Shown here one piece after another: positions 1-64,000 of a stretch of 64,000 nt of DNA. The notes under the pieces were generated by a model. That model saw only the letters and a list, made by a program, of their open reading frames with translations, made no database searches and was not told the DNA's origin. The translations under genes and the position numbers were made by a program. Numbering within the stretch: position 1 is the first letter of the stretch; each line of letters starts with the position of its first letter. Origin of the DNA: Micromonospora sp. WMMD1082. GTDB lineage: Bacteria > Actinomycetota > Actinomycetes > Mycobacteriales > Micromonosporaceae. The stretch covers positions 6,986,501-7,050,500 of the forward strand of contig NZ_JARUBM010000002.1 in assembly GCF_029626175.1 (NCBI RefSeq), given 5' to 3'.

Positions 1-183
1 CACCGGTCGGTCCGGGGCGGACAGCTCGGCCAGCGACGGGTCCGGCTCGGACTGGTCGTACACCACGACCACCTCGACCGGCCCGGGATAGTCCTGGGCG
101 ACGATCGCCCGCACCGCGGCCCGCAGCAGTTCCGGGCGGTTCCGGGTGGGCACGACGGCGCTCACGCTCGGGTACGGGCTCAC
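1..183 (-). CDS. Family 2 glycosyltransferase, N-terminal fragment
   Basis: Only the first 61 codons lie in the window; the gene continues past the left edge. The start is a GTG whose last bases overlap the stop of the gene before it (GTGA), so the two are probably translationally coupled. The N-terminus reads VSAVVPTRNRPELLRAAVRA followed by a hydrophobic strand ending VVVVYDQSEPD. This is the usual first beta-strand and nucleotide-binding loop of GT-A fold GT2 enzymes, which move a sugar from a nucleotide-sugar donor. As the last visible gene of the exopolysaccharide operon it probably elongates the repeat unit. Donor and acceptor cannot be judged from this fragment. Confidence 0.8.
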   Translation of the reverse strand, partial: MSPYPSVSAVVPTRNRPELLRAAVRAIVAQDYPGPVEVVVVYDQSEPDPSLAELSAPDRPV

Positions 184-887
184 CGGTTCCGCCTTCCGTT
201 CGGGCCATTCGGGCCGGGCCGACGCCACGGCCGCCACCAGGGTCGGTGGTGCCGCCCCGCGGCGGCGGCCACCAGGTCCTCGACGATCACTCCCACCCGC
301 CGCACCGCGGCACGCCGCCCGTTGGCCGCCTCGGCGTCCACGGCGACGGTGAAGCGCGACCGGTCGGCGAGACCGGCGGCCAGTGCGTCCAGCAGCTCCC
401 GCCGGGACTCGCAGAGGGCGACCAGGCCGGCCGCGCCGAGCCGGCGGGCGAACAGCTGCTGGTGGTCGTCGACGTGCTCGCCGCGCGTCGGGTCACGGGG
501 CACCACGATCGGCAGGTGGCCGTGCCGGCGGGCCTCCAGAATGGTCGCCGGCCCACCGTGACAGACCACCAGGTCGGCCCGGGCCATCGCCGCCTGCAAC
601 TCGGCGTGCCCGAGGAACGGCACCGCCTCGGGCAGGCCGGCGACGCGGGTGTGCCCGTGCTGCACGGTCAGCACGACCTCACCCGCGGCCTCGCCGTGCC
701 ACTCCCGCAGCCAGTCGACCAGCCGGTCGAAGGGATGCTTGTCGGTGCCGACGGCCACCAGCAGCTGGATCCGGCTGTCGGGGCGCGGCTCACGCGGCTC
801 CGGTATGCGTACCCCTGGTTCGTCCCGGGCGGCGCGGGGCCGCACCGGCGCGACGCGGTGCGCGTCGCCCACGGCCTCGCCGCTCAC
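180..887 (-). CDS. Alg13/EpsF-like glycosyltransferase subunit (GT28 C-terminal domain)
   Basis: About 235 residues. The start is the GTG overlapping the stop of the upstream Alg14-like gene (GTGA). A charged leader of about 40 residues precedes the domain: LLVAVGTDKHPFDRLVDW (about residues 42-60), then VCHGGPATILEARRHGHLPIVVPR (written here in part; about 108-131), the donor-binding half of GT28 enzymes such as Alg13, PssE and MurG. In the family this half binds the UDP-sugar and works only when docked to an Alg14-type membrane partner, which is encoded immediately upstream. The pair most likely adds an early sugar to a lipid-linked polysaccharide intermediate at the inner face of the membrane. 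The Arg/Pro-rich C-terminal tail is probably disordered. Confidence 0.82.
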   Translation of the reverse strand: MSGEAVGDAHRVAPVRPRAARDEPGVRIPEPREPRPDSRIQLLVAVGTDKHPFDRLVDWLREWHGEAAGEVVLTVQHGHTRVAGLPEAVPFLGHAELQAAMARADLVVCHGGPATILEARRHGHLPIVVPRDPTRGEHVDDHQQLFARRLGAAGLVALCESRRELLDALAAGLADRSRFTVAVDAEAANGRRAAVRRVGVIVEDLVAAAAGRHHRPWWRPWRRPGPNGPNGRRNR

Positions 888-1366
888 AGCAGCGTCCCCA
901 CGACGGTGGCCTCCGGGTACTGGCGGCGCTGCTCCTCCCACTGCACGAGCATCGCCGACAGGAACGGGCGGCACAGCCGGGCGGTCAGCGTCGGCGTGTC
1001 GATCCGGTCGTAGACCTCGATGTAGACGGTCGGGATGCGCCGGAGCCGGGCGAGCACGACGAACGGCACGGCCACTCCCGCGCCGGTGGTGACCACCGCG
1101 GCGACCCGTCGCCGGCGCAGCACCCGGGCGGCCAGTACCGCGTTGCGCAGCAGGTTGCCCAGGTGGCGGGTGGTCGGATGGTACGCCCGTACCACGTCCT
1201 CACCGGCGAGCAGGGACAGTGCCTCAGGCGTGTCGAAGGTGACCCAGCATCGCCGCCAGGTCTCGTACCAGGGCCGCAGGGCCAGCAACTGGGCCAGGTG
1301 CCCGCCGCTGGATCCGACCAACAGCAACAGTGGTTGTTCCTCGGGCTCTTCCATCAAGGTGTCCAC
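884..1366 (-). CDS. Alg14/PssD-like glycosyltransferase membrane-anchor subunit
   Basis: About 160 residues if translation starts at the GTG at 1366, which has GGGGAG four bases upstream; an in-frame ATG at 1354 is the alternative. The protein shows LLLLVGSSGGHLAQLLAL near the N-terminus, VVTTGAGVAVPFVVLAR in the middle and TVYIEVYDRIDTPTLTARL after it, the signature of Alg14/PssD/EpsE-type subunits. These anchor and activate an Alg13-type catalytic partner, here the next gene, joined by a 4-base overlap. In eukaryotic N-glycosylation and rhizobial or lactic exopolysaccharide synthesis the equivalent pair forms one enzyme. A 73-bp gap separates it from the kinase-like gene before it. Confidence 0.82.
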   Translation of the reverse strand: MDTLMEEPEEQPLLLLVGSSGGHLAQLLALRPWYETWRRCWVTFDTPEALSLLAGEDVVRAYHPTTRHLGNLLRNAVLAARVLRRRRVAAVVTTGAGVAVPFVVLARLRRIPTVYIEVYDRIDTPTLTARLCRPFLSAMLVQWEEQRRQYPEATVVGTLL

Positions 1367-1439
1367 GCGACTCCCCACAAGTCCGCTTGGAATTTCGGTC
1401 AGTGTCACGCCACAGCAGAAGGTGGCCGGTGCGAACCGA

Positions 1440-2684
1440 TCAACCGCCACCTCGTCTCTCGATCGTGTCCAACAGCGCGGGGTGCAACGCCGCGTTCCAG
1501 CCGGCACCGGCGTCGGCCAGGCGCCAGGTGCGCAGCCACATCTCCACCAGGTAGGCGTCGGCCACCAGCCGGCGGCCGGGGGCGTCCAGCCCCAACCGGT
1601 CACCGTGGCGGTCCAACCAGCGCCCGACCTCGTCGGCCGCCGCCGCGACCGGCTCACCGCGCAGCACGACGGCACGCTGGAAGGCGTCGTGGGCCAGGTC
1701 GAACCCCACCGGCACGTCCGCGCCGCTGTGCTCCCAGTCCCAGGCGATGACCTCACCGGCGTGCCGGCCCAGGTTCCACGGCACCCAGTCGCCGTGCCAG
1801 TGGCCGAACTCGACGGCGACCTCGCCGTGCCGGCGGGCCAGCGCGGCGACGGCCGCCACGGCACGCTGACCGGCCGGGTCCGTGGCGGCGGCCCGCCGCG
1901 CCTGCGCCGCCAACCGGTCCAGGAAGGGCGAGCCGCCCAGCGGCCGGGGCTCGGCCGGCGGGCGGCCCCGGCGAGCCACCGCGAGCAGCGCCCCGAGGTC
2001 GGGCGCGGCGGCGGCCGGCACCCCACGGACCCGGGTCGGCAGCGGCTCCACCACGGCGACCACCTGACCCGCCCAGGTCAGCTCGGTGAGCAGCCGGGGC
2101 GTGCCGGGGTGCCCCGCCAGCCCGGCCACCTCGCCCAGCGCCGCCGCCTCGGCGGTGACCAGCGCCCGCGTCGCGTCGTTCCAGCCGATCTTCGCGTATC
2201 CGCGGGGCACGCCGGAGCGGTCGAACAGTTGCAGGGTCGGCTTGTGGTTCGGATCCGGCGGGCGCACCCCGAAGGCCGCGTACATCGGCGTGCCGAGCAC
2301 GGCGGCGACCCGGTCGGCGAGCAGCGCCTCCGCCGGATCGAGCCCGCGGGGCAGCGCGACGGTCAACACCGGGAACGGCGCCCGGTCCACCACACCGGCC
2401 CGGGCCGCCACGCCGAGCAGTGCCCGCGCGGCCCGCACCTTCGGCGGGCGCAGGGCGTTGTACGCCAGCAGCGCCGCCGCCGCGACCCGGGGCGAACCCA
2501 ACGGCAGCAGGAACCGCGCCCGGGCGACCGACGGCACGACCGCGTAGCGGGCCACGACGGTGTGCCCGGCCGGCGGGGCGGCGTCCACGGTCACCGCGAC
2601 CCGGTGGTCGGCGAAGACCGCCCGGGTGACCCAGCCCAACCCGTCGTCGCGGCAGCGGGGGTCGGCCGTCGCCGACGCGGTCAC
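1440..2684 (-). CDS. APH-fold (aminoglycoside phosphotransferase-like) small-molecule kinase
   Basis: 414 residues, starting at a GTG that overlaps the sulfotransferase stop (GTGA). The N-terminal 140 residues are Ala/Val-rich and unrecognised. From about residue 150 a protein-kinase-like fold appears: GYAKIGW (Lys165, likely ATP-binding), the Brenner loop HGDWVPWN at 297-304 (catalytic Asp299, metal-binding Asn304) and WDWE at 315-318 in place of DFG. This family phosphorylates hydroxyls of sugars, choline, aminoglycosides and similar compounds. Its place between polysaccharide genes makes a resistance role unlikely. Phosphorylation of a sugar precursor or of the polymer is plausible but inferred. 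Confidence 0.72.
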   Translation of the reverse strand: MTASATADPRCRDDGLGWVTRAVFADHRVAVTVDAAPPAGHTVVARYAVVPSVARARFLLPLGSPRVAAAALLAYNALRPPKVRAARALLGVAARAGVVDRAPFPVLTVALPRGLDPAEALLADRVAAVLGTPMYAAFGVRPPDPNHKPTLQLFDRSGVPRGYAKIGWNDATRALVTAEAAALGEVAGLAGHPGTPRLLTELTWAGQVVAVVEPLPTRVRGVPAAAAPDLGALLAVARRGRPPAEPRPLGGSPFLDRLAAQARRAAATDPAGQRAVAAVAALARRHGEVAVEFGHWHGDWVPWNLGRHAGEVIAWDWEHSGADVPVGFDLAHDAFQRAVVLRGEPVAAAADEVGRWLDRHGDRLGLDAPGRRLVADAYLVEMWLRTWRLADAGAGWNAALHPALLDTIERRGGG

Positions 2685-3574
2685 GCGGCCCGGTCCGGCC
2701 AGTCGAGCCGCAACCCCAGCCGCTGCCGCAGCGCCTCGTTGTGCGGGCGGTAGTACGCCGTCAGCTCGGCCCGCAGCGCCGGCTCCAGCGGCGCCGAACG
2801 CCGGTCGTTGTAGACCCGGAAGTCGGGCAGGTCGAAGGGGGGCAGGCCGAGAAAGTCCAGGGTGCGCCGGTAGGCCGCCCGTGCGTCGCGGTAGAGCTCC
2901 TCGCTGGGCAGGAAGAGGATCCGCGCCCGGTCGAAGCGCGCCAACCACGGTTCCAGATGCTCCAGGTACCGGCCCCGGGCCCGGTAGGTGTACCAGTCGT
3001 AGCGCTCGCTGAAGTACTCCGGTTCGGCGATCAGCCGCTCCCGCTCCCCGGCCGTACGCTCCGGCTCGGCGGCCAGCGCGGCGGCGAAGTCCAGCGGCTC
3101 CACGCCGTTGGTCCGCCGCTCCTTCCAGTGCGAGTACGCCCGCTCGACCGGGTCGCGCAGCAGCACGATCAGCCGCACCGAGGGCATCAGCGTGGCGACC
3201 CGCTCGGCGGCCAGGGGGTGGAACATGTAGAGCGGTGCCGCCTCGCCGACCCGCACCGGGCCGCCGTGGCGGCTCTCCAGCACCTCCCGCTGCCGCACGG
3301 TCGGGAAGTGCGAGCGATACCACGCCTCGCCGCGACTCCAGTTCTCCTCGAAGTAGTGCGAGGACTTCGTGTTCCAGGCCGGGAAGAGCCGAGGCACCAG
3401 CGGGTGCTGGATGAGGTAATTCCACAGCGAGGTGGTGCCGCCCCGCTTGGTACCGATGATGAGGAAGTCCGGCAGCGGCCGGCGGTCACTGGTGCGTACC
3501 CCGTAGTCGACGAGGCTTTCCCGTAGCCGGCTCGTGACCTGGGTCGGCACCAACTGCTTCACCCGGTCCCGCAT
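2681..3574 (-). CDS. PAPS-dependent sulfotransferase, polysaccharide-modifying type
   Basis: 297 residues from the ATG at 3574; an in-frame TTG nine bases upstream is closer to an AGGTGAG ribosome site and is possible. The 5'-phosphosulfate loop is at residues 38-51 (LIIGTKRGGTTSLW) and the 3'-phosphate-binding segment at about 134-150 (RLIVLLRDPVERAYSHW), both hallmarks of the Sulfotransfer_1 family related to heparan and carbohydrate sulfotransferases. The enzyme would move sulfate from PAPS to a sugar hydroxyl or amine. There is no signal peptide, so it acts in the cytosol before export. It sits between the flippase and the kinase-like gene, which supports sulfation of the repeat unit. A carbohydrate acceptor is inferred. 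Confidence 0.85.
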   Translation of the reverse strand: MRDRVKQLVPTQVTSRLRESLVDYGVRTSDRRPLPDFLIIGTKRGGTTSLWNYLIQHPLVPRLFPAWNTKSSHYFEENWSRGEAWYRSHFPTVRQREVLESRHGGPVRVGEAAPLYMFHPLAAERVATLMPSVRLIVLLRDPVERAYSHWKERRTNGVEPLDFAAALAAEPERTAGERERLIAEPEYFSERYDWYTYRARGRYLEHLEPWLARFDRARILFLPSEELYRDARAAYRRTLDFLGLPPFDLPDFRVYNDRRSAPLEPALRAELTAYYRPHNEALRQRLGLRLDWPDRAA

Positions 3575-3590
3575 GGACGACAAGACGAAC

Positions 3591-5201
3591 TCACCTGCCC
3601 TTCGACGTGCGTGGCGGGGCGCCGGCCGGCGCCCCGCCACGGATCTGCATCATGGTCACCCGGATGCCGGACCGCACCCGGGGCAACGTCAACAAGCCGA
3701 CGCAGCCGGCGGCGAGCACGGCCACCGTCGGCACCAGCCCCGTGATCCCCCGGCCGGCCACCGCCAGACCGGCGACCGAGGCCAGGCCGACCCCGCCCAC
3801 GGTGGCCGCCGCCGCGGCCAGCATCCGGGTGTCGACCAGCCGCTGGCCGACCACCAGCCGGGCGAACGTGGCGGCGCCGAGGTTCTCGGTGACGATGCCG
3901 GCGGCCCAGGCCACCGCCGCGCCGGTCGCCCCGTGCCCGGGAATCAGCGCCAGGCCGAGACCGACCGTGACCAGCAACCCGGCCAGTGCCGCCACCAGGT
4001 GCAGGCCGCTGCGCCCGCCCATCAGCAGCATGCTCTGCACGTTGCCGACGCCCGTGTTGACCAGCATCGCCAGCGCGAGCACGGTCATCGCGGCGGCGCC
4101 GGCGGTGAACTCCGCGCCGAACAACGCCAGGAAGGCCGGCGCGAAGACGGCGAGCAGCAGGTACACCGGCCAGGAGAGCACCAGCCCCCAGGTGGTCAGC
4201 TGCCGGTGCACGGCCGCGGCGGCGGCCCGCTCGCCGCGCCCCAGCAGCCGCGACAGCTGCGGGGAGACCGCCACGCGCAGCCCCTGCATCGCCAGTTGAC
4301 CGGCGAGGACGTAGCGGCCGACCGCCCCGAAGACCCCGGCCTCGGCGGGGCCGGCCAACGCCGAGGTGAGCAGCACGCCGATCCACATGCTGCCGGCGTC
4401 GATCGCCGCGGAGGCGGCGCGGGGCAGCGCGAAACGCCAGAACGTGGACCAGTCGCCGGGCTCCGGACGCAGCCGGGCGCCGGCACCCACGCCGAGTGGG
4501 CCGGCGACCAGGATCAGGCACACCAGCAGGGCCACGGCGGCGGGCACCAACCAGCCGGTCATGCCGGCCAGCAGCCCGCCGCCGACCAGCACCGCCGCAC
4601 CGACCAGCAGCGGCCGGGCGACCGGCAGCAGCAGGAACTGCACCGAGACGTAGGCCCGCATCGGGCGTACGCAGCGCACGACGGCCAGCAGCAGGTTCAT
4701 CGCGACCACCACGGGCACCGCCGCGAAGGTCACCACCAGCAGCGGCCCACCCGCCGGCCCGAGGAGTCGACCGGCGAGCGGCCCGGCGGCCAGCGCCCCG
4801 CCGACCGCGACCAGCGCGGCGAGCAGCAGCGGCGGCACCAGGGCGACCGGCAGCACCCGGGCCGCGTCGCCGGTCACGCCGGCCCGCCGCCGGGGCAGTG
4901 CCCACATCAGCCCGGTCTCCGCGCCCAGGGTGCAGACCGCGGCGGCGACGGTCACCACGCCGATCGCGGCGAAGAACGCGCCGGAGCCGGAGGTGCCGTA
5001 GCCACGGGTGATGACGATCGCGAGCACGAAGCCGAACAGCCCGCTGGTCGCCGCGCCGAGCAGCCCCGCGACCCCGCTGCGGGCGCTGCGCCGGGTCTCG
5101 GCCGCGCTGTCCACCGTGGCCAGGGCCGGACCCGCCGCCGAGCCGACGCCGGGCGCGCGGCCGGGCCCCTCCCCCGCCGGGGGGCTGGTGGTCGCGGTCA
5201 T
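3591..5201 (-). CDS. Wzx-like polysaccharide flippase (MATE/MOP superfamily)
   Basis: 536 residues, starting at the ATG of an ATGA overlap with the polymerase gene. After a disordered Pro/Ala-rich leader of about 40 residues there are roughly 14 hydrophobic segments, beginning SGVAGLLGAATSGLFGFVLA, with few charged residues between them. This is the layout of polysaccharide transporters of the MOP superfamily. Such proteins move undecaprenyl-linked repeat units from the inner to the outer leaflet of the membrane. Its position next to Wzy-like and Wzz-like genes supports this; MurJ-like lipid II transport is unlikely in that context. The sulfotransferase start follows 16 bp downstream. Confidence 0.82.
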   Translation of the reverse strand: MTATTSPPAGEGPGRAPGVGSAAGPALATVDSAAETRRSARSGVAGLLGAATSGLFGFVLAIVITRGYGTSGSGAFFAAIGVVTVAAAVCTLGAETGLMWALPRRRAGVTGDAARVLPVALVPPLLLAALVAVGGALAAGPLAGRLLGPAGGPLLVVTFAAVPVVVAMNLLLAVVRCVRPMRAYVSVQFLLLPVARPLLVGAAVLVGGGLLAGMTGWLVPAAVALLVCLILVAGPLGVGAGARLRPEPGDWSTFWRFALPRAASAAIDAGSMWIGVLLTSALAGPAEAGVFGAVGRYVLAGQLAMQGLRVAVSPQLSRLLGRGERAAAAAVHRQLTTWGLVLSWPVYLLLAVFAPAFLALFGAEFTAGAAAMTVLALAMLVNTGVGNVQSMLLMGGRSGLHLVAALAGLLVTVGLGLALIPGHGATGAAVAWAAGIVTENLGAATFARLVVGQRLVDTRMLAAAAATVGGVGLASVAGLAVAGRGITGLVPTVAVLAAGCVGLLTLPRVRSGIRVTMMQIRGGAPAGAPPRTSKGR

Positions 5202-6550
5202 GCCGGCACCACCGCCGCCGGTTCCGGCGGCCGGACGGTCGGCGGCGGGACGCGTCGCTCCCGCTCGGTGAGCGCCATCGCGAAGGCGATCGCGAAGAAG
5301 GCGACCGCGAGGTTCTGGTTCGCCATCCCGTAGAAGGGCACCTGCACCAGGCAGATCACCGCGACGACGGAGAGCCACTGCCCGGCCGCCGAGGTGGCCC
5401 GGGCGCAGACCACCGCGGCGACGACGAACCAGGCCAGGAAGCACAGCAGCGCCGGTACGCCGTGGCTGAACAGCACCATCCACAGCTGCCCCTGGGTGCC
5501 GATCGGCGCCTCGGCGGAGACGGTGTCCACGTCCATCGGCGCGCCGTAGCCCAGCCACGGTGAGTCGCCCACCCGGCGCAGCACCTCCGCGTAGAGCGAG
5601 AGCCGGTCGGTGTTGGTGTCGCTGGACTGGACCCGGTTGCCGATCAGCTCGGCGACCGGGATGAACAGGGCGGCGAGCCCGCCGATCACCACCACCCCGC
5701 AGATGGAGGCGGCCACCCGCGTGTTGCCGCGCAACGCCGCCCGCACCCCCAGCACGGCCAGGCCCACGCCGAGGCTGAGGAACATCGCCCGGTTGAGGGT
5801 GAGGAACGCCGGGACCAGCGACAGCGGCAGCGTCACCAGCAGTGCCCACCGCAGCAGGCCACGGCGGCGCAGCATGGTGTACGCGACCACGCACGGCAGC
5901 GTCATCGCGTATGCGCTGCCGTAGGTGTTGGTGTACGCGTACGGGGCGGCCGGGCGGTAGATCGGGTTGAGCGACCTCGCGCTGTACTCCGCGGTGGCGA
6001 GATGGACCATGTCATGGATGAACGGGGCGCGGGCCACACCGGCGGGGAGCAGCATCTCGACCGGGGTGGTCAACTCGAAGCGTGGTACCAGCACGCCCAG
6101 CCAGCCCAGGGCGACCAGCCCGAGCCAGAACACGCACAGCGGCGCCAGGACGGCCGCCTGGTCGGGGCGCTCCCGGGCGACGGTGTAGACGTAGACGGCG
6201 ACGATCAGCGCGGTGAGGTAGAAGGAGAGCCGCAGCGCGAAGGTCAGCAGCGAGGTCGGCGACGCCAGCCGGGTCGCGCTGGCCACCACGAGCGCCAGGA
6301 ACAGCAGCCAGATCCCGGCGGCGGGCGGCAGCGGCACCCGACCCCGGGTGGCCAGCAACGTGAACAGCAGGGCGCCCAGCAACGGCCAACCGAGATAGAA
6401 GGCGCCCGCCAGCCACCAGAGCGGGACCAGCCCGAACATCGCCGCCAGCGGCCACAGCGGCAGTCGCGGCGGCGCGGGCGGCAGGGGTCGCGCCGCGGGG
6501 CTCACCGGCCGGGGCGGCTCGGTGGTGGCCGGGGCGCGGGTGACCGGCAC
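5198..6550 (-). CDS. O-antigen ligase/Wzy-like polysaccharide polymerase
   Basis: 450 residues from a GTG three bases after the stop of the co-polymerase gene. The protein has about 11-12 membrane segments with one long extracytoplasmic loop around residues 165-210, containing RAPFIHDMVHLATAEYSARS. A second soluble stretch near 310-340 contains SSDTNTDRLSLYAEVLRRVGDSPWLGYGAP, where the D-R-x-x-x-Y and W-x-G-x-G elements are typical of Wzy_C/O-antigen ligase proteins. These join lipid-linked repeats on the outer face of the membrane. In this operon it would polymerise units delivered by the downstream flippase, with chain length set by the upstream co-polymerase. Confidence 0.82.
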   Translation of the reverse strand: MPVTRAPATTEPPRPVSPAARPLPPAPPRLPLWPLAAMFGLVPLWWLAGAFYLGWPLLGALLFTLLATRGRVPLPPAAGIWLLFLALVVASATRLASPTSLLTFALRLSFYLTALIVAVYVYTVARERPDQAAVLAPLCVFWLGLVALGWLGVLVPRFELTTPVEMLLPAGVARAPFIHDMVHLATAEYSARSLNPIYRPAAPYAYTNTYGSAYAMTLPCVVAYTMLRRRGLLRWALLVTLPLSLVPAFLTLNRAMFLSLGVGLAVLGVRAALRGNTRVAASICGVVVIGGLAALFIPVAELIGNRVQSSDTNTDRLSLYAEVLRRVGDSPWLGYGAPMDVDTVSAEAPIGTQGQLWMVLFSHGVPALLCFLAWFVVAAVVCARATSAAGQWLSVVAVICLVQVPFYGMANQNLAVAFFAIAFAMALTERERRVPPPTVRPPEPAAVVPA

Positions 6551-6553
6551 GTC

Positions 6554-8155
6554 TCAGCTCCGCCCGCTGCGGCACAGCACGAACCCGAGCGGGTTCACCC
6601 CGGCCGCGCGCAGCCGCCCGGCGAGCCGGCGCAGGTCGGCCTGGCGGGTCCGGTCGCGTTCGACCACGACCACGGCGGTGCCCTGCCGGGCCACTGCCAC
6701 CCCCCGCTCGTCGGCCTCGGCCGGCGGGGCGTTGTACAGCACGAGGCGCTGGTCGGCGCCCTGCCGCCAGGTGCCGAACCGGATGCTGCCGGCGCCCACC
6801 ACCACCTGCTCGTTGCCGGTCAGCCGGCCGTTCTCGGCGCCGACGACGGTCTGGGTCACCCGGGGCAGCGTGAGCGTGGCCTCCGGGTCGGTCGAGGCCC
6901 GCGCGCCGATCGGGTGCGGAGAGGGGCGCCGGGTGATCACTTCGGTGGGTCCGTCGTCGGTGTCCGTCGGGGGCGTACGCGGCTTGGGCACGCCGGGTCG
7001 GGTGGGGTCGATGCCGGCGGGCAGCCGATCCCGGTCGGTGAGCACCGCGGCCCGCAACCGGTCGGTCCGGCCGCTGTCGTCGGCCACGAACACCTCCCGC
7101 CCGGCCACGGCGAGCGCGACCGCGAGCCCGGCGGTGATCGCGGTGGCGTCCTCGCGGGCGGTCACCACGGCGACCCGGGCGGGTTGGCGCACCCGCTCGG
7201 CGACGGCCATCGCGACGTAGCGCACGTCGGAGTCGACCACCCGACCCCGCAGCCCACGGCTGCGGATGGTGCCCAGCAGCGGCAGACCGGTGCTGTCCGT
7301 CGCGTCGGCCACGGTCCGGATCCGCCGGTCCACGGACTCCCACACGAAGGCGAGCACCAGCCCGATCAGCGTGCCGCCGAGCAGCCCGCCGGCCAGCAGC
7401 AGCGCCGGGTTGACGGCCGACGAGGTCAGCGCCAGCTCGGCGCTGCGGGTGACCCAGCCCGGGTTCACGTCGACCGCGGCGATCTCGGTCCGCGCGGAGT
7501 TGAGCTGGGTGAGCTGGTTGTTGATCCCGCCGAGTTCGGCGACCGCGGCGTTGGCGGCGGCGGAGTCCCGGGCGTTGTTGATCCGCCGCTGCACCGCGAC
7601 CTGCTGCTCGACGACCTTGCTGATGCTGGCCTCGTACGAGCGCAGCATCTCCTCGCGCTGCTTCTCGTACATCGCGCGCCGGATATCCAGATAGCTCTGC
7701 GCGGCGAGGTTGGCGCCCTCGACGGCCCGGTCGGCGCGGCCCGCCTGGTAGACGAAGCGCAGGATCTGGCCGCCGGCGGGCACCTCCACCTCCAGGGCGT
7801 CGCGCACGGTGCGCTGGTCCGAGCCGAACGCCTCGGCCAGCTTCCCGACCACCTCGGTGCCGGTGGCGATCCCGCTCTCCACGTTCATGTTCACCGCCCG
7901 GTCGGCGGCGGCGCCGCTGGGCGTGAAGGCGTCAGTCACCACCGGACGGACCGCCACCACCGCGCTCGCCGTCACCGCGGCCGGTGCCAGCAGCACGTAG
8001 CCGGTCGCGCCGAGCAGCCCGCAGGCGGCGGCCGCCGCGACCAGCCGGATCCGGTGCAGGGGTACGCGCACCACGTCGGTGATCGTGACGGTGCGGGACG
8101 ACCCGGCGGCGGTGCCGCCGTCGCCGGTCCAGGCGCTGGGAGTGGCATCAGTCAT
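6554..8155 (-). CDS. Wzz-type polysaccharide co-polymerase with degenerate BY-kinase-like domain
   Basis: 533 residues; the ATG lies inside the last codons of the acyltransferase gene (8-bp overlap). There are two membrane segments at about 38-58 and 249-271, with a coiled extracytoplasmic region between them, as in Wzz/CapA chain-length regulators. The cytoplasmic part has a Rossmann-like layout of a bacterial tyrosine kinase (RVAVVTAREDATAITAGLAV, about 327-346), but the expected GxGKT/S is replaced by REDATAI and the Walker A' strand reads VFVADDSGRTD. There is no C-terminal tyrosine cluster. ATP hydrolysis and autophosphorylation therefore look lost. It probably regulates chain length as a scaffold. 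Confidence 0.8.
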   Translation of the reverse strand: MTDATPSAWTGDGGTAAGSSRTVTITDVVRVPLHRIRLVAAAAACGLLGATGYVLLAPAAVTASAVVAVRPVVTDAFTPSGAAADRAVNMNVESGIATGTEVVGKLAEAFGSDQRTVRDALEVEVPAGGQILRFVYQAGRADRAVEGANLAAQSYLDIRRAMYEKQREEMLRSYEASISKVVEQQVAVQRRINNARDSAAANAAVAELGGINNQLTQLNSARTEIAAVDVNPGWVTRSAELALTSSAVNPALLLAGGLLGGTLIGLVLAFVWESVDRRIRTVADATDSTGLPLLGTIRSRGLRGRVVDSDVRYVAMAVAERVRQPARVAVVTAREDATAITAGLAVALAVAGREVFVADDSGRTDRLRAAVLTDRDRLPAGIDPTRPGVPKPRTPPTDTDDGPTEVITRRPSPHPIGARASTDPEATLTLPRVTQTVVGAENGRLTGNEQVVVGAGSIRFGTWRQGADQRLVLYNAPPAEADERGVAVARQGTAVVVVERDRTRQADLRRLAGRLRAAGVNPLGFVLCRSGRS

Positions 8156-8690
8156 GGAACTTCTTCGCTATCTGTTGTGGATTGCCGATGACCACGACCC
8201 CGGGCGGCACGTCCGTCCGGACCACCGTCGCGGCACCCACCACGCTGTCCCGGCCGACCCGTACGCCCTTCATGACCAGCGCGTGCGCGCCGATCCACAC
8301 GTTGTCCTCGACCACGATCGGTGCCCGGCTGGCCGCCGTCGGCGGGTCGTGCCGTAGGGCCGGGGGGAGGTTGTGGAAGTCGTTGTCGAGCAGTTCACAG
8401 TTCGACAGCAGGCACCCGTCCCCGACGGTCACCGAGGTCCAGGCGCCGATCCAGGTCGCGTTGAGCAGGCAGTTCGCGCCGACGCGCACCTCGCCGTGAC
8501 CGGCGAAACGGACCAGCTTGTTCAACCGGGTGTTCTCGCCGATGCTCACCCGTACGCCGCGACGCAGCCGGATGCGTCCCCGGATCTCCACGCCCGCGCC
8601 CAGGTGCAGGCGCGGGTAGCGCAGCTGATACCAGCCGCGCTTGACCGCGAAGATCGTACGCACCACGAGTCCCCGCCGGATGACGGTCAA
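8148..8690 (-). CDS. Left-handed beta-helix O-acyltransferase (LacA/NodL/CysE-like)
   Basis: 180 residues from a TTG at 8690, chosen because GGGGAGG lies four bases upstream; an in-frame GTG further in is possible. The protein is made of hexapeptide repeats (VEIRGRIRLRRGVRVSIGEN, then VTVGDGCLLSN, IVVEDNVWIGAHALVMKGVR, VGRDSVVGAATVV) and ends VIGNPQQIAKKF. This is the usual acetyl-CoA-binding beta-helix with its C-terminal cap. The family acetylates or otherwise acylates sugars. It is the first gene of the compact exopolysaccharide run and probably decorates the repeat unit with acetyl groups. Acyl donor and acceptor are inferred. Confidence 0.85.
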   Translation of the reverse strand: MTVIRRGLVVRTIFAVKRGWYQLRYPRLHLGAGVEIRGRIRLRRGVRVSIGENTRLNKLVRFAGHGEVRVGANCLLNATWIGAWTSVTVGDGCLLSNCELLDNDFHNLPPALRHDPPTAASRAPIVVEDNVWIGAHALVMKGVRVGRDSVVGAATVVRTDVPPGVVVIGNPQQIAKKFHD

Positions 8691-8710
8691 CGAGCCTCCC
8701 CACCTCCAGC

Positions 8711-8737
8711 GGGCCGGCGGCGGAGCGCCACCGGCCC
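8711..8737 (-). terminator. Hairpin between beta-propeller gene and exopolysaccharide operon
   Basis: Two 12-base arms (8711-8722 and 8726-8737) pair with one mismatch around a 3-base loop. The hairpin lies after the stop of the beta-propeller gene and 21 bp before the acyltransferase start. It could end the upstream transcript or act as a leader hairpin of the operon. There is no U-tract, as is usual in this phylum. Confidence 0.4.
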
Positions 8738-8779
8738 GACCTGCACAAACTATCGAGGCATCATTACGAACAGTGAACG

Positions 8780-10774
8780 CTACTGAACGGAAAAGAACGT
8801 GGCGGGCACTGACCAGGTCAGCTCGGGTGTCGCGGACGCGATGAGTGTCGAGGAGGCACCGTCGACCACGGCGGCGGGAGCGGCGGTCGGATCGAACGCC
8901 ACGCTGCGCAGCGATCCGTCGGTGGCGCCGTGCACGATCCGGCCGTTCACCCAGGCCATGCCGCGCACCGACGACCAGGTGACGCCCGTGGTCGGCAGCA
9001 CGAACTCGGTGGCGCCCAGGTAGTTGCCGTCGATCTCGAAGTAGCGGTAGTAGAGGTTGTTGGCGCCGCTGCGGGTGTAGTAGAGGCGGCCGTCGAGGAA
9101 GAACGCCCCGGTCAGCGACGCCGGGTTGTACCAGTCGTTGTAGCCCGACGCCTCCCAGGGCACGCCGATCGTCGCGCCGTTGAACAGCGAGATGTCGATC
9201 CGGCTGCCGGTCGGGCTGCCGGAGACCACCCGCGACCAGTAGATCCGGTCGTCGACCCGCCAGGTCGCCCCGGCGCCGGTGTAGTTCGGCTGGCTCACCG
9301 TGGTGGCGGTGCCGAGGCTGGCCCCGTCGAACGGCACCTTCGCCACCTGCCCGCTGCCGGCGTTCAGGTAGAGGTGGCCGCTGCTGGCCGTGGGCGGGTT
9401 CTTCGGCGTGATGGTGCGCCCACCGCTGAGCGGGAACATGCCGAGCCGGCCGTGGTACTCGTTGCCCATGCCGTCGGAGTTGTGCCCGAAGTAGAGACCG
9501 TCACTGCCCCGCCAGAGCACCGGCACGGTCGACCCCCAGGAGCTGGCGCCGGAGGGCAGGGCGGAGCCGCCGCTGCGGCGCGGGTTCCAGTTCACCGGCA
9601 TGCCGGTGGCCGGGGTGACCGCGCCGATGCCCAGCCGGTCGATCGCGCCGTTGCCGGCCCGGTCGCTCGCGTTCGGGTTGTTCAGCCAGCGGAAGTGCCC
9701 ACCGAGGTAGATGACGTTGTCGGCCACCTCGACCGAGGTGATCGTGTCGTTACCGGTGTAGTTGACCCAGGTGGCGACCTGGTTGGGGCCCCGGTCAGCG
9801 GTCTCGAAACGCACCAGCGCGTCGCAGTACGCGGCCGGCCAGCCAGCGCCGCCGTTGGTGCCGGCGACGAACCAGGTGCCGTCCGCGCCGAAGCGCACGT
9901 CCTGCACGTAGTGCACGAACGTCGCCGGTGCCGCGCAGGGCGGCACGAACCGCTCCGTGCTCCAGTCGATCACGCTCGGCGTGCCGGTGAGGTCGACCAG
10001 GGCCATCTGGTTGCGGGGCAGGTCGTTGACGTAGAGGAAGTTGCCACCCACGACGAGGGTGCCGCCGTCCGGCGAGACGTCGATGGTCCAGGCGTACATG
10101 CTGGTGCCGTGCCGGCCGACGCTGGTGTTGATGTTGAAGGTGGGGTCGATCGCGCCGGTGGTCGCGTTGAGCCGGCCGAGCCCGGCGTGCGCGGTGCCGT
10201 TGAGCCAGTTGAACGCGCCGGCCACGTAGAGCCAGTTGCCGTGCAGCACCAGGTCGCGGACGTTGCCGCCGTCGGAGCGGCCGACCCAGCTGTCGACGAT
10301 CATCCCGGTGGCCGGATCGAGCGCCACCAGGTTCCGGCGGGAGATGCCGTTGACGTTCTTGAACGCCCCGCCGACGATCAGCGTCCCACCCGGGCCGGCG
10401 ATGAGGGCGTTGACCGCCCCGTCGAGCACCGGCAGGAACGCGGTGGAGATGGTCCCGGTGCTCCGGTCGTACGCGAAGAGGTAGCTGCGGGAGATCCACG
10501 CCGAGCCGACCGTCTGGCGGATCTGGGTGAAGCTGCCGCCCACGAAGACGGTGTTGCCCACCTGGGCGAAGGCGCGGGCCTCGCCGTCCCGGGCGTGCGG
10601 GGTCTGGTCGGCCGGGTTCGCCGACACCAGGGTCGCCGGCCCCGGCACCGGCACCACCGCCGCCGAGGTCGCGGTGGGCACGACCAGCACGGCCGCAGCG
10701 GTCACCAGCGCGACGGCTGCAGCCCGGAATCGGCACCGACGGGTAGGACGCCACAGGAAGGAGATTCTGGGCAC
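8780..10774 (-). CDS. Secreted beta-propeller protein with delta-60-like repeats
   Basis: 664 residues from the GTG at 10774, which has GGAGG six bases upstream. An Arg-rich N-terminus and a hydrophobic stretch ending PTATSAAVV form a signal peptide (about 1-40). The mature protein repeats blades with V/L-G/A-G-x-F followed by xxVNGxxRxxL, as in VGGSFTQI, VGGAFKNVNGISRRNLVALD, VAGAFNWLNGTAHAGLGRLN, VGGNFLYVNDLPRNQMALVD and LGGHFRWLNN. These resemble delta-60 (DUF5122) propeller repeats. No catalytic residues are recognisable. It may bind extracellular polysaccharide or act in adhesion; that rests only on its position beside the polysaccharide operon and the glycosidase gene. Confidence 0.75.
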   Translation of the reverse strand: MPRISFLWRPTRRCRFRAAAVALVTAAAVLVVPTATSAAVVPVPGPATLVSANPADQTPHARDGEARAFAQVGNTVFVGGSFTQIRQTVGSAWISRSYLFAYDRSTGTISTAFLPVLDGAVNALIAGPGGTLIVGGAFKNVNGISRRNLVALDPATGMIVDSWVGRSDGGNVRDLVLHGNWLYVAGAFNWLNGTAHAGLGRLNATTGAIDPTFNINTSVGRHGTSMYAWTIDVSPDGGTLVVGGNFLYVNDLPRNQMALVDLTGTPSVIDWSTERFVPPCAAPATFVHYVQDVRFGADGTWFVAGTNGGAGWPAAYCDALVRFETADRGPNQVATWVNYTGNDTITSVEVADNVIYLGGHFRWLNNPNASDRAGNGAIDRLGIGAVTPATGMPVNWNPRRSGGSALPSGASSWGSTVPVLWRGSDGLYFGHNSDGMGNEYHGRLGMFPLSGGRTITPKNPPTASSGHLYLNAGSGQVAKVPFDGASLGTATTVSQPNYTGAGATWRVDDRIYWSRVVSGSPTGSRIDISLFNGATIGVPWEASGYNDWYNPASLTGAFFLDGRLYYTRSGANNLYYRYFEIDGNYLGATEFVLPTTGVTWSSVRGMAWVNGRIVHGATDGSLRSVAFDPTAAPAAVVDGASSTLIASATPELTWSVPATFFSVQ

Positions 10775-10938
10775 GCTGCGCCTCCAGAGTGGACGAGAAT
10801 GCACGTAGCGTGCCCGGCCCACCCTGGAGGGCAACATCCACCGATTGGGCGGACGGTGAATCCGGAAACGGACAACCTCGCCGACGATCGGATCCCCGAC
10901 AGTCGCCGTGACGACACCGATCCCTGGCTCACCTCAGC

Positions 10939-12648
10939 TCAACGGCCTCCTCCTGTCGGCTGCCGCAGGTAGGCGTCCCGTCCGGCGGCGGCGAACCCGG
11001 CCAGCGCCGAGGCGTCCTGGTTCATGGTCATGTTGCAGGTGCCGGTCGTGCGCGTCATGCCCGGGGAGTTGAAGTAGTTCACCGCCTTGATCTTCGGGTG
11101 GGCCTTCAGCGCCGCCGGGAACTCCTCGAACCAGCGCCGCTTGGCGTTCGGGTCGGACGCGTCGAAGTTGGTGCCGAACTCGGCCAGCATCCGTGGTTTG
11201 CCCGCACCGATGCCGTGCTCGTCGAGCCAGCGGTAGAACGAGCCCATCGTCGCGGCCGGCGTCTTCCAGAGCGTGCTGTTGTTGCAGACGTGGAAGTTGT
11301 ACGGATCCCAGGCCACCCAGTCGACATAGCGGTCACCCGGATAGAGGCCGGCGTACCGGTCGTAGTGGCCGGACCAGCCCATCATCGTCCACACCCAGAC
11401 GGCGTTGCCGGCCCCGGCGGCGGCGAACCGGTCGTGCACGTACCGCCAGGCCCGGACGAAGTCGGCGTCGCTGCCCTTGGCCGGCTCGTCCTCCGGCTCG
11501 TGGTCGAAGCCCATGAAGACCGGCTGGCCGATGGCCCGGATCCGGCCGGCGACCGCGTCGATGGTCGCGTCGTGCCCTCCACTGTAGACGTCCTTCCAGC
11601 TCAGCACCGTGCCCGAGGAGAAGATCCGGCTCTCCCAGGCGAAGAAGAGCAGCCGGCCCTCGCGCATCTGCTGCTGCTGGTAGGCGTCGGGGAAGGCACC
11701 GTTGCTGCCGGCGTTGGAGAAGTCGTGGTAGCGGTGGACGATGTCGAAGGTCCGTCCCACCTGCTTCTCCACATCGGCGAACACCTTGCCGTGGTCCCAC
11801 CCGGTGGCGGCACTGGACGGCGTGTACATCCCCCACCAGGCCCCGCAGGACGGGACCAGCTTCGCCGAGACCTTTCCGCAGCCGGCCGGATCGGCCGGCG
11901 CCGTGGGACTCGGCCGGACGGGCGTCGGGCTCACGCTGGGCGGGACGCTCGGCGAGGCGCTCGCCGCCACCGGCACCCGGGTGGGCACGGCCGTGGGCGT
12001 CGGCGCGGTGCTGGGTGCGGCCGAGGTCGCAGGCGTACCCACGCCGTAGCTGATCGACAGGCGGGGACGCAGATCCGCGTTGCGGTGCTCGGCCGAGGCC
12101 CAGTAGATGCGGGTGTCCAGCCCGGTCTGCGCCAGCGACAGCGTCCAGATGCCGTTGCCGGTGACCAGCGCCGAGACGTCCCACTCGTTGAAGCCCTTGC
12201 CGACCCCGTCGACCGCGTCCAGGGCCGCGCCGAGCGGTGCGGGTGCCGGCCGGGCGGCGCGGGCGTTGAGCCGGGAGTCGTGCGCGGTCACCCGCGCGTC
12301 GAACGCCTGCCAGGCGTGCACCCGCAGCGTCGCGCGGACCCGCACCGCGGTCGCCGGCACCGAGGTCACCAGGAAGGTGAGCACCGCCTCCCGGGCGCCG
12401 CGCGGGTTGCCGTCGCAGCGGGCGGGGCAGGTCGCCAGCGTCGTCTTGACACTGTTGTCGCCGTCCTGCGGCACCGTCGTGGCGGTGGTGTCGGCCACCA
12501 CCGGGATCGACAGGTCGTCGTCGGCGAGCAGGGGCACCATGGTCGCGCCGAGCCCCAGCGCCACCGTGGTGCCGATGACACCGAGCATCACGGCCTTACG
12601 CCGGGAGCCGCCGTGCCGGATGAGCCGGTGCAGTCCACGCCTGGCCAC
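10939..12648 (-). CDS. Membrane-anchored GH26-like glycoside hydrolase with DNRLRE/CBM-like module
   Basis: 569 residues from the GTG at 12648, five bases after GAGGAG. A basic N-terminus and one hydrophobic segment (about 18-40) give an anchor or uncleaved signal. Residues 48-215 look like a DNRLRE/CBM96-type beta-sandwich, with WDVSALVTGNGIWTLSLAQT and RPRLSISYG at its end. A Pro/Ser/Thr linker (about 218-265) follows, then a TIM-barrel-like domain with GFDHEPEDE (likely acid/base Glu) and RMLAEFGTNFD (likely nucleophile Glu), as in GH26 and related clan A enzymes. It probably cleaves a beta-linked polysaccharide outside the cell, perhaps trimming the polymer made by the neighbouring operon. 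The substrate is not predictable. Confidence 0.72.
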   Translation of the reverse strand: MARRGLHRLIRHGGSRRKAVMLGVIGTTVALGLGATMVPLLADDDLSIPVVADTTATTVPQDGDNSVKTTLATCPARCDGNPRGAREAVLTFLVTSVPATAVRVRATLRVHAWQAFDARVTAHDSRLNARAARPAPAPLGAALDAVDGVGKGFNEWDVSALVTGNGIWTLSLAQTGLDTRIYWASAEHRNADLRPRLSISYGVGTPATSAAPSTAPTPTAVPTRVPVAASASPSVPPSVSPTPVRPSPTAPADPAGCGKVSAKLVPSCGAWWGMYTPSSAATGWDHGKVFADVEKQVGRTFDIVHRYHDFSNAGSNGAFPDAYQQQQMREGRLLFFAWESRIFSSGTVLSWKDVYSGGHDATIDAVAGRIRAIGQPVFMGFDHEPEDEPAKGSDADFVRAWRYVHDRFAAAGAGNAVWVWTMMGWSGHYDRYAGLYPGDRYVDWVAWDPYNFHVCNNSTLWKTPAATMGSFYRWLDEHGIGAGKPRMLAEFGTNFDASDPNAKRRWFEEFPAALKAHPKIKAVNYFNSPGMTRTTGTCNMTMNQDASALAGFAAAGRDAYLRQPTGGGR

Positions 12649-12963
12649 AGACACTCCTCGTGACGGAACGGTTAACGCTGAGCAGCGTATCGACGTCCGC
12701 AACAGAGCGTGTTAACAACATCGCGACCTAAGCGCGTCTTAAGGGGCACCTAAGACGGACCTGGGGTGACAGCCGTTCACCCCTGCCATCCCGCACGACC
12801 ACCCACCGACAGACATCGAGACGCTCGCCCTCCACAGTAACGCTCCGTTACATCCTTGATTGCTGATCGAGAACAGGCAATACTTGGATGCCACTGGCCG
12901 GAGAAACAGCGACACGTCCAAGACGCTCTACCGGCATCAGAGAAACGACGGGGAGGAACTGCC
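12649..12963. other. Divergent intergenic region, 315 bp
   Basis: This gap separates the minus-strand glycosidase gene from the plus-strand peptidoglycan-binding protein. It is visibly less GC-rich than its surroundings. It holds an inverted repeat GTAACG-CTC-CGTTAC at 12837-12851 and a promoter-like pair just after it (separate entry). The glycosidase side contains AACGGTTAACG and GTGTTAACAAC motifs near 12670-12720, which may be regulatory. I see no further open frame with coding character. Confidence 0.6.
12837..12884 (+). promoter_or_regulatory. Likely sigma-70-type promoter with adjacent inverted repeat
   Basis: TTGATT at 12856-12861 and AATACT at 12879-12884 are separated by 17 bp, a good match to the housekeeping consensus and about 80 bp before the ATG at 12964. 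The inverted repeat GTAACG-CTC-CGTTAC (12837-12851) ends just upstream of the -35 element, where an activator or repressor could bind. Confidence 0.5.
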
Positions 12964-13500
12964 ATGCAAAGAACACGGTCGACTTCAACGCGCCCAAAAA
13001 GGTGGCGCGCGCTCGCCAGTTCCGCGTTCGCACTTGCGCTGCTAGGCTCGCTGCTCCAGCCATCGCCAGCACAGGCATCAGTGTCCCAGGGCTACATTGG
13101 TGGCGCTGGCGTCGTCACTGATGACTGGGGTGACGAAGGCACGCTCAGTCGGACGAGTTACGCAAGCAGCAGTGCCGTCGGGCTCTGGCAACGTGTCCTG
13201 GTCGCCGATGGACTCCTCACCCTCGCACAGGTCGACTGCGAGTTCGGGCCGGTCACGGAGTCGGCAACCAAGTCCTGGCAGCAGCGCAACAACCTAAGCG
13301 CGGACGGCAAGGTGGGCCCACTGACGTTCGGCCGGGCCGACGACCGGCTCAGCGACCAGGGAAATGGCTACGTATATTATCGCGGCTCCAACACCACCCT
13401 CGCCCTAAAGCGCATTGACGGCCGCTACCAGGTTCTTTTCTACAACGGTTACGATATCTGGTCGATCGCCTACTACACGTCGAAGTCTTCCTACTGCTGA
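12964..13500 (+). CDS. Secreted peptidoglycan-binding domain protein
   Basis: 178 residues with an excellent ribosome site (GGGGAGGA before the ATG). A basic N-terminus and hydrophobic core ending SPAQASVSQG form a signal peptide (about 1-37). Residues 60-115 (VGLWQRVLVADGLLTLAQVD, then FGPVTESATKSWQQRNNL and DGKVGPLTF) match the PG_binding_1 helical domain, which holds proteins on the cell wall. The last 60 residues, rich in Tyr (YVYYRGSN, FYNGYDIWSIAYYTSKSSYC), are unrecognised. No hydrolase domain is present, so it is a wall binder or carries an unknown effector domain. Codon third positions are AT-richer than in neighbouring genes, which hints at recent acquisition. Confidence 0.8.
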   Translation: MQRTRSTSTRPKRWRALASSAFALALLGSLLQPSPAQASVSQGYIGGAGVVTDDWGDEGTLSRTSYASSSAVGLWQRVLVADGLLTLAQVDCEFGPVTESATKSWQQRNNLSADGKVGPLTFGRADDRLSDQGNGYVYYRGSNTTLALKRIDGRYQVLFYNGYDIWSIAYYTSKSSYC

Positions 13501-13567
13501 CAACGCCGCAGGTCGTTGCACCATTTCAATATTCCTGTGCACTCCGTGGTAACCCCAGTAAGGTCGG

Positions 13568-13629
13568 GCCGCCCTCACCGCCTGACCGTCACCAGTTGAA
13601 GCCGGTGGCGGTCAGGCGGTGAGGGCGGC
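13568..13629. terminator. Bidirectional terminator overlapping the 3' end of aroE
   Basis: Arms of 26 bases (13568-13593 and 13604-13629) pair with a single mismatch around a 10-base loop. The right arm contains the last codons and stop of aroE (minus strand), so its coding end is also half of the hairpin. It lies between convergent genes and can stop transcription from both sides. Confidence 0.75.
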
Positions 13630-14475
13630 GGCCATGGCGGGGCGGGGGGCGGGGACGCCGGTGAACTGCTCGAACTGGCCGATGGCCTGGGCCAGCAGCA
13701 GGTCGAGGCCGGAGACGATGCGGCAGCCGGCGGCAGCGGCGGAGGCGGCCAGCGGGGTCGGCCACGGGTCGTAGATCGCGTCGAAGAGCACGGTGCCCGG
13801 ACGCCAGCGCACGGCGTCGGCCAGCTCGTCGGCCGCACCCTTCGGCACCGTGGAGATCAGCAGGTCGGCGCCGGCCAAGTCCGGCGCCGCCGACCACGGC
13901 GCGGCGCTCATCGCCACCCCGAGGGAGTCCGCGACCGGCGCCAGCTCGGCGACCGCCGCCGGGCGGCGGGCCACCACGGTCACGTCGGCCGCGTGCAGCC
14001 GGGCCACCGCGGCCAGCGCCGCCCGCGCGGTGCCGCCCGCACCGAGCACGGTGACCGAGAGGCCGTTGGGAAACCCCGGGGCGCGCGAGGCGGAGTCCGG
14101 CCGACGATCCGGCAAGGCGCGTACGCCCGCCTCGGTGAGCACCTCGACCATGCCGGTGACGTCGGTGTTGTCCGCGTACCAGGAGCCGTCGGGTCGGCGT
14201 ACCAACGTGTTGGCCGCACCCACGGCGGCGGCGACCGGCGAGACCTCGGCGGCCACCGCGAGCGCCGCCTCCTTGCCCGGCATGGTCACCGACAGCCCGG
14301 CCCACTCCGGGCCCAGGCCCGCGACGAGATCGGCCAGCTCCGCCGCCGCGCACTCGATCCGGGTGTACGACCACCCGGCCAGCCCGGCGGCGGCGTACCC
14401 GGCGTTGTGGATCACCGGAGAGAGCGAGTGCGCGATCGGCTTACCCACCACCGCCGCCCGCCGCGTGACCGCCAT
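13612..14475 (-). CDS. aroE: Shikimate dehydrogenase
   Basis: 287 residues; reduces 3-dehydroshikimate to shikimate with NADPH in the chorismate pathway. The N-terminal substrate domain has GKPIAHSLSPVIHNAGYAAA and SVTMPGKEAAL with the catalytic Lys. The shikimate-binding NTDVTGM motif appears near residue 105. The NADP-binding loop is VLGAGGTARAAL, and the C-terminal GLDLLLAQAIGQFEQFTG is typical. The ATG shares one base with the mltG stop (TGATG), so it is translated with mltG. aroE next to mltG and ruvX is a standard actinobacterial order. Its last codons lie within the terminator hairpin. Confidence 0.95.
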   Translation of the reverse strand: MAVTRRAAVVGKPIAHSLSPVIHNAGYAAAGLAGWSYTRIECAAAELADLVAGLGPEWAGLSVTMPGKEAALAVAAEVSPVAAAVGAANTLVRRPDGSWYADNTDVTGMVEVLTEAGVRALPDRRPDSASRAPGFPNGLSVTVLGAGGTARAALAAVARLHAADVTVVARRPAAVAELAPVADSLGVAMSAAPWSAAPDLAGADLLISTVPKGAADELADAVRWRPGTVLFDAIYDPWPTPLAASAAAAGCRIVSGLDLLLAQAIGQFEQFTGVPAPRPAMAAALTA

Positions 14476-15668
14476 CAGATGATCCCGGCCTCCCGGGCCT
14501 TGGCCTCGTTCTTCTGGTGATCCGCATAGGTCTCGGCGAACGCGGAGTTGCCCTCCTTGTCGATCGCCACGAAGAAGAGCCAGTCGCCGTTCGGTGGATC
14601 CATCGCCCCTTCAAGGGCTTCCTTGCCCGGGTTGTTGATCGGGGTGGGGATCATGCCGGGCAGCTTGCGGTTGTACGGGTTCTTCGGGTTGTCGAGGTCG
14701 CTCTGCGTCATCTGGCCGGATGTCTTGGTCTCCTGACCAGTCAGCTCGAAGTAGTAGTTGACCGTGACGTCCATCTCCAGGCAGGTGCAGTCGAATCCGC
14801 CTCGGTACACCCGGTTGTAGGCGACCCGGGCGACCTTGCCGAGATCCTTCTTGGTGCCGGCCTCCGCCTGCGCCAGCGACGCCACGATCAGCGCCTCGTA
14901 CGGGCTAATCTTGCGTTCCTTCTGCACCCGGTCGGCGAACTCCATCTGCCCGGTGACGGTGAGGAAGTGGTCGACCATCTGCCCGAGGATGGCCTCGGCG
15001 GTGGCGTCCGGCGGGATCTCGTAGGTGTCCGGGAAGAGGAAGCCCTCGATGGACTTCTTGACCTTCTTGCCGTCGTTGCGAGTGAACCACCAGTCCGGTA
15101 CGCCGAGCTTCTCCGGGTCCTTCGCGGCGGCCTCGAACTCCTTGACCGGGATGTCGGTGTGCTCGCTGAGCAGCTTGTAGATGCCCTTGGCGGTGCGCCC
15201 CTCGGGGATGGTGACCCCGTTGACGATCCGGCTCTGCGGGTCGAGCATCGCGGTGAGGGCGTTCTCCCCGCTCATCTGCTTGCGCAGCTTGTACGTGCCG
15301 GGCTGGATGTTGCGGCTACGGGAGTTGTCCTCCGCCGCCTCGATGAACGCCTTGGTGCTCTTGATCACGCCGGCGTCGTAGAGCGCCACCGCCATGTCGG
15401 CCAGGAACGCGCCCTGCGGGATCTGGACCGTCACGTCCTCCGTGCCGGCGCCGTCGTAGTCCGGCGTGACGAAGTAGTTCTGGATCCGGTCGAAGCCGTA
15501 GAAGGCGCCGCCGCCGATGCCGCCGAGCAGCACCACCGCCAGCAGCAGCGCGAGCACGGTCTTGCCCCGCCCGCCTCCGGAACGGCCGTCCTTGCGGCGG
15601 CCCCGGCGATGCTTGCCCTTCTCCCCCCGCTCCTGCTCGTCGAACCCGAGGTCCAGATCGTCCATCAT
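14475..15668 (-). CDS. mltG: Endolytic murein transglycosylase
   Basis: 397 residues. A charged, probably disordered cytoplasmic leader (about 1-36) is followed by one membrane segment (KTVLALLLAVVLLGGIGGGAFYGF in part, about 36-58) and an extracytoplasmic YceG/MltG domain. Recognisable are a LysM-like part (VTVQIPQGAFLADMAVALYD), GFLFPDTYEIPPDATAE and the active-site segment SLAQAEAGTKKDLGKVARVA with the catalytic Glu, then YNRVYRGG. MltG cuts nascent peptidoglycan strands and so sets their length. The ATG overlaps the ruvX stop (ATGA) and the gene ends at the aroE start, making a three-gene run. Confidence 0.94.
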   Translation of the reverse strand: MMDDLDLGFDEQERGEKGKHRRGRRKDGRSGGGRGKTVLALLLAVVLLGGIGGGAFYGFDRIQNYFVTPDYDGAGTEDVTVQIPQGAFLADMAVALYDAGVIKSTKAFIEAAEDNSRSRNIQPGTYKLRKQMSGENALTAMLDPQSRIVNGVTIPEGRTAKGIYKLLSEHTDIPVKEFEAAAKDPEKLGVPDWWFTRNDGKKVKKSIEGFLFPDTYEIPPDATAEAILGQMVDHFLTVTGQMEFADRVQKERKISPYEALIVASLAQAEAGTKKDLGKVARVAYNRVYRGGFDCTCLEMDVTVNYYFELTGQETKTSGQMTQSDLDNPKNPYNRKLPGMIPTPINNPGKEALEGAMDPPNGDWLFFVAIDKEGNSAFAETYADHQKNEAKAREAGII

Positions 15669-16126
15669 TGCGTCGGCCTCCGCTGCGCATCCAGCCAGCT
15701 CTGCAGAATCTCCACCGCGGCGGCCTGGTCGACCACCGCGCGTTGCCTTTTCCCCCGGACACCGCGTTCGGCAAGCCTACGGCTCGCCACGACCGTGGAC
15801 ATCCTCTCGTCGGTGAACGTCACCGGGACAGGCGTGATCACACCGGCCAGTAAAAGAGCGTACGCCTTCACATGTTCCGCCGCGGGGCCGTGCCGGCCGG
15901 CAAGATTGACCGGGAGGCCCACCACCACCTCGACGGCCTCGTGTTCGGCGACCAGCGCGGCCAGCTCGGCGACGTCCGACGGCACCGCCTCTGGCCTGGG
16001 CTTTTGTTCCCGTGCGAGGGTGACCAGCGGGGTGGCTAGGACCCCGTGCGGATCGGACCGGGACACCCCGATTCGCACCTGCCCGACGTCCACTCCCAGT
16101 CGTACGCCGCGGGGCGATTCCCTCAC
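15665..16126 (-). CDS. ruvX: Holliday junction resolvase-like protein RuvX/YqgF
   Basis: 153 residues from a GTG. The RNase H-like fold begins RLGVDVGQVRIGVSRSDPHG with the first metal-binding Asp; VEVVVGLPVNLAGRHGPAAE and TFTDERMSTVVA carry the next conserved acidic positions, and DQAAAVEILQSWLD the last. The family (YqgF/RuvX) acts in 16S rRNA 5' maturation or transcription-linked recombination; which role holds here is not known. It lies between alaS and mltG as in most actinobacteria and shares an ATGA overlap with mltG. Confidence 0.93.
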   Translation of the reverse strand: MRESPRGVRLGVDVGQVRIGVSRSDPHGVLATPLVTLAREQKPRPEAVPSDVAELAALVAEHEAVEVVVGLPVNLAGRHGPAAEHVKAYALLLAGVITPVPVTFTDERMSTVVASRRLAERGVRGKRQRAVVDQAAAVEILQSWLDAQRRPTQ

Positions 16127-16153
16127 GCCACGTCACCTTTCCCGACAAACGCG

Positions 16154-16182
16154 TCAGGGCGGACCGACCCGGCCCGCCCTGA
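16154..16182 (-). terminator. Hairpin between alaS and ruvX
   Basis: TCAGGGCGG at 16154-16162 pairs perfectly with CCGCCCTGA at 16174-16182 around an 11-base loop, 18 bases after the alaS stop. It probably terminates or attenuates the alaS transcript before ruvX. Confidence 0.5.
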
Positions 16183-16199
16183 TCCGCCCCGCTGGTGAG

Positions 16200-18878
16200 T
16201 CACGCCCCGGCGACCGCCTGCTCGACCGTGAGCAGCAGCCTCGGCACCTCCGACTCGGGCAGCCCACCGCCCTGGGCCAGCTCGGGGCTGCCGCCGCCAC
16301 GCCCGGAGAACGCCGCCTTGACCAGGTCGTTGGCGGCGAGGCCCCGGCTGCGGGCGGCCGGGTTCACGGCCACCACCAGGGACGCCTTGCCACCGGCCCG
16401 GGCCGCCACCGCGACCACGCCGGGCCGCGCCGGGTCGATCCGGCCCCGGATCTCCTGGGCGAGCGTGCGTACGTCGTTGCCGGCCGCCCCCTCGGGCGCC
16501 TCGGTGCCCACGTAGGCGACCCCGCGCACATCCTTGGCCTGGGCGGCGAGCGCCGCCGCGCCGCCGAGCACCAGCTGCGCGCGCAGCTTCTCCAGCTCCT
16601 TCTCCGCGTCGCGCAGCTGGGTCACCGTCTGCTCGACCCGGTCGGCGACCTGCTCGGCGGGGACTCGGTACAGCTCGGCGAGGCGGGCCACCAGCAGATG
16701 CTCGCGGGCCAGGAAGTTGAACGCGTCCATGCCGACGAGCGCCTCGACGCGGCGTACGCCGGAACCGATGGACGACTCGGAGAGGATCTTCACCAGGCCG
16801 AGCTGGCCGGAGCGGGCCACGTGGGTGCCGCCGCACAGCTCGCGGGCGTAGTCACCGACCTCGACCACCCGGACCTGCTCGCCGTACTTCTCGCCGAAGA
16901 GCGCCATGGCGCCGATGCGACGCGCCTCGTCCAGCGAGGTGACGAAGGCGTGCACCTCAAGGTCGGCCAGGAGCACTTCGTTGACCTGCTGCTCCACGTC
17001 GCGCAGCACGCTCGGCGCCACCCCGGTCGCGGTGTTGAAGTCGAACCGGAGTCGGCCCGGGGCGTTCAGCGAACCGGCCTGGGTGGCGGACTCGCCGAGG
17101 AAGTTGCGCATCGTCTGGTGCACCAGGTGGGTCGCGGTGTGCGACCGGGAGATGGCCCGCCGCCGGCTGGTGTCGATCTCGGCGTAGCCGGTCTCACCCG
17201 CGCGCACCTCGCCCCGCAGCACCCGGGCCCGGTGCACGATCAGGCCCGGCACCGGCTGCTGCACGTCGAGGACCTCGACCTGGCCGCCGCCCACCGTGAT
17301 CATGCCGAGGTCGGGCTGCTGGCCGCCGCCCTCCGCGTAGAACGGGGTGGTGTCGAGCACCAGCTCGACCAGGTCCCCCTCGACCGCCGCCGCGCGCGCA
17401 CCCTCGGTGCCGAGCACCGCCCGGACCGTCGACTCGCGGGCCACCTCGGTGTAACCGGTGAAGGTGACCGGCCCGCCCGCGTCGAGCACCGAGCGGTACG
17501 CCGACAGGTCGGTGTGCCCGGTCTTGCGGGCCTGCGCGTCGGCCTTGGCCCGGGCGCGCTGGTCGGCCATCAGCCGGCGGAAGCCGTCCTGGTCGACGGT
17601 GAGGCCCTGCTCGGCGGCGATCTCCAGGGTCAGGTCGATCGGGAAGCCGTACGTGTCGTGCAGCTGGAACGCCTTCTCCCCGGACAGCGCCGCACCGCCC
17701 GCGGTGCGGGTCTGCGCGATCGCGGTGTCCAGGATCGTGGTGCCGGCGCGCAGCGTGGCCAGGAACGCGTCCTCCTCGGCGTACGCGTACGCCGAGATCC
17801 GGTCGAAGTCCGCCGACAGCTCCGGGTAGGACGGGGCCATGCAGTCGCGCGCCACGGGCAGCAGCTCGGGCAGCGCCCGCTCCTGCCAGCCGAGCAGCCG
17901 CATCGCCCTGATCGCCCGGCGCATGATCCGCCGCAGCACGTACCCCCGGCCCTCGTTGCCCGGGGTCACCCCGTCACCGATCAGCATCAACGCGGTACGC
18001 ACGTGGTCGGCGACCACCCGCAGCCGCACGTCGTCCGGGTGCGACTGGGTGGCCGCGTGACCCGACTGCGCGCCGTAACGCTTGCCGGTCAGCTCGGCCG
18101 CCCGGTCCAGGATCGGCCGGACCTCGTCGATCTCGTAGAGGTTGTCCACCCCCTGGAGGAGGGAGGCCATCCGCTCCAGGCCCATGCCGGTGTCGATGTT
18201 CTTCGCCGGCAGCTCCCCCAGGATCGGGAAGTTCTCCTTGTCGGTGCCCGGTCCCCGCTCGAACTGCATGAAGACGAGGTTCCAGAACTCCAGGTAGCGG
18301 TCCTCGTCGACCTCCGGGCCGCCCTCGCGGCCGTAGGCCGGGCCCCGGTCGTAGTACAGCTCGGAACACGGGCCGCACGGACCGGGAATCCCCATCGACC
18401 AGAAGTTGTCCGCCTTGCCCCGCCGCACGATCCGGGCGTCCGGCACGCCGGTGCGGCGCCAGATGTCGTACGCCTCGTCGTCGTCGAGGTACACGGTCGC
18501 CCAGATCCGCTCGGGATCCAGGCCGAACCCGCCCTGGTCGACCGGCTTGGTGGACAGCTCCCAGGCGAGCGGGATCGCCTGCTCCTTGAAGTAGTCACCG
18601 AACGAGAAGTTGCCGTTCATCTGGAAGAACGTCCCGTGCCGGCTGGTCTTGCCGACCTCGTCGATGTCCGGCGTCCGGATGCACTTCTGCACGCTGACCG
18701 CCCGCCGGTACGGCGGGGTCTGCTGGCCGAGGAAGTACGGGACGAACTGCACCATGCCGGCGTTGACGAACAGCAGGTTCGGGTCGCTGATGGCGGGCAG
18801 CGGAGCGGACGGCACCACGGTGTGCCCGTTCGCCTCGAAGTGGGCGAGGTACCGCCGCTTGATCTCCGCCGTCTTCAT
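16200..18878 (-). CDS. alaS: Alanyl-tRNA synthetase
   Basis: 892 residues, full length. The class II catalytic core is at the N-terminus ([56 protein letters not shown]). The editing domain has the zinc-site motifs [12 protein letters not shown] and [13 protein letters not shown], and a C-Ala oligomerisation domain ends the protein. It charges tRNA-Ala and clears Ser-tRNA-Ala. The ATG overlaps the stop of the small membrane gene upstream (ATGA). The alaS, ruvX, mltG, aroE order is widely conserved in actinobacteria. Confidence 0.97.
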
Positions 18879-19180
18879 CGCTGGTGTTCCTCCGGAAAAA
18901 TCTCTCGATCGCCGATACGCGGGTCCTCGCGCAGCTCGGCGAACTGGTCGTCGAACGCCTCGCCCTGGGCGAACGCCTCGTGGATGTCGTGCTCCCGCTC
19001 GGCCATCCCGGCGCGTACGTCCGCCACGAAGCTACGCACCTCCTCGACCAGGCCGCCAGCGGATTGTGACAGGTTGTCGGCGATGCCGGCCGGGGTGTAC
19101 GCGTGCGCGGCGCGGGTCACCTTGCGGACCACCACCACGCCGACGGCCAGCCCGATGCCCAGCCAGAAGAGGCGCCTCAT
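18875..19180 (-). CDS. Small membrane protein of the alaS neighbourhood (DUF6167-like)
   Basis: 101 residues. One N-terminal membrane segment ([18 protein letters not shown]) is followed by a cytoplasmic amphipathic stretch, [33 protein letters not shown] (shown in parts of no more than needed), and an acidic tail. It resembles the short protein commonly found between a DUF948 gene and alaS in actinobacteria, which I believe is catalogued as DUF6167; its function is unknown. The stop overlaps the alaS start, so the two are probably co-translated. Confidence 0.75.
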
Positions 19181-19205
19181 GCTCGTATCTCCCGGTCCCG
19201 GTCGG

Positions 19206-19667
19206 TCAGCGGTTCCCGCGCCGGGCGGCGCGCCGCTGAGACTTGATGGTGTCCCGGACCTCGCGCTCGGTCTCGGCGTGCCGGCGGGCGGACGCGGCCT
19301 TGCGCACCCCGTAGCCGAACGCGGCCACCTTGACCAGCGGGTTCGCCGCCGCGGCGGAGACCACGGTGACCAGGTTGGCGACGTTGGCGCTGATGTTCTG
19401 CGCGTGGCTGGTCATGGTGTCGACCTTGGCCAGCTGGAGGTTCACGCCGTCGAGTGAGGTCTGCACCTGCTCCAACGTCACGTTGACGTTGCGCACCGTG
19501 GTGTTGACGTCACCGAGCAGCGGCGCGGTCCGGTCGTTGAGGTCGTTGATCATCCGAGTGGTGGCGTCGACGGTGTGCCGCAGCCGCAGGATGGGCAGCG
19601 TCAGGATCAGCACCAGCATCGCGAACGCGATCGCCGCGATCAGCGCCGCAACCTCCAAAAAGCCCAC
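19206..19667 (-). CDS. DUF948-family membrane protein
   Basis: 153 residues from a GTG with AGGAGG seven bases upstream. A single N-terminal membrane helix (EVAALIAAIAFAMLVLILTLPILRL) leads into a long amphipathic region with regular Val/Leu spacing (VDATTRMINDLNDRTAPLLG, then VNVTLEQVQTSLDGVNLQLA), predicted coiled coil, and a basic C-terminus (IKSQRRAARRGNR). It belongs to the DUF948 group, whose role is unknown; the helix-plus-coil form resembles membrane-tethered scaffold proteins. It precedes the small membrane gene and alaS on the same strand. Confidence 0.8.
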   Translation of the reverse strand: MGFLEVAALIAAIAFAMLVLILTLPILRLRHTVDATTRMINDLNDRTAPLLGDVNTTVRNVNVTLEQVQTSLDGVNLQLAKVDTMTSHAQNISANVANLVTVVSAAAANPLVKVAAFGYGVRKAASARRHAETEREVRDTIKSQRRAARRGNR

Positions 19668-19757
19668 GCCCTGTCCTCCTCAAACAGTGTCTCGGGCACG
19701 AGATCCCCCGAGTCGCCCGACCAGAACCTGACCCTACCGTCCGTGATGACGATCGGC

Positions 19758-22670
19758 TCAGGACGGTGGTGAGGGCGTCAACTCCCCCAACGGATCATCG
19801 GTCAGTGTCGGGAAGGGATCCTCACCGGTCAGTGACGGGTCGGTGCTCGGCTGTGGTCGCGTCCGGTCGTCGTCGATCGCGTTGCGTACCTTCACCGACA
19901 CCAACGATCCGGGGCACTCCTGCGCCGCGGTGGACGGGTCGAGCGAGGGCACCACCGCGGGCTCGCCGTCGACCGGGGGCGGTACGCAGGTCCGCTCCCG
20001 GACCCAGAGGTCGAGGGTCATCTCGTCCCGCCGCCAGCAGGTGTAGCTCCCCTTCTCCTCCTGTTCGGGGCAGTAGTTCGGCCGCCACGGCTGCCAGCCG
20101 TCCCGGGTCAGCGCCGCCTCGTACGCCTGGGCCGTCTCCTCCGTCGATCGGTCGGAGGTGGCGGTGCGCTCCCGCAACCGGCAGTCGAGCAGGCACCACT
20201 GGCTGCCGCTGACGTCGTCGACCGGATCGACCGCCGCCCAGGGCGGCACCTCCAGTTCGTCCAGCGAGACGAAGACCGGATCCCGGTCCGAGGTCTCCAT
20301 GCCGAAGTACGCCGGCACCCCGCCGAGCAGGAGCAGGCTGGCCAGCACCAGGATCGCGGTGCGCAGCCGCGGAGACCCCGGAGCCGGCCGACGGGACTCG
20401 TCACGGTCGTCGGAGAGGTCGTCCTCGGGCCGTCCGGTGGTCGCGTTCTCCGGCTCGCCGGGGCGCCGTACCGACGGCTGCATCCCGGCCCGCGGGTCGA
20501 CCGGCGCGACGGGCGCCACGGCGGCCGCGGCCCGGGCCACCGCCGGACCCTCGCCGGTACGCGTCGGCGGCACCGGCGGGACGCCGGAGGGCTCGGGACG
20601 GGCCGGGTTCCGGTGCGGCGGGGCGGCCCGGCCGGCCAGCCGGTCGTCCGGTCGCACCGAGGCCGCGGCCCGGGCCACGGCCGGCGATCCGGGTGGTTCG
20701 GGGCGTTCCCCGCCAGCCCGGGTGGGGTCGCCCGGCACCGCACCGCCACGCGGGCCGGTGTCGGGCCGCGGCGCGCCACGGGCGGGGGCCGGCGGCGGTC
20801 CGCCCGGACGGCCGGCGCCACCGGCCATCCCGTCGATGCGGGCGGCACCGCGTGACGGGCCGGTGAGCGCGCCGTCGGGACGGGCGGTTCCCCTCGTCGC
20901 CGGCGGCCCGTCCGGACGGGCCGCACCGCGCGGCGGGCCGGCGGGGGCACCGTCCGGCCGGGCGCCGCCGGTCAGCGGGGCAGAGCCGGGCCGACCCGTC
21001 GACGGCTCGGGCACACCCGCACCGGGGGCCGGTGGGCCGGAGGTGGGAGTCGGGCGGCCACGTCCGGTGGGCGGCGCGTCGGCGGGGCGCGGCGTACCGA
21101 CACCCGGACGCTGCGGCCCGGGGTCGGCGCCACGACGTCCGTCAACCGGTGGCCGAGCCGGCGTGGCCCTGGCGTTCGGCCGGCCGGCCGAGCCGGCGGC
21201 GTCCGCGCCGTGGCGCTCACCGGCCGCCGGCGTACCGCCGGGCGGCGTGCCTGCGCCGCGACCGATCGGGGCACCGGACGGCGGCGCGGGTCGCTTGGTG
21301 ATGGTCGGCAGCGCCGGATCGGTGTGGTGGGGGCGGCCGGCCTGCCTGAGCCAGTCGGCCGGTCGCTCCGGGCGAACGGTGCGGCCGTCGCCGGCCCGGC
21401 CGCCGGATGGCGGTTCCGCGGCGTTTCCACTCACGACGCCGTGCCGCCCGGACGGCTGCTCGTCGGCCGCCCGCCGGCCCCGGGCGGCGGCGGGGTCCTG
21501 CGGCCGATCCGCCTCGGTGCCTCCCCGACGGCCCCGGCCGCCGGTGGCGGTCGACGCGTCCGGTGCGGTCCCGCGGCCGGTGGGGGCGCTCCCGCCGCTG
21601 ACCGGTGCGACCGGGTTGGTGGACGGTACGCCGGGAATCGACGGCGCGTTGCCGGACAGCGGCACCACCGCCTGGTTGTCCTCGGGCTCGGCGGCTCGCC
21701 GGCGACCGGCCCGCCGGCCGCCGGCCGGAGCGCCGACCGGTCGACCGGCGGCGGGCGTCATGCCCGGCGCACCGGAGACGGGCGTCGTTTCCGGTGCCGT
21801 CCGGCCGGCACCACGGCCACCGGCCGGGTCGGCGGCGGCATCCGGTACGGCGCGTCGACCTCGTCGCGGCGACTCCGGGCCCGGGACACGGGACTGCGGC
21901 GGCCCGGACACCGGCCCGGCGGCCGGGGCACCGGCGACCGGACCACCCCCCGGTACGGACCGGGGCCCGGCCGCACCGGCAACCGGTTCGCCGGGACGCG
22001 CCCGGCGCCCGGCGGCCTCCGGCTGCTGCGGCCAGCCGCCCGGCGGAGTGTGCGGCGGGGTGTGCGGCGCACCGGGCTCGGGGCGACCGGCGCCGAACGG
22101 CGGGCCGGCCGGTGGCCGCTCCCGGGTGCCGGCAGGCGGTGGGCCGACAGGCGGTGGGCCGGTGGGCGTCCGCACGGAGGGGTTTCCCGGCCAGGGACCG
22201 TCCACCGGTCGCGCGCGGGGCGGTTCGGCCGCCCCCCGGCGCAGCGGTGGCGCGGCGGGCGGGCCGGCCGCCGGATCCGGCGGCGCCGGGCGGGCCGGCG
22301 GCACCGGCCCCCGGCCGGGCGGGGGTGGCACGGGTACGCCGGGTGCCCCACGGCCCGCCGGTGCCGGGCCGGGTCGGGCGGGCGGCGCCTGACCGGGGCG
22401 ATCCGGACCGGACCTGGGTGCGGCGGGCGGCGCCTGGCCCGGGCGGTCCGGGCCCGGCCTGGGCGCGGCGGGAGGCTCCGGTGCCGGCGCGACACCGTCC
22501 GGGCCCAGTTGGCCGCGCTCCTGCTTGGCCGAACGCAGGTCGTCGATCCAGCCGAAGTCCTCGCCGCCGCCCGGCTCCTCCGGGGCGGCCTCGGATCTGC
22601 TCCGGCCCCAGCGGCGGGCCTTGCCGCGCCGCTCGTCCGGGCCGTCGTCCGGTCGCTCCGACGATCTCAC
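19758..22670 (-). CDS. Very long Pro/Gly/Arg-rich single-pass membrane protein
   Basis: 970 residues from a GTG (GAGGGG upstream) that overlaps the rarA stop. Residues 40-740 are low complexity, with recurring [20 protein letters not shown] and GAARPDG-like units and no hydrophobic segment. A membrane helix lies at about 770-793 ([20 protein letters not shown]). The last 175 residues are a compact domain with six cysteines (QWCLLDC, NYCPEQ, YTCW, RTCVPP, QECPG), probably outside the cell and disulfide-bonded. I do not recognise this domain. The short N-terminal segment [17 protein letters not shown] is charged and may be an interaction motif. The tract is in frame throughout and uses normal GC-rich codons, so it is a real gene. 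Function unknown. Confidence 0.78.
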
Positions 22671-24190
22671 TGTTGACCCCTCCCGTCGGCGCTGGCGCCG
22701 ACCTCATCCGCCGAGGCGGCTTCCGTGGCCGTCAGGCGGCTGCCGTCGACGCCGGACGGCGTCGGCGTCTGCACCGGACCGCCCACCGTCGACTCGTCCG
22801 TGCGGGCGGGGGTGGGCAGCCCGCGGACGATCCGGCGCAGCAACGGCAGCCGGCTGGCCACCGACCGCTCCGCGCCGTGCTGGCTCGGCCGGTAGTAGTC
22901 GGTGCCGACCAGATCGTCCGGCACGTACTGCTGGCTGACCACACCCCGCTGGTCGTCGTGCGGGTAGCGGTAGCCGGTGCCGTGCCCGAGGCCCCGGGCA
23001 CCGGAGTAGTGCGCGTCCCGCAGGCCCCGGGGAACGGGGCCGCCGCGGCCGGCCCGTACGTCGGCGATCGCCGCGCCGACCGCCGTGGTGGCCGAGTTGG
23101 ACTTGGGTGCGGTGGCCAGGTGGATCACCGCCTGGGCGAGGTTGAGCTGCGCCTCGGGCAGGCCGACGTACTCCACCGCGTGGGCCGCGGCGGTGGCCAC
23201 GCCGAGGGCGGCCGGGTCCGCCATGCCGACGTCCTCGCTGGCGAAGATGACCAGCCGCCGCGCGATGAACCTCGCGTCCTCCCCGGCGACCAGCATCCGG
23301 GCCAGCCAGTGCAGCGCGGCGTCCACGTCCGAACCGCGCATGCTCTTGATGAAGGCACTGGTCACGTCGTAGTGGGCGTCGCCCGCCCGGTCGTAGCGCA
23401 CGGCCGCCGTGTCCACCGCCCGTTCGGCGGTGGCCAGGTCGATCCGCTCGTTGCCCAGCGCGGTCGTCGACGCGGCGGCCGCCTCCAGCGCGGTGAGCGC
23501 CTTGCGGACATCCCCACCGGCCAGCCGGACCAGGTGCTCCTCGGCCTCGGGCGCGAGGGTGAGCGCACCGGCGAGACCACGTTCGTCGGCCATCGCCCGG
23601 CGCAGCAGTCCGCGTACCGCCGCGTCGTCGAGCGGCCGGAGGGTGAGCAGCACGCACCGGGACAGCAGCGGGGAGATCACCGAGAAGTACGGGTTCTCCG
23701 TGGTCGCCGCCAGCAGCGTGACGGTCCGGTCCTCCACGGCGGCGAGCAGCGAATCCTGCTGGGTCTTGCTGAACCGGTGCACCTCGTCGATGAAGAGCAC
23801 CGTCGGCGGGCCGCCCGCGCGCCGCTGCCGCCGGGCGGTGTCGATCACGGCCCGGACGTCCTTCACCCCGGCCGACAGCGCCGACATGGCGACGAAGCGC
23901 CGATCCGTGGCGCCGGCGACCAGGTGGGCGATAGTGGTCTTGCCGCTGCCCGGGGGGCCCCACAGGATGACCGACATCGGCGCGCTGCCGGCCACCAGTT
24001 GCCGCAGCGGCGCACCGGGTGTGAGCAGGTGCTCCTGGCCCACGAGTTCGTCCAGGTCGGCCGGGCGCATCCGGACCGGCAGCGGCGCGTCCGGCCCGAC
24101 CGCGGCGAAGCCGCCGACGCCGCCGGCACCCGCCTGCGCACCGGGTGCTGCTGCGGGTTCACCGAGGGTGAAGAGGGCGTCGGACTCCAT
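22667..24190 (-). CDS. rarA: Replication-associated recombination protein A (MgsA/RarA AAA+ ATPase)
   Basis: 507 residues from the ATG giving [13 protein letters not shown]; a farther upstream start lacks support. The clamp-loader-like AAA+ core shows [18 protein letters not shown], Walker [10 protein letters not shown], Walker [10 protein letters not shown], sensor [10 protein letters not shown] and an arginine-finger region SPLLSRC. The C-terminal part carries the tetramerisation segment typical of the family ([22 protein letters not shown] in part). RarA acts at stalled replication forks. A non-conserved tail of about 70 residues follows the family's usual end. The stop overlaps the start of the Pro-rich membrane protein (GTGA). 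Confidence 0.93.
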
Positions 24191-24265
24191 CACGAGAACA
24201 GTACCGGGCTCGGCCGGCAACGCCGGAATCGCGCCACCGGCCGAGCCCGAGGTGATCCGTTCCGG

Positions 24266-24478
24266 TCAGCCGCGCCCCGGCCGACGGCCCCGGTACCAGC
24301 GACCGCCACCGCCGCCGCGCGGGCCCCGGCCCACGCCGGCCAGGTAGAGCGCGAGCAGCAGCAGTCCGATCAGCACGAGGGTGTTCCAGTTGAACAGGTC
24401 CGGCGCGCCGAGGTTGGTGTCCAGCAGGTCGAGCAGCAGGGCGAAGCCGAAGACCGCGGCCGCGGCGATGGCGAGCAT
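24266..24478 (-). CDS. Small two-helix membrane protein
   Basis: 70 residues from the ATG that has GGAGG six bases upstream. Two hydrophobic helices (AIAAAAVFGFALLLDLL and TLVLIGLLLLALYLAGVG) are joined by a short polar loop, with a Gly/Arg-rich C-terminal tail. No family is recognised. It lies alone between rarA and the MFS gene on the same strand. Confidence 0.65.
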   Translation of the reverse strand: MLAIAAAAVFGFALLLDLLDTNLGAPDLFNWNTLVLIGLLLLALYLAGVGRGPRGGGGGRWYRGRRPGRG

Positions 24479-24578
24479 GGCATTCCTCCGGTGGGGGTTC
24501 CAGTAGGTCGGCGCGGGATGTACCCGATCGGTCGGCTCGCCAATCTCCACCGTGGATCACCCCTGCCCCGGCACTCGG

Positions 24579-25898
24579 CTACGTCGGCACCTGCTCGCTC
24601 ACCTCGGTCCGGTCCGCCAGACCGACGCCCCCGCCGCCGGTCGCGTCGCCGGTTGTGTCGCCGGCTTGGCGGCCGGCCCGCCACGCCGGCAGGTACAGCG
24701 GCGCGGCGACGGCCAGCACCACCGCGCCGACCAGCATCGCCGCGCTCACCCCGGCGCGGTCGCCGACGACGCCGAGCAACACGCCGCCCAGCGCGGCTGC
24801 CGGCATGCTCATCATCGAGTTCACCGAGATCACGCTGGTCCGGTACGGGCCGTCGACCTGCCGGTGCAGCAGCCCCATGTGCAGCGGGTTCGCCGCGCCG
24901 TGCACCGCGTAGCAGGCGACGAGGGCGATCAGCAAGCCGACCGGGCCGGCGAACAGGGCCATGCCGACCACGATCGCACCCTGCACGATCCGCAGCAGAG
25001 CCGCGCCGGGTGCGGCACCGAGCCAGCGGATGAGCAGCGGGGTGAGCGCGGCACCGCCGGCCGAGGCGAGCCACGCCACGGTGGTGGCCGGGCCGAGCAG
25101 GGCGGCGGCCCGGTCGGCATCCCCCACCACCTCGGCCAACCGCACCGGCGGCAGCATCTCGAAGGCGACCATCCCGAACCCCCAGAACAACTCGACCGCG
25201 ACCAGGGCGAGCAGCACCCGGGAGCGGCGCAGCAGGCCGAACGCCTCGCCGACCATGCGCGGGGCGGCGCGGACCGACGCCCGCAGCGCGGTCGGACCGA
25301 CCGCCGGGCGTTGCTCCACCAGCAGCGTCAGCAGCGCCACCAGGGCGACCGCCTGGAGCAGGAGCGCGGCCACGATCGGTGTGGTGAGCGCACTGACCGG
25401 ACCGAGCGGGCCGAGAGCCACCAGGCCGCCGCTGAGCAGCGCGCCGGCCGCGATGCTCAGGCCGAGCACGGTGCCGCCCTGGCCCAACCCTTTCTCGTAC
25501 GCGGCATCCGGGTCGGCGGCCAGGGTGCTGTCGACGTACCACGATTCCAGGGGGCCGCTGTCCAGCGCGCGGAACACCCCCTGCAACGCCCAGACGGTGG
25601 CCAGCAGGACGAACGAGTCCGCCACCAGCAGCAGGCCCATCGAAGCGAGGCCGACCACGCTGGCCACCACCAGCACCGGCTTGCGGCCCAGGGCGTCGGC
25701 GAACCCGCCGGTGGGCAGCTCCAGGGCGAGCACCACCACCCCCTGGGCGGCGGCGGCCAGGCCGATCTGGGCCAGGGTCAGACCCCGCTCCTGCATCAAC
25801 AGGATGATCACCGGGAGCAGCAGGCCGGTCGGCAGCCAGCGCAGGCCGTGCAGGATCAGGAAACGACGCCGGATCTGGCGTACGGAGAGCTGACTCAT
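24579..25898 (-). CDS. MFS transporter, ArsR-linked
   Basis: 439 residues starting at the ATG of an ATGA overlap with the ArsR gene. About 12 membrane helices are visible, with the MFS loop signature GGFADALGRKPVLV between helices 2 and 3 and a central cytoplasmic loop near residues 195-225. The C-terminus is a disordered Gly/Thr-rich tail. The order ArsR-MFS with coupled translation, and a large palindromic operator upstream, suggests an efflux pump induced by a compound the regulator senses. The substrate is unknown; nothing points to arsenic in particular. Confidence 0.85.
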   Translation of the reverse strand: MSQLSVRQIRRRFLILHGLRWLPTGLLLPVIILLMQERGLTLAQIGLAAAAQGVVVLALELPTGGFADALGRKPVLVVASVVGLASMGLLLVADSFVLLATVWALQGVFRALDSGPLESWYVDSTLAADPDAAYEKGLGQGGTVLGLSIAAGALLSGGLVALGPLGPVSALTTPIVAALLLQAVALVALLTLLVEQRPAVGPTALRASVRAAPRMVGEAFGLLRRSRVLLALVAVELFWGFGMVAFEMLPPVRLAEVVGDADRAAALLGPATTVAWLASAGGAALTPLLIRWLGAAPGAALLRIVQGAIVVGMALFAGPVGLLIALVACYAVHGAANPLHMGLLHRQVDGPYRTSVISVNSMMSMPAAALGGVLLGVVGDRAGVSAAMLVGAVVLAVAAPLYLPAWRAGRQAGDTTGDATGGGGVGLADRTEVSEQVPT

Positions 25899-26491
25899 CG
25901 CTTCGCCCCGAGCAGCAGGGGGAAGGAGGCGAGGAAAATCTGCACCTGCTCGGCACCGGGCTCGCCCGGATCGGCCTCGGCGCGGTAGCGCTCCAGGATC
26001 TGCCACAGCTCCGCCTGGAGCGCCGTCAACCGCGTCGCCGGAATGGTCATGAAGGCGTCGCTCATGCCGAACGCGTCGCGCCACTGCGGCGACCACTGGT
26101 CGCGTACGGCGAACCAGCGCTCGGTGTGCTCGATGAAGAGGCGCACCTGCTCGGCCTGGATCCACTCGACCGCGGCGCGGGCGTCCGGGTCGTCGTCGAA
26201 GTCGGTGTTCTCCCAGCTGGTGACGTCGTGCGCGGCCCGCCACCAGCGCTGCCGACCGGTCCCCCGGTCGGGCTCCTCGACGACCAGCCCGACCTCCGCG
26301 AGCTGGCGCAGGTGGTAGCTGGTGGCGCCGGTGTTGGTGTCCAGCAGCTCGGCGAGGGCGGTGGCGGTGGCCGGCCCCTTCACCCGCAACGCGCCGACCA
26401 GCCGGGTCCGCAGCGGATGCGCCAGCGCGCGGACCTGCCGGTGATCGATCCGGACCCGCCGTGGCGCGGGTCGCCCCTCTTCCTCCGTCAT
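25895..26491 (-). CDS. ArsR-family winged-helix transcriptional regulator
   Basis: 198 residues from the ATG at 26491. The winged helix is at about 15-90 (VRALAHPLRTRLVGALRVKG, TATALAELLDTNTGATSYHL, GLVVEEPDRGTGRQRWWRA). The C-terminal 110 residues are a helical domain rich in Trp and acidic residues, larger than in metal-sensing ArsR proteins and without their cysteine pairs; it is probably a ligand-binding or dimer domain. It is co-translated with the MFS gene and should repress both through the palindromes immediately upstream of its start. Confidence 0.88.
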   Translation of the reverse strand: MTEEEGRPAPRRVRIDHRQVRALAHPLRTRLVGALRVKGPATATALAELLDTNTGATSYHLRQLAEVGLVVEEPDRGTGRQRWWRAAHDVTSWENTDFDDDPDARAAVEWIQAEQVRLFIEHTERWFAVRDQWSPQWRDAFGMSDAFMTIPATRLTALQAELWQILERYRAEADPGEPGAEQVQIFLASFPLLLGAKR

Positions 26492-26494
26492 GAA

Positions 26495-26549
26495 TGCACA
26501 GTAACTGTGCACAGGTTCTATGCACAATAGTTGTGCATAGAACCTGTGC
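26495..26549. promoter_or_regulatory. Double palindromic operator upstream of arsR-MFS
   Basis: Two adjoining palindromes start four bases before the arsR ATG. The first is TGCACAGT-A-ACTGTGCA at 26495-26511. The second has perfect 19-base arms (26509-26527 and 26531-26549, left arm GCACAGGTTCTATGCACAA) around the loop TAG. Both share TGCACA/TGTGCA half-sites. The AT-rich content and the position next to the regulator gene make an autoregulatory ArsR operator the simplest reading. Confidence 0.75.
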
Positions 26550-26589
26550 TTGGGATGGTCGCGGGGGTGGAGGTGGAGGGTCACTGGGG

Positions 26590-26635
26590 TTTGGGTGCAG
26601 TTATTGCTGCTCCAGCGACAAGAGCTGCACCCAAA
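26590..26635. repeat. Dispersed palindrome, family B, copy 1
   Basis: TTTGGGTGCAG at 26590-26600 pairs perfectly with CTGCACCCAAA at 26625-26635. The 24-base centre, read on the other strand (CTTGTCGC, then AGCAGCAA), closely matches the centre of the element at 52213-52254. It lies downstream of the SDR gene (minus strand) and may also act as its terminator. Confidence 0.6.
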
Positions 26636-26682
26636 GGTGTTGAAGGGGCACCGCTGTCCGCGTCGGGGCTAGTGCGGTGTCA

Positions 26683-27498
26683 CTAGGCGGCGAGCAGTTC
26701 GGTGACGCCGCGCAACCGGGTGCTGAGCAGACCGGCGGCGTGGGAGGAGTCGAGGCGTACCTCGGTGGGGCGCACCACCCCGGCGGCGGCCCCGGTGGTG
26801 GTCGTCAGGCCGGCCGGGTCGATGCCCTCCCGACGGGCCACCAGCAGGCCCAACTCCGCGCGGCTGACCGCGTCCGGGCCGGCCACGTTGAGCGGGCCGG
26901 CGACGGTGGAGGGCACCAGTTCCAGTACGGCGGCGGCGAGGTCGCCGACATCGATCGGGCAGCGGAGTTCGTCGGTGAACAGGGTCGCCCGTCCGGCCAG
27001 GGCGTCCCGGCAGAGCTGGATCTGCTTGCTCCCCTCTCCCAGGATCAGCGAGGTACGCACCAACACGGCGGCCGGATCGATCGCCCGTACCGCCGTCTCC
27101 GCGGCCGCCTTCGCCGCCCCGTACGGGAAGATCGGCGTGGGCGGGTCGTCGTCGGCGTACGCCTCGGGGCGCCCGGCGTGCAGCGCGTCGCTGGAGATGT
27201 GCACCAGCCGCGCCCCGGCCTCGGCGGCGGCGTACGCCACGTTGGCCGCCCCGTCGGCGGTGACCGCCCAGTCCCCGTACCGGTAGGGGGTGGACACCAC
27301 GGCGTCGGGCCGCACCTCCGACACCAGCGCCCGCACCGCCGCCCGATCGGTCACATCAACCCGCCGCCCCACCACCCCCCGCACCCCCACCTCACCCGAG
27401 TGGTACGTCCCCACCACCCGCAACCCCACCCCCAGGGCCCGCCGACACACCTCCCGCCCCAACAACCCACTCCCCCCGACCACCAACACCACCCGCAT
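26683..27498 (-). CDS. RmlD-like NAD(P)-dependent sugar-nucleotide reductase/epimerase (extended SDR)
   Basis: 271 residues from the ATG with GGAGG seven bases before it. The Rossmann loop is VVGGSGLLGREVCRRAL; the active-site segment has HISSDALHAG and PYGAAKAAAE (YxxxK), as in RmlD dTDP-4-dehydrorhamnose reductases and related SDRs. ELRCPIDVGDLAAAVLELV in the C-terminal part also fits RmlD. The true substrate is uncertain because no other rhamnose genes are nearby. The first 60 codons are unusually rich in GTG and GGG, continuing the strand asymmetry of the adjoining palindrome locus. Confidence 0.8.
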   Translation of the reverse strand: MRVVLVVGGSGLLGREVCRRALGVGLRVVGTYHSGEVGVRGVVGRRVDVTDRAAVRALVSEVRPDAVVSTPYRYGDWAVTADGAANVAYAAAEAGARLVHISSDALHAGRPEAYADDDPPTPIFPYGAAKAAAETAVRAIDPAAVLVRTSLILGEGSKQIQLCRDALAGRATLFTDELRCPIDVGDLAAAVLELVPSTVAGPLNVAGPDAVSRAELGLLVARREGIDPAGLTTTTGAAAGVVRPTEVRLDSSHAAGLLSTRLRGVTELLAA

Positions 27499-27524
27499 CG
27501 CCCCGCCTCCCACCGACCGACCAC

Positions 27525-27585
27525 GTCGATCATGAAGTTAGCGGGCCGCGCTTCGGCGTGTCGCCCCGCTAACTTCATGATCAAC
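27525..27585. repeat. Dispersed palindrome, family A, copy 1
   Basis: Arms of 21 bases (27525-27545 and 27565-27585) pair with one mismatch around a 19-base loop. The right arm (CCGCTAACTTCATGATCAAC at its end) is identical over 21 bases to that of the element at 37470-37490, while the loops differ. It lies between the aspS stop and the SDR start, at a switch from C-rich to G-rich + strand. Confidence 0.8.
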
Positions 27586-27611
27586 GCGGAGGGACGCGGG
27601 GGTGGGGTGGG

Positions 27612-29420
27612 TTAGGTGGGGTCGGCTACGGGGGCGGCGGGGCCGGCGGTGCCGGGGTGGGTGGGGGCGGGGTGGGGCTTGGGCTTGGCGTCGATGCCGG
27701 CTTCGGCGCGCTGCTGGCCGGTGATGGGGGTGGGGGCGCCGGTCAGCGGGTCGAAGCCGCCCCGGGTCTTCGGGAAGGCGATCACCTCGCGGATCGACTC
27801 GGCGCCGGCGAGCAGCATGCAGACCCGGTCCCAGCCGAACGCGATGCCGCCGTGCGGGGGCGGGCCGTAGCTGAACGCCTCCAGCAGGAAGCCGAACTTG
27901 TCCTGCGCCTCCTCGGGCGAGATGCCGAGCAGGTCGAAGACCCGCTGCTGCACGTCGCGGCGGTGGATACGGATCGAGCCGCCGCCGATCTCGTTGCCGT
28001 TGCAGACGATGTCGTACGCGTACGCCAGGGCCCGGTCCGGCGCCTCCTCGAAGCGGTCGACCCACTCGGCGTTCGGCGAGGTGAACGGATGATGCACGGC
28101 GGTCCAACCACCCTCGTCCGTCCGTTCGAACATGGGCGCGTCGACCACCCAGCAGAACGCCCAGGCGCTCTCGTCGACCAGCCCGGCCCGCCGGGCGATC
28201 TCGACGCGGGCCGCGCCGAGCAGTTCCTGCGCCTCGCGGGTCTCGCCGCTCGCGGCGAAGAAGACCGCGTCGCCCGGCTTGGCGCCGACGGCGTCGGCCA
28301 GCCCGGCCAGGTGCTCGGCCGAGAGGTTCTTCGCCACCGGACCGCGCGCCTCGCCGGTCTCGGCGTCGAGCACCACGTACGCCAGGCCCCGCGCGCCGCG
28401 CGCCTTGGCCCAGTCCTGCCAGCCGTCCAGTTCCTTGCGGGTCTGGCCGGCGCCACCGGGCATGACCACCGCGCCGACGTAGCCGCCCGCGTCGATCGCC
28501 CCGGCGAACACCCGGAACTGGGTGCCGCGCAGGTAGTCGGTCAGCTCGGTCAGCTCCACGCCGTAGCGCAGGTCGGGCTTGTCCGACCCGTACCGTGCCA
28601 GGGCGTCGTGCCAGGTGATGCGCGGGATCGGCCGGGGGATGTCGTAGCCGGCCAGATCCGACCAGAGCGCGGCGACGATCGCCTCGCCGAGGTCGATCAC
28701 GTCGTCCTCGGTGACGAAGGACATCTCGATGTCGAGCTGGGTGAACTCCGGCTGCCGGTCGGCGCGGAAGTCCTCGTCGCGGTAGCAGCGGGCGATCTGG
28801 TAATAGCGCTCCATGCCGCCGACCATCAGCAGCTGCTTGAACAGCTGCGGCGACTGCGGCAGCGCGTACCAGCTGCCGGGCTGCAGGCGGACCGGGACCA
28901 GGAAGTCGCGGGCGCCCTCCGGCGTGGACCGGGTCAGCGTCGGCGTCTCGATCTCCAGGAAGTCGCGCTCGTGCAGCACCGCGCGGGCCAGCTGGTTGGC
29001 CCGCGAGCGCAGCCGCATCGCCCGCGCCGGCCCACCGCGACGCAGGTCGAGGTAGCGGTACTTCAGTCGGACGTCGTCGCCGGCCACCACCTGGTCGTCC
29101 ACCGGCAGGGGCAGCGGCGCGGCCTCGGAGAGCACGTCCAGCTCGGCCGCCGTCACCTCGATCTCGCCGGTGGGCAGCTCCGGGTTCTCGTTGCCCTCGG
29201 GCCGCCGGGTGACCTCACCGACGACCTTGACGCAGTACTCGTTGCGCAGGGCGTGCGCGTCCTCCTCGCGGAAGACCACCTGGACCACGCCGGAACCGTC
29301 CCGCAGGTCGACAAAGATGACACCGCCGTGGTCGCGCCGGCGGGCCACCCACCCGGCGAGCGTCACCGTGGTGCCGGCGTCCGTCGCGCGCAGGCTGCCG
29401 GCGTCATGGGTACGGATCAC
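27612..29420 (-). CDS. aspS: Aspartyl-tRNA synthetase, bacterial type
   Basis: 602 residues from a GTG ([16 protein letters not shown]). It has the N-terminal OB-fold anticodon domain ([19 protein letters not shown]), class II motif 2 ([20 protein letters not shown]), the GAD insertion domain of bacterial AspRS, and motif 3 ([13 protein letters not shown]). It charges tRNA-Asp; many actinobacteria use a non-discriminating form that also charges tRNA-Asn, not decidable here. The final 45 residues after [11 protein letters not shown] are Pro/Ala-rich and merge into the G-rich flank of the palindrome. Confidence 0.96.
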
Positions 29421-29574
29421 GACGTGCGTCTCCCTCGTCTGTACTACGTCTCTGCTCCCGGCATTCTGTCAGCACCCACCCGTCCCCGTTCGACGGGTGC
29501 AAGGAAGGGCCACTTCTTGACGCCCGGTGTGGAGCAGAGCCCCCGCCTAACCCAAGAACCCACCAGGCACGCGG

Positions 29575-29607
29575 GCGGGCCGCCGGAGGAGGAATCCGGC
29601 GGCCCGC
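29575..29607 (-). terminator. Terminator after the serine protease gene
   Basis: GCGGGCCGCCGGA (29575-29587) and TCCGGCGGCCCGC (29595-29607) pair perfectly over 13 bases with a 7-base loop, 30 bases past the protease stop. Confidence 0.75.
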
Positions 29608-29636
29608 TGGCGGAGCAGGTAGATCGGTAACGAGGA

Positions 29637-30689
29637 TCAGTAGACGCTCACGCCGTAGGCGTTCAGCACCGGCACGACCGGCTGGAAGTACGTGGTGCCG
29701 CCGCTGCTGCAGTTGCCGCTGCCGCCGGAGGTCAGGCCGAGCGCGGTGCCGCCGCTGAACAGCGAGCCGCCGCTGTCACCGGGCTGGGCACAGATGTTGG
29801 TGCGGATCAGGCCGCGAACCTGGCCCTCGGCGTAGTTGACCGTGGCGTTCAGCCCGGTCACCGAGCCACTGCGCACCCCGGTGGTGCTGCCCGAACGCTG
29901 CGCCGACTGGCCGACGCTCGCGTTGCCGGCCCCGGTGATGTCGCGGTAGCTGCCGTTGTACAGGTAGACGTTGCCCGGCTGCACGGTGCTCTGGTTGCTG
30001 TACCGGACGATGCCGTAGTCGTTGCCCGGGAAGCTGCTGCCGGCGCGGGTGCCCAGCAGCGAGGTCTGACCCGAGTTGCTGTACCAGTTCGCGGCGATCC
30101 TGGTGCAGTGCCCGGCGGTGAGGAAGTAGTAGGTGCTGCCGGTCCGGACGTTGAAGCCGAGCGAGCAGCGCCCGCCGCCCTGGGCGTAGATGGCCTCGCC
30201 GCCGGAGATGCGGGTGCTCAGTACGCCGGCCTCGGCCTCGATGCGTACCGCGCCGTTGGTCCGCGCGGCGGCCGCCTTGACCCGCTCCAGCTTCGCACCG
30301 GTCACCGTGCTGTCCACGGAGACGACGACCTGGTTGGTGACCGGGTCGACCCACCAGGCCGTGCCGGCGATCGCGGCGGAGCGGTCCAGTTCGGCGGTGG
30401 CCCGGTTCAGCTCGGCGGCACCGCGCTTGACGATCTTGGGGGTGGCTCCGGCGGCAGCCACCTGGCGGGCCGCGAGGGAGTCGGTGACGGCGACGACCAT
30501 CTTGCCGGCGGCGTCGACGTAGTTGCCGGCGGCACGTTCACCGAGCCGCTCGGCGAGGGCGGCCGCGGCGTCGGATGAGACGGACGCGGGTGCCGCCTGG
30601 GCCGGCGCGCCGAGCAGCGTGCCGGCGACCAGGGTTCCGGCGGCGGCGACGGTGACGACGCGACGCAGCATTGACCTTGTGGGTCGCAT
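29637..30689 (-). CDS. Streptogrisin-like secreted serine protease (S1E/alpha-lytic type)
   Basis: 350 residues with GGGAGG upstream of the ATG. A signal peptide (about 1-32, ending APAQA) is followed by a pro-region of about 128 residues and a mature protease starting near Ile161 ([20 protein letters not shown]), as in streptogrisins. The catalytic triad is visible as FLTAGHC (His), GNDYGIVRY (Asp) and [10 protein letters not shown] (Ser). Paired cysteines match the three disulfides of the family. The pro-region should fold the protease and then be removed outside the cell. It probably digests extracellular protein. It has its own promoter and terminator. Confidence 0.93.
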
Positions 30690-30780
30690 GTAACAGCCTC
30701 CCGGTTGGGGGTTAAGGCCCTGTCACGGCGACAGGGGCGGGGGCAGCTCGACCACCTGGGGAAATGGCCGAGCGAGGGAA

Positions 30781-30809
30781 AGTATTCACATATTTAAGAT
30801 CCTAAACAA
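30781..30809 (-). promoter_or_regulatory. Promoter of the serine protease gene
   Basis: On the minus strand TTGTTT (30804-30809) and AATACT (30781-30786) are separated by 17 bases within an AT-rich stretch that stands out from the surrounding GC-rich DNA. It lies about 90 bp upstream of the protease ATG. The -10 hexamer is the same as at the promoter near 12880. Confidence 0.6.
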
Positions 30810-30935
30810 GACCCCCCTTTGCCCGGTTTCACCCGTCGGCCCCAGGCAACCCGTCCGAAACATTGTGGACACAGAAGGTCATCTATACGCTCTGGTCACC
30901 GCCGCAATCCGGCAACCCGTGAACCGGAGGCCACC

Positions 30936-31766
30936 ATGACCCTCGTCCGACGCACGCTGGCTGCCCTCGCCGGCGCCACCGCCCTCGTCCTGCTCCTCAC
31001 CAGCCCCGCAACGGCCGACCCCGGCCCACCACCGACCTCGATGGCGAGTCTCGGTGACTCCATCACCCGTGGCTTCAACGCCTGCGGGTGGTACGTCGAC
31101 TGCACCAACCGCTCGTTCAGCACCGGCGGCGACTCCGCCGTGAACAGCCACTACCTGCGAATCCGTGGGGTCAACTCGGCCATCAACGGCCGCAACCACA
31201 ACGCCGCCAGCACCGGCGCGAAGTCCGCCGACCTGTACGGCCAGGCCGGCACCGCGGTCAGCCAGGGGGTCGACTACGTGACCGTCCTGATCGGCGCGAA
31301 CGACGCCTGCACCAGCTCGGAGTCGACGATGACCTCGGTGGCCACCTTCCGGGCGAACATCGACTCCGGCCTGAACCGGCTCAAGGCCGGTCTGCCGAAC
31401 GCCAGGGTCTACGTGATCAGCATCCCGGACGTGCACCGCCTCTGGTCGGTCGGCAAGGACAGCGGCAGCGCTCGCACCGCCTGGTCCCTCTTCAGCATCT
31501 GCCAGTCCATCCTGGCCAGCCCCACCTCCACCGCACAGGCCGATGTCGACCGGCGCAACCGCGTACGGCAGCGGGTGGTCGACTTCAACGGCCAGCTCGC
31601 GGCGGCCTGCGCCGCGTACGGCTCGAACTGCCGGTACGACGGCAACGCCGTCTTTGGCTACCCGTTCACCCTCAACCAGCTCTCCAGCTGGGACTACTTC
31701 CACCCCAACGCCACCGGCCAGCAGGTCCTCGCCACCGTCTCCTACCCCGCCGGCTTCGCCTGGTAA
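30936..31766 (+). CDS. Secreted SGNH/GDSL hydrolase
   Basis: 276 residues from the ATG that has CGGAGG five bases upstream. A signal peptide (about 1-28, ending SPATADPG) is followed by the block I motif MASLGDSITRGF (catalytic Ser), block III LIGANDACTS, and block V WDYFHPNATGQQ (catalytic His). Several cysteines suggest disulfides, as in Streptomyces-type secreted lipases and esterases. It hydrolyses an ester of lipid or polysaccharide outside the cell; the substrate is unknown. It is divergent from the serine protease. A weak promoter candidate is TTGTGG at 30863 with TATACG at 30884 (15-bp spacer). Confidence 0.9.
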   Translation: MTLVRRTLAALAGATALVLLLTSPATADPGPPPTSMASLGDSITRGFNACGWYVDCTNRSFSTGGDSAVNSHYLRIRGVNSAINGRNHNAASTGAKSADLYGQAGTAVSQGVDYVTVLIGANDACTSSESTMTSVATFRANIDSGLNRLKAGLPNARVYVISIPDVHRLWSVGKDSGSARTAWSLFSICQSILASPTSTAQADVDRRNRVRQRVVDFNGQLAAACAAYGSNCRYDGNAVFGYPFTLNQLSSWDYFHPNATGQQVLATVSYPAGFAW

Positions 31767-31819
31767 CCCCCCCACCCCCACCCCGCCCCTCCCGCCCTCC
31801 CCCGCCCTCTCACCTGCGT

Positions 31820-31889
31820 CGATCTTGCACTTGTGGTCCCCAATACGCGACTTTCACCCTGGTTTGGAACGACCACAAGTGCAAGATCG
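31820..31889. repeat. Long palindrome, family C, between convergent genes
   Basis: CGATCTTGCACTTGTGGTC (31820-31838) and GACCACAAGTGCAAGATCG (31871-31889) are perfect 19-base inverted arms with a 32-base loop. It lies between the SGNH hydrolase and the HxlR regulator gene, in the centre of a C-rich to G-rich switch. It may act as a two-way terminator. Confidence 0.75.
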
Positions 31890-31896
31890 CGGCGGC

Positions 31897-31978
31897 GGGA
31901 GGGTGGGGAGGGGTGTGGGGAGGGCGGGAGGGGGTCAGCGGGGGTGGGCGCCGGGGCCGGGGCGGGGGAGCACATCGC
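31897..31978 (+). other. G-run tract with quadruplex potential
   Basis: The + strand carries more than eight runs of three or more G with short spacers (for example GGGAGGGTGGGGAGGGG). It extends into the last 44 bases of the HxlR gene, whose C-terminus (PGPGAHPR) is shaped by it. Such runs can form G-quadruplexes on the + strand. Confidence 0.5.
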
Positions 31979-32411
31979 GGGGGTCGGTGACGGGATGACC
32001 GGCCACGCAGTGCAGCTCGACGCGGATCTCGGCTCCGCAGTCGCGGTGCCCGACGCTCAGCGGCGGACCCTCGGGATCGGCGAGATACCGGTCACCCCAG
32101 GCCAGCACCGCGACCAGCACCGGCCACAGGTCCAGCCCCTTGGCGGTGAGCCGGTACTCGTGGCGCAGCCGGCTACCCGGCTCGCGGTACGGCTCGCGGC
32201 GCAGCACCCCCTGTTCCACCATGGTGGCCAGCCGGTTGGTCAGCACCTGCCGGGGTACGCCGGTGCGCACCCGCATGTCGTCGAAGCGGCGTACCCCGCT
32301 GAACACCTCGCGCAGCACGACCAGGGTCCACTTCTCGCCGAGGATCTCCATCGCGCGGGCGACGGTGCAGTTGTCGACCGACCAGTCCAGGGCCGCGGGT
32401 CTCATGCCCAT
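31935..32411 (-). CDS. HxlR-family winged-helix regulator
   Basis: 158 residues from the ATG giving MGMRPAALDWSVDNC; a second in-frame ATG follows two codons later. The HxlR domain (about 8-105) is clear: CTVARAMEILGEKWTLVVLR, FDDMRVRTGVPRQVLTNRLA, YREPGSRLRHEYRLTAKGLD and a following WPVLVAVLAWGDRY. A Cys near the N-terminus is typical of redox- or aldehyde-sensing members. The remainder is a Pro/Gly-rich tail within the G-run tract. It is divergent from the thioesterase gene 49 bp away and probably controls it and itself. Confidence 0.88.
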   Translation of the reverse strand: MGMRPAALDWSVDNCTVARAMEILGEKWTLVVLREVFSGVRRFDDMRVRTGVPRQVLTNRLATMVEQGVLRREPYREPGSRLRHEYRLTAKGLDLWPVLVAVLAWGDRYLADPEGPPLSVGHRDCGAEIRVELHCVAGHPVTDPRDVLPRPGPGAHPR

Positions 32412-32419
32412 GAGGCTAG

Positions 32420-32434
32420 GTCTGATTGACAGAC
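32420..32434. promoter_or_regulatory. Candidate HxlR operator
   Basis: GTCTG-ATTGA-CAGAC, a short inverted repeat, lies in the 49-bp gap between the divergent HxlR and thioesterase starts. The gap is too short for two full separate promoters, so binding here would affect both genes. Confidence 0.45.
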
Positions 32435-32460
32435 TCAGCAACCACTGCCAGGCTGAGTCC

Positions 32461-32976
32461 ATGACGCAGACGCAGGGCGCGGCACGCAGCCGCACCTTCT
32501 CCTGGTCCGACCCGAGCATCAACGCCACCCAGGTCGGCCGGCGCAGCGGGCTGGAGCTGATCCGCGCCATGATCGGCGGCGAGCTGGCCGCCCCGCCGGT
32601 GATGCACCTGATCGACATGGCCCGGATGGAGGCCGACGAGGGTCGGGTCGTGGTCGAGTTGGAGCCGCAGGAGTTCCACTACAACCCGCTCGGCACGGTG
32701 CACGGCGGGGTGATCTCCACCCTGCTGGACACCGCCGCCGGCTGCGCCGTGCACACCACCCTGCCGGTCGGCGTCGGCTACACCTCGCTGGACCTGAACG
32801 TGAAGTTCCTCCGCCCGGTCACCGTGGACTCCGGGACGCTGCGCTGCGAGGGAACCGTGCTGCAACGCGGTCGGCGCACCGCCCTGGCGGAGGCCCGGCT
32901 GACCGACGGCCGGTCCCGCCTGGTCGCCCACGCCACCTCCAGCTGCCTCCTGCTGCCCCTGGACTCCCCCGCCTGA
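32461..32976 (+). CDS. PaaI-like hotdog-fold thioesterase
   Basis: 171 residues. The hotdog domain (about 45-165) has the family signature FHYNPLGTVHGGVISTLLDTAAG in parts: YNPLGTVHGG with the helix carrying the catalytic acid (TLLDTAAGCAV), then YTSLDLNVKFLRPVTVDSG and RRTALAEARLTDG. Such enzymes hydrolyse aryl- or acyl-CoA thioesters. The N-terminal 40 residues (SWSDPSINATQVGRRSGLEL) are found in a subgroup of long PaaI proteins. Control by the divergent HxlR regulator is likely, perhaps in aromatic or fatty acyl-CoA turnover; the substrate is unknown. Confidence 0.88.
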   Translation: MTQTQGAARSRTFSWSDPSINATQVGRRSGLELIRAMIGGELAAPPVMHLIDMARMEADEGRVVVELEPQEFHYNPLGTVHGGVISTLLDTAAGCAVHTTLPVGVGYTSLDLNVKFLRPVTVDSGTLRCEGTVLQRGRRTALAEARLTDGRSRLVAHATSSCLLLPLDSPA

Positions 32977-33041
32977 CCGACACCCCCCGCCCGGACCGCC
33001 CGGCACCCACGACCCAGACGGTGGGGCGCCCTGAACCGCCT

Positions 33042-33084
33042 CGGGCGCGGCAGTCGTCGAGAGAGCCAGCGACTGCCGCGCCCG
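33042..33084. terminator. Bidirectional terminator between thioesterase and hisS
   Basis: CGGGCGCGGCAGTCG (33042-33056) pairs perfectly over 15 bases with 33070-33084 around a 13-base loop, between convergent genes. Confidence 0.75.
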
Positions 33085-33160
33085 GGGCTCACTCCGCCAA
33101 CGCGACCGAGGTCCGCCCCGCACCACCCAGGGTCGCCCCCGCGTACCGAAACGTCGGGGC

Positions 33161-34489
33161 TCAGCTCACCAGCGGCGTGAGATCCGCCCGGGGTGGCGCC
33201 CACTCCCCCGCCGCCGCGACGATCTGCTCGCCGGAGCGGATGTCCTTCACCTCGTCGGCGGCGCCGTCCGCGCCGGGGAACCAGACGTACGGGATGCCGC
33301 GCCGCTCGGCGTACCGGATCTGCTTGCCGAACTTGGCGGCGCTCGGCGACACCTCGGTGGGGATGCCCCGGGAGCGCAGCGCCTCGGCAACGGAGTTGCT
33401 GGCCCCGCGCAGCTCCTCGTTGGCCACCGCCACCAGCACGCAGGTGGGCACGTCCCGCGATACGGAGAGCGCACCGGCGCCGAAGAGCAGCCCGAGCAGC
33501 CGGGTCACCCCGATCGAGATGCCGACCCCGGGGAACCGGGTGGCGCCGGCGCTGGCCAGGTTGTCGTACCGACCGCCGGAGCAGATCGAGCCGAACCGCT
33601 CGTACCCGATCATCTGCGTCTCGTAGACGGTGCCGGTGTAGTAGTCCAGCCCTCGGGCGATGCGCAGGTCGGCCACGCAGAGGCCGGGCGAGTGCGCGGC
33701 GGCGGTCTCCACCACCCGGACCAGTTCCTCGACGCCCTCGTCGAGCAGCGGGTGGCTCACCCCCAGGGCCCGCACCGCGTCGGCGAACGAGGCGTCCGGC
33801 GCGGAGATCTCCGCCAGCGCCAGGCACGCCTTGGCCTGTGCCTCGCTCGCCCCGGCGGTGGCGGCCAGCAGCTCCGCCACCCCGGCCGGGCCGATCTTGT
33901 CGAGCTTGTCGACCGCCCGCAGCGCCGCCTCCGGGTCGGTCAGCCCGATGCCCCGGTAGAAGCCCTCGCAGATCTTGCGGTTGTTGACCTGGATGCGGAC
34001 CGACGGGATCGGCAACGAGCGCAGCGCATCGCCGATGACCAGCGGCATCTCCGCCTCGTGGTGCGGCGCGAGGGTGTCCCGGTCGACGATGTCGATGTCG
34101 GCCTGGAGGAACTCGCGGTACCGCCCCTCCTGCGGGCGCTCGCCGCGCCACACCTTCTGGATCTGGTAGCGGCGGAACGGGAAGGTCAGCTTGCCGGCGT
34201 TCTCGAGCACGTACCGGGCGAACGGCACGGTCAGGTCGAAGTGCAGGCCGAGGGTGTCGTCTCCGGCCGCGCCCTCCGGGTCGCCGTGCAGACGCCGGAT
34301 CACGTAGACCTCCTTGGAGGTCTCCCCCTTGCGCAACAGCTGGTCCAGCGGCTCCACCGCCCGGGTCTCCAGGGGGGCGAAGCCGTACAGCTCGAAGGTC
34401 GAGCGGATCCGGTCCAGCACGTACTGCTCGATCATCCGCTGGGCGGGCGTCCACTCCGGGAACCCGGAGATGGGCGTGGGCTTGCTCAT
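33161..34489 (-). CDS. hisS: Histidyl-tRNA synthetase
   Basis: 442 residues from the ATG with AAGGAG six bases upstream (MSKPTPISGFPEWTPAQRMI). Class II motif 1 is near FELYGFAPLETRAVEPLDQLL, motif 2 is FRRYQIQKVWRGERPQEGRYREF in part, the histidine-binding loop is ARGLDYYTGTVYE, and the C-terminal anticodon domain contains KFGKQIRYAERRGIPYVW (parts). It charges tRNA-His. The gene follows the metallo-beta-lactamase gene on the same strand (52 bp apart), an arrangement common in actinobacteria. Confidence 0.96.
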   Translation of the reverse strand: MSKPTPISGFPEWTPAQRMIEQYVLDRIRSTFELYGFAPLETRAVEPLDQLLRKGETSKEVYVIRRLHGDPEGAAGDDTLGLHFDLTVPFARYVLENAGKLTFPFRRYQIQKVWRGERPQEGRYREFLQADIDIVDRDTLAPHHEAEMPLVIGDALRSLPIPSVRIQVNNRKICEGFYRGIGLTDPEAALRAVDKLDKIGPAGVAELLAATAGASEAQAKACLALAEISAPDASFADAVRALGVSHPLLDEGVEELVRVVETAAAHSPGLCVADLRIARGLDYYTGTVYETQMIGYERFGSICSGGRYDNLASAGATRFPGVGISIGVTRLLGLLFGAGALSVSRDVPTCVLVAVANEELRGASNSVAEALRSRGIPTEVSPSAAKFGKQIRYAERRGIPYVWFPGADGAADEVKDIRSGEQIVAAAGEWAPPRADLTPLVS

Positions 34490-34541
34490 GACGTACTCCT
34501 TGGGTGCCGCGCGGTCCGCGCGGGGAAAGTCGGCGCGGCCG

Positions 34542-35261
34542 CTACAGGCCGCGGGTGGGGGCCGCCGGTCGCGCACCGCCCATCCCCGCCACCTCGGCGA
34601 GGTACGGGTTGGTGGCGCGCTCGCGGCCGATGGTGGTCGCGGGGCCGTGGCCGGGCAGTACGACGGTGTCGTCAGCCAGCGGAAGGATCTTGCTCTGCAG
34701 GCTGGTGAGCATCGTCGGCATGCTGCCGCCCGGCAGGTCGGTACGGCCGATCGAGCCGGCGAAGAGCACGTCACCGGAGAGGCAGATCTGCTCCGCCTCC
34801 CAGGGCGAGCCGGCGCCGGGCAACCGGAACAGCACCGACCCGCCGGTATGGCCGGGTGCGTGGTCGACGGTGATCTCCAACCCGGCGAGGGCGAGCGTCG
34901 TCCCGTCGGCCAGCTCGGCCACGTCGTCCGGTTCGGTGTACGGCAGCCGCCCGCCGAAGAGCTGGGCCAGCTCCGCCGACAGCCCCTTGGCCGGGTCGGC
35001 CAGCAGCTCGCGATCCTCCGGGTGCACGTACGCGGTGATCCCGCGCGCACCGCAGACCGGTGCCACGGAGAAGGTGTGGTCGAGGTGCCCGTGGGTGAGC
35101 AGCACCGCGGCCGGATGCAGCCGATGCTCGGCGAGCAGCGCGTCCAGCCGGTCGATCACCCCGATGCCGGGGTCGACCACCACGCACTGTTCCCCCGGGG
35201 CGGCGGCGACCACGTAGCAGTTGGTGCCGAAGGCGTCCGCGGGAAAGCCGGCCACGAGCAC
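34542..35261 (-). CDS. Metallo-beta-lactamase-fold hydrolase (glyoxalase II-like)
   Basis: 239 residues from the GTG at 35261, which follows AAGGGGAG by seven bases. Metal ligands are visible: LLTHGHLDHTF (HxHxDH), DHAPGHTGGSVLF (His), LSGDVLFAGSIGRTDLP (Asp) and VLPGHGPATTIGRE (final His). This is the two-zinc or iron site of the glyoxalase II-like group, which hydrolyses thioesters such as S-lactoylglutathione or analogues. Actinobacteria use mycothiol instead of glutathione, so a mycothiol thioester is possible but unproven. It is upstream of hisS, on the same strand, and divergent from the cyclophilin genes. Confidence 0.88.
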   Translation of the reverse strand: MLVAGFPADAFGTNCYVVAAAPGEQCVVVDPGIGVIDRLDALLAEHRLHPAAVLLTHGHLDHTFSVAPVCGARGITAYVHPEDRELLADPAKGLSAELAQLFGGRLPYTEPDDVAELADGTTLALAGLEITVDHAPGHTGGSVLFRLPGAGSPWEAEQICLSGDVLFAGSIGRTDLPGGSMPTMLTSLQSKILPLADDTVVLPGHGPATTIGRERATNPYLAEVAGMGGARPAAPTRGL

Positions 35262-35508
35262 GTCCGCTCCCCTTCCGTCGAGTCGTCCTCCCGGCAGCCT
35301 AACCGGCGCCCGCGTCGGTCCCGGCCCCATCCGTCCCACCGGCACCACGGGGCACTGACGTACCCCGATGTAGTCGAGCGCCGACCTCGTACACGACTTT
35401 CCCAGCCGGTACCCGTACACTCTGGCGGGCGTGTGGCGTGGCGCACCTGCCGCCCGACGGGTACGCGACCACCGGCTGACGACCAGGGTAGAGGAAAGGG
35501 GAGCACGG

Positions 35509-36423
35509 GTGGCTTCCAGCAGGGACCGGCAGCGCAAACTGGCGCGGGCCAAGCTCGACCGGCAACTGGCCCGCCGGGCCGCCGCCGTCAGACGTCGCCG
35601 ACGGATCCAGGCCGGCGTCGGCACTGCCCTGATCCTCGTGCTGGTCGTCGCCGGCTCGGCGTGGGCGCTGGGCGCCTTCGACCGGGAGCCGACCGAGAAC
35701 ACCGCCGCCGACGAGGTCTGCCTCTGGACCCCGCAGAACACCGAGGGCAACAGCAACCTCAAGGACGTGGGCGAGCCCGCCACCACCGGGCTGCCGGTAA
35801 CCGGCACCCGACCGATGACGATCACCACCAACCAGGGCGAGCCGATCTCCGTCGAGCTGGACCTGGCGAACGCGCCGTGCGCCGCGGCGAGCATCGCCCA
35901 CCTGGCGGGCCAGGGCTTCTACGACAACACCAACTGCCACGAGATCACCGCCGACGGCGCGGTGCGCTGCGGCGACCCCAGCGGCAGCGGCCTGGGTGGC
36001 CCGGCGTACTCGTTCTACGACGAGAATGTGCCCACCGCCCCCGAGGCGTCGCCGGAACCCAGCCCGGCGCCGGACGAGCCGCCGACGTACCCCAAGGGCA
36101 CGGTCGCGATGATCGCGAACCCGCCGGGTGCCAACGGCAGCCAGTTCCTGATCTTCTTCAAGGACTTCACCACCGCCGAGCCGAGGTTCCCGGTCATCGG
36201 CCGGGTCACCGGTGGCCTCGATGTCGTCGAGACGATCGGCGCCCTGCCGACGGTGGACAATGAGGCTGGGGAGAAGGTCAAGCCGGAGAACGACGTGGTC
36301 ATCCAGAGCCTGACCGTCGGCGAGCCCGTGCTGGATCCGGCGTCACCCGCCGATCCCGGTCCCACGGGTACGCCGAGCCCGGAGCCCTCCGGCGCACCGG
36401 AGGCCAGCCCGAACGCCGGCTGA
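35509..36423 (+). CDS. Membrane-anchored cyclophilin-like protein, probably inactive
   Basis: 304 residues from a GTG behind GGAAAGGGGAG. A basic cytoplasmic segment (about 1-38), one membrane helix (VGTALILVLVVAGSAWALGAF) and an extracytoplasmic cyclophilin domain (about 105-270) are followed by a Pro/Ser/Glu tail. The catalytic region reads CHEITADGAVRCGDP where active cyclophilins have FHRxI...Q-GGD: the key Arg is Glu and the Gln is Arg. The later segment is GSQFLIFF. A Pro-rich insert (about 180-198) interrupts the domain. It probably binds rather than isomerises proline-containing partners. The next gene is a paralogue with the residues kept. Confidence 0.8.
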   Translation: MASSRDRQRKLARAKLDRQLARRAAAVRRRRRIQAGVGTALILVLVVAGSAWALGAFDREPTENTAADEVCLWTPQNTEGNSNLKDVGEPATTGLPVTGTRPMTITTNQGEPISVELDLANAPCAAASIAHLAGQGFYDNTNCHEITADGAVRCGDPSGSGLGGPAYSFYDENVPTAPEASPEPSPAPDEPPTYPKGTVAMIANPPGANGSQFLIFFKDFTTAEPRFPVIGRVTGGLDVVETIGALPTVDNEAGEKVKPENDVVIQSLTVGEPVLDPASPADPGPTGTPSPEPSGAPEASPNAG

Positions 36424-36506
36424 CCACCCGGCGACCGGCACCGACCGCGCCACGGGGATCCACCCCACCGCAGCGGCATCCACATACAGTCCAGGAGGAT
36501 CGAGGC

Positions 36507-37346
36507 GTGACGTCCACCAGAGAGCGGCAGCGCGCGGCGGCCCGCGCCCGGCTCGAGAAGGAGATGGCCGAGCGGGCCGCACGGGCCCGTAAGCGCCGCC
36601 AGACCCAGGCGGTCGTGGGGGCCGGTGTGGTGCTGCTGCTGGTGGTTGCCGGCACGGCCTGGCTGGCCAGCAGCCTGATCGGCGACGACAGCGGCACCGA
36701 CAATACCGCCGAGGGCGGCGGCCAGGTGCAGTGTGACTGGATCGAGCTGGCCGACGGCGAGCGGAGCCCGACGACCAAGGACGTCGGCCTGCCGCAGGCC
36801 GAGCAGAGCCGCACCGGCGTCCAGACCATGACGATCACCACCAACCTCGGCCCGATCACCGCGCGGATCGACCGGTCGGCGGTGCCGTGCACCGCGGCGA
36901 GCTTCACCCACCTGGCCGAGCAGAACTTCTTCGACAACACCAAGTGCCACCGGCTGGTGACCGAGGGCATCAAGGTGCTCCAGTGCGGCGACCCGAGCGC
37001 CACCGGCGACGGCTGGCGGGAGAGCGACGGCACCGGCGGCCCGAGCTACCGGATGGCGGAGGAGAACCTGCCGACCGAGATGCGGCCGCCGTACCCGGAG
37101 GGCGTCATCGCGATGGCCAACTCCGGCCAGCCGGCCAGCAGCGGCAGCCAGTTCTTCATCGTCTACGGTGACTCGCCGCTGGACCCGAACTACACCGTCC
37201 TCGGCACCGTCACCGGCGGAATGGACATCGTCAAGGACGTGGCGGCCGCCGGCGACGACGGCGCGTTCGCCCAGCAGGCCGGTGGCGGCCACCCCAAGAA
37301 GGAGGTCGTCATCACCGACCTCACCATGAGCGAAGCCACCGGCTGA
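36507..37346 (+). CDS. Membrane-anchored peptidyl-prolyl cis-trans isomerase (cyclophilin)
   Basis: 279 residues from a GTG with AGGAGG upstream. The layout matches the preceding paralogue: basic cytoplasmic leader with heptad-like charge, a membrane helix (AVVGAGVVLLLVVAGTAWLA), then an extracytoplasmic cyclophilin domain (about 105-277). The catalytic Arg and Gln are kept (FFDNTKCHRLVTEGIKVLQC) and GSQFFIVYGD follows. It should speed prolyl isomerisation of exported proteins. Position between the hisS and rel genes is standard for actinobacterial cyclophilins of this type. The 83-bp gap after the paralogue suggests co-transcription. Confidence 0.9.
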   Translation: MTSTRERQRAAARARLEKEMAERAARARKRRQTQAVVGAGVVLLLVVAGTAWLASSLIGDDSGTDNTAEGGGQVQCDWIELADGERSPTTKDVGLPQAEQSRTGVQTMTITTNLGPITARIDRSAVPCTAASFTHLAEQNFFDNTKCHRLVTEGIKVLQCGDPSATGDGWRESDGTGGPSYRMAEENLPTEMRPPYPEGVIAMANSGQPASSGSQFFIVYGDSPLDPNYTVLGTVTGGMDIVKDVAAAGDDGAFAQQAGGGHPKKEVVITDLTMSEATG

Positions 37347-37365
37347 CCCTCCCCTCCACACACCA

Positions 37366-37397
37366 CAGCGCCCGCCGGCCCCCGCCGGCGGGCGCTG
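37366..37397 (+). terminator. Terminator after the cyclophilin genes
   Basis: CAGCGCCCGCCGG (37366-37378) pairs perfectly with 37385-37397 around a 6-base loop, 20 bases past the stop codon. Confidence 0.75.
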
Positions 37398-37429
37398 CAC
37401 TGCCCCCACCCCACCCCCACCGCCACCCC

Positions 37430-37490
37430 GTTGATCATGAAGTTGGCGGGTGTTTTGGAGATCAAAGCGCCCGCTAACTTCATGATCAAC
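37430..37490. repeat. Dispersed palindrome, family A, copy 2
   Basis: Arms of 21 bases (37430-37450 and 37470-37490) pair with one mismatch around a 19-base loop unrelated to that of copy 1 at 27525-27585. The right arm is identical between copies. It lies between the convergent cyclophilin and rel genes, only 33 bases beyond a separate complete terminator, and is flanked by C-rich then G-rich + strand. Confidence 0.8.
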
Positions 37491-37530
37491 CGAGAGAGCG
37501 CGGGGTGGGGTCCGGCCCCGGGGGGTGGGG

Positions 37531-40005
<2,475 letters not shown>

Positions 40006-40175
40006 CGGCCTCCTCACCGCTCGCCGGGAAACACCGACCGTGCGCCGGCCGGCCTGGTCTAGCGCCGCTCAGACGGGTGACCGCCCGGTCAGCAATGGGC
40101 AATGCTACCCGCCCCGGGGGTGCCGTGCCGCTCCGCCGGACGGACTGTGCCGGGTCCGCCCGGTGTCGACGCGCC

Positions 40176-40742
40176 TCAGACGGTCAACAGGGCATGGACG
40201 GGACGCGGTGCCAGCCGGTCCCGGCCGCCGAGGAAGGCCAGTTCCAGCAGCACGGTGAAGCCGGCCACCGTGCCGCCGGCCCGTTCCACCAGGTCCAGCG
40301 TGGCCGCGGCGGTGCCCCCGGTGGCGAGCACGTCGTCGACCACCAGCACCCGGTGACCGGCCGTGAAGGCGTCCTGGTGCACCTCCAGCGTGGCCTCGCC
40401 GTACTCCAGCGCGTAGGAGGCGGCGTAGGCGGCCCGGGGCAGCTTGCCGGCCTTGCGCACCGGCACCACGCCGAGGCCGGTCGCGTACGCGATGGCCGCG
40501 GCGACCACGAAGCCCCGCGCCTCGATGCCGACCACGGTGTCGAACGACTCCCGTCCGTGGTACGCGACGATCCCGTCGATCACGTCCCGGAAGGCGTCAC
40601 CGTCGGCGAACAACGGCATCAGGTCCTTGAACATGACGCCGGGCTTGGGGAAGTCGGGCACGTCGAGCACCCGGCTGGCCACCAACCGGGCCGTCTCCGG
40701 CCCGCTGTCCCCGCGTACCACGGTGCTGTGGGTCTCCGTCAC
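40176..40742 (-). CDS. apt: Adenine phosphoribosyltransferase
   Basis: 188 residues from the GTG giving VTETHSTVVRG; a GTG seven codons upstream has no ribosome site. The family segments are DVPDFPKPGVMFKDLMPLFA, VVGIEARGFVVAAAIAYA, VPVRKAGKLP and the PRPP loop VLVVDDVLATGGTAAA. It makes AMP from adenine and PRPP. It lies between secF and rel, as usual in actinobacteria, and may be co-transcribed with secDF. Confidence 0.95.
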   Translation of the reverse strand: MTETHSTVVRGDSGPETARLVASRVLDVPDFPKPGVMFKDLMPLFADGDAFRDVIDGIVAYHGRESFDTVVGIEARGFVVAAAIAYATGLGVVPVRKAGKLPRAAYAASYALEYGEATLEVHQDAFTAGHRVLVVDDVLATGGTAAATLDLVERAGGTVAGFTVLLELAFLGGRDRLAPRPVHALLTV

Positions 40743-40846
40743 GGCGTTCCGTTTCCCTTCCACGCGACGGCGGCGTCCCGCACGCTGCTCGTCACAGCAT
40801 GCAGGACGCCGCCGGTACGGTTCCTACCGGGTGGCCCCCGGCGTCC

Positions 40847-42049
40847 TCAGCGTCGCTTTCCGCCGCCCGGGCGGTTTCCGCCGCCACCACGCGGGCGCCC
40901 GCCCCGGGCCCCGCCGGAGCGCTTGCCACCCGGACGGGCGCCGACCTTCGGTGCCGCCGCCCCGGCCAGCGCCGCGTCGGGCTCCGCCGTCACCGGCTCC
41001 TCGTCGCGCGGCTCGGCCGCCCGGGAGGCGGCCGGCTTCGCCGGGGTCTCGCCCCGGCCGATCGCGGCCCGGCGGGCCTGCACCCGCTTGTTGTGCGCCT
41101 GGATCCGCGGGTCGCGGTTCTTGAGCACCACCAGCAGCGGGGTGGCCAGCGTGATCGAGGTGACGAAGGCCATCGCCATGCCGACGAAGAGCACCAGGCC
41201 GAGGTCCTTCAGGGTGCCCGCGCCGAGCAGGCCGGCACCGATGAAGAGGATGCCGCCGACCGGCAGCAGGGCGACCACGGACGTGTTGATCGACCGCATC
41301 AGGCTCTGGTTGACGGCCAGGTTGGCCGCCTCGCCGTACGTCTGGTTGTTGTTCGCGGTGATCCCTCTGGTGTTCTCCTGCACCTTGTCGAAGACCACCA
41401 CCACGTCATACATGGCGAAGCCCAGGATGGTGAGGAATCCGATGATCGTCGACGGGGTGACCTCGAAGCCGACGATCGAGTAGATGCCGGCGGTGAGGAT
41501 CAGGTTCGACACCAGCGAGAAGATGGCGCCGACGGCCATCTGCCACTCGAAGCGCAGGACCAGGTAGACCGTCACCAGCGCGAGGAAGATCACCAGACCG
41601 AGCAGGGCCCGGTTGGTCACCTGGCTACCCCACGCCTCGCTGACCCGGTTGCTGGCGATCTCCGCCGGATCGATGTTGAAGAGCCGGCCCATCTCGATCC
41701 GGACCGCCTCGGCCTGCTCGGCGCCGAGTTCGGTGGTGCGCAGCTCGTAGAACTCGCCGCCGCCCCCGCCGACCCGCTGGGCGGTGACCACGTGGGCACC
41801 GCCGCCCGCGCTGGTCAGCGCCTCGTCGGCACGGGCCTCCGCCTGCTCCATGGTGCCGACGCTGGTCGGGATCTGGAACGAGTTGCCGCCGGCGAACTCG
41901 ATGCCGAGGCTGAACCCGCGGAAGATGACGCTGCTGAGCGCGATCACCACCAGCACGGCGGCGATGGTGAACCACGCTCGGCGCCGGCCGACGATGTTGA
42001 GGCCGGCCTCGCCTCGGTAGAGGCGGGCGGCCAGACCAGTCTCAGCCAT
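40847..42049 (-). CDS. secF: Protein translocase subunit SecF
   Basis: 400 residues, one base after the secD stop. The first membrane helix (AWFTIAAVLVVIALSSVIF) is followed by GFSLGIEFAGGNSFQI, a periplasmic P1 domain, and the five-helix block with AMYDVVVVFDKVQENTRG and the conserved LTSITLATPLL-like end (VTSITLATPLLVVL). Together with SecD it pulls preproteins across the membrane using the proton gradient. The C-terminal 80 residues form a cytoplasmic tail that ends in Gly/Arg repeats (GGARGGRPRGGGGNRPGG), longer than in model SecF proteins. Confidence 0.95.
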   Translation of the reverse strand: MAETGLAARLYRGEAGLNIVGRRRAWFTIAAVLVVIALSSVIFRGFSLGIEFAGGNSFQIPTSVGTMEQAEARADEALTSAGGGAHVVTAQRVGGGGGEFYELRTTELGAEQAEAVRIEMGRLFNIDPAEIASNRVSEAWGSQVTNRALLGLVIFLALVTVYLVLRFEWQMAVGAIFSLVSNLILTAGIYSIVGFEVTPSTIIGFLTILGFAMYDVVVVFDKVQENTRGITANNNQTYGEAANLAVNQSLMRSINTSVVALLPVGGILFIGAGLLGAGTLKDLGLVLFVGMAMAFVTSITLATPLLVVLKNRDPRIQAHNKRVQARRAAIGRGETPAKPAASRAAEPRDEEPVTAEPDAALAGAAAPKVGARPGGKRSGGARGGRPRGGGGNRPGGGKRR

Positions 42050-42050
42050 C

Positions 42051-43934
42051 TCAGGCCTCCTTGACGCGCTGGTTGCGGGGCGAAGGCTGCTCCGACCGGG
42101 CCGGCAGGACCCGGCCGAGCCCGCTGACCCGCGGGGACAGGAATGCCCTGGTGCGGGCGAACATCGTCATGACCGGATGCCTGAAGAGGAAGACGACGAG
42201 CAGGTCGAGCACCGTGGCCAGGCCGAGGGCGAAGGCGAAGCCCTTGACCGTGCCGACCGAGACGATGTAGAGCACCAGCGCCGACAGGATGGTGATCGCG
42301 TTCGCCGAGATGATCGTCCGGCGGGCCCGGATCCAGGCTCGGGGCACCGCGCTACGCGGGCTGCGGCCGTCCCGGATCTCGTCCTTGAGCCGTTCGAAGT
42401 AGATGACGAACGAGTCCGCCGCCACACCGAGTGAGACGATGATGCCGGCGATGCCGGCGAGGGTGAGCGTGAAGCCGATCTGCCGGCCGAGCACCACCAG
42501 GGCGCCGAAGAGCAGCAGGCCCGACAGGACCAGGCTCAGGAAGATCACCGAGCCGAGCAGGCGGTAGTAGAAGAACGAGTAGATGATGACCAGCAGCATG
42601 CCGATGCCGGCCGCGAGCAGACCGGCCCGCAGGTGGCTGGCGCCCAGGGTGGCGGTGACGTTCTGCTGCTCCTGCGCCTCGAAGGTGACCGGCAGCGCGC
42701 CGTAGCTGAGGTAGCCGGCCAGCTCGCTGGCCTCGGCGTTGGTGAAGTTGCCGGTGATCTGCGAGTTACCGGTCAGCACGCCCTGGATCTGCGGCGACGA
42801 GATGATCTGGTTGTCCAGCACCACGGCGACGCGGCACTTGCCCTCGTCACCGAGCGCGGAGGCGTCACACGCCTGTGCGTCGTTGTTGAACGCCTCGCGG
42901 GTCAGTGCGGTCCACTTGTCCTGACCGGCGCTGGTGAAGTTGAGGCTGACCACCCATTGCATGGTCTGGTCGCGCACCGCGGTCGCGCCGGAGACGTCGG
43001 TGCCGAGCACCTTCGCGACGTCCAGCAGGTTCTTGGCGTAGCCGCCCTCACAGGCGACGGCCTGCTGCTCCGGGTCGGAGATGGACGCCGGCGGCCGGTC
43101 GTCGAGCTGGAGGCAGCCGATCGTCGGCACGTTGAACTGCATCTGCGCGGGCAGTACGGCGACCTCGCGCCCGCTCAGCTCGGCAAAGGGCTTGAGCGTC
43201 TCGGCCAGCGACGGGTCGGCGCTCAGGTCGGCCGGCGCCTGCAGCCCGCTCGCCGCGGCCCACGCCTCGGCGCCGACCTTCTGCTCGACGGCCTGGCGCT
43301 GCTCCTCGATGCTCTGCGGCACGTCTTCGGTCGCGGCGGGCGACGGGGTGGCGCTCGGCGACTCGGACGGGGTGGGGGTGGGTGCGCCGCCGCCCTGGCC
43401 GCCGGGCGACGGTGACGCGGTGGCCTCGGCGTCGGGCGTGGGGCTGGCGGTGCCGGTCGGGCTCGGGGTGCCGGTCGGGCTCGCCTCGGGCTCGGGGCTC
43501 TCGGTCGGTGCCGGCGACGGCACCGACCCGCTGCCGTCGGCGATCTTCAGCACCTTGCGGAAGCGCAGCTCGGCGGCGCTGCCGACCTCGCTCAGGTCGC
43601 GGTTCTCGCCGGGCAGGGAGATGACGATGTTGCGGTCGCCCTCGGTGACCACCTCGGCCTCGGCGACGCCGTACGCGTTGACCCGGCTCTCGATGATCTG
43701 ACGGGCCCGTTCGAGATTGTCCGCCGTCGGGGCCCGACCGTCGAGGGTGTTGGTCGCCTCCAGCGTGAGCCGTGTGCCGCCGACCAGGTCAAGACCGAGG
43801 CGCGGTTCGAGCCGGTCCTTCCAGCCGCCGCTGGCACCGCCCGAGAAGAACGCCAACAGATAGAGGACGACGAAGATCGCCCCGAGCACGGCCAACTGCC
43901 GTCCCGGGCGCATCTGTCCCTGAGGTGGTGCCAC
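42051..43934 (-). CDS. secD: Protein translocase subunit SecD
   Basis: 627 residues from a GTG. An N-terminal helix, the GLDLVGGTRLTLEA motif, a periplasmic P1 domain, and a C-terminal membrane block (GMLLVIIYSFFYYRLLGSVI, AGIAGIIVSLGVAADSFVIY) are all present. Residues 134-205 are a Pro/Ser/Thr-rich insert within P1, between LRFRKVLKIADG and DVPQSIEEQRQAVEQK. The partner SecF follows after one base. A strong hairpin separates it from yajC upstream, so secDF may use its own promoter. Confidence 0.95.
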   Translation of the reverse strand: MAPPQGQMRPGRQLAVLGAIFVVLYLLAFFSGGASGGWKDRLEPRLGLDLVGGTRLTLEATNTLDGRAPTADNLERARQIIESRVNAYGVAEAEVVTEGDRNIVISLPGENRDLSEVGSAAELRFRKVLKIADGSGSVPSPAPTESPEPEASPTGTPSPTGTASPTPDAEATASPSPGGQGGGAPTPTPSESPSATPSPAATEDVPQSIEEQRQAVEQKVGAEAWAAASGLQAPADLSADPSLAETLKPFAELSGREVAVLPAQMQFNVPTIGCLQLDDRPPASISDPEQQAVACEGGYAKNLLDVAKVLGTDVSGATAVRDQTMQWVVSLNFTSAGQDKWTALTREAFNNDAQACDASALGDEGKCRVAVVLDNQIISSPQIQGVLTGNSQITGNFTNAEASELAGYLSYGALPVTFEAQEQQNVTATLGASHLRAGLLAAGIGMLLVIIYSFFYYRLLGSVIFLSLVLSGLLLFGALVVLGRQIGFTLTLAGIAGIIVSLGVAADSFVIYFERLKDEIRDGRSPRSAVPRAWIRARRTIISANAITILSALVLYIVSVGTVKGFAFALGLATVLDLLVVFLFRHPVMTMFARTRAFLSPRVSGLGRVLPARSEQPSPRNQRVKEA

Positions 43935-44130
43935 GGCTGTCCTGTCTCCCTGTGGTCACGCCGCCGCGGGCGCGGCGGCGGGTCGGCCGGGGCCCGGCCG
44001 ACAGTCTGCCTTCCGACGGCGCCCGGGCCGGCGCCGCCTCGGGGGGTCGACGCGGGCGCGTGGACCGGGGCGAGCCGGCGCGCCGACGCCCGGCGTCGGC
44101 CTGCTATCCAGTTGTCTCGCTCCGTGCGTC

Positions 44131-44172
44131 GAGGCGACCACCCGCTCGGGGACGCGTGCGGGTGGTCGCCTC
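44131..44172 (-). terminator. Strong hairpin between yajC and secD
   Basis: GAGGCGACCACCCG (44131-44144) pairs perfectly over 14 bases with 44159-44172 around a 14-base loop, in the 283-bp gap after the yajC stop. It would separate ruvCAB-yajC transcripts from secDF, or attenuate read-through. Confidence 0.65.
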
Positions 44173-44217
44173 CCCGCCCGGTCTGCCGGCGGACCGGCGA
44201 CCGGGTGGGCGGGGTGC

Positions 44218-44577
44218 TCACTCCTTGACGGAGTCGGTCTCCTCGGCGGTCGACTCGACGGGACGCTCCGCCGGGGTGACCACCCGGGCGATCGCCGGGC
44301 GGGCGTAGCGGGTCTGCACACCGGGAGCGACCTCAAGCAGCACGCTGTCGTCCTCGACACCGGTGACCGTGCCGTAGAGCCCGCCGATGGTGACCACCTC
44401 GTCGCCCGGGGAGAGCGCGGACTGCATCGCCTCGGCCTCGCGGCGGCGCTTCTGCTGCGGACGGATCATCATGAAGTACATGACGCCGAAGAGCAGGGCG
44501 ATCAGGAGGATCGGCGTGAAACCGCCCGCTCCGGCGCCGCCTTCTGCTGCGTTGAACACGGTTGTCGACCTTCCCAT
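44218..44577 (-). CDS. yajC: Preprotein translocase accessory subunit YajC
   Basis: 119 residues from the ATG giving MGRSTTVFNAAEGG. One membrane helix (TPILLIALLFGVMYFMMI) is followed by the family motif RPQQKRRREAEAMQSALSPG and a small beta domain (DEVVTIGGLYGTVTGVEDDS). YajC joins SecDF as a holocomplex. It lies between ruvB and secD, as in most actinobacteria. Confidence 0.93.
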   Translation of the reverse strand: MGRSTTVFNAAEGGAGAGGFTPILLIALLFGVMYFMMIRPQQKRRREAEAMQSALSPGDEVVTIGGLYGTVTGVEDDSVLLEVAPGVQTRYARPAIARVVTPAERPVESTAEETDSVKE

Positions 44578-44695
44578 TGGCCCCGATCGGCGCGTCAACG
44601 CCGGAACGGAGGCGGATTTTCACATCCTGTACAGACCGCGGCGAGTCTAGTCGCTCTGCCTGGGAACGCCGAATGCGGCACAGATCACGAACAGA

Positions 44696-45756
<1,061 letters not shown>

Positions 45757-45760
<4 letters not shown>

Positions 45761-46359
45761 CGGGTCCGGCCCAGCAGCCGGATGGCCTGCTTCAACAGCA
45801 CCGGCACCGGCGGGGTGGGTCCGTCGACGGTCTCGGCGACGGCGGCGACCGCCTGGTCGGCCTGCCCGGCCGTCCAGCCGAGCCCGATCAGCGCCTGGCG
45901 GACCTGCTCGGGCCACGCGCCACCGGTGACCCCGGCCGCACCGTCGGCACCCACCGCGACCGGACCGATCCGGTCGCGCAGCTCCAGCACCAGCCGCTCG
46001 GCGCCCTTCCTGCCGATGCCGGGCACCCGGGTCAGCGCCGCGAGGTCGGCGTTGGCGATCGCCTTGCGTACGGCATCGGGGGTGTGCACGGCGAGCACCG
46101 CCTGCGCCAGGCGCGGGCCGACCCCGCTGGCGGTCTGCAACAGCTCGAACAGCGACTTGGCGTCGTCGTCGGCGAAGCCGTAGAGGGTGAGCGAGTCCTC
46201 CCGGACGACCAGGCTGGTGGCCAACCGGGCCGGCTGGCCGACCCGCAGGTCGGCGATCGTGCCGGGGGCGCACTGCACGGCCAGGCCGACCCCGCCGACC
46301 TCGATCACCGCGTGGTCCGGACCGGTGGCGATCACCACGCCACGCACACTGGCGATCAT
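45757..46359 (-). CDS. ruvA: Holliday junction DNA helicase subunit RuvA
   Basis: 200 residues, with the ATG in an ATGA overlap with ruvC. The OB-fold ([40 protein letters not shown]) precedes two helix-hairpin-helix motifs ([38 protein letters not shown]), and the C-terminal RuvB-contact domain has [20 protein letters not shown]. RuvA holds the junction in planar form for RuvB. Confidence 0.97.
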
Positions 46360-46883
46360 CTCGCTCCTCCTCGTCGGGCCCGATCCGCGGCGGCGGCCAG
46401 CTTCGAGCGCGTGCCACCGCGCCACACGTGGCAGATGGCCAGCGCGAGCGCGTCCGCCGCGTCGGCCGGCCGGGGCGGCTCGGGCAGCCGCAGCAACCGG
46501 GTGACCATCGCGGTCATCTGGGCCTTGTCCGCCTGACCGGAACCGGTCACCGCCGCCTTCACCTCGCTCGGGGTATACGTCTGCACCGGCAGCCCGGCGC
46601 GCGCCCCGGCCAGCACCGCGATCCCGCTGGCCTGGGCGGTGCCCATCACCGTACGCACGTTGTGCTGGCTGAACACCCGCTCCACGGCCACGCTGTCCGG
46701 CCGGTGCTCGGCGACCAGCCCGGTGAGGGAGCGGTCCAGGTGCAGCAGGCGGGTGGGCAGTTCGTCGGCGGGATCGGTGTAGACGACGTAGTAGGCGACC
46801 AGCGTGCAGGGCCGGCCGGGCACCCCCTCGACCACGCCGACCCCGCACCGGGTCAGCCCCGGGTCGACGCCGAGCACCCGCAC
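46356..46883 (-). CDS. ruvC: Holliday junction endonuclease RuvC
   Basis: 175 residues from the GTG with GGGAGGAGG upstream. Catalytic acids are seen in [34 protein letters not shown] and [16 protein letters not shown]. It resolves four-way junctions by paired cuts. It heads the ruvC-ruvA-ruvB run, each gene overlapping the next by four bases. Confidence 0.96.
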
Positions 46884-47130
46884 GCCGCCTCCTCCCAGTA
46901 CGTGTGTTCGACACCCTACCGATGCCGTCGCCACGCCGCGCCGCGGGACACGCCCGCCGATCGCCGCCACCACGCCGCGAGACACGCCGAGACACGACCG
47001 TCGGGGCGGGCCGGCGAGCACGTCGTCACGTCGTGCGGGCGGTGGTGTCGCGGCCGGCCACAGAATCCGGCGGGAGTATGTGCCGCGACGCCATGTGCGA
47101 TCGGCCACACAGCTCGTAACTTCATGCGCC

Positions 47131-47913
47131 ATGACGGCAGAACCCGTGGCGGTCCCCCACGTCGTGAACGTCGACCTCTCCGGTCGTACCGCCCTGGTGA
47201 CGGGCGGGGGCGGCGGCATCGGCCGGGCCTGCGCCCTGCGGCTGGCCGCGGCCGGCGCCAGCGTGCTGGTGGTGGACCGCAACGTCGAGGCGGCCAAGCT
47301 GGTGGCCGCCGAGGCCGGCGGCCGGGCCGAGGGCGTGGACCTGGCCGACCCCGAGGCGGTGGACCGGCTCGACGCCGACGTGGACATCGTGGTCAACAAC
47401 GCCGGGCTACAGCACGTCGCCCCGCTGCAGGAGTTCCCCGTCGAACGCTTCGAGTACATCCAGCGGGTGATGGTCGAGGCGCCGTTCCTGCTCATCCGGC
47501 GGGCACTGCCACACATGTACGCGCGCCGCTGGGGCCGGATCGTGAACATCTCCTCGGTGCACGGGCTGCGGGCCTCGCCGTACAAGGCGGCGTACGTCTC
47601 GGCCAAGCACGCCCTGGAGGGGCTGTCGAAGGTGGTGGCGCTGGAGGGCGCGGCGCACGGGGTGACCGCCAACTGCATCAACCCGGCGTACGTGCGCACC
47701 GCGCTGGTGCAGAGCCAGATCGCCGACCAGGCGGCCACCCACGGCATCGCCGAGACCGAGGTGATCGAGAAGATCATGCTGGCCCGCGCGGCGATCAAGC
47801 GGCTGATCGAGCCCGAGGAGGTGGCGGAGCTGCTGGCCTACCTCTGCTCCCCGCCGGCGGCGTTCCTCACCGGCGCCTCGATCGCGCTCGACGGGGGCTG
47901 GACGGCGAACTAG
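47131..47913 (+). CDS. 3-hydroxybutyrate dehydrogenase-like short-chain dehydrogenase
   Basis: 260 residues. The NAD loop is [20 protein letters not shown], the catalytic segment has [27 protein letters not shown] in part (Ser, YxxxK), and [20 protein letters not shown] plus the C-terminal [14 protein letters not shown] match the D-3-hydroxybutyrate dehydrogenase subgroup, which interconverts 3-hydroxybutyrate and acetoacetate. The regulator gene follows after 17 bp and is probably co-transcribed. A role in ketone-body or polyhydroxybutyrate use is inferred from the family. Confidence 0.88.
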
Positions 47914-47930
47914 CGCCGGCCACCCGCACA

Positions 47931-49862
47931 ATGTCGGTCATGTCGTCGCCGGTGGAGTTCCTGGAACTGCTGGCCCGGGAGGCGGCCGCGGTCGAGTTCG
48001 AGGGACCGCTGGTCGCCGCCCGGTCGGCCGGGCTGCCCGCCGACCGGATCGCCGAGCTGGAGCAGGCCAAGACGGTGGCGCTGCGGGTCCGCGCGCTGCT
48101 GGAGCGCCGCCGCCGCCGGGAGAGCGAGCTGTCCGGCCTGTACGACACGGTCAGCGACCTGGCGGGGCTGCGCGACCTGGACGACGTGCTGCGGGCGATC
48201 GTGCACCGCGCCCGGCACCTGCTCGGCGCCGACGTCGCCTACATGACGCTCAACGACGCCGAGCGCGGCGACACCTACATGCGGGTGACCGACGGCTCGG
48301 TCTCCGCCCGGTTCCAGCGGCTGCGGCTGCCCATGGGTGCCGGGCTCGGCGGCCTGGTGGCCCAGTCGGGAGCCCCGTACGTCACCGCGAACTACCCGCA
48401 GGACGAGCGTTTCCACCACACCCGGGAGATCGACGCCGGGGTGGGTGAGGAGGGCCTGGTGGCCATCCTCGGGGTGCCGCTGCGGCTCGGCTCGACCAGC
48501 ATCGGCGTGCTCTACGCGGCGAACCGGTCGGCCCGGCCGTTCGCCCGCGAGGAGGTGGCGCTGCTGCTCTCGCTGGCCGCCCACGCCGCGGTGGCGATCG
48601 ACACCGCGCGGCTGCTGGCCGAGACCCGCGCGGCGCTGGAGGAGCTCTCCTCGGCCAACACCACCATCCGCGCGCACAGCAGTTCGGTGGAGCGGGCCGC
48701 GGCGGCCCACGACCGGATGACCGCCCTGGTGCTGCGCGGCGGCGGGGTGGAGGACGTGGCGGCGGCGGTCACCGAGGTGCTCGGCGGTGCGCTGCTGGCG
48801 CTGGACGCCGAGGGGCGGCGGCTGGCCCGGGTCGGCGAGATCGAGGAGCCGGACCGGGCGGAGATCGTCGAGGCGGTGGCCGCGTCGCGGACCGAGGGAC
48901 GCAGCGTACGCCGGGGCACGCTGTGGTACGCCGCAGTGGTGGCCGGCGCGGAGAACCTGGGCGTGCTGGTGCTGCGCCCCGATGGCGAACCGGCCGACGC
49001 CGACCAGCGGATCCTGGAGCGGGCCGCCCTGGTGACCGCCCTGCTGCTGCTGTTCCGGCGTACCGTCGCCGAGGCGGAGGGCCGGGTCCGGGGCGAGTTG
49101 CTCGACGACCTGATCGCCCGGCCGCTGCGGGACACCGAGGCGTTGCGCAGCCGGGCCCGCCGCCTCGGCGTGGACCTGGACGCACCGTACGTGCTGGTGG
49201 CCGTCGGCGACGACGCCATCGCGGCGACCGGCTCGGCCCGGCAGCGGGCGCTCTCCTGGGCCACCACGTACGCCTCGACCCGGGGCGGGCTGGCCGCGGC
49301 GCGCGACGGCCGGGTGGCGCTGATGCTGCCCGGGCAGGACGCCGGCGGCAGTGCCCGGGCGGTGGCCCGGGACCTGTCGCGGATCACCGGACGGCCGGTG
49401 ACCGCCGGGGCGAGCGGCCCGTCCACCGGCCCGGCGTCGCTGGCCGCCGCCTTCCGGGAGGCCGACCGCTGCCTGACCGCGCTCGGCGCGCTGGGCCGGG
49501 CCGGGCAGGGCGCGAGCACCGCCGAGTTGGGCTTCGTCGGGCTGCTGCTGGGCACGGTCGGCGACGGCGGTGACGCGGACGTCAGCCGGTTCCTCACCGC
49601 CACCGTCGGCCCGGTGGTCGACTATGACGCCCGCCGGGGCACCGCGCTGGTGCGGACCCTGGAGGCGTACTTCGGGGTGGGCGGCAGCCTGGCCCGCGCC
49701 GCCGAGCAGCTGCACGTGCACGTCAACACGGTGACCCAGCGGCTGGAGCGGGTCGGGCAGCTGCTCGGCGCCGACTGGCAGCGGCCCGAGCGGGCCCTGG
49801 AGGTGCAGCTGGCCCTGCGCCTGCACCGCCTGCGCGGCCCGGCCGACCGAACCGCAGGCTGA
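47931..49862 (+). CDS. GAF-domain PucR-type transcriptional regulator
   Basis: 643 residues from the first ATG (MSVMSSPVEFLELL); the second, three codons later, is equally possible. A helical N-terminus with coiled-coil character is followed by a GAF domain (about 85-230, LLGADVAYMTLNDAERGDTY, LGVPLRLGSTSIGVLYAANR), a central GGDEF-like fold of the CdaR type without signature residues, and a C-terminal PucR helix-turn-helix (GSLARAAEQLHVHVNTVTQR). Such proteins usually activate genes for catabolism of a small molecule bound by the GAF domain. It probably controls the dehydrogenase gene just upstream. Confidence 0.87.
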   Translation: MSVMSSPVEFLELLAREAAAVEFEGPLVAARSAGLPADRIAELEQAKTVALRVRALLERRRRRESELSGLYDTVSDLAGLRDLDDVLRAIVHRARHLLGADVAYMTLNDAERGDTYMRVTDGSVSARFQRLRLPMGAGLGGLVAQSGAPYVTANYPQDERFHHTREIDAGVGEEGLVAILGVPLRLGSTSIGVLYAANRSARPFAREEVALLLSLAAHAAVAIDTARLLAETRAALEELSSANTTIRAHSSSVERAAAAHDRMTALVLRGGGVEDVAAAVTEVLGGALLALDAEGRRLARVGEIEEPDRAEIVEAVAASRTEGRSVRRGTLWYAAVVAGAENLGVLVLRPDGEPADADQRILERAALVTALLLLFRRTVAEAEGRVRGELLDDLIARPLRDTEALRSRARRLGVDLDAPYVLVAVGDDAIAATGSARQRALSWATTYASTRGGLAAARDGRVALMLPGQDAGGSARAVARDLSRITGRPVTAGASGPSTGPASLAAAFREADRCLTALGALGRAGQGASTAELGFVGLLLGTVGDGGDADVSRFLTATVGPVVDYDARRGTALVRTLEAYFGVGGSLARAAEQLHVHVNTVTQRLERVGQLLGADWQRPERALEVQLALRLHRLRGPADRTAG

Positions 49863-49899
49863 ACCCGCCGGCTGAACCGCCGGTCGCGGGCGGCGGGGG

Positions 49900-50499
49900 T
49901 CAGCCGGTGCGGATGCCGGTCAGGACGCCGTCGACGATCTTCTCGGGGAGCGTGCTCTCGTCGAGGTCGGGATGCCAGCGCATCATCCGCTGGACGAGCA
50001 TCGGGCCGGCGAGCATCGCCATGGTCACCTCGATGTCGAGATCGGCGCGGAGCAACCCGTCGCGGACGCCGCGTTGCAGCACCTCCCGCATCATCGCCCG
50101 GCGCGGCTCGATGATGTTCTGGTAGAGCGCGTAGTGCTCGGGGCTCCGGTTCACCTCGGGCACCAGACACGGCATGATCCGCTCCGCCCGGGGGTCGATG
50201 TTGCGCCCGATCGCGCTGACCAGCGTGATCAGGTCGTCGCGGACGGAGCGGCCGGACGGCGGCGGCGGGGTGCCCTTGAGGGTACGCAGGGCGTCGCGCA
50301 GCAACGCGTCCTTGCCCGGCCAGCGGCGGTAGATCGTGGCCTTGCCGACCCCGGCCCGCGCGGCGATCGCCTCGACCGAGATCGCCTCGATCGTGCTGCC
50401 CTCCGCGAGGAGGTCCAGCGTCGCCTCGATGATCGCCTCGTCCGCGCGGACGCTCCGCGGCCGCCCGGGCGGCCGCGGAGCATCTGCCGTGGTACTCAT
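49900..50499 (-). CDS. TetR-family transcriptional regulator
   Basis: 199 residues from the ATG giving MSTTADAPRPPGRPRSVRAD. The N-terminal helix-turn-helix is ISVEAIAARAGVGKATIYRRWPGKDALL in parts; the remainder is a helical ligand and dimer domain of the TetR_C_11-like group. The gene follows the MFS efflux gene by 19 bp on the same strand. Two similar inverted repeats upstream of the MFS gene are candidate operators, so the pair would form an autoregulated drug-efflux unit. Confidence 0.9.
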   Translation of the reverse strand: MSTTADAPRPPGRPRSVRADEAIIEATLDLLAEGSTIEAISVEAIAARAGVGKATIYRRWPGKDALLRDALRTLKGTPPPPSGRSVRDDLITLVSAIGRNIDPRAERIMPCLVPEVNRSPEHYALYQNIIEPRRAMMREVLQRGVRDGLLRADLDIEVTMAMLAGPMLVQRMMRWHPDLDESTLPEKIVDGVLTGIRTG

Positions 50500-50518
50500 C
50501 TGCCCATCGTCCCCGACG

Positions 50519-52081
50519 CTATGCGGCACCGGCCAACTCCGGCTCGCCGCTCGGCGTCGGCGCGCCGGCGCCGGATCGGCCCGGCATCCAGCGCAGTGCC
50601 ACCAGGATGCCGCCGGCCGTGACCAGTGCGGCCACCGTCGCCGAGAGGTGCATGGCCGAGACGAAGGAGTCGTTGGCCGCCGCGACCAGCTGCGGGCCCG
50701 CGGGGCCGAGTTGCCCCGCCGCGGCGTACGCGCCGGCGATCGACTCGCCGGCCGCCTCGCGTGCCGTCGGCGGCAGCTCCGCCAACGCCGGGTCGATCCC
50801 CCCTCGGTAGCCGGCGGCCAGCACCGAGCCGATCACCGCCACGCCGAGCGCGGCGGCCACCTGCCGGATGGTGTTGCTGACCGCCGAGCCGACACCGGCC
50901 TTCTCCCGGGGCAGCGCCGACATGATCGACTCGGTGGCCGGCGGCATGATGTTGGCCATCCCGGTGCCCTGGAGGAAGAAGGCGACCAGCACCACCCAGA
51001 TGGGCGTGGTCGCATCGACGAAGGCGAAGGCGCTCAGCGCCACCGCGGTCAGCACCAGCCCCACCGTCGAGACCGTCCGGGCGCCGTACCGGCGCACCAT
51101 CGTGGCGCTGCGCGGGGCGAAGACGAGTTGGGCGACCGCGAAGGGCAGGAAGAGCAGGCCGGTTTCCAGCGGGCTGTAGCCGCGCACCAGTTGCAGGTAG
51201 AACGTGCTGAAGAACATCACGCCCATCGCGCCGAAGAAGACCAGCCCGATCAGCGCCACCGGGGCGGCGAAGCGGGGCACCCGGAACAGCCGGACGTCCA
51301 GCGACGGGTGGCTGCTGCGCCGCTCGTACGCGACGAACGCGGCCAGCACCGCGACGCCGCCGAGGATCGAGGCCCAGACCACGGGGCGGCCGAAGCCGTG
51401 CTCGCCGCCGTCGATGATGCCGTAGGTCAGGGCGACCAGACCGACCACCGAGAGCAGTACGCCGACCGCGTCGATGCGGCCCGGCCGGGGATCCCGCGAC
51501 TCGGGCACCAGCAGCGCCACCAGGAGCACGCCGAGTGCCACGACCGGCACGTTGATCAGGAAGACCGAGCCCCACCAGTAGTGCTCCAGCAGCAGGCCAC
51601 CGAGGACCGGCCCGATCGCCACCCCCAGGCCCACCGCGCCGGCCCAGATCCCGATGGCCCGCCCGCGGTCGCGCGGGTCAAAGACGTTGGAGATGATCGA
51701 CAGGGTGGCCGGCATGATGGCCGCGCCGCCGATCCCCATCAGCGCGCGGGCCCAGATGAGCTGGGCGGGGCTCTGCGCGTACGCGGAGAGCAGCGACGCC
51801 AGGCCGAAGAGCACCAGCCCGATCAGCAGGATGCGACGCCGGCCGGCCCGGTCACCCAGCACGCCGAAGGTGAACAGCAGCCCGGCGAAGACCAGCGTGT
51901 AGGAGTTGATCGACCACTCCAGCTCGCCATGGCTGGCCCCGAGCCCGTGCACCGGGTCGGCGAGCGTACGCAGCGCGACGTTGAGGATGGTGTTGTCGAG
52001 GACGACCACGAGCAGGCTGATCACCATCACCCCGAGGATCGCCCACCTCCTCGGATGTCCGGTGTTCCCGTTCGGTTGCAT
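50519..52081 (-). CDS. DHA2-type MFS drug transporter (14 helices)
   Basis: 520 residues from the ATG (MQPNGNTGHPRRWAILGVMV). The helix 1 motif VVLDNTILNVALRTLA, the loop 2-3 motif GVLGDRAGRRRILLIGLVLF and the antiporter motif in helix 5 (GLGVAIGPVLGGLLLEHYWW) identify the EmrB/QacA group, proton-driven exporters of drugs or metabolites. Fourteen helices fit the length. It is the first gene of a two-gene unit with the TetR regulator downstream. Confidence 0.92.
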   Translation of the reverse strand: MQPNGNTGHPRRWAILGVMVISLLVVVLDNTILNVALRTLADPVHGLGASHGELEWSINSYTLVFAGLLFTFGVLGDRAGRRRILLIGLVLFGLASLLSAYAQSPAQLIWARALMGIGGAAIMPATLSIISNVFDPRDRGRAIGIWAGAVGLGVAIGPVLGGLLLEHYWWGSVFLINVPVVALGVLLVALLVPESRDPRPGRIDAVGVLLSVVGLVALTYGIIDGGEHGFGRPVVWASILGGVAVLAAFVAYERRSSHPSLDVRLFRVPRFAAPVALIGLVFFGAMGVMFFSTFYLQLVRGYSPLETGLLFLPFAVAQLVFAPRSATMVRRYGARTVSTVGLVLTAVALSAFAFVDATTPIWVVLVAFFLQGTGMANIMPPATESIMSALPREKAGVGSAVSNTIRQVAAALGVAVIGSVLAAGYRGGIDPALAELPPTAREAAGESIAGAYAAAGQLGPAGPQLVAAANDSFVSAMHLSATVAALVTAGGILVALRWMPGRSGAGAPTPSGEPELAGAA

Positions 52082-52099
52082 CTCCGGCCCCCCGGTTTC

Positions 52100-52168
52100 G
52101 ATACGGTCCCGTCCGTAATCGATGCCGAGCCTAGGTCCGGCAATAACGATACGGAACAGGTTCGTATC
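52100..52168. promoter_or_regulatory. Two candidate TetR operators upstream of the MFS gene
   Basis: GATACG-N9-CGTATC lies at 52148-52168 and a related, less perfect site GATACG-N8-CGTAATC at 52100-52120. Both are within 90 bp of the MFS start. The repeated half-site GATACG and palindromic layout fit a TetR dimer; the divergent position of no other regulator supports the link to the TetR gene in the same unit. Confidence 0.6.
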
Positions 52169-52212
52169 TATTGTGACGCCGGTCACCCCAACACCCGCTC
52201 GCCGCCGGGGTT

Positions 52213-52254
52213 TGGGTGCGTTTCTTGTCGCCCCAGCAGCAAGAAACGCACCCA
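52213..52254. repeat. Dispersed palindrome, family B, copy 2
   Basis: TGGGTGCGTTTCTTG (52213-52227) pairs perfectly over 15 bases with CAAGAAACGCACCCA (52240-52254) around the loop TCGCCCCAGCAG. Sequence similarity to the element at 26590-26635 covers both the GGGTGC arm and the centre. It does not follow any gene 3' end, so it is not simply a terminator. Confidence 0.65.
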
Positions 52255-52594
52255 CAGGCGGGCCGCTTGGCCGGCGACAGTGGCCCGGCTGGATTCGATG
52301 TCCGGGATGTCCGGACTGACACCCGCCCCCGGCGGAATCTGCGCTGGGGTGGGGGCGTTGTAACCGGTGGCTGACCAAGCAGGGCCCCCGGCCCTGACCG
52401 CCGCGCCACCGGCCGGCGCACCCCGGGAATGACCTGGCCCGGTCGGTCGTTATACATGGTCCGGCGCCGCGAAGAACCCCCCTAGCCCGCGCGCCACCAC
52501 GACCTCCCCTCTTCCCTTGAGCGCCTGACGGTGCCCGCGCACCGCCGACCCCCCTGTCGGCACCCGTGCGCCAACCCCCGAACGGAGCTTCCCC

Positions 52595-53179
52595 ATGAAC
52601 ACCATGCTGCGTAAGAGCATCCTCGGCCTCGCCGGACTCACCATCGCCGGCGGCCTCGCCGCCGGCCCCCTCAACACCACCGACAACCCCACCCCCACCA
52701 ACCCCATCGCCGCCGCCGTCCAGACCGACAAGCCCGACACCAGCACCCTGATCCCGCACGGCGTGCAGGGCGCCCAGTCCCGCATCGACCTCACCGACGA
52801 GCAGGTCGACAACGTCAAGGCCATCATCGCCGCGACGAAGAAGGCCGACATGGACGAGCGTGCCGCCGTGGTCGCCATCGGCACCGCGTTGCAGGAGTCG
52901 AAGCTGGAGAACCTGGGTCACCTCGGCGACCGCAACGACCACGACTCGCAGGGCCTGTTCCAGCAGCGCCCGTCCAGCGGTTGGGGCACGGTCGAACAGA
53001 TCACCGACCCCGAATACTCGACCCTGGCCTTCCTGAAGGGCCTGAAGCAGGTCGACGGCTGGCAGGACATGCCCCTCACCGTCGCCGCCCAGACCGTCCA
53101 GGTCTCCGCGTTCCCGGACCACTACGCCCAGTGGGAACAGCTGGCCGCCGACCTGGTCGCCGCACACTGGAACAGCTGA
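52595..53179 (+). CDS. Secreted lysozyme/transglycosylase-like protein
   Basis: 194 residues with ACGGAG seven bases before the ATG. The N-terminus (MLRKSILGLAGLTIAGGLAA) is a signal peptide. The conserved domain (about 66-190) contains VKAIIAATKKADMDERAAVVAI (parts), TALQESKLENLGHLGDRNDH and SQGLFQQRPSSGWGTVEQIT. This block is frequent in actinobacterial wall enzymes and phage-related tails, where the Glu of ALQES would be the lysozyme-like catalytic residue. The activity is not proven for this family. No substrate-binding domain is attached. Confidence 0.78.
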   Translation: MNTMLRKSILGLAGLTIAGGLAAGPLNTTDNPTPTNPIAAAVQTDKPDTSTLIPHGVQGAQSRIDLTDEQVDNVKAIIAATKKADMDERAAVVAIGTALQESKLENLGHLGDRNDHDSQGLFQQRPSSGWGTVEQITDPEYSTLAFLKGLKQVDGWQDMPLTVAAQTVQVSAFPDHYAQWEQLAADLVAAHWNS

Positions 53180-53199
53180 CACCCGACACACCAACCACA

Positions 53200-53238
53200 C
53201 CGCTGGCCGGCACCCCCACCCGGGGTGCCGGCCAGCGG
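53200..53238 (+). terminator. Terminator after the lysozyme-like gene
   Basis: CCGCTGGCCGGCACCCC (53200-53216) pairs perfectly over 17 bases with 53222-53238 around a 5-base loop, 20 bases past the stop. Confidence 0.8.
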
Positions 53239-53330
53239 CATGACCACGGCCGCGACCGCCAGCGCGGCCCTTGCCCCCGGCGGCTACGTTGATGATCCAC
53301 TCAGCAGCCCACCTGGAAGGCCCCACGGTC

Positions 53331-54194
53331 ATGCCCTTCGGCTTCATCCTCGCGATCGTCACCGCCGTCCTCGCGGCCCTCGCCCTCGCCGTCACCCTGC
53401 TCAGCTCGCAACGCCAGGTGCGGCAGATGGGTGGGTTGGCGACGGTCGGCGCCCTGCTCGTGACACTCTTCCTGGCCGTCACATCGAGCGCCCACTCGGT
53501 GCCGATCCGCTCGGTCGGCATCGTCACCAGCTTCGGCAAGCCGACCGGCGAGGTCACCGGCTCCGGCCTGAAGTGGGTCGCGCCGTGGCAGCGGGTCGGC
53601 GAGTGGGACGCCGGACGGCAGAAGTACGACCACATCGGCGACAACAACTGCGTCCGGGTACGCACCGGCACCCTCGCCGACGCCTGTGTGGAGGTGCTGA
53701 TCGAGTGGCAGGTCCGGCCGGAGAACGCCCCGCAGCAGTTCATGGACTACAAGGGCGACTTCGAGAGCTTCCGGGGGCAGCGGGTCGGCGTCCAACTCGA
53801 CAGTGCGGTGAACGACGCCTTCGCCTCCTACAACCCCTTGGAGCGCATCGACTCGAAGACCGGCAACCTGAACGTCGACCTCAAGCCCTTCTCGGAGAGC
53901 ATCAAGTCCAGCGCCGAGGGCCGGCTGGCCGACGACGTCGACATCCTGTCGGTCACCATCACCCGGGTCAACCACGACGACAAGACCGAGGGCAACATCA
54001 AGGCGTTCCAGGACAAGCTCGCCCAGACCCGCAACCTCGAACAGGACCGCCTCAACGCCGAGATCCAGAAGCAGATCACCGAGACCAACGCCCAGGTGGA
54101 CAAGGTGACCCGCTGCCTGGAGATCGCCGACAAGAACGGCAGCACGCCGGGTCTGTGCATCAACCCGGGCATCGTCACCGGCAACGCCAAGTGA
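53331..54194 (+). CDS. SPFH/prohibitin-domain membrane protein
   Basis: 287 residues from the ATG behind GGAAGG; an upstream in-frame ATG at 53292 has no such site. Two N-terminal hydrophobic helices (about 4-24 and 34-54, MPFGFILAIVTAVLAALALA and GLATVGALLVTLFLAV) precede an SPFH domain (RSVGIVTSFGKPTGEVTGSG, LKWVAPWQRVGEWD, EVLIEWQVRPENAPQQFMDY). A coiled-coil region follows (KLAQTRNLEQDRLNAEIQKQ). SPFH proteins form ring-like assemblies in membranes. It lacks the long coiled-coil arm of flotillins. No partner gene is adjacent, and its role is unknown. Confidence 0.85.
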   Translation: MPFGFILAIVTAVLAALALAVTLLSSQRQVRQMGGLATVGALLVTLFLAVTSSAHSVPIRSVGIVTSFGKPTGEVTGSGLKWVAPWQRVGEWDAGRQKYDHIGDNNCVRVRTGTLADACVEVLIEWQVRPENAPQQFMDYKGDFESFRGQRVGVQLDSAVNDAFASYNPLERIDSKTGNLNVDLKPFSESIKSSAEGRLADDVDILSVTITRVNHDDKTEGNIKAFQDKLAQTRNLEQDRLNAEIQKQITETNAQVDKVTRCLEIADKNGSTPGLCINPGIVTGNAK

Positions 54195-54198
54195 GCCA

Positions 54199-54230
54199 GC
54201 CGCCCTCGCCGGCCGCGCGGCGAGGGCGGC
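54199..54230. terminator. Bidirectional terminator between SPFH and aminotransferase genes
   Basis: GCCGCCCTCGCCG (54199-54211) pairs perfectly over 13 bases with 54218-54230 around a 6-base loop, between convergent genes and four bases past the SPFH stop. Confidence 0.75.
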
Positions 54231-54261
54231 CGGCCCACCGGTGTCAGCCGGCCCGCCGGTG

Positions 54262-55299
54262 TCAGCCGGTCAACGCCTCCAGGGCGAGGTCGACGTCCTC
54301 CACCGTGGAGTAGAGGTGGAAGGAGGCGCGCACGCGGCCCGCCCGCACGGCCGCGCGGATCCCGGCCCGCGCCAGCTTCTCCTGCGCGCCGGGCACCTCG
54401 ACGGTGACGATCGCGCTGTTCCCCGGCGGCTGCCCCAGCCCGGCGAGGAAGCGGTTGGCCAGCGCCACGTCGTACTCCCGCACCGCCGGTACCCCGATCT
54501 CCAGCAGCAGGTCCAGCGCGGGGGCCGCGCCCACCCAGCTGAACCAGGCCGGCGAGATGTCGAACCGGCGGGCGTCCTCGGCGAGCCGCAGCGGCGGGCC
54601 GTAGTAGGAGGTGTACGGGTCGAGGCCCGCGTACCAGCCGGCGGCGTCGGGCCGCAGCCGGTCGCGCAGCCCGGGGGCGAGGTAGGCGAACGCGGTGCCC
54701 CGGGGGCCCATCAGCCACTTGTACCCGCCGGCCACGACCACGTCGGCGGGGGCCGCGTCGAACGGCAGCCAGCCGCACGCCTGGGTGGCGTCCACCACGA
54801 CGAGCGCGCCGTGGGCCCGGGCCGCCGCGACGATGTCGTCGTACGCGGCCACCGTGCCGTCGGCGGACTGCACCAGGCTGAACGCCACCAGGTCGGTGCC
54901 GGCGTCGATCGAGGTGGCCAGCCCGTCCAGCGGCACGGTGCGCACCTCGACGCCCCGTTCGGCCTGCACGAGCCAGGGAAACAGGTTGGAGGTGAACTCC
55001 ACCTCGGGCACGACCAGCCGCGCGCCGGCGGGCAGCGCGGCGGCGACCGGTGCCAGTAGTTGGGAGACGGTGGCACCGACCGCCACGTCGGCGGCCGGCA
55101 CCCCGACCAGCCGGGCGAACGCGGCCCGGCACCGGCCGGTCGCCTCGCCCCAGGGTTTCCACGACTGCTGGCCGACCCGCCAGGCGGCGAGCGCCTCCTG
55201 CAACGCGTCCCAGGCCGGGTCGGGCGGCAATCCGTAGCTGGCGGTGTCGAGCCACCCGGGTTGCGGTTGCCACAGCTTCTGCGCCTGTTCGAGTTCCAC
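54262..55299 (-). CDS. Class V PLP-dependent aminotransferase/cysteine desulfurase-like enzyme
   Basis: 345 residues from the GTG giving VELEQAQKLWQPQPGW; no clear ribosome site is seen. The class V fold is recognised by WLDTASYGLPPDPAWDALQE, the Asp that binds the PLP ring in VVVDATQACGWLPFD, and the Lys of GGYKWLMGPRGTAF. FDISPAWFSWVGAAPALDLL also fits. It resembles the EgtE-like and isopenicillin-epimerase-like subgroup, but no ergothioneine genes are nearby, so the reaction is left open. Confidence 0.85.
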   Translation of the reverse strand: MELEQAQKLWQPQPGWLDTASYGLPPDPAWDALQEALAAWRVGQQSWKPWGEATGRCRAAFARLVGVPAADVAVGATVSQLLAPVAAALPAGARLVVPEVEFTSNLFPWLVQAERGVEVRTVPLDGLATSIDAGTDLVAFSLVQSADGTVAAYDDIVAAARAHGALVVVDATQACGWLPFDAAPADVVVAGGYKWLMGPRGTAFAYLAPGLRDRLRPDAAGWYAGLDPYTSYYGPPLRLAEDARRFDISPAWFSWVGAAPALDLLLEIGVPAVREYDVALANRFLAGLGQPPGNSAIVTVEVPGAQEKLARAGIRAAVRAGRVRASFHLYSTVEDVDLALEALTG

Positions 55300-55377
55300 G
55301 GTGATCGACGCTAGCCACCCGACCCGGCCGGCGCTGAGCGCCAATCCTCGCCTCGTGGCACCAAGAACGCATCGACC

Positions 55378-55644
55378 TCAGCCCTTCTCGGCCGGGGCAC
55401 GGGGGGAAGAAACCCAGCTCATGAAGCGGTCGGTCAGTGCGGCGAGGTCGGGCGTCCGCCCGAGCCGGGCGGTGTCGTCCACGGCTTCCCGCAACGAGAT
55501 CGCGAGATAGAAGACGAGCGCCAGCGTGTGTCCCCGGTATTCGCGGCGGAGGGAGAGCTTGGCCGGCTGACACGGCCAGTGCGCGCCACACGCGCGGCAG
55601 CGCCAGTGCGGACGGCCCGGCAGGTGCTCACGTACTGCGCCCAT
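55378..55644 (-). CDS. Small CxxC zinc-ribbon-like protein divergent from the XRE gene
   Basis: 88 residues with AAGGGG before the ATG. The N-terminal half is HLPGRPHWRCRACGAHWPCQ with CxxC and a third Cys, a possible metal site, followed by AKLSLRREYRGHTLALVFYL and a helical acidic part. Proteins of this kind, about 80-100 residues, commonly lie beside XRE-DUF397 pairs in Streptomyces and Micromonospora. The function is unknown. Confidence 0.7.
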   Translation of the reverse strand: MGAVREHLPGRPHWRCRACGAHWPCQPAKLSLRREYRGHTLALVFYLAISLREAVDDTARLGRTPDLAALTDRFMSWVSSPRAPAEKG

Positions 55645-55767
55645 GGCGTCCCCTTCGGCTGGTCAGGGAGGGGCCGCCCTCGGTTGCCGCCCAGGGCGGC
55701 CCCTCGACAAGCGCAGCCGCCGGGCTGTCGGGTGTGCCTCCACCGGCCGCGCTGTCCTCTGGCGACA

Positions 55768-55782
55768 CACTGCCAAACAGTG
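55768..55782. promoter_or_regulatory. Candidate operator in the XRE divergent region
   Basis: CACTG-CCAAA-CAGTG lies in the 202-bp gap between the divergent CxxC protein and XRE regulator, the expected place for autoregulation. The short arms keep confidence low. Confidence 0.3.
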
Positions 55783-55846
55783 ACCAGACAGCAACACCGC
55801 GTGTCTGTATGGTGGCCAGAAATCTAATCTGTCCGATGGAGGATCG

Positions 55847-56620
55847 GTGAACGACGCACTGCGGGTAGCGCTCCGAGAGACAGGCCACACCACGGAATCA
55901 CTGGCCGCGAAGATCGGCGTGGACCCGAAGACCACGGACCGTTGGCTACGCCAGGGCCGGATACCCCATCCGGGCCACCGGGCCACCGCCGCCGCCGCAC
56001 TCGGCCGGGACGAGTCGGACATATGGCCGGACACGACAAGACGCCGAATGCGTGACCTCGTCTGGTTCCGTCCATGGCAGGAGATCGAACGCGAGGCAAC
56101 CGAACTCCGATCGTTTGAGCCCAACGTCCTCCCCGGCCTGCTACAGACCGAGGCGTACGCACGGGCGGTGCTCAGCGCGAGCGGGCGGCGCACCCCGGAG
56201 GAGGTGGACCAGCTGGTAGCGGCGCGGCTCGCCCGGCAAGCCGTCCTGCGGTGGGACAACCCGCCGTGGTTCACGGCCGTGGTGGACGAGTGCGCGCTGC
56301 GCCGGCCCGTGGGTGGCCCCCAGGTGATGCGCGAGCAGTTACAGGCCCTGGTCACCGCGAGCGAGCAGCCCCACGTCCGCGTCCACGTCGTGCCGTGGTC
56401 CGTGGGGGCCTACGCTGGCCTGGACGGGCCGTTCGTGATCGCCACCAGCCGGGATCATCGCATCGCGGCGTACCTGGACACGCAGCTACAGGGACAAGTG
56501 GTTAGCGATCCCGACGACATCGCGGCCATACTGGCAGCGTGGGAGGACGTCCGTGGTGAGGCGCTGTCCCACCGGCAATCAGTCGATCTCGTAAGGGAAG
56601 TGGCAGAGACATGGACCTGA
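55847..56620 (+). CDS. XRE-family regulator with DUF5753 domain
   Basis: 257 residues from a GTG with GGAGG four bases upstream. The helix-turn-helix is at about 13-60 (TTESLAAKIGVDPKTTDRWL), followed by the DUF5753 region (EPNVLPGLLQTEAYARAVLS, VDECALRRPVGGPQVMREQL, VPWSVGAYAGLDGPFVIAT). The layout is that of WhiJ-like regulators of Streptomyces, which pair with DUF397 proteins and affect development or antibiotic production. The DUF397 gene overlaps its 3' end by 10 bases. The target genes are unknown. Confidence 0.9.
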   Translation: MNDALRVALRETGHTTESLAAKIGVDPKTTDRWLRQGRIPHPGHRATAAAALGRDESDIWPDTTRRRMRDLVWFRPWQEIEREATELRSFEPNVLPGLLQTEAYARAVLSASGRRTPEEVDQLVAARLARQAVLRWDNPPWFTAVVDECALRRPVGGPQVMREQLQALVTASEQPHVRVHVVPWSVGAYAGLDGPFVIATSRDHRIAAYLDTQLQGQVVSDPDDIAAILAAWEDVRGEALSHRQSVDLVREVAETWT

Positions 56621-56811
56621 CCGGCGCCCGGTGGCGCAAGAGCACCCGCAGCAGCGGCAACGGCGGTAACTGCGTCGAGGTCGCCGACAACCTTCCCGGC
56701 ATCGTCGGCATCCGGGACAGCAAGGACCCGACCGGCCCCGCCCTCGCGTTCGCGCCGGCCGCCTTCGTCGCGTTCGTCCGCACCGTGCAAGCGGACCGCT
56801 TCGGCGCCTGA
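56611..56811 (+). CDS. DUF397 protein
   Basis: 66 residues. The family motif ARWRKSTRSSGNGGNCVEVA and the conserved GIRDSKDPTGPALAF are present. DUF397 proteins (BldB and WhiJ-partner type) bind their cognate XRE regulator. The start overlaps the XRE 3' end by 10 bases, giving coupled translation. Confidence 0.93.
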   Translation: MDLTGARWRKSTRSSGNGGNCVEVADNLPGIVGIRDSKDPTGPALAFAPAAFVAFVRTVQADRFGA

Positions 56812-56831
56812 CCAGCCCCACACAAACGTCA

Positions 56832-56865
56832 CGCCCCGGCACCAGGTTTCCTCGGTGCCGGGGCG
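56832..56865. terminator. Terminator after the DUF397 gene and dnaE
   Basis: CGCCCCGGCACC (56832-56843) pairs perfectly over 12 bases with GGTGCCGGGGCG (56854-56865) around a 10-base loop, between the convergent DUF397 and dnaE genes. Confidence 0.8.
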
Positions 56866-56931
56866 CGCACTCGTCCCAAGGCTTTCAGGGGCCTGGACGA
56901 AGCCAGCGGGGCCCTGCGGTGCGGCGCCGGA

Positions 56932-59900
56932 TCAGCTGACGTTGGCCGGGCCGAGGACGCTCTTCAGGTCGGCCATCAGGGCGGTGGTCGCCGCCACCCG
57001 CACCGGGCTCAGCCGCAGGGTGGTGCTCCGGCTGCCGTTGAGCAGCTTGACGTGCACCTCGGCGTCGCCGGGATGCAGCACCAGGGTCTCCTTGAGCCGT
57101 TCCACCAGCGGTGGGGTGCAGCGGGTCACCGGAATGGTGAGGGTGACCGGCTTGTTCGCCGTGCTGGTGCTGATGTCGGGCAGGGACATGTCCATCGCCA
57201 TGATGCGTGGGGTGTCGTCGCGCCGGTCGACCCGGCCCTTGACCACCACGATCGCGTCCTCGGCGATGTACTGCCCGATCACCTCGTAGGTGTTCGGGAA
57301 GAACAGCGTCTCCACGCCACCGGCCAGATCCTCCAGGGTCGCCGAGGCCCACGCCCGGCCCTGCTTGGTGACCCGGCGCTGCACGCCGGAGAGGATGCCG
57401 GCGAGGGTGACCACCGCGCCGTCGGGCACGGTGCCCTCCTCGGAGAGGGCGGCGATGGTGGTGTCGGCCGCCGCGCCGAGGATGTGTTCCAGGCCGAACA
57501 ACGGGTGGTCGGAGACGTACAGGCCGAGCATCTCGCGTTCGAAGGCGAGCTTGTCGCGCTTGTCCCACTCCCCCTCGGCGATGATCGGCATGACCGTGGT
57601 GGTGGTCGCGGTCTCGGCGTCGCCGAAGCCCGCGCCGAACAGGTCGTACTGCCCGACCGCCTCCTTGCGCTTGACGTCGGCGTACGCGTCGATGGCGTCG
57701 GCGTGCACGGCGAGCAGGCCCCGGCGGGGGTGCCCCAGCGAGTCGAACGCCCCGGCCTTGATCAGTGATTCGATGGTCTTCTTGTTGCAGACCACCGCGT
57801 CCACCTTGGACAGGAAGTCGTAGAAGTCGGCGTACTCGCCCTTCTCGTCGCGGCAGCGCATGACCGCGGCGACCACGTTCGCGCCGACGTTGCGGATCGC
57901 GCCGAGGCCGAAGCGGATCTCCCGGCCGACCGGGGTGAACGGCCCGGCCGAGGTGTTCACGTCGGGTGGCAGCACCTGGATGCCCATCCGCCGGCACTCC
58001 GACAGGTACATCGCCATCTTGTCCTTGTCGTCGCCGACGGAGGTGAGCAGCGCCGCCATGTACTCGGCCGGGTAGTTGGCCTTCAGGTAGCCGGTCCAGT
58101 ACGACACCAGGCCGTAGCCGGCGGTGTGCGCCTTGTTGAAGGCGTAGTCGGCGAACGGGACGAGGATGTCCCAGAGGGTCTTGATGGCCTCGTCGGAGTA
58201 GCCGTTGCCCCGCATCCCGTCCCGGAACGGGATGAACTCCTTGTCGAGGACCTCCTTCTTCTTCTTGCCCATCGCCCGGCGCAGCAGGTCGGCCTTGCCC
58301 AGGCTGTAGCCGGCGAGGACCTGGGCGGCGCGTTGCACCTGCTCCTGGTAGACGATCAGGCCGTAGGTCGGGCCGAGGATCTCCTCCAGGGGCTCGGCCA
58401 GCTCCGGGTGGATCGGGGTGATCTCCTGGAGGCCGTTCTTGCGCAGCGCGTAGTTGGTGTGCGAGTTGGCGCCCATCGGGCCGGGCCGGTAGAGCGCCAG
58501 GACGGCGGAGATGTCCTCGAAGTTGTCCGGCTTCATCAGCCGCAGCAGCGAGCGCATCGGCCCGCCGTCGAGCTGGAACACGCCCAGGGTGTCGCCGCGG
58601 GCCAGCAGCTCGTACGTGGGCTTGTCGTCCAGCGGCAGCTTGAGCAGGTCGACCTTGCGGCCGTGGTTGAGCTCGATGTTCTTCAGGGCGTCGTCGATGA
58701 TGGTCAGGTTGCGCAGCCCGAGGAAGTCCATCTTCAACAGCCCGAGCGACTCGCAGGTCGGGTAGTCGAACTGGGTGATGATCGCCCCATCGGCGTCCCG
58801 GCGCATCAGCGGGATGTGCTCGATGATCGGCTCGGCCGACATGATGACGCCGGCGGCGTGCACGCCGGTCTGCCGGATCAGCCCCTCGATGCCCTTGGCG
58901 GTGTCGATCACCTTGCGCACGTCCGGGTCGGACTCGTACAGGCCACGGATCTCGCCGGCCTCGGCGTAGCGCGGGTGCTGCGGGTCGAAGATGCCGGTGA
59001 GCGGGATGTCCTTGCCCATCACGGCCGGCGGCATGGCCTTGGTGATCCGGTCGCCGACCGCGTACGGGTAGCCGAGCACCCGGGCCGAGTCCTTGATCGC
59101 GGCCTTCGCCTTGATGGTGCCGAAGGTGGCGATCTGCGCGACCTTGTCCTCGCCCCACTTGTCGGTGACGTACTTGATCACCTCACCACGCCGGCGCTCG
59201 TCGAAGTCGATGTCGACGTCCGGCATGGAGACCCGCTCGGGGTTGAGGAACCGCTCGAAGATCAGCCCGTGCGGGATCGGGTCCAGGTCGGTGATGCCCA
59301 GCGCGTACGCGACCAGTGAGCCGGCCGCGGAGCCACGGCCGGGACCGACGGCGATGCCCTGCGCCTTGGCCCAACCGATGAAGTCGGCCACCACGAGGAA
59401 GTACGACGGGAAGCCCATCTGGATGATGACGCCCAGCTCGTACTCGGCCTGCACCACGTGCCCCTGGGGGATGCCCTCCGGGTAGCGGCGGGCCAGGCCG
59501 GCGAAGGTCTCCTTGCGGAACCAGGACTCCTCGGTCTCCCCCTCCGGCACCGGGAAGCGCGGCATCAGGTTGTGGAACTCGAACATCCCGGTCGGGTCGA
59601 CCCGCTCGGCCACCAGCAGGGTGTTGCGGCAGCCCTCCAGCCAGGCGTCGGAGTTGTCGACGCCGCGCATCTCGTCGGCGGACTTGATGTAGTAGCCGCT
59701 GCCGCCGAACTTGAACCGGTTCGGGTCGGCGACGTTGCTGCCGGTCTGCACGCAGAGCAGCACGTCGTGCGCCTCGGACTGCGCCTCGTGCGTGTAGTGC
59801 GAGTCGTTGGTGACCACCGGCGGGATGCCGAGCTTGCGGCCGATCTCCAGCAGCCCCTTCCGGACCTTGCTCTCGATATCCAGGCCGTGGTCCATCAGCT

Positions 59901-60465
59901 CCAGGAAGTAGTTCTCCTTGCCGAAGATGTCCTGGTACTTCGCGGCGGCTTCGAGGGCCTGCGCGTCCTGGCCGAGTCGCAGCCGGGTCTGCACCTCGCC
60001 GGAGGGGCAGCCGGTGGTGGCCATCAGGCCGTCGGCGTACTCGGCGAGCAGTTCGGCGTCCATCCGGGGCCACTTGACGAAGTAGCCGTCGGTGTACGCC
60101 TTGGTGGTGAGCGTGAAGAGGTTGTGCAGGCCGGTCTTGTTGCGCGCCCAGATCGTCTTGTGGGTGTAGCCACCGCTACCCGAGACGTCGTCGCTCTTCT
60201 GCTCCGGCCGGCCCCACCGCACCCGCTGCTTGTGGAACCGCGACTCCGGCGCCACGTACGCCTCGATGCCCAGGATGGGGGTGACCCCGGCGGCCATGGC
60301 CTGCTTGTAGAAGTCGTTCGCGCCGTGCATGTTGCCGTGGTCGGTCATCGCCACCGCCGGCATCCCCTGCCGCTTGACCTCGGCGAACAGGTCCTTCAGC
60401 CGGGCCGCCCCGTCGAGCATCGAGTACTCCGTGTGCACGTGCAGATGCGCGAACGAATCGCCCAT
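56932..60465 (-). CDS. dnaE: DNA polymerase III alpha subunit
   Basis: 1177 residues from the ATG ([20 protein letters not shown]). The N-terminal PHP domain has HLHVHTEYS and [10 protein letters not shown] with metal-binding His residues, so proofreading activity as in mycobacterial DnaE1 is possible. The polymerase domain has the acidic motif [20 protein letters not shown] (about residue 420), and the C-terminal part carries HhH and OB-fold ([20 protein letters not shown]) and a tau-binding end. This is the main replicative polymerase, DnaE1-type. It is full length, with no intein. Confidence 0.97.
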
Positions 60466-60652
60466 ACGGAGCCCCCCAGGTCGAATGATCGAGTCGGACC
60501 GCACCACCCTATCGCCGCCCCAAACCCCCCTCCACCACACCGCGCCCTCGCACCCCACCCAATGTGTCGATCATCGAGCCCGGGGCGTCGTCGTGTTGGG
60601 GACATCATTGGGCGGTAGACAATAGTGTGTGTCACACAGTATGGTGTGACGC
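60466..60652. promoter_or_regulatory. dnaE/padR divergent region with PadR-type operator
   Basis: The 187-bp gap is C-rich on the dnaE side. Just before the padR ATG, GTCACAC (60631-60637) and GTGTGAC (60644-60650) form a perfect inverted repeat with a 6-base centre, a likely autoregulatory PadR site. An imperfect palindrome with CCCAATG (60558-60564) and CATTGGG (60606-60612) encloses the middle part. Confidence 0.5.
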
Positions 60653-60994
60653 ATGGTCAGCGACGATGTCCTGCGGACACACCTTCAGGAGTTACGCCGG
60701 GGCACGGTGGTGGTGGCGAGCCTGGTCGCCCTGCGCCGGCCCGGCTACGGCTACGCGCTGCTGCAACGGCTGGCCGGGCATGGCTTCCCGGTCGACGCCA
60801 ACACCCTCTACCCCCTGCTGCGGCGGCTGGAGGAGCAGGGGCTCCTGACCAGCGAGTGGAACACCGAGGAGAGCCGCCCGCGCAAGTTCTACCGCACCAG
60901 TGAGGCCGGCGAGCAGGTGCTGCGCCGGCTGCTCGACGACCTCGCCGCCGTACAGACCTCCCTGGCCACCCTCATCGAAGGAGACACCCCATGA
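60653..60994 (+). CDS. PadR-family transcriptional regulator
   Basis: 113 residues. The winged helix (about 12-85) has VASLVALRRPGYGYALLQRL, the wing LYPLLRRLEEQGLLTSEWNT and PRKFYRTSEAGEQVLRRLLD. The length fits PadR-s1 proteins with a single C-terminal dimerisation helix. The stop overlaps the start of the membrane-protein gene (ATGA). PadR-HAAS pairs usually respond to envelope stress or small molecules; the signal here is unknown. Confidence 0.9.
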   Translation: MVSDDVLRTHLQELRRGTVVVASLVALRRPGYGYALLQRLAGHGFPVDANTLYPLLRRLEEQGLLTSEWNTEESRPRKFYRTSEAGEQVLRRLLDDLAAVQTSLATLIEGDTP

Positions 60995-61932
60995 CATCGC
61001 TGACCGACCGCTACCTCGCCGCCACCCTGCGCTCGGTGCCGGCCGGGCGGCGCGAGGAGATCGCCACCGAGCTGCGTGCCTCGATCGCGGACATGATCGA
61101 CGACCGCACCGCCGCGGGCGACGAGGCGCCGGCGGCCGAACGCGACGTGCTCAACGAGCTGGGCGACCCGGCGCAGTTGGCCGCCCGGTACGCCGACCGC
61201 CGGCTCCAACTCATCGGCCCCACCTACTACCTGGCCTGGCAACGCCTGCTGATCGTGCTGCTCAGCATCGTGCCCGCCATCGCCGGGGTGACGGTCGGCG
61301 TGGTCCAGGCCACCGTCAACGACAACCCGGCCGGTGCCATCGGCCAGGGCGTGGTCACGGCGCTCAACGTCGCGCTGCACATCACCTTCTGGGTGACGGC
61401 GGTCTTCGCGGTGCTGGAACGGCTCGGCACCCCGCTGCACCTGCCCGCGTGGAACGTCGACCAGCTCCCCGACGAGCCCAGCCAAGGAGACACCACGCTG
61501 ATCGACGTGTGCGCCTCGATCGTGTTCCTGGTGCTGTTCATCGCCTTCCTGCCGTGGCAGCACTTCCAGTCGGTGATCGGCGACGGCGACCGGTTGCCCA
61601 TCCTCGACCCGGCGCTCTGGACATCCTGGCTGCCGTTCTTCCTCGCCGTCCTGGTCGCCAGCACCGGGCTGGAGATCGCCAAGTACCGCGCCCGCCGGTG
61701 GACCTGGCCGCTGGTAGGCGTCAACGCCCTGCTCAACCTGGCCTTCGCGGTGCCGGCGATCTGGCTGCTGCTCGACGACCGGCTGCTCAACCCGGAGTTT
61801 GTCGCCCGCTTCGCCTGGCTCCGCGACGGCGGTCTGGACACCGTCGCCCGGATCAGCGTCGTCGCCATCGTCGTCATCTCCGTCTGGGACGTGATCGACA
61901 GCGTGGTCAAGGCGCGCCGGGCCCAGCGCTGA
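60991..61932 (+). CDS. HAAS-domain membrane protein (PadR partner)
   Basis: 313 residues. The N-terminal 75 residues (TDRYLAATLRSVPAGRREEI, then NELGDPAQLAARYADRRL) are a HAAS/DUF1700-like cytoplasmic domain. About six membrane helices follow, in two groups joined by LPAWNVDQLPDEPSQGDTT. In many bacteria HAAS membrane proteins bind and inactivate the PadR regulator encoded next to them. Co-translation with padR supports that. Confidence 0.85.
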   Translation: MTSLTDRYLAATLRSVPAGRREEIATELRASIADMIDDRTAAGDEAPAAERDVLNELGDPAQLAARYADRRLQLIGPTYYLAWQRLLIVLLSIVPAIAGVTVGVVQATVNDNPAGAIGQGVVTALNVALHITFWVTAVFAVLERLGTPLHLPAWNVDQLPDEPSQGDTTLIDVCASIVFLVLFIAFLPWQHFQSVIGDGDRLPILDPALWTSWLPFFLAVLVASTGLEIAKYRARRWTWPLVGVNALLNLAFAVPAIWLLLDDRLLNPEFVARFAWLRDGGLDTVARISVVAIVVISVWDVIDSVVKARRAQR

Positions 61933-62004
61933 CCCCGGCACCGATGCCGGCACTGAATGTCGCGGGCGGGACGCACGGCGGTCCCGCCCGCGCCGCCGTC
62001 CCGC

Positions 62005-62063
62005 CCGGTCGGCGAAGGCAGCCGGCGGGTCGGCGGAGGCAGGCGGCGGATCGGCGGAGCCAG
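62005..62063. repeat. Short GC-rich tandem repeat before lemA
   Basis: Three imperfect copies (62005-62021, 62022-62042, 62043-62063) of a unit like CGGCGGGTCGGCGGAGGCAG lie in the 215-bp gap before lemA. I see no promoter or other gene in this gap. Confidence 0.5.
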
Positions 62064-62147
62064 GTCGGCGCGACAGGCGGCAGCAGCACTGGACCGACGA
62101 ACGTACGATGATCAGCGGGACAACCGACGCGCACCGAGGGAGCGGCC

Positions 62148-62744
62148 GTGGAACTGATCATCGGATTGGTATGTCTGGCGTTGATCGTCGTGGCGGTACT
62201 CGGCTTCGGCGTCTCGATCTACAACGGGCTGGTCCGGGCCCGCAACGCGTACCAGAACGCCTTCGCCCAGATCGACGTGCAGCTCGTCCGGCGGCACGAC
62301 CTCATCCCCAACCTGGTCGAGACCGCCAAGGGCTACCTCAAGCACGAACGGGAGACGCTGGAGGCAGTCATCACGGCCCGCAATGCCGCCGTCAACGCGC
62401 AGGCCACCGCCGCGGCGGCCCCCGGTGACCCGGCCGCGATGCAGCAGCTCAGCGGCGCGGAGAACATGCTCACCGCCACCCTGGGCCGGCTGTTCGCGCT
62501 CTCCGAGGCGTACCCGGACCTCAAGGCCAACCAGAACATGATGCAGCTGTCCGAGGAGCTGACCTCGACGGAGAACCGGGTCGCCTTCGCCCGGCAGGCG
62601 TACAACGACGCCGTGATGGCGTACAACAACAAGCGCGAGGTGTTCCCGTCCAGCGTGGTGGCGGGGATGTTCTCCTTCGGGCCGGCCGCGCTCTTCCAGC
62701 CGGACGACCCGCAGCAGCGCCAGGCGCCGCAGGTCTCGTTCTGA
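62148..62744 (+). CDS. lemA: LemA-family membrane protein
   Basis: 198 residues from a GTG. An N-terminal membrane helix (IIGLVCLALIVVAVLGFGVS) leads into the LemA helical bundle: YNGLVRARNAYQNAFAQIDV, QLVRRHDLIPNLVETAKGYL, and ENRVAFARQAYNDAVMAYNN, ending FPSSVVAGMFSFGPAALFQ. The family is of unknown biochemical role. It is followed after 10 bp by an HtpX-like protease gene, a common pair that suggests membrane-protein quality control. Confidence 0.93.
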   Translation: MELIIGLVCLALIVVAVLGFGVSIYNGLVRARNAYQNAFAQIDVQLVRRHDLIPNLVETAKGYLKHERETLEAVITARNAAVNAQATAAAAPGDPAAMQQLSGAENMLTATLGRLFALSEAYPDLKANQNMMQLSEELTSTENRVAFARQAYNDAVMAYNNKREVFPSSVVAGMFSFGPAALFQPDDPQQRQAPQVSF

Positions 62745-62754
62745 TCGGGCCCCG

Positions 62755-64000
62755 ATGAACTTCTTCGAGCGGCAGCGCCAGGTACGCCGGCTGTCGACCC
62801 GGCTGGTGCTGCTGTTCGTGCTGGCCGTGGTCGGCATCGTGGTGGTGGTGAACCTCGCGGCGATCTTCGCGTTCAACGCCGCCTCCGCCGATCCCGGGCA
62901 GCTGGCCGGGCTCGTCGCGATGGTCACCGTGGCGACGGTCGCCGCGATCGGGCTGGCCGCGCTCGTGCGTACGCTGGCGCTGCGCGGTGGTGGTGGGAAG
63001 GTGGCCCGCGAGCTGGGCGGGGTGCCGGTGCCGCCGAACACCACCGACCCGGAGCTGCGCCGGCTGCGCAACGTCGTCGAGGAGATGGCGCTGGCCTCCG
63101 GCGTGCCCGTCCCCGAGGTCTACGTCCTGCCGGAGGAGACGGCGATCAACGCCTTCGCCGCCGGGTGGAGCCCGTCCGACGCGGCGGTCGCCGTCACCCG
63201 GGGCGCGTTGCAGCGGCTCAACCGCGACGAGTTGCAGGGGGTCATCGCCCACGAGTTCAGCCACGTCGTCAACGGCGACATGCGGCTCAACATCCGGCTG
63301 ATGGGCCTGCTGTTCGGCATCCTGTTCCTGACCGTGATCGGCCGGGGCCTGGCCCGCGCCGGCGTCATCGGCGGCGGTCGCTCGCGCGGCAACAACAGCG
63401 GCGGCAGCGCCGCCCCGCTGGCGCTGGTGGGGCTGGCCCTGCTGGTGGCCGGCTACGTGGGCGTGCTCGCCGGGAGGCTCATCCAGGCGTCGGTGTCCCG
63501 GCAGCGGGAGTACCTCGCCGACGCCTCGGCCGTGCAGTACACCCGCCAGACCGGCGGCATCGCCGGGGCGCTGAAGAAGATCGGCGGCCTGACCGACGGC
63601 TCCGAGCTGAAGTCGCCGAAGCGCGACGAGGTGGGTCACATGCTCTTCGGCGAGGCGGCCCGGACGTCCTGGTTCGCCACCCATCCCCCGCTGGCCGACC
63701 GGATCCGGGCCCTGGAGCCGTCGTTCGATCCGGCCGAGCTGCGCCAGCTGGCCCAGCGCTGGGCGGCGGCACCGCCGTCCGGCCGGCAGGAGGACGTGGC
63801 GATGGGGCTGGCGCCGGCCGCACCGGGAGCATCGGCCGCGCCGGCCGCCACCGGCGGGGTGGCGCCGGCCGGGCCCGCGCTGCCGACGGGCGACACCCGG
63901 GTACGCGTCGCGCCCACGGAGGTGCTGGGCCGGGTGGCCGCACCCACGGAGACCGCCTACACGCACGCCGCCGCGATCCTCGACCGGATCCCCGAGCCGC
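62755..64000 (+). CDS. HtpX-like M48 zinc metalloprotease, 3' end missing
   Basis: The frame is open to the right edge (415 codons visible). Two N-terminal membrane helices (about 16-42 and 48-72), then ASGVPVPEVYVLPEETAINA, the zinc-binding helix GVIAHEFSHVVNGDM (HExxH), two further membrane segments and the third ligand in SRQREYLADASAVQYTR. These are the features of M48B membrane proteases that degrade misfolded membrane proteins. The C-terminal Pro/Ala-rich stretch from about 345 is not part of the typical domain. The preceding lemA gene is the likely operon partner. Confidence 0.93.
   Translation, partial: MNFFERQRQVRRLSTRLVLLFVLAVVGIVVVVNLAAIFAFNAASADPGQLAGLVAMVTVATVAAIGLAALVRTLALRGGGGKVARELGGVPVPPNTTDPELRRLRNVVEEMALASGVPVPEVYVLPEETAINAFAAGWSPSDAAVAVTRGALQRLNRDELQGVIAHEFSHVVNGDMRLNIRLMGLLFGILFLTVIGRGLARAGVIGGGRSRGNNSGGSAAPLALVGLALLVAGYVGVLAGRLIQASVSRQREYLADASAVQYTRQTGGIAGALKKIGGLTDGSELKSPKRDEVGHMLFGEAARTSWFATHPPLADRIRALEPSFDPAELRQLAQRWAAAPPSGRQEDVAMGLAPAAPGASAAPAATGGVAPAGPALPTGDTRVRVAPTEVLGRVAAPTETAYTHAAAILDRIPEP

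Follow-up and report, generated by a model that had tools for sequence, protein, structure and literature searches.

The window analysed here, a 64,000-nt stretch of Micromonospora sp. WMMD1082 (GCF_029626175.1, NZ_JARUBM010000002.1:6,986,501-7,050,500, forward strand), contains an operon that is a diverged version of the recently described wps-1-type cluster, and its product is probably a sulfated sugar polymer of the cell surface. Our favoured reading, held with moderate confidence, is that the operon produces a Wzx/Wzy exopolysaccharide whose repeat unit is sulfated by the sulfotransferase (ST), the kinase phosphorylating that unit or a substituent precursor, with a role at the spore stage suggested by homology with wps-1. 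Three points are new here: how widely ST and kinase are paired, the assignment of the kinase to the small-molecule kinases, and the site in the aro operon. The features are as follows:

1..72, minus strand, 5' end of a GT2 glycosyltransferase gene (269 aa; Pfam PF00535, E 2.2e-13)
180..887, minus strand, PssE/Alg13-like glycosyltransferase subunit (PF04101, 1.4e-14; NCBIfam PssE, 2.2e-17)
884..1354, minus strand, PssD/Alg14-like membrane-anchor subunit (PF08660, 1.4e-10; NCBIfam PssD, 9e-28)
1440..2684, minus strand, APH/choline-kinase-fold kinase, 414 aa (structure prediction)
2681..3583 (TTG start) or 2681..3574 (ATG start), minus strand, PAPS-type sulfotransferase (PF00685, 3.2e-16; PF13469)
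3591..5201, minus strand, Wzx-like flippase (about 11 hydrophobic segments by hydropathy count)
5198..6550, minus strand, Wzy polymerase (PF04932 Wzy_C, 1e-8, above cut-off)
6554..8155, minus strand, Wzz-like chain-length protein with a long C-terminal region (NCBIfam and Pfam, below cut-off)
8148..8690, minus strand, hexapeptide-repeat O-acetyltransferase of the WbbJ/WcaF type (PF14602, 9.9e-12)
8780..10837, minus strand, DUF5122 beta-propeller protein (PF17164, 6.4e-10)
10939..12702, minus strand, GH26-like glycoside hydrolase, a relative of endoglucanase H (PDB 2v3g, E 4e-11, residues 311-546)

The operon had been read nearly correctly in the original prediction: the Wzx-, Wzy- and Wzz-like, sulfotransferase, APH-like kinase and O-acyltransferase genes were all confirmed on the minus strand. 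Its description of mostly stop-start overlaps also holds, since with the TTG start of the sulfotransferase 4/7 gene junctions overlap (-8, -4, -4, -4), the PssE-like and PssD-like genes by 4 nt, and at the remaining junctions the genes are separated by 3, 7 and 85 nt. The limits it set were too narrow at both ends. The GT2 gene crosses the left window edge (L003:17263-18072), beyond which come aroC, aroK and aroB, while the DUF5122 propeller and GH26-like genes lie upstream on the same strand; in the genome, the operon is flanked by aroE and aroC. Other genomes carry these genes together as well, so this is not a chance assembly, and synteny rules out a one-off gathering of genes: the set is widespread rather than peculiar to this strain.

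A flippase, a polymerase, a chain-length protein and glycosyltransferases stand together here, as in Wzx/Wzy-dependent exopolysaccharide clusters, supporting the earlier identification of such an operon. The window Wzx-like protein has no Pfam match of its own, and both of the distant orthologues scanned exceed the PF01943 and PF01554 cut-offs. The Wzz-like protein matches Pfam Wzz weakly (E 0.072) and the NCBIfam chain-length families at 8e-6 to 1e-4, all below cut-off (TIGR01006, 8.4e-6; TIGR03017, 1.4e-5); the Wzz of a wps-1-type relative (L248) exceeds the Wzz cut-off. By eye, the C-terminal region of the window protein resembles a tyrosine-kinase domain in which the Walker A motif has been lost. 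The PssE-like and PssD-like proteins score 63 and 97.5 bits against their NCBIfam models (cut-offs 120 and 110, respectively), and the acetyltransferase matches the LacA, WcaF and WbbJ models, again below cut-off. The operon proteins scanned include no priming transferase; four PF02397 genes lie elsewhere in the genome. Among 80 named related loci, tblastn matched GT2 in 79, though not always the same paralogue, the propeller in 73 and the GH26-like protein in 57. The acetyltransferase was matched in just 36 and is therefore optional, which weakens the proposal that three tailoring genes yield a densely substituted polymer. The propeller gene likely belongs to the cluster. Its product and the GH26-like protein, each with one N-terminal hydrophobic segment, are probably secreted, and the latter is possibly a depolymerase.

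The sulfotransferase shows the fold together with the PAPS-site and catalytic residues expected of its class, with G41, R44, G46-T47-T48-S49, E111, R140 and S148 invariant in 23/23 aligned sequences; a further alignment (A4) held 16/64 intact STs plus the window sequence. The aligned glutamate is the residue that we take to be catalytic in 3-OST. Sequence searches of the PDB matched 3-OST and NDST. In Foldseek searches with the predicted model, the top match, 3rnl, names no substrate, ranks 2-21 are all heparan-sulfate enzymes, and E falls from 2e-9 to 4e-6 before other sulfotransferase classes appear. The predicted structure is thus closer to heparan-sulfate NDST/3-OST than to other sulfotransferases, in line with the PAPS-type enzyme originally proposed and against a match restricted to lipid or peptide enzymes, on which that proposal would have foundered. 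The window ST shares fold and aligned PAPS-site and catalytic residues with these enzymes, but it is a single bacterial domain with 20-26% identity to them in the Foldseek alignments. We considered NDST-like N-sulfation but do not favour it, as no operon protein was identified as a deacetylase. An ST acting on a lipid, a peptide or a natural product instead of the polymer is improbable. PF00685 members do sulfate many substrates, and 3rnl leaves the substrate unnamed; however, the next 20 structural matches are all heparan-sulfate enzymes, the ST occurs with Wzx and Wzy in 32/32 family loci and with Wzz in 30/32, and its distances vary together with those of Wzx and Wzy. NodH, the Nod-factor sulfotransferase of Frankia cluster II, is by the title of PMC5059922 also an actinobacterial carbohydrate-type sulfotransferase, in a Nod-factor setting and not in a Wzx/Wzy cluster.

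The kinase had no match in Pfam, in NCBIfam or in a PDB search with its single sequence, and an alignment profile searched against the PDB gave five weak hits, the best to choline kinase at E 0.04; structure prediction was therefore used. The predicted fold is of the APH/choline-kinase type, and the fold is accompanied by the K, E, HGD, N and D set of that superfamily: K165, E179, H297-G298-D299, N304 and D316 are invariant in 39/39 aligned sequences. The APH-fold kinase proposed from the sequence is thus upheld, with its catalytic residues intact. Alignment A1 combined the window with 24/32 fetched family loci and A2 with 22/32; A3 held 38 sequences plus the window, drawn from 79 intact kinases in 80 named loci and reduced to 39 by a redundancy filter, with L113, at a contig end, dropped. 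The window kinase shares the fold and the HGD...N...D motif with choline/ethanolamine kinases, APH and fructosamine-3-kinase, but it matches no Pfam family, and about 110 of its residues precede the part to which most rows align.

The kinase could also be regulatory, acting on Wzz or Wzy as a switch of the protein-kinase kind; its homologue WpsI is given the protein-kinase-like domain IPR011009 (PMC13390465). The loss of Walker A from the tyrosine-kinase-like region of Wzz would leave room for another kinase. The IPR011009 superfamily entry, however, includes APH-type folds too, and small-molecule kinases give the best fold matches: the first protein kinase, 7up8, comes at Foldseek rank 41 among the best 50, and none is present among the best 50 VIA rows for the model. 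We regard such a switch as unlikely.

ST and kinase were found together in 32/32 family loci, all of which also have Wzx and Wzy, in 14/14 loci from other families of the order, in 61/67 from other orders of the class and in 7/9 outside the class. These counts cover 14/15 matching genomes of the order outside the family (G357, E 4e-4, left out), 66/77 of the class outside the order (11 with weak matches, E 1e-6 or worse, left out) and, outside the class, nine loci from the 8/21 matching genomes with E below 1e-50. A kinase had no detectable ST in 6/67 loci of other orders and 2/9 outside the class, several on small contigs or at contig ends, and 16/18 family genomes that lack the ST have no kinase either. 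ST and kinase are no more than about 11 kb apart in 50/50 comparable genomes (50/54 kinases having an ST row among the matches listed) and within 500 nt of each other in 41. Across 119 loci, those of 190 with all five families more than 70% covered and with some genomes counted twice, r between the distances of ST, kinase, Wzx and Wzy is 0.96-0.98, against at most 0.25 in 200 permutations per pair; the correlation is partly due to two deep clades and vertical descent.

In L121, L127, L128, L130-L133, L137-L140 and L144, the kinase is on the opposite strand and still near the ST, which suggests a shared substrate. This proximity, and the lack of a nucleotidyltransferase or LicD-type transferase among the operon proteins scanned, speak against a kinase whose substrate is a free sugar or a compound resembling choline or ethanolamine, later activated and transferred; we consider that precursor route possible, though doubtful.

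PAPS supply in this genome was a point on which the original prediction could have failed, and a lack of it was rejected: CysD, CysN, a CysQ-like protein and APS kinase are encoded. The ATP-sulfurylase/APS kinase gene lies at C2:1.77 Mb, not in the operon. A homologue occurs in 8/16 wps-1-type family loci and 16/67 loci of other orders, one of these 16 (L211) without ST. Near window-type loci, no sulfate-activation gene was found (0/20 and 0/80), which counts against the sulfation reading.

Tezuka and Ohnishi (2026, PMC13390465) described a Wzx-ST-kinase-Wzy-Wzz core, its ST of the heparan-sulfate type, in wps-1 of Actinoplanes missouriensis and proposed a sulfated polysaccharide as its product. 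Deletion of wpsH (ST), wpsI (kinase) or the adjacent sulfate-activation gene AMIS_7390 gave abnormal sporangia. Since, by the authors' own caveat (PMC13390465), loss of a pathway gene could harm cells through trapped undecaprenyl intermediates, and the whole-cluster mutants were not complemented, the mutants leave sulfation unproven. Homologues of Wzx, ST, kinase, Wzy and Wzz likewise stand together in the window operon, which also shares GT2 and GH26 with wps-1. The comparison was made through wps-1-like loci of the same family; L248 has nearly the same gene set as wps-1, although its GT26 candidate ORF has no Pfam hit and GT26 is not confirmed there. Unlike wps-1, the window operon has the order Wzz-Wzy-Wzx-ST-kinase, PssD/PssE, an acetyltransferase, the DUF5122 propeller and a site with aroE on one side and aroC on the other. 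Genes of wps-1 without a counterpart in it are those for a second sulfotransferase, a methyltransferase, GT26, DUF4262 and sulfate activation; the first, second and last were sought in vain among the operon proteins scanned. The STs of the window type and of the wps-1 type share 42-46% identity.

That the operon makes an ordinary unsulfated exopolysaccharide, with ST and kinase as inactive relics, is very unlikely. Our literature search found no chemical analysis of this or of the homologous polymer, which leaves space for this idea, but the catalytic residues of both enzymes are invariant over deep divergence, and their homologues are needed for normal sporangia (PMC13390465). The original statement that no sulfated polysaccharide is established from Micromonosporaceae stands for chemistry, with no chemically shown example found in the open-licence PMC literature; it falls short in that one has been proposed from the homologous cluster of Actinoplanes, which belongs to the Micromonosporaceae (PMC13390465). 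Among the titles listed from the same literature, none further concerned a sulfated polysaccharide made by Micromonospora or another actinobacterium, and a search for an actinobacterial sulfotransferase with Wzy found no paper. The xss cluster for synechan of Synechocystis 6803 is also a Wzx/Wzy pathway with sulfotransferases, and sulfate was measured in its product (PMC8205485); unlike the window operon, it has two sulfotransferases and eight glycosyltransferases and lies on a megaplasmid, and the kinase named for it is the sensory histidine kinase XssS.

Returning to a sulfated and phosphorylated Wzx/Wzy product, we suggest that a transferase encoded elsewhere would add the priming sugar, and PssD/PssE and GT2 further sugars, of a short repeat unit. 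The cytoplasmic ST would then move sulfate from PAPS onto a sugar hydroxyl of the lipid-linked repeat, and the APH-fold kinase would phosphorylate that saccharide or else a small substituent precursor; the acetyltransferase, where present, may add acetate. Wzx would flip the unit and Wzy and Wzz would polymerise it outside. The polymer may then be processed or bound by the GH26-like enzyme and the propeller protein and, by homology with wps-1 of A. missouriensis, could serve spore-stage differentiation. Sulfation of the polymer is likely and its phosphorylation plausible; what the kinase acts on and what the polymer does in Micromonospora we infer.

Glycosaminoglycans are themselves made with the help of sulfotransferases and a xylose kinase of kinase fold. 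We tentatively raise the possibility that one ancient exopolysaccharide machine, with a core of Wzx, Wzy, heparan-sulfate-type ST and sugar kinase, may in many actinobacteria, inside and outside the class, make a doubly charged, sulfated and phosphorylated polymer for spore-stage development, a bacterial counterpart of glycosaminoglycans. An open-licence PMC search for heparosan with a bacterial sulfotransferase found no paper. Rhizobia and marine proteobacteria, with their sulfated surface sugars, are exceptions to the view that, among bacteria, cyanobacteria alone make such polymers. That view, for sulfated extracellular polysaccharides, is stated in PMC8205485 and PMC13390465. If the machine sulfates its product, polysaccharide sulfation would be common in actinobacteria, and bacterial sulfotransferases and a kinase would be at hand as a means to make charged polysaccharides.

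The original prediction of an exopolysaccharide operon holds up as real and meaningful: the gene run lies on the minus strand and recurs in related genomes. The window spans positions 6986501-7050500 of contig C2 in a Micromonospora genome measuring 7.44 Mb. The transcription order is GH26-like hydrolase, DUF5122 propeller, O-acetyltransferase, Wzz, Wzy, Wzx, sulfotransferase (ST), kinase, PssD, PssE and GT2, with the GT2 gene, the last of the operon, crossing the window edge. The main features are:
12703-13611: no gene assigned, upstream of the GH26-like gene; candidate regulatory region
10939-12702, minus strand: GH26-like hydrolase
8148-8690, minus strand: acetyltransferase
6554-8155, minus strand: Wzz-like protein
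5198-6550, minus strand: Wzy polymerase
3591-5201, minus strand: Wzx flippase
2681-3583, minus strand: PAPS-type ST
1440-2684, minus strand: APH/choline-kinase-fold kinase

Overlaps occur at four of the seven junctions from the acetyltransferase gene to PssE. At 909 nt, the interval that separates aroE from the GH26-like gene (12703-13611) is the largest among those measured, so a single transcript from its GH26 side through aroB is possible. The operon is flanked upstream by mltG and aroE and downstream by aroC, aroK and aroB, so that the exopolysaccharide genes (window 72-13612; fetched locus L003, 14349-17168) sit inside a shikimate run, between aroE and aroC. Many loci of Micromonospora and Salinispora share this insertion site, which is common there, since aroC is present in 49 of 80 named related loci, a count limited by flank length. 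The GH26-like hydrolase, a relative of Clostridium endoglucanase H and a probably secreted member of the cluster, could cleave the polymer. Judged by eye, the Wzz-like protein has a C-terminal half (6554-7300) that resembles a tyrosine-kinase (BY-kinase) domain without the Walker A motif; conservation of that loop is also absent in eight homologues.

Within Micromonosporaceae, ST matched in 232 of 250 genomes. Among the matches listed, identity was at least 67% in 83 rows (one per genome) and 41–47% in the others. In the 32 family loci fetched through ST (20 at least 67% identical, 12 of the 41–47% kind), kinase, Wzx and Wzy accompany ST in 32/32, counting one partial kinase at the end of locus L051, and Wzz in 30/32. 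Conversely, ST was present in 67 of 80 named loci reached through the kinase. Many of the remaining 13 resemble clusters with ST and kinase at opposite ends, so their ST may fall beyond the 10-kb flank. Both genes lie on one contig, at most ~11 kb apart, in all 50 comparable genomes (500 nt or less in 41). Of the 18 family genomes without ST, 16 also lack a kinase match, the exceptions being G094 (87% complete; strong partial match) and G053 (weak match); as a positive control, the ST profile with zero matches in ST-less genomes matched 4/4 genomes known to carry ST. The opposite-end subtype, with a spacing of ~10–11 kb, was seen in loci L047 and L050 and genomes G003, G131, G141, G144, G147, G150, G159, G183 and G189. 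The kinase lies close to ST on the opposite strand in L121, L127, L128, L130-L133, L137-L140 and L144.

The 41–47% group very probably has a published counterpart, wps-1 of Actinoplanes missouriensis. Tezuka and Ohnishi (2026, PMC13390465) describe WpsA (GT2), WpsB (second sulfotransferase), WpsC (GT26), WpsD (DUF4262), WpsE (GH26), WpsF (methyltransferase), WpsG (Wzx), WpsH (heparan-sulfate-type sulfotransferase), WpsI (protein-kinase-like), WpsJ (Wzy) and WpsK (Wzz), adjoined by AMIS_7390, which belongs to the sulfate adenylyltransferase/APS kinase family. In that study, sporangia were squashed when wpsA, C, G, H, I, J or K was deleted, and the defect was severe without AMIS_7390; mutants in wpsB and wpsD looked normal, wpsB with reduced spore release; whole-cluster deletions were without complementation (PMC13390465). 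Locus L248 shares the second sulfotransferase, DUF4262, GH26, methyltransferase, Wzx, ST, kinase, Wzy (Pfam slightly under cut-off), Wzz, ATP-sulfurylase/APS kinase and GT2; a search for GT26 in L248 gave no confirmation. Given this near match in gene content, the 41–47% loci very probably belong to the wps-1 type, with the operon of the window as a diverged sister. Near its GT2 gene, L248 also carries a gene for a DeoR-type regulator (L248:1696-2508).

ST scored above the PF00685 and PF13469 cut-offs. Of its 14 sequence relatives in the PDB at E 0.001, 13 are heparan-sulfate enzymes and the other, 3rnl, is bacterial. Structural comparison gave a carbohydrate-type match: using an AF2 model (mean pLDDT 85, built from 17 sequences), Foldseek ranked 3rnl first among the best 50 matches, followed at ranks 2 to 21 exclusively by NDST1 or 3-OST (E 1e-12 to 2e-9). 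Among the matches listed thereafter, values fell to 4e-6 and weaker, covering curacin/olefin-synthase, small-molecule and tyrosylprotein enzymes. E111 (the Glu of GEAAPLY) aligns with the Glu of EKTPSYF in 3-OST-3, the residue that serves as catalytic base in 3-OST. G41, R44, the GTTS loop, E111, R140 and S148 are unchanged in 23/23 sequences, including eight wps-1-like ones, all eight of which carry Gln at K43.

On a wider scale, the kinase matched in 69 of 298 genomes of the order (54 being Micromonosporaceae), in 80 of 394 of the class and in 21 of those searched outside it. In the order outside the family, ST was present in 14/14 loci fetched (from 14 of the 15 matching genomes), with Wzx in 14 and Wzy in 13. 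In the class outside the order (67 loci from 66 of 77 matching genomes), ST was found in 61 (20/20, 35/40 and 6/7), Wzx in 56 and Wzy in 60. Outside the class, 7/9 loci from the eight strongest genomes carry ST, the other two being contigs of 3.4 and 6.7 kb. Eight kinase loci outside the order gave no ST match (L211, L223, L225, L229, L239, L257, L258, L266), several being small contigs or contig ends. The unmatched genomes listed include large 7–10 Mb f33 genomes and f8 genomes, families that may correspond to Streptomyces and Mycobacterium. Over 119 loci, ST, kinase, Wzx and Wzy have distances that correlate with one another at 0.96–0.98 and with those of GT2 at 0.70–0.76 (permutations at most 0.25); as host relatedness contributes, this indicates co-inheritance, not function.

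The genome carries the genes for PAPS supply. CysD scored 441 bits (cut-off 397) and adjoins CysN and a CysQ-like phosphatase scoring under its equivalog cut-off; an APS kinase domain (189 bits) lies at C2:1.77 Mb in a protein that also shows ATP-sulfurylase similarity. A DeoR-type regulator gene adjoins this stand-alone gene (L001). Homologues occur in 8/16 wps-1-like loci, comprising 4/12 of those fetched through ST and 4/4 of a further set, in which they adjoin Wzz and are 74–75% identical, and in 16/67 loci of other orders (10/60 and 6/7). Some of these homologues match part of the protein only, and one of the 16, L211, lacks ST. That sulfate activation clusters with this type of operon in distinct lineages speaks for genuine sulfation. 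Near window-type loci none was found (0/20 and 0/80), which is neutral because the genome carries the gene elsewhere.

The idea of a sulfated polymer in Micromonosporaceae is already published, so the operon does not represent a new kind of finding: PMC13390465 proposes a sulfated polysaccharide, according to its authors awaiting verification. In an earlier sporangium-matrix paper (PMC12691653), sulfotransferase has 0 occurrences. Added here are the conserved pairing of ST and kinase with Wzx and Wzy, the extension of the ST-kinase pair past the class, the location of the window-type lineage in a shikimate gene run, and the resemblance of the kinase, whose active site is intact, to small-molecule kinases. 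From these genes we infer a sulfated polymer and, far more tentatively, a phosphorylated one.
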